A stretch of DNA of 32,298 nt, taken from Desulfurococcales archaeon (lineage in GTDB: Archaea > Thermoproteota > Thermoprotei_A > Sulfolobales > AG1). The notes below the pieces were generated by a model. That model did not search any database and was not told where the DNA came from. It worked only from the letters and a program-made list of their open reading frames with translations. The position numbers and the translations under genes are program-made. Positions 1 through 32,298 of the stretch are shown here, one piece after another. The stretch covers positions 1 to 32,298 of the forward strand of contig WANO01000047.1 of assembly GCA_015521765.1 (NCBI GenBank), in the 5' to 3' direction. Numbering within the stretch: position 1 is the first letter of the stretch; the number at the start of each line of letters is the position of its first letter.

Positions 1-172
1 GCCTCAAGGTCTCCCTAATCCAAGTCTCGACCTCGCCATCGCTCATCCGCTCAAAGATCTCCTCGACATCCCTCGAAGATAGAGACCTCTTGGAGGACGA
101 GGCAACAAGCCTCTCACCATCGCCAGTGAAGGAAATAACCCTAACCCTAGGGATCTTATTAGGAACCTTCAC
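1..172 (-). CDS. thyX: FAD-dependent thymidylate synthase ThyX, N-terminal part (runs off the window)
   Basis: Reading the minus strand from a GTG at 172 gives 57 residues before the window ends. The segment RVRVISFTGDGERLVA, a Ser/Lys-rich stretch, and EEIFERMSDGEVETWIRETL match the start of ThyX, which makes dTMP from dUMP using FAD, NADPH and methylene-tetrahydrofolate. The FAD- and dUMP-binding motifs lie beyond the edge, so activity cannot be judged. A TATA-like TAGATAAAAC about 26 nt upstream places transcription start at or next to the GTG, so the message is probably leaderless. A stop codon lies in frame further upstream. The identification is by recalled family pattern only. Confidence 0.72.
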   Translation of the reverse strand, partial: MKVPNKIPRVRVISFTGDGERLVASSSKRSLSSRDVEEIFERMSDGEVETWIRETLR

Positions 173-192
173 TTTCAGAAACCATATCCTAT

Positions 193-202
193 GTTTTATC
201 TA
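193..202 (-). promoter_or_regulatory. TATA box of thyX
   Basis: The minus strand reads TAGATAAAAC centred about 25 nt before the GTG at 172, so a leaderless transcript is predicted. Confidence 0.4.
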
Positions 203-265
203 TAGTATTATCATTAAAATACATGTATAATCCCTATTGGGGCGTTGCCTTAAATACTTCGTACA

Positions 266-276
266 TTTTTATATAG
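266..276 (+). promoter_or_regulatory. TATA box of the creatininase-family gene
   Basis: TTTTTATATAG is centred near 271, predicting transcription start near 297 and a leader of about 13 nt before the GTG at 311. No Shine-Dalgarno site is evident. The 173-310 interval is a divergent promoter region and holds nothing else I can identify. Confidence 0.5.
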
Positions 277-310
277 CTTTATTCAGTTTCCTATTCTCGG
301 ATGTTCTGCT

Positions 311-1108
311 GTGTCTGTTTCGCCGCCTAAAATATACTTGCGTGATCTTACCTGGAGGGAGTTTAATGATCTATGCTTAAACACTACTCCATGCATAGCT
401 ATACAACCTACAGGATCTATTGAGCAGCACGGTCTTCATCTACCTCTTGGTACAGATGCCTATATAGCTGAGAAGCTGGCCTATATTTCTGCGCTTGAGG
501 CGTGGAGGAAGGGTTTCAGGGTGCTGGTTAGCGATTCGTTGAGTTTTGGTGTTTCTGAGATGTGGCTTGGTAACCCCGGTACTGTATCGATTAGATTTGA
601 TTCGTATATATCGTTCGTCAGTGATCTTGTGCTGTCTCTCATTGAAACGGGATTTAAATATGTTGTTGTGCTGAATGGCCACGCTGGTAATTCAGATATT
701 CTGAAGGTTGCTCTTCGGAGGGTATCTGGATCTATAGATCCCAGCAGGAGACTCTATCTAGTTAATTGGTGGGAGTTTATCGGCGACGTTATTGATCGCG
801 TGTTCAGCTCGGGATTCTACCATGCAGATGAGGTGGAGACTTCTATTGCCTATGCCCTGGGTTTGGATGTTAGGAAGGATCTAGTTAGATCTGAAGAGAG
901 TAGGAGAAAATATTCGGATAAGTGGCATCCCCTAAAGCAGACAGTTAGGCCCAAAGTATATTTCTACAGCAACGAGGCCCACAGATATACTGTAGGGGCA
1001 TTTGGGGATCCTGGCAGGGGTGATGTTGATAAAGGCAGGATCCTTATCGAATCATTCAAAGCTAGATTTATGGATTTTCTGGATGATATCCTAAATAATA
1101 AGATATAG
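311..1108 (+). CDS. Creatininase-family amidohydrolase
   Basis: This 265-residue protein has the metal-ligand pattern of the creatininase family: GSIEQHG (Glu38, His40), GTD (Asp49), NGHAGN (His124) and HADEVETS (His171 to Glu176). Members hydrolyse cyclic or formyl amides. In archaea the best-studied one is ArfB, which deformylates a pyrimidine intermediate of riboflavin and F420 synthesis, while bacterial ones act on creatinine or in mycofactocin maturation. Length fits the family. The start is GTG with a TATA box about 40 nt upstream. No riboflavin or F420 genes adjoin it, so the exact substrate is not established. Confidence 0.85.
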   Translation: MSVSPPKIYLRDLTWREFNDLCLNTTPCIAIQPTGSIEQHGLHLPLGTDAYIAEKLAYISALEAWRKGFRVLVSDSLSFGVSEMWLGNPGTVSIRFDSYISFVSDLVLSLIETGFKYVVVLNGHAGNSDILKVALRRVSGSIDPSRRLYLVNWWEFIGDVIDRVFSSGFYHADEVETSIAYALGLDVRKDLVRSEESRRKYSDKWHPLKQTVRPKVYFYSNEAHRYTVGAFGDPGRGDVDKGRILIESFKARFMDFLDDILNNKI

Positions 1109-1199
1109 TGTTGAGGCAATCCAATATACCGAAATTTAAATAGCTAGCTACGTTAATTCTTTAGTGGGGGCTATAGATAGCGTAGGTTTCCTATTCTTA

Positions 1200-1254
1200 A
1201 TGATGTATGTGGCGGTCACTGAATAGTTCAGGTGATGACTTAGGAGCCCCCTGA
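1200..1254 (+). ncRNA. C/D box guide sRNA with two 12-nt guides
   Basis: The order of boxes is C (ATGATGT, 1200-1206), a 12-nt guide (1207-1218), D' (CTGA, 1219-1222), a 9-nt spacer, C' (GTGATGA, 1232-1238), a 12-nt guide (1239-1250) and D (CTGA, 1251-1254). Both guides being exactly 12 nt is the hallmark of archaeal 2'-O-methylation guides that assemble with L7Ae, Nop5 and fibrillarin. By the D+5 rule the second guide would methylate the first C in GGGGCTCCTAAG, and the first guide the second C in TGACCGCCACAT. The RNA overlaps, in antisense, the last codons and stop of the minus-strand gene ending at 1240. Only the last base of the C box departs from consensus. Confidence 0.8.
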
Positions 1255-1587
1255 GGCTTTCGCCTCTATATTTTTAAGGGCCTTAATTTTCTGTATTGTT
1301 TTAGGTATCAGCTCACTTAGATCTTTAGCGAACACATAGAGGCCGTTGGGTATGTATTCTGAGGATGCACAGCTGTATGTGTGTATATATTTGCCGTTAA
1401 CCACCTTTATGTAGTATACTGGGATATTTGGATCGTATCTTAAAAAAGCCACGTAGATGTCGTCTTTGTAGTCTATATATATAATTAAGCATCCATCGCC
1501 ATCCTCTAAAGCAACTTTTCTTGCTCCGTGATCTATGAATAGATCTTTAATTCTATCATGTTGTTCTAGCCATGGCTCGCCATTCAT
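1240..1587 (-). CDS. Unrecognised 115-residue protein coupled to the MmgE/PrpD gene
   Basis: I do not recognise the family. It is a small, acidic, mixed alpha/beta protein without membrane segments, cysteine clusters or a signal peptide. Near the N-terminus is HGARKVALEDGDG, followed by alternating hydrophobic strands (LIIYIDY, IYVAFLRY, VYYIKVV) and a C-terminal Lys-rich helix. Its ATG overlaps the TGA of the preceding gene (ATGA), so the two are probably translationally coupled and functionally linked. Its 3' end lies under the C/D sRNA on the other strand. It could be a small partner subunit, but nothing in the sequence proves this. Confidence 0.7.
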   Translation of the reverse strand: MNGEPWLEQHDRIKDLFIDHGARKVALEDGDGCLIIYIDYKDDIYVAFLRYDPNIPVYYIKVVNGKYIHTYSCASSEYIPNGLYVFAKDLSELIPKTIQKIKALKNIEAKASGGS

Positions 1588-2978
1588 TTTCTGATCCTTA
1601 GTAATTCAGTTAGCTTAGATATGCTGTCCAATGTTTCTAGATTCCAGATAATCCTGGTGATCTCTTTAGCATCATTTTCGTCGATCGCATCACCGACACA
1701 CCTATAGAATTTCTGCTCTACATCCTCGCGCTTCATTGGATTCCTGAAGTGGCCTTTTGGATAGGTTACCGTTTCCTCATACATTTCTCCTTCTCTCACG
1801 TATATTCTTATTCTATTGGGTATCCCCTCTGGATAGACTTCATCGAACTGGCTGTTTATCATTACCTTCATCTTCCCCATTATAGATCTAACATCGTCAG
1901 CCAGCACTTTTTCGTCTGAGAACGAGTCTATCCATATATATCCATCTATTAGTGCCCTAGCTACAATATACGGTAAACTATGATCGGCTGTTTCCCTAGT
2001 TTTCGGGTCCCATTTATCAGGATCCTTTACTATAATTTTATAGCTGACGGTGAACGTCTCGATCTCTATCAGCTCGATTTCGGAAAGGGATTTGATTTTC
2101 TCCCTAAGCTTTAGTGCGGCCTCTACAGCAGACATGGCGTGGTACTCAACTGGCCAGTTCTTTATAGAGGTTCTCAAAACCCTAAACTCCTCATTTTTCA
2201 CACCGCCAAAATTCTCTATATCAAAACTTGTTTTCGATATAACGTTGAAGAAGCCGAATTCGCCTTCAAAAACAGGTGATGGGCCAGTTACACCCTCGGA
2301 CGCCAGGAGACTTAAGACAAGACCTTTCATAGATGAGAATGCAGCGGTTGAGCCTTTCCACATGCTTAGGGTTCCTGCTCTTGTTTGCCTTAAAGATACG
2401 CTTTCATTTACGGCTAGATTTATAGCGTTGTATGTTTTCTCTATAGGTAGATCCAGTAGTTTAGATATTCCGGCCGCTGTACCTATAGCTATATAGGTTA
2501 CGTGATCCACGCCTATACTCCTAACCGAGAACGCGTCGCCTAAGCGTGCTGCGATTTCGTATGCTACGGCAATTCCCATAATAAGGTCTTTTCCGTTTAA
2601 GCCGTAATCTTCACCAACAGCGATCAATGCAGGGATCATATCGCTTGGATGCATCGCCTCCTTAGAGAGGTATGTGTCATTGAAGTCTAGATACCTCACC
2701 GCTATCCCGTTAGCCAATGCTGCATAGCTGGGTATGGTCTTTACTCCATCACCCCATATATATGATCCGCTACTCCCGCTCGCTGGTGCCGCTCGCCTAG
2801 CTATTGATCTCGCAGCCTTCACGGGTGGGGCGTTGTATGCGGCTATAGCGACACCTATAGAATCCAGTATTCTTTTTTTAATTTCCTCCCGGGTTTTCTC
2901 ATCTATTAATTCGTATTCCAGCTGATCTATATACGAGGCTATTTTCATCGCAAGATCTTTCTTACTGCTCATAAGCAT
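1584..2978 (-). CDS. MmgE/PrpD family protein (2-methylcitrate dehydratase-like)
   Basis: This 464-residue protein has the all-helical N-terminal pattern of MmgE/PrpD (a KKRILDSIGVAIAAY helix, then SYAALANGIAVRYLDFNDTYL) and the later KNWPVEYHAMSAVEAAL segment. Known members dehydrate 2-methylcitrate, act as cis-aconitate decarboxylase or remain uncharacterised. No prpB or prpC gene is nearby, so a propionate role is not supported by context. Two ATGs compete, at 2978 and at 2972; a TATA-like TATAAAC near 2996 predicts transcription start near 2970, favouring a leaderless message. The stop overlaps the start of the next gene by 4 nt. Confidence 0.85.
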   Translation of the reverse strand: MLMSSKKDLAMKIASYIDQLEYELIDEKTREEIKKRILDSIGVAIAAYNAPPVKAARSIARRAAPASGSSGSYIWGDGVKTIPSYAALANGIAVRYLDFNDTYLSKEAMHPSDMIPALIAVGEDYGLNGKDLIMGIAVAYEIAARLGDAFSVRSIGVDHVTYIAIGTAAGISKLLDLPIEKTYNAINLAVNESVSLRQTRAGTLSMWKGSTAAFSSMKGLVLSLLASEGVTGPSPVFEGEFGFFNVISKTSFDIENFGGVKNEEFRVLRTSIKNWPVEYHAMSAVEAALKLREKIKSLSEIELIEIETFTVSYKIIVKDPDKWDPKTRETADHSLPYIVARALIDGYIWIDSFSDEKVLADDVRSIMGKMKVMINSQFDEVYPEGIPNRIRIYVREGEMYEETVTYPKGHFRNPMKREDVEQKFYRCVGDAIDENDAKEITRIIWNLETLDSISKLTELLRIRK

Positions 2979-2989
2979 CCTTATAAAAT

Positions 2990-3004
2990 TAAAGTTTATA
3001 CATA
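2990..3004. promoter_or_regulatory. Shared divergent promoter of the MmgE/PrpD gene and the phosphoesterase gene
   Basis: This AT-rich core can serve as a TATA box in both directions, about 26 nt from the MmgE/PrpD ATG on the minus strand and about 26 nt from a plus-strand start near 3024, just before the phosphoesterase Shine-Dalgarno site. Confidence 0.4.
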
Positions 3005-3033
3005 ATAAATGTGAGCCAGATTAGGTGGAGCCC

Positions 3034-3543
3034 ATGAGATATGGTGTTATTAGCGATACACACGATAATATAGCTAATATCGAGAAGGCCATAAAGATCT
3101 TTAAGTCAAAGAACATAGACACAGTTATACACCTGGGAGATATAATAGCTCCGTTTTCCCTAGCTAAATTTCTTAGATCAAACTTTAGAGTCATAGCTGT
3201 ATACGGCAACAATGATGGGGAGAAGATGGGTCTATATACCGTGGCTTCGTCAGCTGGAAGCAACATATATGAGCAGCCCCACACATTGAATTTAGGTGGT
3301 AAGCGCATACTTCTGGTTCATGGTCTAGGTGATCCTGACACCACCAGATCTTTTATCGACCACATAGCTAGAAGCGGCGCATACGACATAGTGCTATACG
3401 GGCATACACACAGTATAGATGTTAGAAGGATTGATGATACATTAGTCGTGAATCCTGGAGAGGCGTGTGGATATTTAACTGGGAAGGCTACTTTAGGTAT
3501 TTTGGATATAGAATCTATGGATATAGAGATTATAGAGATCTAG
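3034..3543 (+). CDS. YfcE/MJ0936-type metallophosphoesterase
   Basis: This compact 169-residue calcineurin-like phosphoesterase has all the metal motifs in order: SDTHDN, HLGDII, YGNND, VHG and GHTH. Relatives hydrolyse phosphodiesters such as bis-pNPP in vitro, and their cellular substrate is mostly unknown. I chose ATG 3034 because GGTG at 3024-3027 lies 6 nt before it; the in-frame GTG at 3025 is part of that Shine-Dalgarno site. The next gene starts 4 nt after the stop, so they form an operon upstream of PCNA. Confidence 0.88.
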   Translation: MRYGVISDTHDNIANIEKAIKIFKSKNIDTVIHLGDIIAPFSLAKFLRSNFRVIAVYGNNDGEKMGLYTVASSAGSNIYEQPHTLNLGGKRILLVHGLGDPDTTRSFIDHIARSGAYDIVLYGHTHSIDVRRIDDTLVVNPGEACGYLTGKATLGILDIESMDIEIIEI

Positions 3544-3547
3544 GTGA

Positions 3548-4171
3548 ATGGGTATAGATCTAGGAAGAATAAAGCTTTATCTAGACCATAATATACTGGG
3601 TGCTGACTCTTCATATAGCAAAATGCTTGAGCGGCTTCATGTCTCAGGGGTTTTTATCGATCTAACAAGCACCGATTCGATCAGCTATAGTGATATTATA
3701 GAAGCATTCAGGAGGTTTGGGATAGTTAAGGTTAATGATCTAAATAGGATGGACGCCATACTGCTTATAGATCCATTAAATCATCCGAAAGGTCTTAAAG
3801 ATCTTCTTACGCTCTGGAAGTGCAGGGTGGCCCTGGATCTCGGGGCGTACAGAGCGCTAGATATATTTGAATTAGCTGAGTCATATAGATCACTGTACCC
3901 TTCAGCCAGAAGCGCTGGTGTTAGATTAAGTAATATGTATATTACTCATACAATAAAATATATTGCGGCCATAGTGCCTAGCTTCACTATTCTTGACTAC
4001 AAGTACTATGGTAGTGAGCATATAAGGCTCTTTAAGCTATATACTGGCGCATCCTCAGGGGATATGTATATTGAGGTGTGCTTATCTATTTTTAATGGGA
4101 AGGGTTTTAATGATCTTTTAAAGGAGCACAGCGGTCTACATATAGAGGCATATATTGTCAGGTCATGCTAG
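3548..4171 (+). CDS. Unrecognised 207-residue protein between phosphoesterase and PCNA genes
   Basis: I cannot assign a family. The protein alternates beta strands and helices (GVFIDL, DAILLID, CRVALDLGAYRALDIFELAESY, IKYIAAIVPSFTILDY), which resembles a small barrel or Rossmann-type fold. No metal-binding cluster, nucleotide loop or membrane segment is visible. A distant link to the RNase P subunit Rpp30 barrel was considered but no diagnostic motif supports it. The GGTG Shine-Dalgarno site overlaps the previous stop codon and lies only 1 nt before the ATG, which is unusually close; ATA at the third codon is at a more normal distance. Confidence 0.7.
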   Translation: MGIDLGRIKLYLDHNILGADSSYSKMLERLHVSGVFIDLTSTDSISYSDIIEAFRRFGIVKVNDLNRMDAILLIDPLNHPKGLKDLLTLWKCRVALDLGAYRALDIFELAESYRSLYPSARSAGVRLSNMYITHTIKYIAAIVPSFTILDYKYYGSEHIRLFKLYTGASSGDMYIEVCLSIFNGKGFNDLLKEHSGLHIEAYIVRSC

Positions 4172-4193
4172 TTGTTCTTGAAATCTATAAAAG

Positions 4194-4204
4194 CTTTTAA
4201 TATG
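4194..4204 (+). promoter_or_regulatory. TATA box of PCNA
   Basis: CTTTTAATATG is centred near 4199, predicting a start near 4225 and a 17-nt leader that includes GTGGTG at 4226-4231. Confidence 0.5.
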
Positions 4205-4241
4205 ATCACATATTAAAGCACTAAAGTGGTGTATAGATTCT

Positions 4242-5000
4242 ATGAGGATGAGTATTGAGCCCCAAGTCTATATAGGTTTTCCAGACGTGAAACTTATTAA
4301 ATCTATAGCTGAGGCTATGCGCGGTATTGTAGATGAATTCCTGATTAATGTATCGCAGAATAAGATATCGATAACCGCCCTGGATCCGGCTAAAGTTGCG
4401 CTAATAAAGATAGATCTGCCATCGGATATTTTTCTCGATCTGAAGGTGGAAAGAGAACTTGGGATTGGAGTTTCCATAGAGAGCCTAGAAAACGTGCTGG
4501 AGGGAGTTAAAAAAACAGATAAGATATCGCTAGGTAGCGATGGGGAGTTTGTGGAGTTTATAGTTGAGGGTTTGCCGTCTAGAAGATTTAAATTTAGAAA
4601 TATAGAGATTCCCACGTCAGAAATCCCTGAGCTGGATCTGGATTTCGATGTATCGGCAATTGTTTTATCGGATCCTTTCAAGATAGCTGTGAAGGATATA
4701 GCGGCTATCGGGAACTATATCCGATTTATATGCAGAAGCGATGAGGCCATCGAGCTTGTTGAGGACGATACCAGGAAAGGTCTAGCCAGGCTTCAACGCG
4801 AGACAGGATCACTTATAGACATTAAATTCAAGAACCCTGCAGAATCCTCGTATGATGTTTCATATTTGGAGAAGATTCTGAAGATAACAAGTATAGCCAG
4901 CCAAGTATCCATCAATTTTGGAAATAATATTCCGCTTAAGCTTGATTTCTCTCTTGTTGTTGGTGGTGGAGCGGAATTCTATCTTGCTCCTAGAGCATGA
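4242..5000 (+). CDS. pcn: DNA polymerase sliding clamp (PCNA)
   Basis: This 252-residue protein has the two-domain PCNA fold pattern: IAEAMRGIVDEFLINV, then ITALDPAKVALIKIDLP, an acidic interdomain connector (PELDLDFDVSA), and the C-terminal LKLDFSLVVGGGAEFYLAPRA, which is the characteristic APR ending. It tethers polymerases, the FEN1 nuclease and ligase to DNA as a ring. Crenarchaea often carry several PCNA genes that form heterotrimers; this window shows one, so its partners must be sought elsewhere. A second ATG at 4248 follows GAGG and could also serve as the start. T-rich tracts just after the stop fit archaeal termination. Confidence 0.95.
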   Translation: MRMSIEPQVYIGFPDVKLIKSIAEAMRGIVDEFLINVSQNKISITALDPAKVALIKIDLPSDIFLDLKVERELGIGVSIESLENVLEGVKKTDKISLGSDGEFVEFIVEGLPSRRFKFRNIEIPTSEIPELDLDFDVSAIVLSDPFKIAVKDIAAIGNYIRFICRSDEAIELVEDDTRKGLARLQRETGSLIDIKFKNPAESSYDVSYLEKILKITSIASQVSINFGNNIPLKLDFSLVVGGGAEFYLAPRA

Positions 5001-5024
5001 TAACTTTTTAACTCTTTATTTAGG
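5001..5024 (+). terminator. T-rich termination region after PCNA
   Basis: The stretch directly after the stop codon has T5 and T3 runs (TAACTTTTTAACTCTTTATT), the usual signal for archaeal factor-independent termination. There is no stable hairpin. Confidence 0.4.
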
Positions 5025-5062
5025 TTTAAGGTATTGTTTTTATCTGTTGTCTAGGAAGCATT

Positions 5063-5076
5063 AAAATATATTTTTA
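5063..5076 (+). promoter_or_regulatory. TATA box of the Lrp/AsnC gene
   Basis: AAAATATATTTTTA predicts transcription start near 5095. That leaves a short leader containing the strong GGAGGTGGTG site at 5110-5119, which constrains the start codon to about 5122-5128. Confidence 0.5.
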
Positions 5077-5124
5077 TGTAGTTATATCTATAATTATTTT
5101 AGAATAGTTGGAGGTGGTGTCAGC

Positions 5125-5580
5125 ATCAAGTTTGAGCTAGACGATAAGGATAAAGAAATTCTTGAGCTTCTCCAGGAGCAAGGCGACTTGACTTTTGTAG
5201 AGCTTGGCAAAAAACTAAATATGAGCCCATCGACAGCCTATATAAGGGTTAGGCGTCTTAAGGAGTCTGGCTACATCAGGAAGACTATTGTTTTAATTGA
5301 TTACTCAAAGGTAGGCTATAGGATTAAGGCATTCATCTTCGTAAAGGTCGATCCAAAGAAGTTCGAAAATGTGGTTAGGCTTATCGAAAAAATAGATAGG
5401 GTTCTGCAGATGTACGATATTACGGGTGAGCCGGCGCTACTTCTCTATGCTGTGACTAAGGATCATGAAGATCTAGCTAAACTTTTAGATGAGATAGGGA
5501 AGATCGATGGAGTCTTATCAACCAACACCATGGTTGTTCTTAGAACTTTAAAGGAGGATTATAAGGTTAAGATAAAGTAG
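5125..5580 (+). CDS. Lrp/AsnC-family transcription regulator with an apparent ATC start
   Basis: The N-terminal DNA-binding domain reads FELDDKDKEILELLQEQG, then a helix-turn-helix FVELGKKLNMSPSTAYIRVRRL, followed by a RAM ligand-binding domain (FIFVKVDPKKFENVVRLIEKI to the end). With the start at 5125 the protein is 151 residues, the normal family size. The only standard start codon in frame is TTG at 5188, which would delete the first helix that every family member needs. The Shine-Dalgarno GGTG at 5116-5119 lies 5 nt before ATC at 5125. Such proteins control amino-acid and central metabolism genes as oligomers; the targets here are unknown. Confidence 0.85.
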   Translation: MKFELDDKDKEILELLQEQGDLTFVELGKKLNMSPSTAYIRVRRLKESGYIRKTIVLIDYSKVGYRIKAFIFVKVDPKKFENVVRLIEKIDRVLQMYDITGEPALLLYAVTKDHEDLAKLLDEIGKIDGVLSTNTMVVLRTLKEDYKVKIK

Positions 5581-5613
5581 ATAGGGTTTTTAATAAACAT
5601 ATTATTTTGTTGC

Positions 5614-6399
5614 TTAGGAAATGCTCGAGTCATCTTTAGGTATTGCTGTAGCGAGCATCTCTTTAAGCTTGTTTCGCTTTTTATAATCTATATGTATTTC
5701 GAGATCTAGCAAGCCTTTCTCTGAGTCAGGTTCCTTTATGCCGGTCGCGTTAACCAGTATATAGCCTTTATCTACTATGGATTTAACTATGTCATACCTT
5801 CCCTTTCTAATTACGTTTTCTACGTATGAATCAAACCTATATTTATCGAGTATCTCCTTTTCACTGGCTACATGTTTACATATGAGACACGTATAATCGG
5901 GCATCAAAGCATTGAACCCGCATTTCGGGCATTCGGGAGGTAGTTCTGGTGTTTTTGTTTGTGTCCACCATCTGTTCCATTCATATTTAAGTATGTTCAG
6001 CAGATCTATTGCTCCATGCCTAGTTATCTCTCTATATAGCTTGTCTCCATACTGTATTATCCAAGGCCCTATAGATGACATTATGTATTCAAGTTGCTCT
6101 TTACTTAAGCTATTTAGGTTCGAAACAATTTCAAAAGCTATGACCTGCTTTAGCTGCTGGATATATCTCTTGTATCTTCTGGTGAATGTGTCTATATCTA
6201 TTTTCTTTGATTCGCCTATGATTATTTCAGTTATTCTAGTTAGGATGCTTTTTTCTAGATCACGGGGTAGATTTAGATAGTCTATTCCGGTTATAGGGAT
6301 CAGCTTATCTATGTTGGATTCGACCCATTCCTCTACATTAAATGTCTTCTTTTTAGCTTTTCTTTTCTTTCTCTTGCTTTTGTCTTGGGATACACTCAT
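5614..6399 (-). CDS. Unrecognised protein with basic N-terminus and zinc ribbon
   Basis: This 261-residue protein begins with a very basic tail (Lys/Arg-rich residues 7-18), continues with a helical region (about 20-145), then a zinc-ribbon motif CPKCGFNALMPDYTCLIC with Cys157, Cys160, Cys171 and Cys174, and ends in a mixed region with an acidic stretch. The layout suggests binding of nucleic acid or of a replication/transcription complex. I do not recognise the family and assign no function. It is convergent with the Lrp gene (33 nt apart) and divergent from nrdJ. There is no good Shine-Dalgarno site before the ATG; GGTG lies 11 nt upstream. Confidence 0.75.
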   Translation of the reverse strand: MSVSQDKSKRKKRKAKKKTFNVEEWVESNIDKLIPITGIDYLNLPRDLEKSILTRITEIIIGESKKIDIDTFTRRYKRYIQQLKQVIAFEIVSNLNSLSKEQLEYIMSSIGPWIIQYGDKLYREITRHGAIDLLNILKYEWNRWWTQTKTPELPPECPKCGFNALMPDYTCLICKHVASEKEILDKYRFDSYVENVIRKGRYDIVKSIVDKGYILVNATGIKEPDSEKGLLDLEIHIDYKKRNKLKEMLATAIPKDDSSIS

Positions 6400-6539
6400 T
6401 CTTTGGTATGCACCTATCCAGGTAATTGTTATCTTGGTTGGGCCTAAATTAGTTTAGAGCTTCCTACGATTTAACTATAATTTCTTGGCTAATTATATTG
6501 ATTAAGTAAGCTAGTTAAATATTATTAGTTGCTGTGGTA

Positions 6540-6606
6540 ATACCTATATATGGGGGATGGTAGGGTAATAGTTTAACCATGGTGTTATCCAGATATTATT
6601 AGGTAT
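6540..6606. repeat. Nested inverted repeats upstream of nrdJ
   Basis: ATACCTA (6540-6546) is complementary to TAGGTAT (6600-6606), ATAT (6548-6551) to ATAT (6593-6596), and GGAT (6555-6558) to ATCC (6587-6590). GCTG (6531-6534) and CAGC (6617-6620) could extend the stem. The element lies upstream of the predicted nrdJ TATA box, so it would be an operator, a cruciform or a separate RNA rather than part of the nrdJ leader. The rest of the 6400-6686 gap shows nothing identifiable. Confidence 0.35.
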
Positions 6607-6638
6607 AAAGTAGTTGCAGCCTATCTGGTGTGTGAGGC

Positions 6639-6650
6639 ATTTAATAAAGC
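6639..6650 (+). promoter_or_regulatory. TATA box of nrdJ
   Basis: CATTTAATAAAG predicts a start near 6671, giving a leader of about 16 nt that contains GGTGAT at 6677-6682. Confidence 0.4.
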
Positions 6651-6686
6651 CCTATCTATTAGAAAAAGTAACAGCAGGTGATTCTG

Positions 6687-9377
6687 GTGTCGAGCGTAGG
6701 TCTTAGGGATGAGGGCGCCTATAAGGGTGGCTACAGATCTTTAGATGAGGATCTAGATGTGGTTAGAAAGGTCAAAATAATAAAGATGGATGGAAGAACC
6801 GAGAGATTCAATGTAGAGAAACTAGTCAAGTCTATACTAAAGGCGTTCAGGGCAGCAGGCTTATCGCTTAAATGGGTTGATGAGGTTGTTGCCGATGTTA
6901 TTGGGGATATAGCCAAGAAATGTAAAGATTCAAAAGAGAGCTGTGAGGTATCCTATAGGGAGGTCTATGATCTTGTTGAGAAGGCTATGATGAGCAGAAT
7001 AGTTAAGGATTATAGGTTTAGTGAAGCTGTAAAGAGGTATGCTCTCGCTAGAATATATCAAGATGTATATGGGAAAGATCGTTGGGACGGCTCGTTTGAT
7101 TCTAGAGATCTCAAGCTCACCTATCCAGCGATAAAGGTTCTGGAGGCTAGATACCTTATAAAGGATCCAAATACATTGAGATATACTGAAACCCCACAAA
7201 TGCTATTTAGAAGGGTAGCTAGAAGCATTGCAGAAGTCGAGAAACGTTATGGGGCTTCAGATGAGGAGATCAGGAAGATTGAAGAAGAGTTCTATGAGCT
7301 CCTCTCAAGCCTAAGGTTCCTGCCAAACACTCCTACACTAATGAATGCCGGCACTGACAACGGCTTGTTGTCTGCATGCTTCGTTATTCCGGTTAGAGAC
7401 TCGCTAACCACCCCCGACGGAGAGGGCATAATGGATGCTTTAAGGGCGCAGGCGATCATACAGAAGCTTGCTGGAGGCACAGGATTCTCGTTCTCCGAGT
7501 TGAGGCCTGAGGGAGATGTTGTTGCGTCCACCTCTGGAGTTGCGTCAGGACCCCTCAGCTTCATGAGGCTGTTCGATGTAAATACCGACGTTATCAAGCA
7601 GGGTGGCAAGAGGCGTGGAGCGAACATGGGTATTCTGCATGTGTGGCATCCAGATATTGAGAAGTTTATACTCTCGAAGACCGGCCAGCTAAAAGATGTT
7701 CATCTCCAGAATTTCAATATATCCGTGGGGGTTAACGATGCTTTTCTCGAGGCTGTCAATAAGGGGGAGAAGTTCCCGCTTATCAATCCTAGGAAGACAC
7801 AGCTAAGACCTGGATCTGGTGATTCTAGATACTATGCTGTGGTTAGGGCTAGATTCAGCATAAAGGAGGAGTGGGTGCAGGAGCAGATATTGAGCGAGCT
7901 TGAAGAGAATGGTGGATCGATACCCCTAGATGAGAGCAAGATAATTACTTGGGAGGAGGCTCTAGCTATAGCTGAGAGGGAGGGCGCTATAGTTAGATGG
8001 ATTGATGCCAGAAAACTCTGGAGCAAGATCGTTTATGGCGCTTGGGACTCCGGGGATCCAGGCCTAGTGTTTATCGATACTATAAACAGGACTGAGCCTT
8101 CCTGGTACTTCGGTAAGATCAACGCAACCAATCCGTGCTCTGAAAGCCCTCTACTAGACTGGGAACCCTGCAATCTCGGCTCACTAGATCTATCGAAATA
8201 CGTAGTTACAGTTAACGGCGAAGCTAAACTAGATCTCGATAGGCTAAAGAGAGATATATATACAGCTATAAGATTCCTCGACAACGTAATAGACGCCGCA
8301 AAATGGATACTGCCGCAGCTTGAGAGAGGAGCAAAATTGACCAGAAAGATAGGCTTAGGCGTTATGGGATGGGCCCATGCACTTATAAAGCTTGGAATCA
8401 GGTACGATTCTCCAGATGCTATATATCTAGCATGGTACCTGGCTAGATTCATATATTACCACTCTATGAAGGCATCCATAGAGCTAGCTAAAGTTAGGGG
8501 AGCATTCCCTGTATTTAATCCAAAGCTATTTAGGCCGACATGGATGCATGCTAAAGATATTAGAGAGATATTTGAGATTGCCGGAATCGAGTTTAAGGTT
8601 AGCGAAAAGGTAAGGAAGCTGGTTTCGGGGCTTGAAGTTGATTTCAGCGAGTTGGAGCATGATATAGCAAAATACGGCGTTAGGAATGCTAGGGTACTGT
8701 CTATAGCTCCTACAGGTACAATATCCATTATAGCCGGGACATCAAGCTCTATAGAGCCTATATTCGCTCTGGCATTCATAAGGAGCGTTGCTGTTGGAAC
8801 CTTCATAGAGCTAGATCCTCTATTCCTCGATGCTCTTAAGAAGTATGAGCTCGATTCGCCTGAACTGATAGAGCTTATCGCTGAGACAGGCTCCATAGCC
8901 CACAACCCATATATGCCGAGAACCCTAAGAGAACTGTTTAGAACAGCCCACGATGTAAGCTATATATACCATCTGCTGCATCAGGCATCATGGCAGCAAT
9001 GGATAGACGCAGGTGTTTCAAAGACTATAAACATGCCATCGGAAGCCTCTATAAGCGATGTTGAAAACTCATATAAACTGGCCTGGAAACTCGGTATTAA
9101 GGGAACCACGGTTTATAGGGACAAGTCAAAAAGTAGGCAGGTTATATATTTCGGTCTCAAATCGAGTGAGAAGCACAGGAAGTCTAGAGAGAACGCCTCA
9201 GCGGAAACCTATAGTGAGGAGGGCGATAAAACATATAAAGTCTCTGGAGATGAGGTAGGGCAGGCTAAAACCTACTCTAGAAAGGAGGTTGCCAATAATA
9301 AGATAAGGATAAAAAATAAGGAGTATATAGCAGTAGAGGGATATACCGATCCCTCATGTAAGACCTGTGAATTCTAG
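6687..9377 (+). CDS. nrdJ: Adenosylcobalamin-dependent (class II) ribonucleotide reductase
   Basis: The roughly 896-residue protein reduces ribonucleotides to deoxyribonucleotides. Order of parts: an ATP-cone near residues 30-130 ([19 protein letters not shown]); the catalytic barrel with SACFVIPV (first redox Cys), [30 protein letters not shown] (thiyl-radical Cys with Asn and Glu) and [10 protein letters not shown] (second redox Cys); [11 protein letters not shown]; and a C-terminal SCKTC relay. No class I beta-subunit or class III activase gene adjoins it, and the length and motifs fit class II. The GTG at 6687 follows GGTG (6677-6680) by 6 nt; the in-frame GTG at 6678 is inside that site. 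Confidence 0.93.
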
Positions 9378-9380
9378 TCA

Positions 9381-9397
9381 TATCCTTATTTTTATGG
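9381..9397 (+). terminator. T-rich termination tract after nrdJ
   Basis: The sequence CCTTATTTTTATG lies a few bases past the nrdJ stop. The remaining gap to 9572 is AT-rich and holds only the ino1 promoter. Confidence 0.35.
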
Positions 9398-9526
9398 GGT
9401 AAATATTTATATACCCATTTATCGTTACTATGCATGGAGAAGCGTCTTTAGTTTAATATTTATGTTGGATTATCCCTCTTGAAATTTTTAACATGAATAT
9501 TTTAAAAATTGGTATTTTCATTTAAT

Positions 9527-9538
9527 TAAAAATTTAAG
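9527..9538 (+). promoter_or_regulatory. Probable TATA region of ino1
   Basis: An A/T-only run including TTAAAAATTTAAGG predicts a start near 9558-9562. Because the whole area is A/T-rich, the exact box is uncertain. Confidence 0.3.
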
Positions 9539-9572
9539 GAACCCCCCTCCATATATTATCCTGGTGCCCACC

Positions 9573-10709
9573 ATGGCAAGGATCAATGTAGCACTAGTTG
9601 GAATAGGGAATATAGCGTCTGCATTTGTGCAGGCGGTCGAGATATATAAGGAGACTGGAACATATGAGGGGATAATGAATATAGATCTAGGCGGATATAA
9701 AGTTACAGACATAGAATTTGTGGCCGCATTTGATGTTTCCGAAAGGAAGGTAGGTAAAGACCTTGCGGAAGCCATATTTGAACCACCCAATATAGTCCCT
9801 AAAATGTGGAATCCCAGAAAACTAGGTGTAGTAGTTAATCCCGGCCCGGTGCTAGATGGCGTTGCTCCACATATGGTTGACGTGTTTAGGCCCGTAAACT
9901 CCAACGTATCTGTGGGTGACATTGTAGATGTATTGAAATCGTCGAGGGCAGAGATTCTGGTGAATCTTCTACCAGTGGGCTCAGAGAAGGCCTCAAGGAT
10001 CTATGCTGAGGCAGCATTGGAGGCTGGTGTGTCCTTCGTTAATGCCATTCCTGTATTTATAGCCAGCGATCCAACAGGCTACTATCCATCAAGATATAAA
10101 GACAAGAACATACCGCTTCTAGGAGACGATATAAAGGGGCAGATAGGCGCAACAATACTTCATAGAACACTTGTCAGCCTACTTCATATGAGAGGCGTTA
10201 GGGTTGACGAGACATACCAGCTCAATGTCGGTGGAAACTCTGACTTTCTGAACATGACTGTGGAGGAGCGTTTAGAGTCTAAGCGAATAAGCAAGACTAG
10301 AGCAGTGACCAGCATACTTCCATACGGTGAGGAGCTTGAGAAAAACGGAAAAGTGAGGATAGGCCCCAGCGATTACGTAGAGTTTCTGGGCAATACGAAG
10401 GTTTGCTACATATATATTAAAGGCAGATCGTTTGGTGGATTCCCAGTAGTTATAGACGCTAAACTAAGCGTCGATGATAAATCTATGGCATCGGCTATTC
10501 TGGCAGACGCTATAAGGGTCGCTAAGAAGGCTCTTGATTACGGTATAGGCGGACCCATATATGGCCCGAGCGCATTTCTATTCAAGCATCCACCTGTTCA
10601 GGCGCCAAACGATACTGTAGCTAGAGAGTGGTTCAGGAACTTTGTGGAGAGCGGTAAAGATATAGATCCTAAAAAGGTTAAAAGAACAGAAGTTTTTGGA
10701 TTCAACTAA
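9573..10709 (+). CDS. ino1: myo-Inositol-1-phosphate synthase
   Basis: It converts glucose-6-phosphate to myo-inositol-3-phosphate (inositol-1-phosphate) with NAD, the first step toward inositol lipids and solutes in archaea. The N-terminal Rossmann motif is [12 protein letters not shown]. Later hallmarks are [23 protein letters not shown], the [17 protein letters not shown] segment and [11 protein letters not shown], and [11 protein letters not shown] near the end. Length (378 residues) matches the archaeal/actinobacterial short type. ATG 9573 sits 6 nt after GGTG at 9563-9566; the GTG at 9564 belongs to the Shine-Dalgarno site. An IMPase-family gene at 27845-28693 could remove the phosphate. 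Confidence 0.93.
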
Positions 10710-10802
10710 ATAAAAACAATCAACACAATACTCCTTTGGAATTCCCCGAATCATTGTTTTGAGTCAAACATAGGCTATATGATCCCGGCATACGAAATAT
10801 TG

Positions 10803-10813
10803 TTATTTAAAAC
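10803..10813 (+). promoter_or_regulatory. TATA box of rtcB
   Basis: TTATTTAAAAC predicts a start near 10835, next to GGGTG at 10836-10840, which serves the ATG at 10849. Confidence 0.5.
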
Positions 10814-10848
10814 CTTTACTTAATATAATGTATTAGGGTGTAAACCAT

Positions 10849-12297
10849 ATGCCGCTAAAGATAGTTAGAGGCGAAAATGAATATACATGGATTATACCAA
10901 AAGGAGCTAGACCAGGCATGAGGACAGACACCGTGGTTTTTGCCGATACGTTCCTGCTGAATAAAATGAAGGAAGACATGACACTTATTCAGGGGGCAAA
11001 TGTAGCGTCTCTCCCAGGTGTTGTGGGTAAGGTTTATGTTATGCCTGACGGCCATCAGGGATACGGATTCCCTATAGGTGGTGTGGCTGCATTTGATGCC
11101 GAGGAGGGAATAATATCTCCTGGGGGAGTGGGCTACGATATCAACTGTGGCGTCAGGCTTCTGAGAACCAATCTACACGAGAAAGATGTTAGGCCCAAGC
11201 TAAAGGAGCTTGTAGACACGTTATTCGAGAACGTCCCTAGCGGCGTGGGGGCTACCGGAAAAGTGAGGGTTTCTATGGGCGAGATTGATAGAGTATTGTA
11301 TGAGGGTGTTGAATGGGCTATAAGTAAAGGCTATGGCTGGTCCGATGATAAAGATCATATCGAGTCTAAAGGCAGGATAGACTGGGCTGACCCCTCAAAG
11401 GTATCCAGAGTAGCTAAACAGAGAGGTAGAGAGCAGCTAGGAACATTAGGCGCAGGCAACCATTTCCTGGAGGTTCAGGTTGTAGACAGAATATTCGATG
11501 AGAAAATAGCTAAGCATCTCGGTCTCGTTGAGGAAGGCCAGGTAGTTGTCATGATACACACAGGCTCCAGAGGTCTAGGTCACCAAACAGCTAGCGACTA
11601 TCTAATGATTATGGAGAGAGCCATGAGGAGATACGGGATAAGACCGCCGGATAGAGAGCTGGCTTCTGTTCCATTTAACTCTAGAGAGGCACAGGACTAT
11701 TTTAGGGCTATGGGTGCTGCAGCAAACTTTGCTTTCAACAATAGACAGCTAGTAACTCACTGGGCTAGAGAGAGTTTTGGAAAGGTATTCCATACGGATC
11801 CCGATAAGCTAGATATGCAGATAATATATGATGTAGCCCATAACATAGCTAAGATAGAGGAATATGATATCGATGGTAAAAGGAGAAAGGTTATAGTACA
11901 TAGGAAGGGTGCAACAAGGGCCTTCCCACCTGGACATCCAGAGATACCAAAGGAGCAGCAAGTAACTGGACAGGTGGTGCTTATCCCTGGAAGCATGGGT
12001 AGCGGGAGCTTTGTGATGGCTGGCGTGCCTGAGGGTGTAAGGACATTCTATTCAGCTCCACATGGTGCTGGGAGATGGATGAGTAGGTCTGGTGCTGTTA
12101 GATCGTATCCTGCAGATAAGGTTATAGCTGATCTAGCCAAGAAAGGGATCTATGTGAGGGCCGTCGATAGGAGAATAGTTTCCGAGGAAGCTCCGGGAGC
12201 ATATAAAGACGTCGATAGGGTTGCTGTTATAGCCGACAAAGTTAAGATAGCTAGACTTGTGGCTAGATTGAGACCCATAGGTGTAGCGAAAGGATAA
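10849..12297 (+). CDS. rtcB: RNA-splicing ligase RtcB
   Basis: This GTP- and Mn-dependent ligase joins 2',3'-cyclic phosphate and 5'-hydroxyl RNA ends, closing tRNA exons after intron removal. Visible active-site elements are PDGHQGYGFPIGG, GYDINCGVR with Cys100, GAGNHF with His205, HTGSRGLGHQ with His237, RKGATRAFPPGHP, and SAPHGAGR, whose His accepts GMP. The protein has 482 residues, the normal length, with no intein. It stands alone under its own promoter and is convergent with the antiporter gene 28 nt away. A T6 run at 12322-12327 probably ends transcription. Confidence 0.97.
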   Translation: MPLKIVRGENEYTWIIPKGARPGMRTDTVVFADTFLLNKMKEDMTLIQGANVASLPGVVGKVYVMPDGHQGYGFPIGGVAAFDAEEGIISPGGVGYDINCGVRLLRTNLHEKDVRPKLKELVDTLFENVPSGVGATGKVRVSMGEIDRVLYEGVEWAISKGYGWSDDKDHIESKGRIDWADPSKVSRVAKQRGREQLGTLGAGNHFLEVQVVDRIFDEKIAKHLGLVEEGQVVVMIHTGSRGLGHQTASDYLMIMERAMRRYGIRPPDRELASVPFNSREAQDYFRAMGAAANFAFNNRQLVTHWARESFGKVFHTDPDKLDMQIIYDVAHNIAKIEEYDIDGKRRKVIVHRKGATRAFPPGHPEIPKEQQVTGQVVLIPGSMGSGSFVMAGVPEGVRTFYSAPHGAGRWMSRSGAVRSYPADKVIADLAKKGIYVRAVDRRIVSEEAPGAYKDVDRVAVIADKVKIARLVARLRPIGVAKG

Positions 12298-12321
12298 ATA
12301 CAGCTATAAGCACAAGTTTAA

Positions 12322-12327
12322 TTTTTT
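12322..12327 (+). terminator. T6 run ending rtcB transcription
   Basis: A run of six T in the short convergent gap also overlaps the stop codon of the opposing antiporter gene. Confidence 0.35.
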
Positions 12328-13858
12328 AGTGATTCGACAATTGAGCAAACTGCGAAACTATATTGTTTAAAATAACTACGCCGCAGATCCTTCCATTCTC
12401 ATCCACAACAGCAGCCACAGGCACGTCTGTTTTATGGAACATGTCTAGAGCTTTCAATATGGATGCATCCCTATCGATAACAGGAACAGGCCACCTGTAG
12501 ATTTCAGATGCCTTCACTCTTTCGAAGTTCTCGGGATCAACATACATTATGTCATGTGGGGTGATGAAACCTATAGGTCTAGAGTCCCTATCTACGACGA
12601 CAACACCAGGATATATTAGGAGGAGCTTAGTTATGGTGGATATTTTATCGTCTTCAGAAACCCACCCACCTATCACCATAAGATCCGAGATTTTCAGGCT
12701 CCATGGCTTGAATTTCTTTTTCCTAGACAGCTTGCTCCCTATAAACGCCATTGAAGACAGTATAGAGGATGTAACCATAACCAGTAGGCTTATGCTATAT
12801 AGTTCTGGTACATTATTGGTGGTTAGCGTGGGGTAAAGGGCTAGGAGAAGAGCTGCATCCACGCCTCCCTTCGATAGTAGCGACAAGGAATATTTGAGGC
12901 TTCTAACGGCTATATATCCGGTTATAACCTTCAATGATACTAGAATTGCAAGTATGGCTAACGCTATCCCAAGTAGATCTATTGAAAGCCTCGTCATATA
13001 CAGCCCTATACCAGCAAAAAAGAGTGGTTCAAAGAAACCGAATGTGAAGGCTCTGAGCTTCTCAATATGATCAGGCCTCTCCTTAAGATAGTTAGACGCA
13101 GCTATACCTAAGAGAAGAGATATTAGCGCAGCATTGAAACCTGCGTACTCTGCTGTGTATCCAAGAATTAGTATCATTGAAACTATCAACGCGAATGAGA
13201 ACTCGCCAGCCACGAATACGCGATCAATTTTATCCTCAAGCACCTTGAAAAGTATCTTTCCAACCCTATAGGTTAGCACTATAAAGATTACCGAGAGGGC
13301 TATCGATAGAATATTTAGATTAAGTAACGAGTTAAACATTAGTATTCCAGCGACCTCCGATATAATGCCTATTATCAACAGTCTCATTCCGATCGGGGAG
13401 GCTATTATTCCTCCATCTATCAATCCCTTAGTTAATGGGCCCACACTTATGAGTCCCAGTAAAACACCTATACCTAGAGCTAGAATTAAATCTATATTAA
13501 ATATATATATAAGGAATAGGGTCACCCCCATAGCTGGAGCCAGTAGATTCAGTATTGCCGATACAAAGGTTCTTTTATTAATTATACTGAGATCCAGATC
13601 AGCCAGCTCCTCTAATCCAGCTATAAATAGCAGGAAACTTATACCTATGTTGATCAGGAGGCTTAGCTCTCTAGACTCAACAGGATCAAGAAAATTTAAT
13701 CCAGCCCTACCTATTAGTATGCCAGCTAATATAGCTCCTAGAAAGCTTGGGAATCCGATTCTTTTAAAGAATTCCTCGAATAGCTTGGCGAGCAACAATA
13801 TAACTCCAAGGATAATAGCTATATACTCGAGCGAGATACCCTCTCCAACAACCGCCAT
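12326..13858 (-). CDS. Kef/CPA2-type cation:proton antiporter with C-terminal CBS pair
   Basis: Residues about 10-370 are a chain of hydrophobic helices of the CPA2 Na+(K+)/H+ exchanger family: FPSFLGAILAGILIGRAGL, then INIGISFLLFIAGLEELADLD, a signature for this family. The last 130 residues form two CBS repeats (from ISDLMVIGGWVSEDDK to the end), replacing the TrkA-N domain of bacterial Kef proteins; CBS pairs usually sense adenosine nucleotides. It acts in the cytoplasmic membrane in pH or ion balance. A TATA box at 13879-13890 is 26 nt before the ATG, so the message is probably leaderless. Confidence 0.88.
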   Translation of the reverse strand: MAVVGEGISLEYIAIILGVILLLAKLFEEFFKRIGFPSFLGAILAGILIGRAGLNFLDPVESRELSLLINIGISFLLFIAGLEELADLDLSIINKRTFVSAILNLLAPAMGVTLFLIYIFNIDLILALGIGVLLGLISVGPLTKGLIDGGIIASPIGMRLLIIGIISEVAGILMFNSLLNLNILSIALSVIFIVLTYRVGKILFKVLEDKIDRVFVAGEFSFALIVSMILILGYTAEYAGFNAALISLLLGIAASNYLKERPDHIEKLRAFTFGFFEPLFFAGIGLYMTRLSIDLLGIALAILAILVSLKVITGYIAVRSLKYSLSLLSKGGVDAALLLALYPTLTTNNVPELYSISLLVMVTSSILSSMAFIGSKLSRKKKFKPWSLKISDLMVIGGWVSEDDKISTITKLLLIYPGVVVVDRDSRPIGFITPHDIMYVDPENFERVKASEIYRWPVPVIDRDASILKALDMFHKTDVPVAAVVDENGRICGVVILNNIVSQFAQLSNH

Positions 13859-13878
13859 CTATACAGACCCTTTATAGA

Positions 13879-13890
13879 GCTTTATTTATG
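13879..13890 (-). promoter_or_regulatory. TATA box of the antiporter gene
   Basis: On the minus strand CATAAATAAAGC is centred 26-27 nt before the ATG at 13858, predicting a leaderless transcript. Confidence 0.5.
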
Positions 13891-13954
13891 TGGTGCTTTT
13901 AATAATGTTTACCTATGATCAATTGCGATCTGGATGGTTATCAATAAATATCCT

Positions 13955-13967
13955 CTAAATATATAAC
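13955..13967 (+). promoter_or_regulatory. TATA box of the ribosomal protein cluster
   Basis: TAAATATATAACT is centred near 13960, predicting a start near 13986 and a leader of about 10 nt before the rpl22 ATG at 13996. This supports ATG 13996 over GTG 13987, and shows that rpl22 heads its own transcript. Confidence 0.5.
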
Positions 13968-13995
13968 TCTATTTAGTGTTGAAGGAGTGGTTACA

Positions 13996-14478
13996 ATGCC
14001 CTCAAAATGGGTTTATCCAGATATAGGGGATAGGGAAGCGGTAGCTAAAGCTTTGGGAAGGGAGCTTCCAATATCTTATAAGGAGTCGGTCGAAATAGCT
14101 AAAGTTATTAGGGGGATGAGGCTTAGAGAAGCTATAGAACTTTTAGAGAAAGTTGTTAAGAAAGAGGTTCCGATACCTTTCACCAGATTTAATGGTGGTG
14201 TAGGGCATAGAAGGGCTTTGGCTAGGCTCTATGGAAGATGGAAAGTCCAGTCCGGGCGCTATCCAGTTAAGGCTGCCAAATATATTCTTAGAGTACTTAG
14301 AAACGCCGAGAATAATGCGGAGCAGAAAGGCCTAGATGTGGATAATCTAACGATACTGCATATAGCTGCGCATAGAGGGAGATATATAAAGAGGTACATG
14401 CCTAGAGCCTTTGGAAGGGCAACGCCTAAATTTAGAACAACAACACATATAGAGGTTATAGTCGGTGAAAAGAGGTGA
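13996..14478 (+). CDS. rpl22: Ribosomal protein L22
   Basis: This archaeal/eukaryotic L17-type L22 has 160 residues. Family segments are VIRGMRLREAIELLEKV, FTRFNGGVGHR, GRWPVK-like GRYPVKAAKYILRVL, and the C-terminal beta hairpin RYMPRAFGRATPKFRTTTHIEV, which lines the peptide exit tunnel. It is the first gene of the co-directional cluster; L3, L4, L23, L2 and S19, which normally precede it, are absent and an antiporter gene lies upstream on the other strand. GGAGTGG precedes the ATG. The gap to rps3 is 6 nt. Confidence 0.97.
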   Translation: MPSKWVYPDIGDREAVAKALGRELPISYKESVEIAKVIRGMRLREAIELLEKVVKKEVPIPFTRFNGGVGHRRALARLYGRWKVQSGRYPVKAAKYILRVLRNAENNAEQKGLDVDNLTILHIAAHRGRYIKRYMPRAFGRATPKFRTTTHIEVIVGEKR

Positions 14479-14484
14479 TGGCTA

Positions 14485-15186
14485 ATGGCTAATAAGAAGA
14501 AGATATTTCTAGATCTGGCGATCCAGAAAACCAGCATAGATGAATTTTTGGCTTCGAAGTTCGCTAGAGCAGGATACTCTGGGGTTGAGATCTCTAAGAC
14601 GCCTCTAGGAACAAGAGTTATTATATATGCGGATAGGCCTCCCCTTCTTATAGGTAGGAGGGGAGAAACTATTAGGAAGCTTCAAGCCATATTTGAGAAG
14701 CATTTTGGTCTCGAGAATCCGCAGATAACTATAATGGGTATAGAGAATCCGGAACTCAATGCGAGGGTTATGGCTACAAGGCTGGCTCAAGCTTTAGAGA
14801 GGGGCTATCACTTCAGGAGGGCTGGCTTTATAGCTTTAAGACGTATAATGGCTGCCGGAGCCATCGGCGCTGAGGTGGTTATTAGCGGTAAGCTAACCAG
14901 TGAAAGGGCAAAATTCGAGAAGCTTAGGGCTGGCAAAATATATAAGGCTGGCGATCAGGTTAACTATCTTGTTGATCGAGCGGTGTTCAATGTTCTTTTA
15001 ATACCTGGAATCTACGGTATTGAGGTAGTTATAGTTAAGCCTGGCTTGCCATCGGATCATATAAGGCTCAAGGAGGAGGCTATCCAGAACCTGCAGGCGG
15101 AGAAAGAATCAGAGATTCAGCAGACGCATCAGTCGAGTGAGGAAACCTCGGTATCGGAGCAGGCATCGAGCGGAGGCGAATCATAG
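14485..15186 (+). CDS. rps3: Ribosomal protein S3
   Basis: The 233-residue protein carries a type II KH domain with the loop LLIGRRGETIRKL (GRRG at 57-60) and the S3 C-terminal domain (HFRRAGFIALRRIMAAGAIGAEVVISGKL). It sits at the mRNA entry site of the small subunit. The last 30 residues are an extended Glu/Ser/Gln-rich tail (ESEIQQTHQSSEETSVSEQ), probably disordered. GGTGATG overlaps the rpl22 stop and lies 7 nt before the ATG. A 50-nt spacer follows before rpl29. Confidence 0.97.
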   Translation: MANKKKIFLDLAIQKTSIDEFLASKFARAGYSGVEISKTPLGTRVIIYADRPPLLIGRRGETIRKLQAIFEKHFGLENPQITIMGIENPELNARVMATRLAQALERGYHFRRAGFIALRRIMAAGAIGAEVVISGKLTSERAKFEKLRAGKIYKAGDQVNYLVDRAVFNVLLIPGIYGIEVVIVKPGLPSDHIRLKEEAIQNLQAEKESEIQQTHQSSEETSVSEQASSGGES

Positions 15187-15236
15187 GTATATTCTGTTTT
15201 ATCTAGCCTAACTAATTACTAGTGTTGGGTGGTTCC

Positions 15237-15449
15237 ATGAGTATTAAACCCGAGGAAATCAGATCAATGAGCAGGGAAGAAAAGCTCAAGTTGTTGGATG
15301 AGCTTAGGGCAGAGTTGATAAAGCTAAAGACGCAGGCAGCCATGGGGACCCTTGATAAGCCGCATAGGATTAGAATAGTGAAGAAGAATATTGCCCGTAT
15401 CTTAACCATACTTCGGGAAGAAGAGATTAAAGGAAGTCAGCAGCGTTAA
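15237..15449 (+). CDS. rpl29: Ribosomal protein L29
   Basis: This small 70-residue coiled-coil protein sits near the exit tunnel. The pattern EEIRSMSREEKLKLLDELRAELIKLKTQ followed by PHRIRIVKKNIARILTILRE is typical. The ATG at 15237 follows GGTG by 5 nt; the in-frame GTG at 15222 would add five residues (MLGGS) that overlap the Shine-Dalgarno site and is less likely. The RNase P protein gene begins 5 nt after the stop. Confidence 0.95.
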   Translation: MSIKPEEIRSMSREEKLKLLDELRAELIKLKTQAAMGTLDKPHRIRIVKKNIARILTILREEEIKGSQQR

Positions 15450-15454
15450 TCGAG

Positions 15455-15736
15455 ATGAAGAGAAACCTTAGAAATCTAAGGTGCCATGAGTTGCTTGGTT
15501 TGAAGGTGAAGGTTTTATCAAGCACCGATCCGGGGGTTGTGGGTCTTGAAGGAGTGATAGTTGATGAGACCATGAAGACGTTTAGGATTAGGTCGATGGA
15601 TTCGGGAAGGATCAGAATGGTTTTTAAATTGGGTTCTGTATTCTCTATATATATCCCGGAACTAAATAGATATGTAGATATCGATGGTGATTTATTAGTA
15701 GGTAGGCCGGAAGATAGAGTTAGGAGGTGTTGGTGA
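15455..15736 (+). CDS. rnp1: RNase P protein component 1 (Rpp29/Pop4 homologue)
   Basis: A 93-residue barrel protein that binds RNase P RNA and helps mature tRNA 5' ends. Family marks are HELLGLKVKVL, GLEGVIVDETMKTFRI and FKLGSVFSIYIPE. Its location between L29 and S17 is the usual archaeal arrangement. No strong Shine-Dalgarno site precedes the ATG, so translation is probably coupled to L29. The stop TGA shares its last base with the start of rps17 (TGATG). Confidence 0.93.
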   Translation: MKRNLRNLRCHELLGLKVKVLSSTDPGVVGLEGVIVDETMKTFRIRSMDSGRIRMVFKLGSVFSIYIPELNRYVDIDGDLLVGRPEDRVRRCW

Positions 15737-16095
15737 TGGCTACAAGTAGCGGTGCGAGAAATATAGGTATATCGTATCCCGGTTTGGAACCACCTAAAGA
15801 GGTTTGTCAGGACGATAAATGCCCATGGCACGGAAGTGTAAGAGTTAGGGGTCTAATACTTGAGGGTGTGGTTGATAAGTCTAGAATGATGAGGACAGCA
15901 GTAATTAAAAGGGAGTATGTAAAGTACAACAGGAAATATAAGAGATACGAGAGAAGGAGAAGCGTGATCCATGCACATAACCCACCATGCATAAACGCGA
16001 AACCCGGAGATGTAGTGGTTATAGGCGAGACTAGACCTCTAGCTAAAAGCGTTGCTTTTGTGATACTGGGTGTAGTTAGAAAACAGGGTGAGTAA
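15736..16095 (+). CDS. rps17: Ribosomal protein S17
   Basis: This archaeal/eukaryotic S11-type S17 has 119 residues: PGLEPPKEVCQDDKCPWHG at the N-terminus, then the OB-fold core (RGLILEGVVDKSRMMRTAVIKREY, KYKRYERRRSVIHAHNPPC, KPGDVVVIGETRPLAKSVAFV). It binds 16S rRNA early in assembly. ATG 15736 lies 8 nt after GGAGG (15723-15727); the longer frame from GTG 15727 would start inside that site. It overlaps rnp1 by one base. Confidence 0.96.
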   Translation: MATSSGARNIGISYPGLEPPKEVCQDDKCPWHGSVRVRGLILEGVVDKSRMMRTAVIKREYVKYNRKYKRYERRRSVIHAHNPPCINAKPGDVVVIGETRPLAKSVAFVILGVVRKQGE

Positions 16096-16097
16096 TT

Positions 16098-16523
16098 ATG
16101 GCTAAAAAAACAGTTAAGTCTAAGGCTGCCTTCCCTAGAAAAAGGATTACCCCAGGAATAATTGTTGGAACAAGATTAACTGTAGCTGACAACAGCGGTG
16201 CAAAAGTGGCTATGGTTATAGGGGTTCCAGAGGTCAAAACAAGGCTAAGGAAGCTACCTTATGCAGGTATAGGGGATCTTGTAGTAGTAACGATTAAGAA
16301 AGGAACGCCAGATACTGTGAACCAGGTAATGTATGGCATAATAGTTAGGCAGAGAAAACCCTATAGGAGGCCAGATGGCACACGTGTAGCTTTCGAGGAT
16401 AATGCTGTAGTTATAGTTACTCCAGAGGGGACCCCCAAGGGTACAGAGATAAGAGGACCTATTGCTCGTGAAGCTGCAGAGAGATGGAATATGATAGCTA
16501 ATATAGCAACAATGATAGTTTAG
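16098..16523 (+). CDS. rpl14: Ribosomal protein L14
   Basis: The 141-residue five-stranded barrel protein lies at the subunit interface. It shows RLTVADNSGAKVAMVIGV, GIGDLVVVTIKKGTP, and DGTRVAFEDNAVVIVTPEGTPKGTEIRGPIAREAAERW, the L14 signature. It follows rps17 with a 2-nt gap, and GGTG 7 nt before the ATG lies inside the rps17 end. Nothing unusual. Confidence 0.98.
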   Translation: MAKKTVKSKAAFPRKRITPGIIVGTRLTVADNSGAKVAMVIGVPEVKTRLRKLPYAGIGDLVVVTIKKGTPDTVNQVMYGIIVRQRKPYRRPDGTRVAFEDNAVVIVTPEGTPKGTEIRGPIAREAAERWNMIANIATMIV

Positions 16524-16540
16524 CTCGATAGGTGATACTG

Positions 16541-17005
16541 ATGGCTCTAACCTCGTCATCACAGCCGAGGAAGCAGAGAAAGACGCTTAAGAATCTAAGC
16601 CTGCATCAGAGATGGCGGTTTCTTAACGCGAAGCTATCTAGAGAGCTTGCGAAGGATGTAGGTGTTAAAAGACTCCCGGTGCGGAAGGATGATGTGGTGA
16701 AAATATTGAGGGGTGACTGGAAGGGGCATGAGGGCAAGGTTGTTGAGGTTGATTTAAAGAGAATGAGGATACATGTTGAGGGGGTAACACTTAAGAAGGC
16801 TGATGGCACACCTGTATATTATCCCATACATCCATCGAACGTGATCATAACCAAGCTGGGAGAGGTTGATGATGTAAGGAGAAAGATTATTGAGAGGAGA
16901 AAACGATCTGGATCAGAGGAGCGTGAGGAAGAGAAGGAGGAAGAGAGTAGAGAAGATATGGAGAAGAATGAAGATTCTGGAGATGGAGGAGATAGACAAG
17001 AATAA
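16541..17005 (+). CDS. rpl24: Ribosomal protein L24 with acidic tail
   Basis: This KOW-domain protein has 154 residues: [30 protein letters not shown], then [25 protein letters not shown] (KOW), then [10 protein letters not shown]. About 30 C-terminal residues are almost only Glu, Arg, Lys, Asp and Gly, an extension beyond the common archaeal length of about 120-130 and probably disordered. ATG 16541 lies 6 nt after GGTG (16531-16534); GTG at 16532 is within it. Confidence 0.96.
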
Positions 17006-17012
17006 ATATATC
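17004..17012 (+). promoter_or_regulatory. Possible internal promoter before rps4e
   Basis: AAATATATC in the 41-nt AT-rich gap after rpl24 would predict a start near 17034, at the GGTGAT Shine-Dalgarno site of rps4e. It is weak evidence, based on position and composition only. Confidence 0.25.
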
Positions 17013-17046
17013 TCTAATTAAATTGATGTAATGTGGTGATTTTGAG

Positions 17047-17808
17047 TTGGCTAGGATGGGACAGAGAAGGCAGATGAAGAGACTCGCGGCGCCATGGTTT
17101 TATCCTATACTTAGGAAGGAGTATAAGTGGGTAGTTAAACCTCAGCCGGGACCCCATAGTATTGAGGCCTCTATACCTCTTCTCGTTCTAGTTAGGGACG
17201 TTATGGGTATAGCTGAAACGGGTAGAGAGGCGAGGAAGATAATATCTGAGGGCTTAATCAAGGTTGATGGCGTTGTTAGAAAGAGCTATAAGTATCCTGT
17301 TGGTTTTATGGATGTGATAGAGATCGTGTCTACTGGGGAGACATACAGGATCCTTCCTGACAACACTAAGTTTCTGAGAGTTCATAGGATAGATAAGGAT
17401 GAGGCGAGGCTAAAGCCTCTAAGAATAGAGAATAAAACTATAGTTAAGAATGGCTATCTACAGCTGAACCTGTATGGCGGATACAATGTTCTGATCAAGA
17501 CTTCATCACCCATAAAGCCGCCAGAGGACGTATATAAGACTCTCGACACTGTGGTTATATCTCTCGAAAATAAAAACGAGATCAAGGACCATATTAGGTT
17601 TGGCGAGAACGCTCTAGCCCTGGTGATTGGAGGCAATAACGTTGGTAGGTTAGGTAGGATCCTGAAGGTTCAGAAAGGTATGAGAAGATATAGAACAATA
17701 GTCACATTAAAGGATCTTAAGGGACACATGTTCCAAACAACAGTTGATAAGGTGTTCGTTATAGGATACGATAAGCCAGTTATCTCTCTTCCGGGTGAAA
17801 TGCTATGA
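17047..17808 (+). CDS. rps4e: Ribosomal protein S4e
   Basis: The 253-residue archaeal/eukaryotic protein contains an S4 domain (REARKIISEGLIKVDGVVRKSYKYPVGFMDVIEI), a central region and a C-terminal KOW segment (IGGNNVGRLGRILKV). The TTG start gives MARMGQRRQMKRLAAPWFYP, which matches the conserved N-terminus; ATG 17056 would lose three residues. GGTGATT precedes it. Its TGA overlaps the rpl5 ATG (ATGA), so the two are coupled. Confidence 0.97.
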   Translation: MARMGQRRQMKRLAAPWFYPILRKEYKWVVKPQPGPHSIEASIPLLVLVRDVMGIAETGREARKIISEGLIKVDGVVRKSYKYPVGFMDVIEIVSTGETYRILPDNTKFLRVHRIDKDEARLKPLRIENKTIVKNGYLQLNLYGGYNVLIKTSSPIKPPEDVYKTLDTVVISLENKNEIKDHIRFGENALALVIGGNNVGRLGRILKVQKGMRRYRTIVTLKDLKGHMFQTTVDKVFVIGYDKPVISLPGEML

Positions 17809-18452
17809 GTGCAGACGAGTCTGTCTCTAAGGAGAGGTCCTCTCTACTAGATCTTTTGGATGTAGACAGCATTAAATCCCTTAATAAAAGTATCTTTAGC
17901 TTCATACCGGAGGATAGGGTCAGCGATATTATAGCTAGATGGAAAAGCAACGTTATGCTTATACCATATATAGCTAAAGTTACAGTAAACATTGGTGTCG
18001 GTGAAAGTGGTGAGAAGCTTCAGAAAGCTGCAGAGTTGCTTGAAAGCTTAACTGGTTCCAAGCCTGTTTATAGAAGGGCTAAAAGAACGATCAGGGACTT
18101 TGGAATCAGGAAGGGAGAGAATATCGCTGTAATGGTTACTTTAAGAAAGGGCAAGGCAGAAGAGTTTCTGGAGAAAGTCTTTGAGGGTGTTGGTAGAAGG
18201 ATTAAGTACTCAAGCTTCGATATGTATGGCAACTTCTCTTTGGGTATAAGGGAGCATCTGGTTTTGCCTGGGACTAAATACGATCCTGAGATAGGTATAT
18301 TTGGAATGGATGTATCGGTAACTATAGAGAGGAAAGGATACAGGGTATTGAGGAGAAAGATAAAGAGATCATCGATACCCCGCAGACATAGGGTAGATAG
18401 GGACGAGGGAGCTCTCTTTTTAGCACTGAAATATAATTTAATATTAGAGTAG
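17805..18452 (+). CDS. rpl5: Ribosomal protein L5 with N-terminal extension
   Basis: The core starts near WKSNVMLIPYIAKVTVNIGVGESG and continues to DFGIRKGENIAVMVTLR, FDMYGNFSLGIREHL and the RSSIPRRHRV end, all typical for L5, which contacts 5S rRNA and P-site tRNA. At 215 residues it is about 30-35 longer than the usual archaeal form; the extra residues (1 to about 35) are Ser/Glu/Leu-rich. The ATG overlaps the rps4e stop, so the extension is likely translated, although an internal start cannot be excluded. Confidence 0.95.
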   Translation: MSADESVSKERSSLLDLLDVDSIKSLNKSIFSFIPEDRVSDIIARWKSNVMLIPYIAKVTVNIGVGESGEKLQKAAELLESLTGSKPVYRRAKRTIRDFGIRKGENIAVMVTLRKGKAEEFLEKVFEGVGRRIKYSSFDMYGNFSLGIREHLVLPGTKYDPEIGIFGMDVSVTIERKGYRVLRRKIKRSSIPRRHRVDRDEGALFLALKYNLILE

Positions 18453-18469
18453 GTGCGGGGTGATCATTG

Positions 18470-18634
18470 ATGGGCAAGTATAGACCAAGGAAAGAGAGGA
18501 AGCATGGCAGGGGTGTTCAGGTCTGTAGGAGATGCGGATCGAGAGACGCTGTAATCCAGAAATATAATCTATACTTCTGCAGACAGTGTTTTAGGGAGGT
18601 AGCCAGGTCTCTCGGCTTCAGGATCTACAGCTAG
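18470..18634 (+). CDS. rps14: Ribosomal protein S14 (zinc form)
   Basis: This 54-residue protein has four cysteines in the pattern C-R-R-C-G then FCRQCF, which bind one zinc. Flanking signs are [15 protein letters not shown] and the end [13 protein letters not shown], which is diagnostic of archaeal S14. GGTGATC precedes the ATG by 7 nt. It lies between rpl5 and rps8, as in other archaea, and is short enough to be missed by length-filtered gene callers. Confidence 0.97.
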
Positions 18635-18653
18635 CTCTAGAGGTGATGAATGG

Positions 18654-19055
18654 ATGACGCTTCTTGATCCATTAGCAAATGCTTTATCAGCAATAGTGAA
18701 CGCTGAGCGCAGGGGGCATAGCGAGGTTGTTGTTTATCCAGCATCGAAACTTATAGCTTTTACTTTAAGAACAATGCAGAAATACGGATATATCGGTGAG
18801 TTTGAGTATATTGATGATGGACGGTGGGGCAAGCTCAAGATACAGCTTTTAGGCAGGATTAATAAGGCTGGTGTTGTTAAGCCTAGGATATCGATCAAGT
18901 ATAGGGATCTCCAGAGAATGCCCAACTATATTAGGAGATATCTTCCCTCGAGAGATATAGGGATACTGATAATATCAACATCAAAAGGGGTTATGTCCCA
19001 CAGAGAGGCTTTAGAGCAGAGAATAGGCGGGGTATTGATAGCCTACGTATATTGA
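18654..19055 (+). CDS. rps8: Ribosomal protein S8
   Basis: The 133-residue protein has the S8 pattern: [30 protein letters not shown] at the start, [26 protein letters not shown] in the middle, and the C-terminal [31 protein letters not shown]. It binds the central domain of 16S rRNA and in many species controls its own operon. GGTGATGA precedes the ATG by 8 nt; an earlier ATG at 18646 is out of frame and stops at once. Confidence 0.97.
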
Positions 19056-19070
19056 GGATGGGTGGTTCGT

Positions 19071-19628
19071 ATGGGTAGAACAGCCAGATTCGTGGTTTTC
19101 TCAAATGAGGTTGAGGTCCCCGACAATGTCGATATTGAGATTCAGGGGAAGGTAGTCAAGGTTAAAGGGCCGAAAGGCGAGATAACTAAGGATTTCTCGC
19201 ATGCTAGAAATATAGTTATCAGTAAAGATGGTAATAAGGTGTATGTTAAGGCGTATATGGGTAGATCGAAGGATAAAGCCTTGGTCAATACAGTGGCGTC
19301 ACATATAAACAACATGATAGTTGGGGTAACTAAGGGATATAGATACTACCTGAAGATAGTATTTACGCACTTCCCTATGAATGTTTCTGTTGAGGGGGAT
19401 AAGGTAGTTATAAAAAGATTCCTTGGAGGACAAGATACTAGAGTAGCAAGGATCCTTCCAGGAGTGAAGGTAACTGTTAAGGATAGGGATGTGATTGTTG
19501 AGGGCATAGATATTGAGAAGGTCGGGCAGACGGCAGCTAATATTGAGCAGGCTGTGAGGGTTAAGGATAAAGATCGTAGAGTTTTTATCGATGGGATATA
19601 TATCTATAAGAAGGAGGTGATCCAGTAG
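19071..19628 (+). CDS. rpl6: Ribosomal protein L6
   Basis: This 185-residue protein has the two similar L6 domains: VEVPDNVDIEIQGKVVKVKGPKGE, then NMIVGVTKGYRYYLKIVFTHFPMNV, and the second-domain motif GIDIEKVGQTAANIEQAVRVKDKDRRVFIDGIY. It sits near the GTPase centre. ATG 19071 is 6 nt after GGTG at 19061-19064; the in-frame GTG at 19062 belongs to the Shine-Dalgarno site. It overlaps rpl32e by one base. Confidence 0.97.
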   Translation: MGRTARFVVFSNEVEVPDNVDIEIQGKVVKVKGPKGEITKDFSHARNIVISKDGNKVYVKAYMGRSKDKALVNTVASHINNMIVGVTKGYRYYLKIVFTHFPMNVSVEGDKVVIKRFLGGQDTRVARILPGVKVTVKDRDVIVEGIDIEKVGQTAANIEQAVRVKDKDRRVFIDGIYIYKKEVIQ

Positions 19629-20032
19629 TGTCTACCAGCGCGCTAGATAAGATTAAGTCCAGAAGAAAAATTCAGAAGAAAATATCGGAGAAGCTAAAGA
19701 TAACTTTTCTAAGGAATCTATGGTGGAAGTTCCCTAAATTCAAGAATAATCCAAAATGGGTTAAACCTAAGGGGAACGACAGCAAACTTAGATTAAAGCT
19801 GAAGGGCTATCCCCCAGTTGTTCAAGTTGGTTATAGAACAAGTAGGGATATCAGGTATCTTCACCCGTCGGGATATAAGCCGGTTATAGTAACCAATATA
19901 AGGGATCTAGATAATTTAAATCCCAGCGAACATATAATATATCTCAGCTCTAGGCTGGGGGGTAGAAAGAGGATTGCGATAATAAATGAGGCTAGATCAA
20001 GAGGGTTTAAAATAGCCAATGAGGTGGTTTAA
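19628..20032 (+). CDS. rpl32e: Ribosomal protein L32e
   Basis: The 134-residue archaeal/eukaryotic protein shows FLRNLWWKFPKFKNNPKWVKPKG, GYPPVVQVGYRTSRDIRYLHPSGY and SSRLGGRKRIAIINEARSRG, all typical of L32e. It is unrelated to bacterial L32. The GTG start shares one base with the rpl6 TAG, and a near-complete GGAGGTGATC site lies inside the rpl6 end. It precedes L19e as in other archaea. Confidence 0.97.
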   Translation: MSTSALDKIKSRRKIQKKISEKLKITFLRNLWWKFPKFKNNPKWVKPKGNDSKLRLKLKGYPPVVQVGYRTSRDIRYLHPSGYKPVIVTNIRDLDNLNPSEHIIYLSSRLGGRKRIAIINEARSRGFKIANEVV

Positions 20033-20034
20033 AT

Positions 20035-20490
20035 ATGGATCTTTCCGTGCAGAAGAGACTGGCCGCAGAGATACTAGGCGTAGGAGTAAACAATATAAAG
20101 TTTGATGAGGAGCGTATAGATCTTGTGCAAGAGGCATTTACAAGAGAGGATATTAGAGCACTGATAAAGGACGGGGTTATCTATTACGAGAAGCCGCATA
20201 GAAACAGTAGAGGCAGGATAAATAGGGTGAAAAGGCAGAAGAAGAAAGGTAGAAGGAGAGGGCATGGAAGCAGAAAAGGAAGTAAAGATGCTAGAGTGGA
20301 TTCAAGGAGAATGTGGATAAATAGGATAAGGAAAATAAGAAGATACCTAAAATATCTAAAAGACAACGATATCATAGATACAAGAACATACCGCATGCTA
20401 TATAGAAGAGCTAAAGGAGGAGCATTTAGGACGTTCGAGTCCCTTAAACACTATATGGAGACTGAGGGCATATTAAAGAGAAAGGAATAG
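20035..20490 (+). CDS. rpl19e: Ribosomal protein L19e
   Basis: This 151-residue, very basic, helical protein begins MDLSVQKRLAAEILGVG and contains RVKRQKKKGRRRGHGSRKG, then RRMWINRIRKIRRYLKYLKD and the YRMLYRRAKGGAFR segment, matching L19e. It spans the large subunit interface region and forms part of an inter-subunit bridge. GAGGTGG precedes the ATG, 2 nt after the rpl32e stop. Confidence 0.97.
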   Translation: MDLSVQKRLAAEILGVGVNNIKFDEERIDLVQEAFTREDIRALIKDGVIYYEKPHRNSRGRINRVKRQKKKGRRRGHGSRKGSKDARVDSRRMWINRIRKIRRYLKYLKDNDIIDTRTYRMLYRRAKGGAFRTFESLKHYMETEGILKRKE

Positions 20491-20505
20491 ATCTAGGTGA
20501 TATAT

Positions 20506-21126
20506 TTGGCTAGAGGAGCCGCATATAAGGTTCCAAGAAGGAGAAGGAGAGAGGGTAAAACAAACTATTATAGGAGATATAGGTATATTCTGTCCAGAGC
20601 AATAAGGCTTGTGGTTAGAAAAACAAACAAATACATAATTGTCCAAGTAATAAAGGCCACCCCTATAGGAGATGTCGTGATCGCATCGGCACACAGCAGG
20701 GAACTAGTTAAACTATTTGGGTGGACAGCCGGGACAAAGAACACCCCCGCAGCATACCTTACAGGATTTCTAGCAGGTATAAGGGCTAGATATATGGGCG
20801 TTGAGGAAGCAGTACTAGATATAGGTCTCCATACACCTACGAAAGGAGCCAAGATATTTGCTGTGGCTAAAGGCGCTATAGATTCGGGTCTCAAGATCCC
20901 GATTGATGAGGAGATGATCCCCTCTATAGATAGAATTAAAGGAGAAACTATAGCTGAGTACGCAAAGAGATTAAAGAATGAGGATCCTGAAAAGTATCAA
21001 AGACAATTTAGCTCCATTATTAAATCAGGGTTCGAGCCCGAGAAGCTTCCTGAGTTATTCGAGCGTGTGTATAAAGATATTATTCAGATAGCCAATAAAA
21101 TTGGATTAGAGGTGAAGGCGGCATGA
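20506..21126 (+). CDS. rpl18: Ribosomal protein L18
   Basis: The archaeal/eukaryotic L5-type L18 binds 5S rRNA. The TTG at 20506 gives [25 protein letters not shown], the conserved N-terminus, and lies 6 nt after GGTG (20496-20499); GTG at 20497 is inside that site. Further marks are [30 protein letters not shown] and [27 protein letters not shown]. It has 206 residues. Its TGA overlaps the rps5 ATG. Confidence 0.97.
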
Positions 21127-21773
21127 GCGGCTTCGCGACAGACTCGTCGGCACAGTCTTTGGAGGAGTGGGTTCCAAAAACCAAGCTGGGCTGGATGGTT
21201 AAAAATGGGAAGATAACCTCTATCAAAGAAATCTTTGACATGAACGCTATAATAAGGGAACCGCAGATAGTGGATTACTTGCTTGGACCAGAACTTGGGC
21301 ACGAGATAATAGATATCAATATGGTTCAAAAAATGACAGATGCAGGAAGAATCAACAGGTTCAGAGTAGTGGTTGTTTTGGGCAACCAAAACGGATATGT
21401 TGGCGTAGGCGTAGGAAAAGCTAGGCAGCTAAGAATGGCTATCGAGAAGGCAATAACAGATGCTAAGCTAAATATAACCCCGGTGAGGAGGGGATGCGGT
21501 AGCTGGGAGTGTGGGTGTCAGGAACCACACTCAGTGCCGTTCCAGGTGTTTGGCAAGTCAGGTAGTGTAGAGATCCTCATAAAGCCGGCACCAAAGGGCA
21601 CAGGTTTAGTGGCTGGGGATGTAGCCAAAGTTGTTTTAAGATATGCAGGAATAAAGGATGTGTGGACATGGAGCCGGGGCAAGACTTCAACAACAATTAA
21701 TTTCGCTTATGCCACGTTCAATGCGTTGAAGAACACTTATAAGTTCGTAACTGTAGCTGATTGGGCGAGGTGA
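21123..21773 (+). CDS. rps5: Ribosomal protein S5
   Basis: This 216-residue protein begins with an archaeal N-terminal region ([18 protein letters not shown]), then the double-stranded-RNA-like fold ([25 protein letters not shown]), a cysteine-bearing loop ([11 protein letters not shown]) and the C-terminal domain ([36 protein letters not shown]). It contributes to decoding accuracy. The start overlaps the end of rpl18 (ATGA), indicating coupling. Confidence 0.98.
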
Positions 21774-21779
21774 GAGGCT

Positions 21780-22256
21780 TTGGCTCTATATGGTATTATA
21801 AGGATTAGAGGCATTCCTGATACTCCACCTAAAGTAAGATATATATTAAGTCTCCTTAGACTCCATAAAAAGTTCCACGCCACGGTATACCCATCCTCGC
21901 TACCCGGCATTGATGGTATGCTGATTGAGGCGCAGCACTGGATCACTTGGGGAGAACTCGAGTACGACACGCTGTATAGACTCATATTATATAGGGGTAG
22001 AGCTCCAGGAAATAAGCGGGTTACCGATGAATATATAGCTAAGCTAACACCATATAAATCCATCAAGGAACTTGTTGACGCTTTATTCGCGGAGAAAGTG
22101 TATCTGCATAAGATCAGCAATATAGTTAAGCCAGTATTCAGGCTCCACCCTCCAAAGGGAGGGTTTAAAGGCTCCATAAAGAAACATTATAAAGATGGCG
22201 GAGAGCTGGGTTACAGGGGTAAAGATATAAATAAACTTATTTTGAGGATGATCTAG
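21780..22256 (+). CDS. rpl30: Ribosomal protein L30
   Basis: This archaeal/eukaryotic L7-type L30 of 158 residues shows YGIIRIRGIPDTPPKVRYILSLLRL, a short L30 core, then LTPYKSIKELVDALF and the C-terminal PVFRLHPPKGGFKGSIKKHY. It is longer than the bacterial 60-residue form, as expected. The start is TTG, 6 nt after the rps5 stop, preceded by GAGGTGAGAGG. It ends directly at the rpl15 ATG with no gap. Confidence 0.97.
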   Translation: MALYGIIRIRGIPDTPPKVRYILSLLRLHKKFHATVYPSSLPGIDGMLIEAQHWITWGELEYDTLYRLILYRGRAPGNKRVTDEYIAKLTPYKSIKELVDALFAEKVYLHKISNIVKPVFRLHPPKGGFKGSIKKHYKDGGELGYRGKDINKLILRMI

Positions 22257-22718
22257 ATGGTCGTTAGAAAAAGGAAGAAGTCGAGGAAGCTTAGGGGAAG
22301 AACAAGAACTATGGGTTGGGGAAGAATAGGTCAGCATAGGAAGTCGGGTAGCAGAGGAGGTGTTGGTGCTGTTGGATACCACAAGCATAAATGGATGTGG
22401 GTTATAAAGTACTTTCCGGACTGGTATGGTAAGAAGGGGTTCATCCCTAGAGGCTCTGAGTATCCGAGAAAGATTGACGCTATAAATATAAAAGATCTAT
22501 ACGAGCTGGTAGAAAAGCTAAAGCTAGACAACAAGCTTAAAGTCGAAGACAACAAGCCTGTTATCGATCTAACCCAGCTAGGGTACGATAAGCTGCTAGC
22601 TACAGGAAAAGCCGATAGACCCATAAAGGTAATAGTCAAGTACGCTAGCGAAAATGCTGTTAGGAAGATCGAGGCGGCAGGGGGAGAGGTCGTAGTTTTA
22701 TCTCAGGGGAAGAGCTAG
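22257..22718 (+). CDS. rpl15: Ribosomal protein L15
   Basis: The 153-residue protein has the basic Gly-rich N-terminus RGRTRTMGWGRIGQHRKSGSRGG, then HKHKWMWVIKYFPDWYGKKGF, and the C-terminal VIDLTQLGYDKLLATGK typical of archaeal L15. It is the last ribosomal gene of the cluster; secY and adenylate kinase genes, usual next neighbours in archaea, are not present and agmatinase follows after a promoter-bearing 128-nt gap. Confidence 0.97.
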   Translation: MVVRKRKKSRKLRGRTRTMGWGRIGQHRKSGSRGGVGAVGYHKHKWMWVIKYFPDWYGKKGFIPRGSEYPRKIDAINIKDLYELVEKLKLDNKLKVEDNKPVIDLTQLGYDKLLATGKADRPIKVIVKYASENAVRKIEAAGGEVVVLSQGKS

Positions 22719-22809
22719 GCGATAGGTCTATACTATTATTATTTCAATTATTCAGTCAACTACATTCTGTTTATAGTATAGCTATTTCTAATCATTTACC
22801 ACTATTATA

Positions 22810-22829
22810 ATATAAATATTATAAAAATA
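22810..22829 (+). promoter_or_regulatory. TATA region of the agmatinase gene
   Basis: Two overlapping candidate boxes (TATAAATA and TATAAAAATA) lie 18-37 nt before the ATG at 22847, predicting a leaderless or nearly leaderless transcript. No Shine-Dalgarno site is seen. Confidence 0.45.
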
Positions 22830-22846
22830 GGTTCAGGTTATCTAGA

Positions 22847-23749
22847 ATGGGAGATTATAGAGAGCTATATGTATCTAGAGGTAGCCAACTTTTTACGGGT
22901 TACGATTGGGATAGAGGGTCAACAGTATTCAGTTTTATAGGTATACCGTTTGATGGTACATCAAGCTATAGAAGCGGATCTAGATTCGCGCCATCAAGAA
23001 TACGCACTGCATCATACAATCTTGAGATGTTCAGCATAAGATCATCGGTCAACATGGAGAAAGTAGGTATATATGATGAAGGGGATATAGCGGTTGTATA
23101 TGGTGATCCTCTTAAGACTATAGGTATAATCGAGGATGTCTCAAGAGAGTTCTTCGGTGAAGGGAGAATACCTATATTTGTGGGGGGAGAACATATAGTT
23201 ACGCTCGGGATAGCTAAGGCTCTCCCAAGCAATACTGGAATAGTTGTTTTTGATGCCCACCTCGACCTCAGAGACGAGTATCTAGGATACAGATACAGTC
23301 ACGCATGCGTATTTAAACGTATACTGGAGCTGCGGGGTTCCGGCGCGATATTCTATATAGGATCGAGAGCGTTTACACCTGAAGAACTCAACACGGCGCT
23401 TTCAAACGACATTACGGTTTCAACAATAATAGATTTAAGGAGGAAGGGTTATAGATCTGTGGTTCGTGAATACGCAAGATGGAGTGAGAGATTCAGCAAC
23501 ATATATATATCGATCGATATAGATGCTTTAGATCCTTCGCAGGCTCCAGGAGTAAATACGCCTGAGCCTGATGGCATGATGCTTGGAGATCTCTTAGATA
23601 TGCTCTATGACATGATCGACGAAAGAGTAATAGGAATAGATATAGTAGAGGTTAACCCCCTTATAGACATTAGCGACATAACATCTATGGCCGCAGCCAA
23701 AATAATTATCGAAGCATCATCCTACATATATAAGAGAAAAAGGAAATAG
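22847..23749 (+). CDS. speB: Agmatinase (ureohydrolase family)
   Basis: The enzyme hydrolyses agmatine to putrescine and urea with two Mn ions. Metal motifs are GGEH, FDAHLDLR, SHACVF and SIDIDALDPSQAPG, all intact. Length is 300 residues, the usual size. Polyamines are abundant in thermophilic archaea. It lies alone after the ribosomal cluster and is convergent with the DHH gene, 13 nt away. The short first strand and the absence of an arginase-specific substrate loop favour agmatinase, but formiminoglutamase or arginase activity cannot be ruled out by eye. Confidence 0.87.
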   Translation: MGDYRELYVSRGSQLFTGYDWDRGSTVFSFIGIPFDGTSSYRSGSRFAPSRIRTASYNLEMFSIRSSVNMEKVGIYDEGDIAVVYGDPLKTIGIIEDVSREFFGEGRIPIFVGGEHIVTLGIAKALPSNTGIVVFDAHLDLRDEYLGYRYSHACVFKRILELRGSGAIFYIGSRAFTPEELNTALSNDITVSTIIDLRRKGYRSVVREYARWSERFSNIYISIDIDALDPSQAPGVNTPEPDGMMLGDLLDMLYDMIDERVIGIDIVEVNPLIDISDITSMAAAKIIIEASSYIYKRKRK

Positions 23750-23762
23750 CCACACTGGAAAG

Positions 23763-24761
23763 CTATCTAATTCTATTACATCCAACACTGAGTACAGCAT
23801 CTTCAACTTTCTTCATAGCGAAATTCAGTAGGGGTCTATATATTCGAAGCATATTGAAGAATCTAACGATCAATGGTAGCCTTATGAAGGCTCCTGCAGC
23901 AGGCTTGTGACCTCCGCCACCAAGCTTTATCGCTATAGCTCTTACATCGCATTTACTGGATCTAAAGCTTATAGCGCCGCTCCTATGTATAATAACAGCT
24001 ATATCGCTGTTTCTTTGGGTAATTAGATAGTGGGCGAGCTGGCTGGTACCTATCTCTCTATATCTTTTAACTACAGCAACGACTTTTACAGATCCAAATA
24101 CATACACCTTTGATTTATTCTTGTAGTACTCATATAGCTTTAGCTCCTTGTCAAAGAGATCTATAACGTATTTTCTTCCCCAATCCAAAACCTCATCTAT
24201 AGATGATGCCTTAATGAGCTTGGTAAGAACTATATACCTCCACGTGTCGCTCCTCCCCACACTAATTAGCCTATTGAGCCATGGGGATCTGGGATCATTG
24301 AATCTCCATAGATCAGCGCTACATACAGCGGACTCTAGATCACTATATATCTTATCCGAACCCTCAAGCACATTTATAACCACACCAGTAGCACATGTAG
24401 AAGTGTTCCTATAGAGCCTAACACCAACATCACGAACAGCTCTCTCCCACGAGTCGCTCCATATATGGTGGTCGAACCATTCAACATTAGCATTAACCTC
24501 CTCTACAGCTCTCTTAAGCATAATAACTATCTTATCAATTGTCGATGAATTGGGCGCTAAATCAATTATAGCTATACTCTCTAAATAGCCATTATATTTA
24601 TCGAGAACATATTCAAGGGCGTCAGGAAGGTCCTCGGGCTCGGTAAATATAACCTCATACCTATTTGGATCTTTAAGTCTCAGATACGAAGCCGCCCCTC
24701 CAACACCATCCAGATCAGTATGCGTTATAACTACACTAACCCTAGACCTTTCTTTATCCAT
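23763..24761 (-). CDS. DHH-family phosphoesterase (DHHA1 domain)
   Basis: Motifs run in the family order: ITHTDLDGVGG, IIDLAPN, EWFDHHIWSD (the DHH signature) and the C-terminal GGGHKPAAGAFI of DHHA1, which binds substrate. Related proteins include RecJ-like nucleases and nanoRNases; archaeal members such as GAN work with the replicative helicase. At about 332 residues this is the short nanoRNase/RecJ-like form. The ATG at 24761 fits a TATA box near 24784 for a leaderless message; TTG 24770 is an alternative. The AAA ATPase gene is upstream on the same strand. Confidence 0.85.
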   Translation of the reverse strand: MDKERSRVSVVITHTDLDGVGGAASYLRLKDPNRYEVIFTEPEDLPDALEYVLDKYNGYLESIAIIDLAPNSSTIDKIVIMLKRAVEEVNANVEWFDHHIWSDSWERAVRDVGVRLYRNTSTCATGVVINVLEGSDKIYSDLESAVCSADLWRFNDPRSPWLNRLISVGRSDTWRYIVLTKLIKASSIDEVLDWGRKYVIDLFDKELKLYEYYKNKSKVYVFGSVKVVAVVKRYREIGTSQLAHYLITQRNSDIAVIIHRSGAISFRSSKCDVRAIAIKLGGGGHKPAAGAFIRLPLIVRFFNMLRIYRPLLNFAMKKVEDAVLSVGCNRIR

Positions 24762-24886
24762 CTGAAACAACCACGGTCACTTTATTTGGACATTTGCGAT
24801 TGACACATGGCCACAATATAGCTAAGCATAAAAATAATACTATAAATCTTATAAATATAACGCTACAGAAATAGTAAAGATTATAT

Positions 24887-26404
24887 CTAGATCATTCTCT
24901 CATCAGGAATATAGGATATAACTATATTGGAGAACTGAGATACGCTCCACCTAAGGAATCTCTGCTCCGACTCCCTATTATACGGATCTATATTGATCTT
25001 TCTCCGCGCCCATTCAACAGCCTCGCTAGTTATTTTGCCTCCACCCCTAGCCAGAGTCATCCTTATAAATGAATCAATCTCAGCAGAATTAAACCACCTA
25101 GTCTTATATACAAGTTCCTCAAGTATACTATCATCTATAGAGCCAGGATCGATACCTAGCTTATTTAATGTGTAAGATATAATTAGCCTTCTAAATTCAC
25201 GGTCAGGATAGCCTAAAACTATAGCGACGTCAATTCTTCCAGGCCTAAGGATCGCTGGATCTATTAGATTAGGCATATTGCTAGTTAGAATAGTCATAGG
25301 CTTATTGGGTTCCTGAAGATATTTCAACAGTAGCGAGATCTCACTCACATGAACCTCATGTATGCTGGAAGACCTATTTAAAAGAAACTCCGCGTCATCA
25401 ATAACCACAGCCACGTTACTCACCTTTAGAAGACGGTTAAGGAGCTTATCGAGAATTTTTTCCGTCATTCCGTACCACATAGATCTATATATCGAGGGCT
25501 TAACATCAACAATACGTAGACCTATACTATTAGCTATAGCATTAGCCAAAACACTTTTACCGACGCCTGGGGGCCCAATAATTATAGCTCCCTTTGGGGC
25601 GTATAGGGCTCCTGATTTGATAGGGTTCACTATTAGGGTTTCTAGATCGTCTACCAGCCTCCTCGGGAATACAGATAGATCCCATTCAGGCTTCTTTAAA
25701 TCTATCTTAACCTTAATGTTTTCTATGCCCTCCCTTATATTGATCTCTATATAGTCTCTTGATCTATCCTTAATAACGATATTATATATAAGAGTCCTAG
25801 ACCCCACTAGACTGTATCCTCTATAGCCTAACGAGTTTATGAACTCATCGAAACCATTGGATTTAAGAGTGTTTGAGACGTCATCGAATACCTTTTCGAG
25901 ATCTATATGTGGTGGTTTAATACGATGTCTAGAAAACACAACTATTACTGGAAGGATCTTAAGGGTTCCACAGCGATCTCTTTTACATATGACCGAGCTG
26001 TTACCGATTGTTAGAATTGTGTCAGGAGTGTTTCTAGAGTTGGCTAGTAGAAAAGCTATTAGAAGGGACCTTATGTTGCCTCTATTATGCTTTCTGAAGA
26101 TGTGGGGCATATATATATGAAGGATCTTTAGGGACGTGTCAAAAGCCAAATAACCGATCCTGCTCCTCACCTTCGAGTAAGGAATCCTCATGTTTGCAGT
26201 AACTATGATCCTTCCCTCAAAATCTGAGGAGAAGTATCTACTTATATACTCAACCAGGCTTAACGATAATTTGCCAGAGACGACATTAGCGGTTATGTAC
26301 TGCTTACTCATGCTGGATACTGGCCATATATATGTCCCTATATCGCCGCTCAGATATGATGTTAGAACACTGCTTTTTCTAGTCTGACGCTGTGTATTTC
26401 CCAA
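24887..26404 (-). CDS. Divergent AAA ATPase with unknown N-terminal domain
   Basis: The single C-terminal AAA module has Walker A GPPGVGKS (277-284), a pore-loop-like MWYGMTEK, Walker B VAVVIDDAEF, sensor-1 TSN, and arginine finger RPGRID. The usual Walker B Asp-Glu is Asp-Asp (336-337), which may weaken hydrolysis. The first 230 residues match no domain I recognise and contain a CKRDRC pair. I chose TTG 26404 because GGTG at 26411-26414 lies 6 nt before it and the TATA box at 26455-26468 predicts transcription start near 26435; ATG 26446 would then lie upstream of the transcript. Its substrate is unknown. Confidence 0.82.
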   Translation of the reverse strand: MGNTQRQTRKSSVLTSYLSGDIGTYIWPVSSMSKQYITANVVSGKLSLSLVEYISRYFSSDFEGRIIVTANMRIPYSKVRSRIGYLAFDTSLKILHIYMPHIFRKHNRGNIRSLLIAFLLANSRNTPDTILTIGNSSVICKRDRCGTLKILPVIVVFSRHRIKPPHIDLEKVFDDVSNTLKSNGFDEFINSLGYRGYSLVGSRTLIYNIVIKDRSRDYIEINIREGIENIKVKIDLKKPEWDLSVFPRRLVDDLETLIVNPIKSGALYAPKGAIIIGPPGVGKSVLANAIANSIGLRIVDVKPSIYRSMWYGMTEKILDKLLNRLLKVSNVAVVIDDAEFLLNRSSSIHEVHVSEISLLLKYLQEPNKPMTILTSNMPNLIDPAILRPGRIDVAIVLGYPDREFRRLIISYTLNKLGIDPGSIDDSILEELVYKTRWFNSAEIDSFIRMTLARGGGKITSEAVEWARRKINIDPYNRESEQRFLRWSVSQFSNIVISYIPDERMI

Positions 26405-26454
26405 AGTCTTCACCTCGATTACTTGATCCCTAAATGTCTGGGGCATCCATATAA

Positions 26455-26468
26455 CTATATTTTTTAGC
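26455..26468 (-). promoter_or_regulatory. TATA box of the AAA ATPase gene
   Basis: On the minus strand GCTAAAAAATATA predicts a start near 26435, about 31 nt before TTG 26404. The rest of the 26405-26646 gap is AT-rich divergent promoter DNA with no gene. Confidence 0.4.
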
Positions 26469-26610
26469 TTACTTATGAAATCACTAAAAGCTGGCTAATA
26501 TGTTTTATACTTCAATACTTATCTAAGATAAACTAGACTAATAGGCTTTAGACAGCTACAGATATTAACATTACTAATATAATTCGTGACATGAAAATAG
26601 ATGGCTAATG

Positions 26611-26619
26611 CTTTTAAAG
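26611..26619 (+). promoter_or_regulatory. TATA box of the hexuloisomerase gene
   Basis: CTTTTAAAG is centred near 26615, predicting a start near 26641 and a leader of only about 5 nt before TTG 26647. Confidence 0.4.
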
Positions 26620-26646
26620 CCTGATAAAATGCTTAATTAAGGGAAT

Positions 26647-27270
26647 TTGGATAATAACGATAATTATACAAGTTTATTTAAAAGATCTATGAGAGACATA
26701 GCTCAATTTATTCTGTCATCAATCGATAAGATATCAATAGATCAGGTGAGACAGTCCGTTGATCTATTAATAAACGCGTACAAAAACAAGAAGCTCGTAC
26801 TGGTGATGGGCGCAGGAAGAAGCGGTCTGGTGGGAAGGGCATTCGCTATGAGGCTGATGCATCTAGGATACACAGTGCATGTACTAGGAGACACGATAGC
26901 CCCACCAGTAAGGGAAAACGACGTAGTTGTAGCCATAAGCGGTTCAGGCAGAACCAAACTGATAGTTACTGCTGCCGAGGCGGCAAAGACAGTTGGGGCT
27001 AAGATACTTGCGATAACATCGTATCCAGAGTCTCCACTAGCTAAGATATCCGACGTGATAGTTGTTGTGCCAGGCAGAACAAAGATATCTACAGAGGAGG
27101 ACTATTTCGCTAGGCAGATCCTGGGGATCCACGAACCCTTAGCTCCTCTAGGAACTCTGTTTGAAGATACAGCAATGGTTTTCCTCGATGGCCTGGTGGT
27201 TGAGTTAATGGCTAGATTAAAATTAACAGAAATGGATTTAAGTAGGCGCCACGCAAACATTGAGTTTTAG
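26647..27270 (+). CDS. hxlB: 6-Phospho-3-hexuloisomerase (SIS domain)
   Basis: The 207-residue SIS-fold protein interconverts hexulose-6-phosphate and fructose-6-phosphate. In archaea lacking the pentose phosphate route, this with hexulose-phosphate synthase makes ribose phosphate for nucleotides. Motifs are [40 protein letters not shown], and [19 protein letters not shown], all typical of PHI. No synthase (hxlA) gene adjoins, so it must be elsewhere or fused. The start is TTG, with no strong Shine-Dalgarno site. Confidence 0.9.
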
Positions 27271-27293
27271 GATCTGCAGTAGCTAAAAGCTTA

Positions 27294-27304
27294 TTTTTAT
27301 AAAT
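27294..27304 (+). promoter_or_regulatory. TATA box of rpl12
   Basis: TTTTTATAAAT predicts a start near 27325, right at the GAGGGGTG that holds the GTG at 27327. It shows that rpl12 has its own promoter. Confidence 0.5.
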
Positions 27305-27326
27305 CCCCTTAATTATTATATGAGGG

Positions 27327-27662
27327 GTGAGCAAGATAGAGTACGTATACGCAACACTACTACTACATTCCGCAGGAAAAGACATAAGTGAGGAAAGCAT
27401 TAAAAAGGTTCTTGAAGCTGCAGGAATAGCTGTAGATGATGTTAGAGTAAAAAGTGTTGTTTCTGCAGTAAAACAGGTAAACATAGATGAGATACTGAAG
27501 ACAGCGTTAGCCATGCCCGCAGCGGCTCCAGCGGCAGCGCCTGCAGCCCAGCAGCAGAAAGCCGAAGAGAAGAAGGAGGAGGCAGAGGAAGAGAAGGAAG
27601 AGGAGAAGAAGGAGGTTAGCGAGGAGGAGCTTGAACAGGGGCTATCAGCACTATTCGGCTAA
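27327..27662 (+). CDS. rpl12: Ribosomal stalk protein L12 (P1)
   Basis: The 111-residue stalk protein dimerises through its N-terminal helices ([29 protein letters not shown]), has an Ala/Pro/Gln hinge, a Glu/Lys-rich linker, and the C-terminal GLSALFG that recruits elongation factors. Archaeal homologues usually begin MEYVY; here the codon in that place is ATA (27336), 6 nt after GGTG at 27326-27329, and the first standard start in frame is GTG 27327 inside the Shine-Dalgarno site. The predicted transcript start next to GTG makes leaderless GTG initiation possible too. L10 and L1 genes, its usual neighbours, are absent. Confidence 0.93.
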
Positions 27663-27722
27663 CATCTCATAGCTGTATAGCTAGTGTTTCTGTGATACTT
27701 GTTGCTACCATAGATTTTCGGT

Positions 27723-27735
27723 GCCTGTAGCAGGC
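27723..27735 (+). terminator. Small hairpin after rpl12
   Basis: GCCTG-TAG-CAGGC forms a perfect 5-bp stem followed by an A/T-rich stretch, 60 nt past the rpl12 stop. It may be part of a terminator or of a small RNA; the rest of 27663-27844 shows no gene. Confidence 0.25.
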
Positions 27736-27844
27736 TATATATAGTTATGGAGTTTAGCATAAACCATGTTTTAGAAGAGAAATCGATATTTTATCGTGAA
27801 GCTTTTTGGCGGACGGACCTGTGTGTTTATCTTCTATTTTACGG

Positions 27845-28693
27845 CTACCCCGATAGTTTATCGAGAATTATCCTATGTATTTTCTGGTCTCGAGAAACAA
27901 TAATTGAGCCTATAGTTGATAAGGTATTTATCGGTATCTCGCTTACATCCTTATCAAGGAATGTTATCGGTGCCTTAAGCTCTCTAGCGAACCCGTATGC
28001 TGCAGCGACATCAACATTTCTGAGTTTTCCTCTCAGATCTATAAAGGCTATATAGTACGATAGTGCTGTTTTAACTATGTCGAGGGATGCGGACCCCATA
28101 GATCTAATCTTCACACCATTGATCTCTTTAAGGGCTCTATATAGTGTGCTGTATATGTCTGGCCTATCAATATATATTAGGGCTATATTTGATCTTCTAT
28201 ATTGATCTACAGCGGAAGCCCTCTCACCATTAATAAATGCACCATCACCAATAGAGAAGCTATAGGTAGCCTCCCTAAATATCTCGCTGATAGACCCGGC
28301 AACAACATTGTCTAAGGAAACATTTCTCGAACCCCTATAGGGTGCGATAGCCAGGCTAACGGTGCAATAGGGTGTTTGCGTTACGTAGTTTAGGGATCCG
28401 TCTAGGGGGTCTAGAATCATTAGTAGCTGGGGATCGCTGCCTATAGTGACCTCACCAATCTCCTCAGAGATCAGCTTAACCGAAAGCCCCATCTCCCTAA
28501 TGCTTTCTATAACGTGCTTCTCGATCAAGGAGTCGATCTCTCTTGTCGCATCGCCAAGAGGATTCCGTGATACAACTCTATTTATATTTGGGTCCTGGCT
28601 GATCTCAACAGCGTATCTAGCGGCGCTAGCCGTTAGCTTAACAGATATTCTCCTAAGTTCGCTGGCGTGTTCTTTAACATGATCATGCTCCAT
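27845..28693 (-). CDS. Inositol monophosphatase / fructose-1,6-bisphosphatase family phosphatase
   Basis: The 282-residue Mg- or Mn-dependent sugar phosphatase has the family motifs LISEEIG (Glu77/Glu78), MILDPLDGSLNY (Asp95, Asp98) and a C-terminal GKLRNVDVAAAYGFARE segment carrying the last metal Asp. Archaeal members commonly act on both inositol-1-phosphate and fructose-1,6-bisphosphate. Together with ino1 at 9573-10709 it could finish inositol synthesis, but the genes are 17 kb apart. An AT-rich region 28704-28717 gives a TATA box, predicting a leaderless or nearly leaderless ATG. It is divergent from the aminotransferase gene. Confidence 0.88.
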   Translation of the reverse strand: MEHDHVKEHASELRRISVKLTASAARYAVEISQDPNINRVVSRNPLGDATREIDSLIEKHVIESIREMGLSVKLISEEIGEVTIGSDPQLLMILDPLDGSLNYVTQTPYCTVSLAIAPYRGSRNVSLDNVVAGSISEIFREATYSFSIGDGAFINGERASAVDQYRRSNIALIYIDRPDIYSTLYRALKEINGVKIRSMGSASLDIVKTALSYYIAFIDLRGKLRNVDVAAAYGFARELKAPITFLDKDVSEIPINTLSTIGSIIVSRDQKIHRIILDKLSG

Positions 28694-28778
28694 TAATCAA
28701 CCCAAATTTTAATAATAAGTTAGGGCAGGTATAATAGTTACCGCTACCCAGATATAGAGTAAGTGAAATATACACTAG

Positions 28779-28792
28779 ATAAAATAAATATA
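28779..28792 (+). promoter_or_regulatory. TATA box of the aminotransferase gene
   Basis: ATAAAATAAATATA centred near 28785 predicts a start near 28808-28811, at the TTG start codon (leaderless or nearly so). Confidence 0.4.
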
Positions 28793-28806
28793 TCGTGTGA
28801 GCTTCT

Positions 28807-29910
28807 TTGAGCCATAAAATAAGAATAGCCCAGCCACACATAGATGATTCAGACATAGAGTATATAGTTGATATATTGAGGAGGGGTCTCCTAGCCCACG
28901 GAAAAATAGTCGAGGAGTTCGAAAGAGAATTCTCAAGATACCTAGGGGTACAGCATGTAGTAGCGGTGTCCAACGGAACCATAGCGCTTGAACTAGCGTT
29001 AAGAGCGCATGGAGTGGGATTAGGGGACGAGGTCATCGTTCCATCATACACATTTATAGCTACATCAAACACCGTGGTCTTCACCGGAGCGAAACCCGTA
29101 TTCTGTGATGTTGAGTGGGACACATTTAATATAGACCCCAAATGTGTAGAGAGCAAGATATCTAGAAGAACCAAAGCTATTATCCCGGTCCACCTGTTTG
29201 GACACCCAGCAGACATGGATCCTATACTTAAGGTAGCCAAAGAAAACAACATAGTAGTTATAGAGGACGCAGCACAGGCCCATGGAGCCAGATATAGAGG
29301 TAGAGTCACGGGGTCCCTCGCTGATTCGGCAGCATTCAGCTTCTACGCAACAAAAAACATCGCAATGGGCGAGGGTGGAGCTGTAGCCACGGGAAACAGC
29401 GAGGTAGCCGAGAAGATAAGGCTATATAGGAACCACGGCCAGAAAGAGAGATATATCCATGTGAAGCTCGGAGGCAACTACAGAATAACATCTATCCAGG
29501 CAGCGCTGGGAATCACACAGCTAAGGAAGCTGGATGAGCTAAATAGGAGGAGGAGAAAGAACGCCGAATACCTCAACAGGTATCTTGGAAAGCTTGGATG
29601 GATAGAAACACCAGTCGAGAAAGATTGGGCCTACCACGTGTATCACCAGTATGTGGTTAAGGTAGCTAGCGACGCGCCGGTATCTAGAGACGAACTATAC
29701 GCTAGGCTGAGGGAAGCTGGTGTAGAGGCCATGATTTACTATCCGCTACCCCTGAATATGCAGCCCGTATACAGGGAGATGGGTATACACGATGAGAAAT
29801 GCTGTCCAACTGCTATGGAGCTGTCTAAAAGATCTCTGGCTATACCGGTTCATCCTGGCCTCTCGATCAAAGATCTAGAGTATATAGTAGAGATCTTTGA
29901 GAAGATCTAA
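28807..29910 (+). CDS. DegT/DnrJ/EryC1-type PLP-dependent sugar aminotransferase
   Basis: The 367-residue fold-type-I enzyme transfers an amino group to a nucleotide-linked keto-sugar, as in perosamine or UDP-amino-sugar synthesis. Signatures are VSNGTIALELAL, DEVIVPSYTFIATSN, VIEDAAQAHGA (PLP-binding Asp154) and FYATKNIAMGEGGA with the Schiff-base Lys183. It implies surface-glycan or N-glycan sugar synthesis, but no glycosyltransferase or dehydratase genes adjoin it, so the sugar is unknown. The start is TTG, with weak GTGAG ahead of it. It is convergent with the molybdopterin gene, 13 nt away. Confidence 0.9.
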   Translation: MSHKIRIAQPHIDDSDIEYIVDILRRGLLAHGKIVEEFEREFSRYLGVQHVVAVSNGTIALELALRAHGVGLGDEVIVPSYTFIATSNTVVFTGAKPVFCDVEWDTFNIDPKCVESKISRRTKAIIPVHLFGHPADMDPILKVAKENNIVVIEDAAQAHGARYRGRVTGSLADSAAFSFYATKNIAMGEGGAVATGNSEVAEKIRLYRNHGQKERYIHVKLGGNYRITSIQAALGITQLRKLDELNRRRRKNAEYLNRYLGKLGWIETPVEKDWAYHVYHQYVVKVASDAPVSRDELYARLREAGVEAMIYYPLPLNMQPVYREMGIHDEKCCPTAMELSKRSLAIPVHPGLSIKDLEYIVEIFEKI

Positions 29911-29923
29911 GACATGCCTATAT

Positions 29924-30655
29924 CTAGATCTCTCTGCTTTCAATACGCTCATTGCCATCTATAACCCAGAACGCTCCATCCTCCCTGATCTCCAGCTTCC
30001 ATATTCCGGTTGTGTGCTTGATTAGATCAACGATCTTCGGCATAGCATTGAAAACCTCTTCTCTACCCCTACCCTGCAGTACAACAATCAGGGCTATATC
30101 GCCAGGAACAAGGTTACCGATCCTGTGATAGATCCTTATACACCCAACACCGTACTCCCTCCATATATCCTTAGCAATCTCAGAGAAACGCCTCAAGGTG
30201 TATTCGCGGTGAACCTCGTATCTAAGCTCTCTAACATCCTTCCCATCTATGGGGCTCTTCACTATCCCTACATATATGTTTAAAGCACCTAGCCCATGGG
30301 TTCTTGCATGGAGCCTAGCGTGATCCACTATCTCCGCTAGATCAATAGTCTTCGACTCCTCAACAAGCTCATACGCCATACAGGGAAGATAGCTATCTAG
30401 CCCCCCTGAGGAGGGGGGAAGAATATCCACAACATCTCCATCGCTCAACCTATGATCCATAGTGGCATATAGCCCATTAACCAGAATAATTAAGCTCCCG
30501 GATCTCTCCCTAATAAACTCCCCAAACCTACCCTTAACGCTGGAAAGCCTCGCTAAAACTTCAGCAACGGTCGCTGTGTCGGGGACCTCTATCTCATCCT
30601 CTCTCTTGCCGTATAGCTCGTGGAGGATAGCGTATAGTCTAACCCTGATCCTCAT
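29924..30655 (-). CDS. Molybdopterin synthase: MoaD-MoaE fusion
   Basis: Residues 1-85 are a ubiquitin-like MoaD domain (VRLYAILHELYGKREDEIEVP, then VDILPPSSGG with Gly84-Gly85). After a short linker (LDSYLPCM), residues about 95-243 are MoaE (YELVEESKTIDLAEI, NIYVGIVKSP, ELRYEVHREYTLRRF, RIYHRIGNLVPGDIALIVVLQGRGREEVFNA, and the catalytic-Lys region KHTTGIWKLEI). MoaE adds two sulfurs to precursor Z, delivered as a MoaD thiocarboxylate on its free C-terminal Gly, so the fusion should need cleavage after Gly85. ATG 30655 is chosen because the TATA box predicts a leaderless start there; TTG 30664 is the longer alternative. Confidence 0.9.
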   Translation of the reverse strand: MRIRVRLYAILHELYGKREDEIEVPDTATVAEVLARLSSVKGRFGEFIRERSGSLIILVNGLYATMDHRLSDGDVVDILPPSSGGLDSYLPCMAYELVEESKTIDLAEIVDHARLHARTHGLGALNIYVGIVKSPIDGKDVRELRYEVHREYTLRRFSEIAKDIWREYGVGCIRIYHRIGNLVPGDIALIVVLQGRGREEVFNAMPKIVDLIKHTTGIWKLEIREDGAFWVIDGNERIESREI

Positions 30656-30676
30656 ACGGCCCAAACCAGGTCTCCA

Positions 30677-30688
30677 GCTAATATATGC
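30677..30688 (-). promoter_or_regulatory. TATA box of the MoaD-MoaE gene
   Basis: On the minus strand GCATATATTAGC is centred about 27 nt before ATG 30655, predicting a leaderless transcript. It also shows that this gene is transcribed separately from the TrpRS gene upstream. Confidence 0.45.
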
Positions 30689-30723
30689 CTTATAGAGCTA
30701 TATAATTAGGTCTTTATCCAAGC

Positions 30724-31878
30724 CTACTCCAGCTCGCGCTCCCACATATATCTAGCCAACTTTCCATCATACTTAAACACATGGATAAGCTCCTTAGCCT
30801 CCTCCCTCCTGCGCTTATGCTCATCTATGAAGTCCCCTATCTTCTCAGCCAGATACTCCTTGAGCTCGCCAGTAAGCATCTTCCCGGATCTATAGGACTC
30901 CTCGATCTCTCTCAACACCTTGTCGTCCTCCTCAAACATCATTTTAAGCCACTGGAACGACACATCTATATCGGGGTTCCCACCCAGCTTCCTGTGTAGC
31001 TCAACCGTGGGCTGGCCACCTGAGAAAGCGTATTTAAATATCTTGTACCTTATGGTTTTCCTGTCATCCGTGAGAAATATAGCGGTTTCAGGCTTCGAGG
31101 TGCTCATCTTCCCCTCGAAACCAGTTAGGGGTGGGAGGAACTTTGAGTGTATCGCTGCGGCCTTGAAGTAGCCGAATGATCCGGCTAGATCCCTCTGGAT
31201 CCTCCAGTAGGGATCCTGATCAATAGCAGCAGGAATCAAACACCTCCTCCTCTCAAAGAACGTTGGAACAATCTGTAGCGCTGGATAGAAGCTCAACCCT
31301 ATATTTGTTGAGCCGGTAAACCCAAAAACCGCCCTAACCAGATTCCAGTTGATCTTTTTAGCTATCTTGATCGCTAACGGGTACATCTTCCCGATATACT
31401 CGGTGTCCTGGAAAATGAAGGTTTTATCAGGATCAAAGCCCACAGAGATGATATCAAGAATATTCTCATAGGCCCACCTCCTGGCTTCATCAAGCGTCAT
31501 ATCCTCCTCATCAAGGAACTTCTCGTCGTCAGTAATCATTATATAGACATTAACCCCAAACCTATCCTGGAACCACTTAGTCATTATAAACGGTATGAGA
31601 TGCCCTATATGCATCGGTCCAGAGGGACCTCTCCCAGTATATAGGAAGAACCCTCTACCCTCCTCAATATCCTTCAGCACAAGATCGAAGTCTCTATGCG
31701 AGAAAAACACCTTCCTTCTCAGAAACAGATGGAGCTCGCAACCACAGAGGTCCTTCAACCTCCTTAAAATACCATCCTCGAGGGGCTGTGTACCGAATAT
31801 TCTAATAAGCTTCTCGTAATCAACCCTGCCCTTCACATCCCAGGGAGTAACAGTAAAGTCCTCCTCCTGTGTCTCCAC
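30724..31878 (-). CDS. trpS: Tryptophanyl-tRNA synthetase
   Basis: This class I synthetase charges tRNA-Trp. It has the HIGH motif in GRGPSGPMHIGHLIPF (HIGH at 90-93) and the second signature GKMSTSK before AIFLTDD, both intact. The N-terminal part (TPWDVKGRVDYEKLIRIFG) is the archaeal/eukaryotic TrpRS type. Length with GTG 31878 is 384 residues. The longer frame from GTG 31902 is unlikely because the TATA box at 31914-31923 predicts transcription start near 31892, downstream of it, and AGGTGG lies between the two codons. Confidence 0.95.
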   Translation of the reverse strand: METQEEDFTVTPWDVKGRVDYEKLIRIFGTQPLEDGILRRLKDLCGCELHLFLRRKVFFSHRDFDLVLKDIEEGRGFFLYTGRGPSGPMHIGHLIPFIMTKWFQDRFGVNVYIMITDDEKFLDEEDMTLDEARRWAYENILDIISVGFDPDKTFIFQDTEYIGKMYPLAIKIAKKINWNLVRAVFGFTGSTNIGLSFYPALQIVPTFFERRRCLIPAAIDQDPYWRIQRDLAGSFGYFKAAAIHSKFLPPLTGFEGKMSTSKPETAIFLTDDRKTIRYKIFKYAFSGGQPTVELHRKLGGNPDIDVSFQWLKMMFEEDDKVLREIEESYRSGKMLTGELKEYLAEKIGDFIDEHKRRREEAKELIHVFKYDGKLARYMWERELE

Positions 31879-31913
31879 AAAAGCTAACCACCTAAAAAAC
31901 ACAAACCACAGAG

Positions 31914-31923
31914 ATTTATAAGC
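31914..31923 (-). promoter_or_regulatory. TATA box of trpS
   Basis: The minus-strand AGCTTATAAA predicts a start near 31892 and a 14-nt leader that contains AGGTGG, fixing the start at GTG 31878. Confidence 0.5.
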
Positions 31924-31947
31924 TTTCTTGTAAACCCCGCTCCTCGG

Positions 31948-32109
31948 TCAGGCAGTGAAGGGGCTAGAGGAAAACGTGATGAACAAACCTACGGAAACCA
32001 AAAACACCGTAGGCAGGGAACGGTGTGAAGCTAGGAGTTTCTCAGCTTCATCCGCTAGATTCCCATCAAAGAGGTATTGCACAAAGATATTGGTGTCCAC
32101 CACCTTCAA
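31948..32109 (-). pseudogene. Truncated VapC-type PIN-domain toxin
   Basis: The frame starts TTG then KVVDTNIFVQYLFDG, the first strand and first catalytic Asp of a PIN ribonuclease, and continues through one helix (DEAEKLLASHR). It then runs into a 20-residue hydrophobic/Ser-rich tail and stops, giving 53 residues instead of about 130. The other acidic residues that bind Mg are missing, so nuclease activity is not expected. Its Shine-Dalgarno site (AGGAGGATT) and the upstream antitoxin gene remain, which suggests loss of the 3' part by deletion or insertion near 32015-32030. Confidence 0.75.
31988..32013. repeat. Perfect 7-bp inverted repeat within the broken vapC end
   Basis: CCTACGG (31988-31994) and CCGTAGG (32007-32013) can form a stem with a 12-nt loop. 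Two similar GTGAAG...CTAG segments (31954-31966 and 32025-32034) flank it. The element lies exactly where the PIN-domain similarity ends. Confidence 0.5.
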
Positions 32110-32124
32110 CCCGCTAATCCTCCT

Positions 32125-32298
32125 CTAGAGACGCCCGAACTCCGCCTCAAGCAGGAGCTCCTCTATCTCCTCCTCACTCGCCTTACCCAGCATACCCCGA
32201 TACTTCCTGAGCCTCCTAACCCGATCCTCATATCTCTCCAACCTCACAAACACCTCCTCACCCTCCCTAAGCTCTACAGGCTCCAGAGGCTTCAGCAC
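32125..32298 (-). CDS. DUF104-type VapB antitoxin (5' end outside window)
   Basis: The visible 57 residues contain KPLEPVELREGEEVFVRL, the signature of the DUF104 antitoxin family (AF2212-like), followed by a basic stretch (RVRRLRKYRGM) and an acidic helix ending in EELLLEAEFGRL. Such proteins bind and silence a PIN-domain toxin and repress their own operon. The window starts at GTG in frame, but about ten N-terminal residues are probably missing. The toxin gene follows 15 nt downstream and is truncated, so this may be an orphan antitoxin. Confidence 0.75.
   Translation of the reverse strand: MLKPLEPVELREGEEVFVRLERYEDRVRRLRKYRGMLGKASEEEIEELLLEAEFGRL

Follow-up and report, generated by a model that had tools for sequence, protein, structure and literature searches.

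A predicted double-guide C/D box sRNA conserved across an order of heat-loving archaea, with tRNA-Lys C32 as the probable target of its D guide

The closest described systems are the archaeal C/D box sRNAs of Sulfolobales, Desulfurococcales and Pyrobaculum (PMC4644070, PMC7994747), which resemble the RNA considered here in their boxes, 12-nt guides and short D'-C' spacer, and also in a variable genomic context, occasional overlap with the ends of ORFs, and tRNA as a minority target. Targeting of tRNA is an established minority use of these RNAs (PMC7994747). In Pyrobaculum, tRNA targets account for 16% of guides, and one targeting guide can be combined with one that has no target (PMC7994747), which is the pattern seen in the sRNA at 1200-1254. 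For tRNA-Trp(CCA) of P. furiosus, C/D-guided modification of C32 was predicted, and mass spectrometry did not detect Cm32 (PMC7668247). In Sulfolobus acidocaldarius tRNA, Cm32 is made by a protein enzyme, aTrmJ (PMC5372725, PMC5372735), which would leave the same mark as that predicted here but is a stand-alone SPOUT protein rather than an RNA-guided enzyme. Among Rfam families, the best sub-threshold match at the site in a permissive search was sR23 (RF01138), which scored 18.1 bits (E 0.011) where its gathering score is 45. The first guide of sR23, AUCUGGAGCCCC, is followed by CUGA and has GGAGCCCC-CUGA in common with the D guide of our locus; it complements GGGGCUCCAGA, presumably the kind of sequence expected in the anticodon arm of tRNA-Trp(CCA). 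In contrast with our locus, the anticodon part of sR23 is CCA where ours reads YYU, and its other guide is unrelated.

The locus lies on the plus strand at 1200-1254 of the window, by which we mean the whole 32,298-nt stretch of DNA that was analysed, and comprises 55 bases with the gapless layout ATGATGT-12 nt-CTGA-9 nt-GTGATGA-12 nt-CTGA. The initial annotation had described C, D', C' and D boxes with two 12-nt guides and a 9-nt spacer, and all of these are present as read. The features of the sRNA and its surroundings are as follows.

1130..1143, plus strand: CGAAATTTAAATAG, possible BRE/TATA-like element, read from the sequence
1200..1206, plus strand: C box ATGATGT, consensus RUGAUGA, from the sequence
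1207..1218, plus strand: D' guide ATGTGGCGGTCA, 12 nt, from the sequence
1219..1222, plus strand: D' box CTGA, from the sequence; CTGA, CGGA, CAGA or CCGA in relatives
1223..1231, plus strand: D'-C' spacer ATAGTTCAG, 9 nt, from the sequence; variable in relatives
1232..1238, plus strand: C' box GTGATGA, from the sequence and the homologue alignment
1239..1250, plus strand: D guide CTTAGGAGCCCC, 12 nt, from the sequence; predicted Cm32 guide for tRNA-Lys
1251..1254, plus strand: D box CTGA, from the sequence and the homologue alignment
1240..1587, minus strand: 115-aa ORF whose 3' end lies antisense to the D guide and D box, its stop TAA falling within the D guide
1584-2978, minus strand: PrpD-like gene, overlapping the ORF at 1240-1587 by 4 nt

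The last base of box C is the sole departure from RUGAUGA, and columns T2, G3, A4 and G6 of this box are invariant across 32 homologues that were retrieved with a pattern that did not include box C. A scan of both strands of the 32-kb window for four boxes with 12/12-nt guides and a spacer of 3-12 nt returned 1200-1254 as the sole site with no more than two box mismatches. The same four-box layout was absent from all 60 versions of the window randomised with a first-order Markov model, bearing out the earlier expectation that chance agreement would be small. The stretch has the characteristics of archaeal C/D box sRNAs, namely boxes C and D near the ends, internal D' and C' boxes separated by a short spacer, guides that are 10-12 nt long in the class (12 nt each here) and directly precede D' and D, and conservation. 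No Rfam family reached its gathering threshold anywhere in the window, and phage and plasmid collections held no match to the sRNA. The proposal of an unannotated archaeal C/D box guide RNA is thus upheld in that the layout is confirmed and is absent from Rfam at the gathering threshold. Judged on its sequence, 1200-1254 is almost certainly a canonical double-guide archaeal C/D box sRNA. It appears to be a real, selected RNA and an ordinary member of the known class, albeit one with no Rfam family, because its boxes and both guides are conserved while the spacer and flanks change. As for its class in general, the sRNA would be transcribed from the plus strand and fold into a C/D k-turn and a C'/D' k-loop that bind L7Ae, Nop5 and fibrillarin, and the assembled RNP would present the two 12-nt guides.

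Conservation was assessed in three ways. A blastn search with window 1150-1300 against 59 related genomes gave matches in 15, the window's own genome included. Except in the window genome and its congener, these matches cover approximately window 1199-1259 only and the flanks do not align, a confinement to the sRNA that is stronger evidence than the chance figure. A pattern scan of a public genome collection returned 35 stretches. Two of them, in Hecatella (L072) and Cellulomonas (L078), have no boxes and were rejected as chance; the other 33 are real, and their MAGs carry the labels Desulfurococcales, Desulfurococcaceae, Sulfolobales, Pyrodictiaceae, Thermoprotei, Thermoproteota or Zestosphaera. 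A profile built from 32 sequences detected homologues in 102 of the 214 genomes of the order and in 59 of its 118 good ones. Some of the guide conservation seen in the homologue alignment is a product of the retrieval pattern, on which the blastn and profile matches did not rest in the same manner. Homologues sit in unrelated genomic contexts. Their spacers span 3-9 nt in the alignment and are longer in some families, and the 12-nt guides are kept, except for some D guides of other lengths. The initial annotation had looked to box conservation in relatives, and boxes and guides are indeed kept in the homologues; the sRNA is conserved across an order of heat-loving archaea. Rfam matches of distant homologues were rejected as family identities, since they are due to common boxes. 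Among the open article texts searched, no published guide pair has these sequences, and the papers listed for the guide letters were all unrelated; the family may already have been numbered as an sR in lists for Ignicoccus or Sulfolobus.

Comparison with the congener (G001) revealed a single difference among the 55 bases of the sRNA, located in the spacer, along with several differences and a 12-bp indel in the upstream flank. The possible BRE/TATA-like element CGAAATTTAAATAG lies approximately 57 nt upstream of box C and is also found in the congener, where it adjoins the indel. Over window 1100-1160, this indel duplicates the ATTTAAATAG element upstream of the congener sRNA (L059), possibly representing a duplicated TATA-like promoter element. 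A stem of at least 4 bp just outside boxes C and D was found in 18 of 33 homologues by a generous offset rule without a null, such stems being frequent but not universal in the class; beside the near-identical congener copy, it amounts to only 2 bp.

The initial annotation assigned the D guide to methylation of C32 in tRNA-Arg(CCU). Our screen of the window genome, in which 32 tRNA genes were identified, agrees on C32, which falls at N+5, but the preferred tRNA is tRNA-Lys(CUU) (G000:C15:15213-15311, arm CGGGCTCTTAAC). The D guide is predicted to pair with its anticodon arm at 29-GGGCUCUUAA-38, forming 10 contiguous pairs from N+2 to N+11 with one G:U and a duplex energy of -16.6 kcal/mol. C32 would face the guide nucleotide five positions upstream of box D (N+5) and be converted to Cm32 by fibrillarin. 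With tRNA-Lys(UUU), the duplex contains two G:U pairs and reaches -13.9 kcal/mol, consistent with a weaker second target. Shuffled guides equalled the tRNA-Lys(CUU) score in 9 of 400 cases against the tRNAs of the window genome and in 3 of 400 against those of G044 with the spliced tRNA-Lys(CUU) added; these tests are moderately strong, leave out a match to a tRNA-His intron, and are uncorrected for the parallel screening of rRNA and other RNAs. Because of the G:U pair, the longest uninterrupted Watson-Crick run with tRNA-Lys(CUU) is six pairs, where Dennis et al. required nine for rRNA targets (PMC4644070).

The core of the D guide, AGGAGCC, is kept with few exceptions in families f1, f2, f4-f8 and f10. 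It reads G30-U36 of the Lys arm and persists in f5 to f8 despite drift in the length of the D guide. In L057 and L082, which have a 13-nt D guide, and in the f8 copies, which have a longer D-proximal tail, extra bases precede box D, and N+5 would consequently shift away from C32. The best explanation of the locus is a double-guide sRNA whose D guide would direct Cm32 formation in tRNA-Lys(CUU), to which we assign a probability of about 0.6; Cm32 of tRNA-Lys is likewise the most likely product of the D guide, at somewhat better than even odds.

Of the 214 genomes of the order, 200 carry a TrmJ-type gene, among them all 118 good ones, so absence of TrmJ was rejected as an explanation for the guide. 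Given that TrmJ is near-universal, a C32 guide could be redundant. Archaea are known to combine guide and enzyme routes, sometimes with overlapping site specificity (PMC5372725), and since both routes can coexist, the presence of TrmJ weakens, but does not exclude, the prediction of a Cm32 guide.

The strongest duplex of all in the window genome (-19.3 kcal/mol) is formed with a tRNA-His intron, where a 10-nt stretch, GGGCTCCTAA, is perfectly complementary to the D guide in G000, G001 and G005. The complement is contained in an intron after position 37 of the tRNA-His genes L091 (G000:C48, about 2012-2117), L092 and L093. This pre-tRNA intron was rejected as a general target, as tRNA-His of G044 has no intron. 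As a side observation, a tRNA-Trp(CCA) gene of G044 (L180, G044:C1:350502-350613) contains a long intron with C/D-like boxes (ATGATAG ... GTGAGAG), possibly a known type of intronic guide.

An sRNA of the same class could instead have C32 of tRNA-Arg(CCU) as the main target of its D guide, and this is the best of the alternatives, yet an unlikely one. In the spliced tRNA, positions 32-39 (CUCCUAAG) are an exact complement of the guide stretch CUUAGGAG; C32 again falls at N+5, G29 and G30 also pair, and the duplex energy is -14.1 kcal/mol. However, C31 opposes guide C4, directly beside the target nucleotide, in all of the tRNA-Arg(CCU) genes examined, from the window genome and relatives (L103, L105, L107, L111, L112 and L116), guide C4 is nearly invariant where a true Arg guide should have G, and tRNA-Lys(CUU) is better by 2.5 kcal/mol. 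The initial annotation placed GGGGCTCCTAA in tRNA-Arg(CCU). While the C32 position stands, the gene of the window genome (L103) reads CGGCCTCCTAA, with CGGC-CTCCTAA and not GGGG-CTCCTAA, and the predicted 11-nt match breaks because C31 mismatches the guide. This mismatch disfavours tRNA-Arg(CCU/UCU).

Slightly less probable still is a D guide directed at 23S rRNA, within the stretch AAGGCCCCTAAG at about position 1155 in G044. Of the 10 core pairs, 8 are Watson-Crick in G044 and 9 in G005, both genomes conserve the site, and N+5 is a C, but an A6-C mismatch adjoins the target nucleotide in all members with both sides conserved, the duplex (-13.0 kcal/mol) is weaker than that with tRNA-Lys(CUU), and no convincing D' site lies nearby. 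Exact complements of either guide were absent from 16S and 23S rRNA. In G044, two 23S sites separated by 27 nt would suit a double guide and were rejected, as both fall in variable 23S sequence, and a search for GACCGCCACA across G008, a complete genome in whose assembly no rRNA was found, returned the sRNA itself only.

Turning to the other half of the predicted tRNA-Lys guide RNA, the D' core TGTGGYGGNC is kept in nearly all families with the RNA, including those in which the D guide has changed. No good site for the D' guide was found in 16S or 23S rRNA, 5S rRNA, RNase P RNA or SRP RNA. As candidate targets, 5S rRNA (which bears Cm in Sulfolobales and Pyrodictium) and RNase P RNA were rejected, as was SRP RNA, where the match is not conserved. 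The initial annotation had also proposed TGACCGCCACAT as an rRNA or tRNA site; this was not borne out, as no structured RNA examined contains an exact complement of the D' guide. The best match in mature tRNAs, nine Watson-Crick pairs plus two G:U with C63-C74 of the tRNA-Gly acceptor, is not convincing because 23 of 400 and 35 of 400 shuffled guides reach its score. The D' half looks to be a conserved orphan guide under selection as strong as that on the D guide. As a separate observation, guide swapping is seen at L260-L275, where f11 and genus g5 of f3 keep the D' half but carry unrelated sequences in place of the D guide; the f11 matches come mostly from complete or near-complete genomes of 1.5-2.8 Mb, presumably Sulfolobaceae.

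It is improbable that the sRNA acts mainly as an RNA chaperone or bridge on tRNA precursors, with the D guide on the anticodon arm and the D' guide on the 3' end. The sequence TGTGGYGG is complementary to C71 C72 R73 CCA followed by CA of the trailer, so that contiguous pairs with the 3' ends of the genes number nine for tRNA-Lys(UUU) and tRNA-Arg(CCG) and eight for tRNA-Lys(CUU) and tRNA-Arg(CCU). At guide position 6 there is a C or T, which suits pairing with R73. Against this, only about six of the pairs remain in mature tRNA, CCACA trailers are common generally in these tRNA genes, D' guide position 3 varies within one genus, and the shuffles that equal the tRNA-Gly acceptor score apply here as well. 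The complementarity to the CCA end is suggestive and may be chance. Even less probable is a combined scheme in which a degenerate, G:U-tolerant D guide would serve C32 of YUU and YCU tRNAs (Lys and, more weakly, Arg) while the order-conserved D' guide would contact the CCA end of the same pre-tRNAs, making the RNP a tRNA-folding or quality-control bridge besides or instead of a methylation guide. Independently of the sRNA, tRNA genes of the order are often directly followed by CCACA (CCA + CA), at a glance above expectation.

We also considered the minus-strand ORF at 1240-1587. As initially described, the D guide and D box cover its last codons and stop in antisense, an arrangement through which the sRNA could regulate the ORF in cis. 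Neither Pfam nor NCBIfam contains a match to the ORF, which differs from its congener counterpart by five nonsynonymous and six synonymous codon changes. Among the 33 homologous loci, those outside the genus show no homologue of the ORF next to the sRNA. At 30 of these loci, no ORF of at least 90 aa lies over the sRNA; the congener locus L059 is counted among the 30, and there the same overlapping ORF is present but cut by the contig end. The guides are kept in species without such an ORF, and 3' overlaps with ORFs occur in about 25% of C/D sRNAs, with neutral or slightly negative effects on reporters (PMC7994747). The suggested interference between sRNA and mRNA is not supported, as 30 of 33 relatives have the sRNA in a different context; cis-antisense regulation is very unlikely, and the overlap is best read as lineage-specific and incidental. 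Elsewhere in the window, a single ORF at 29924-30664 on the minus strand carries ThiS/MoaD-like and MoaE domains, by its domains a fusion of the two molybdopterin synthase subunits. Lastly, that the locus is a chance resemblance and the RNA is not made is scarcely credible given its order-wide conservation with drifting flanks and its absence from the randomised windows.

With the sRNA at 1200-1254, a group whose small RNAs are under-annotated would gain a conserved family that appears to be uncatalogued, together with a conserved orphan D' guide (TGTGGYGGNC) that accounts for half of its guide capacity. Through its D guide, a guide-directed mark is predicted at a tRNA position usually credited to TrmJ, and redundancy between guide and enzyme at C32 is testable.
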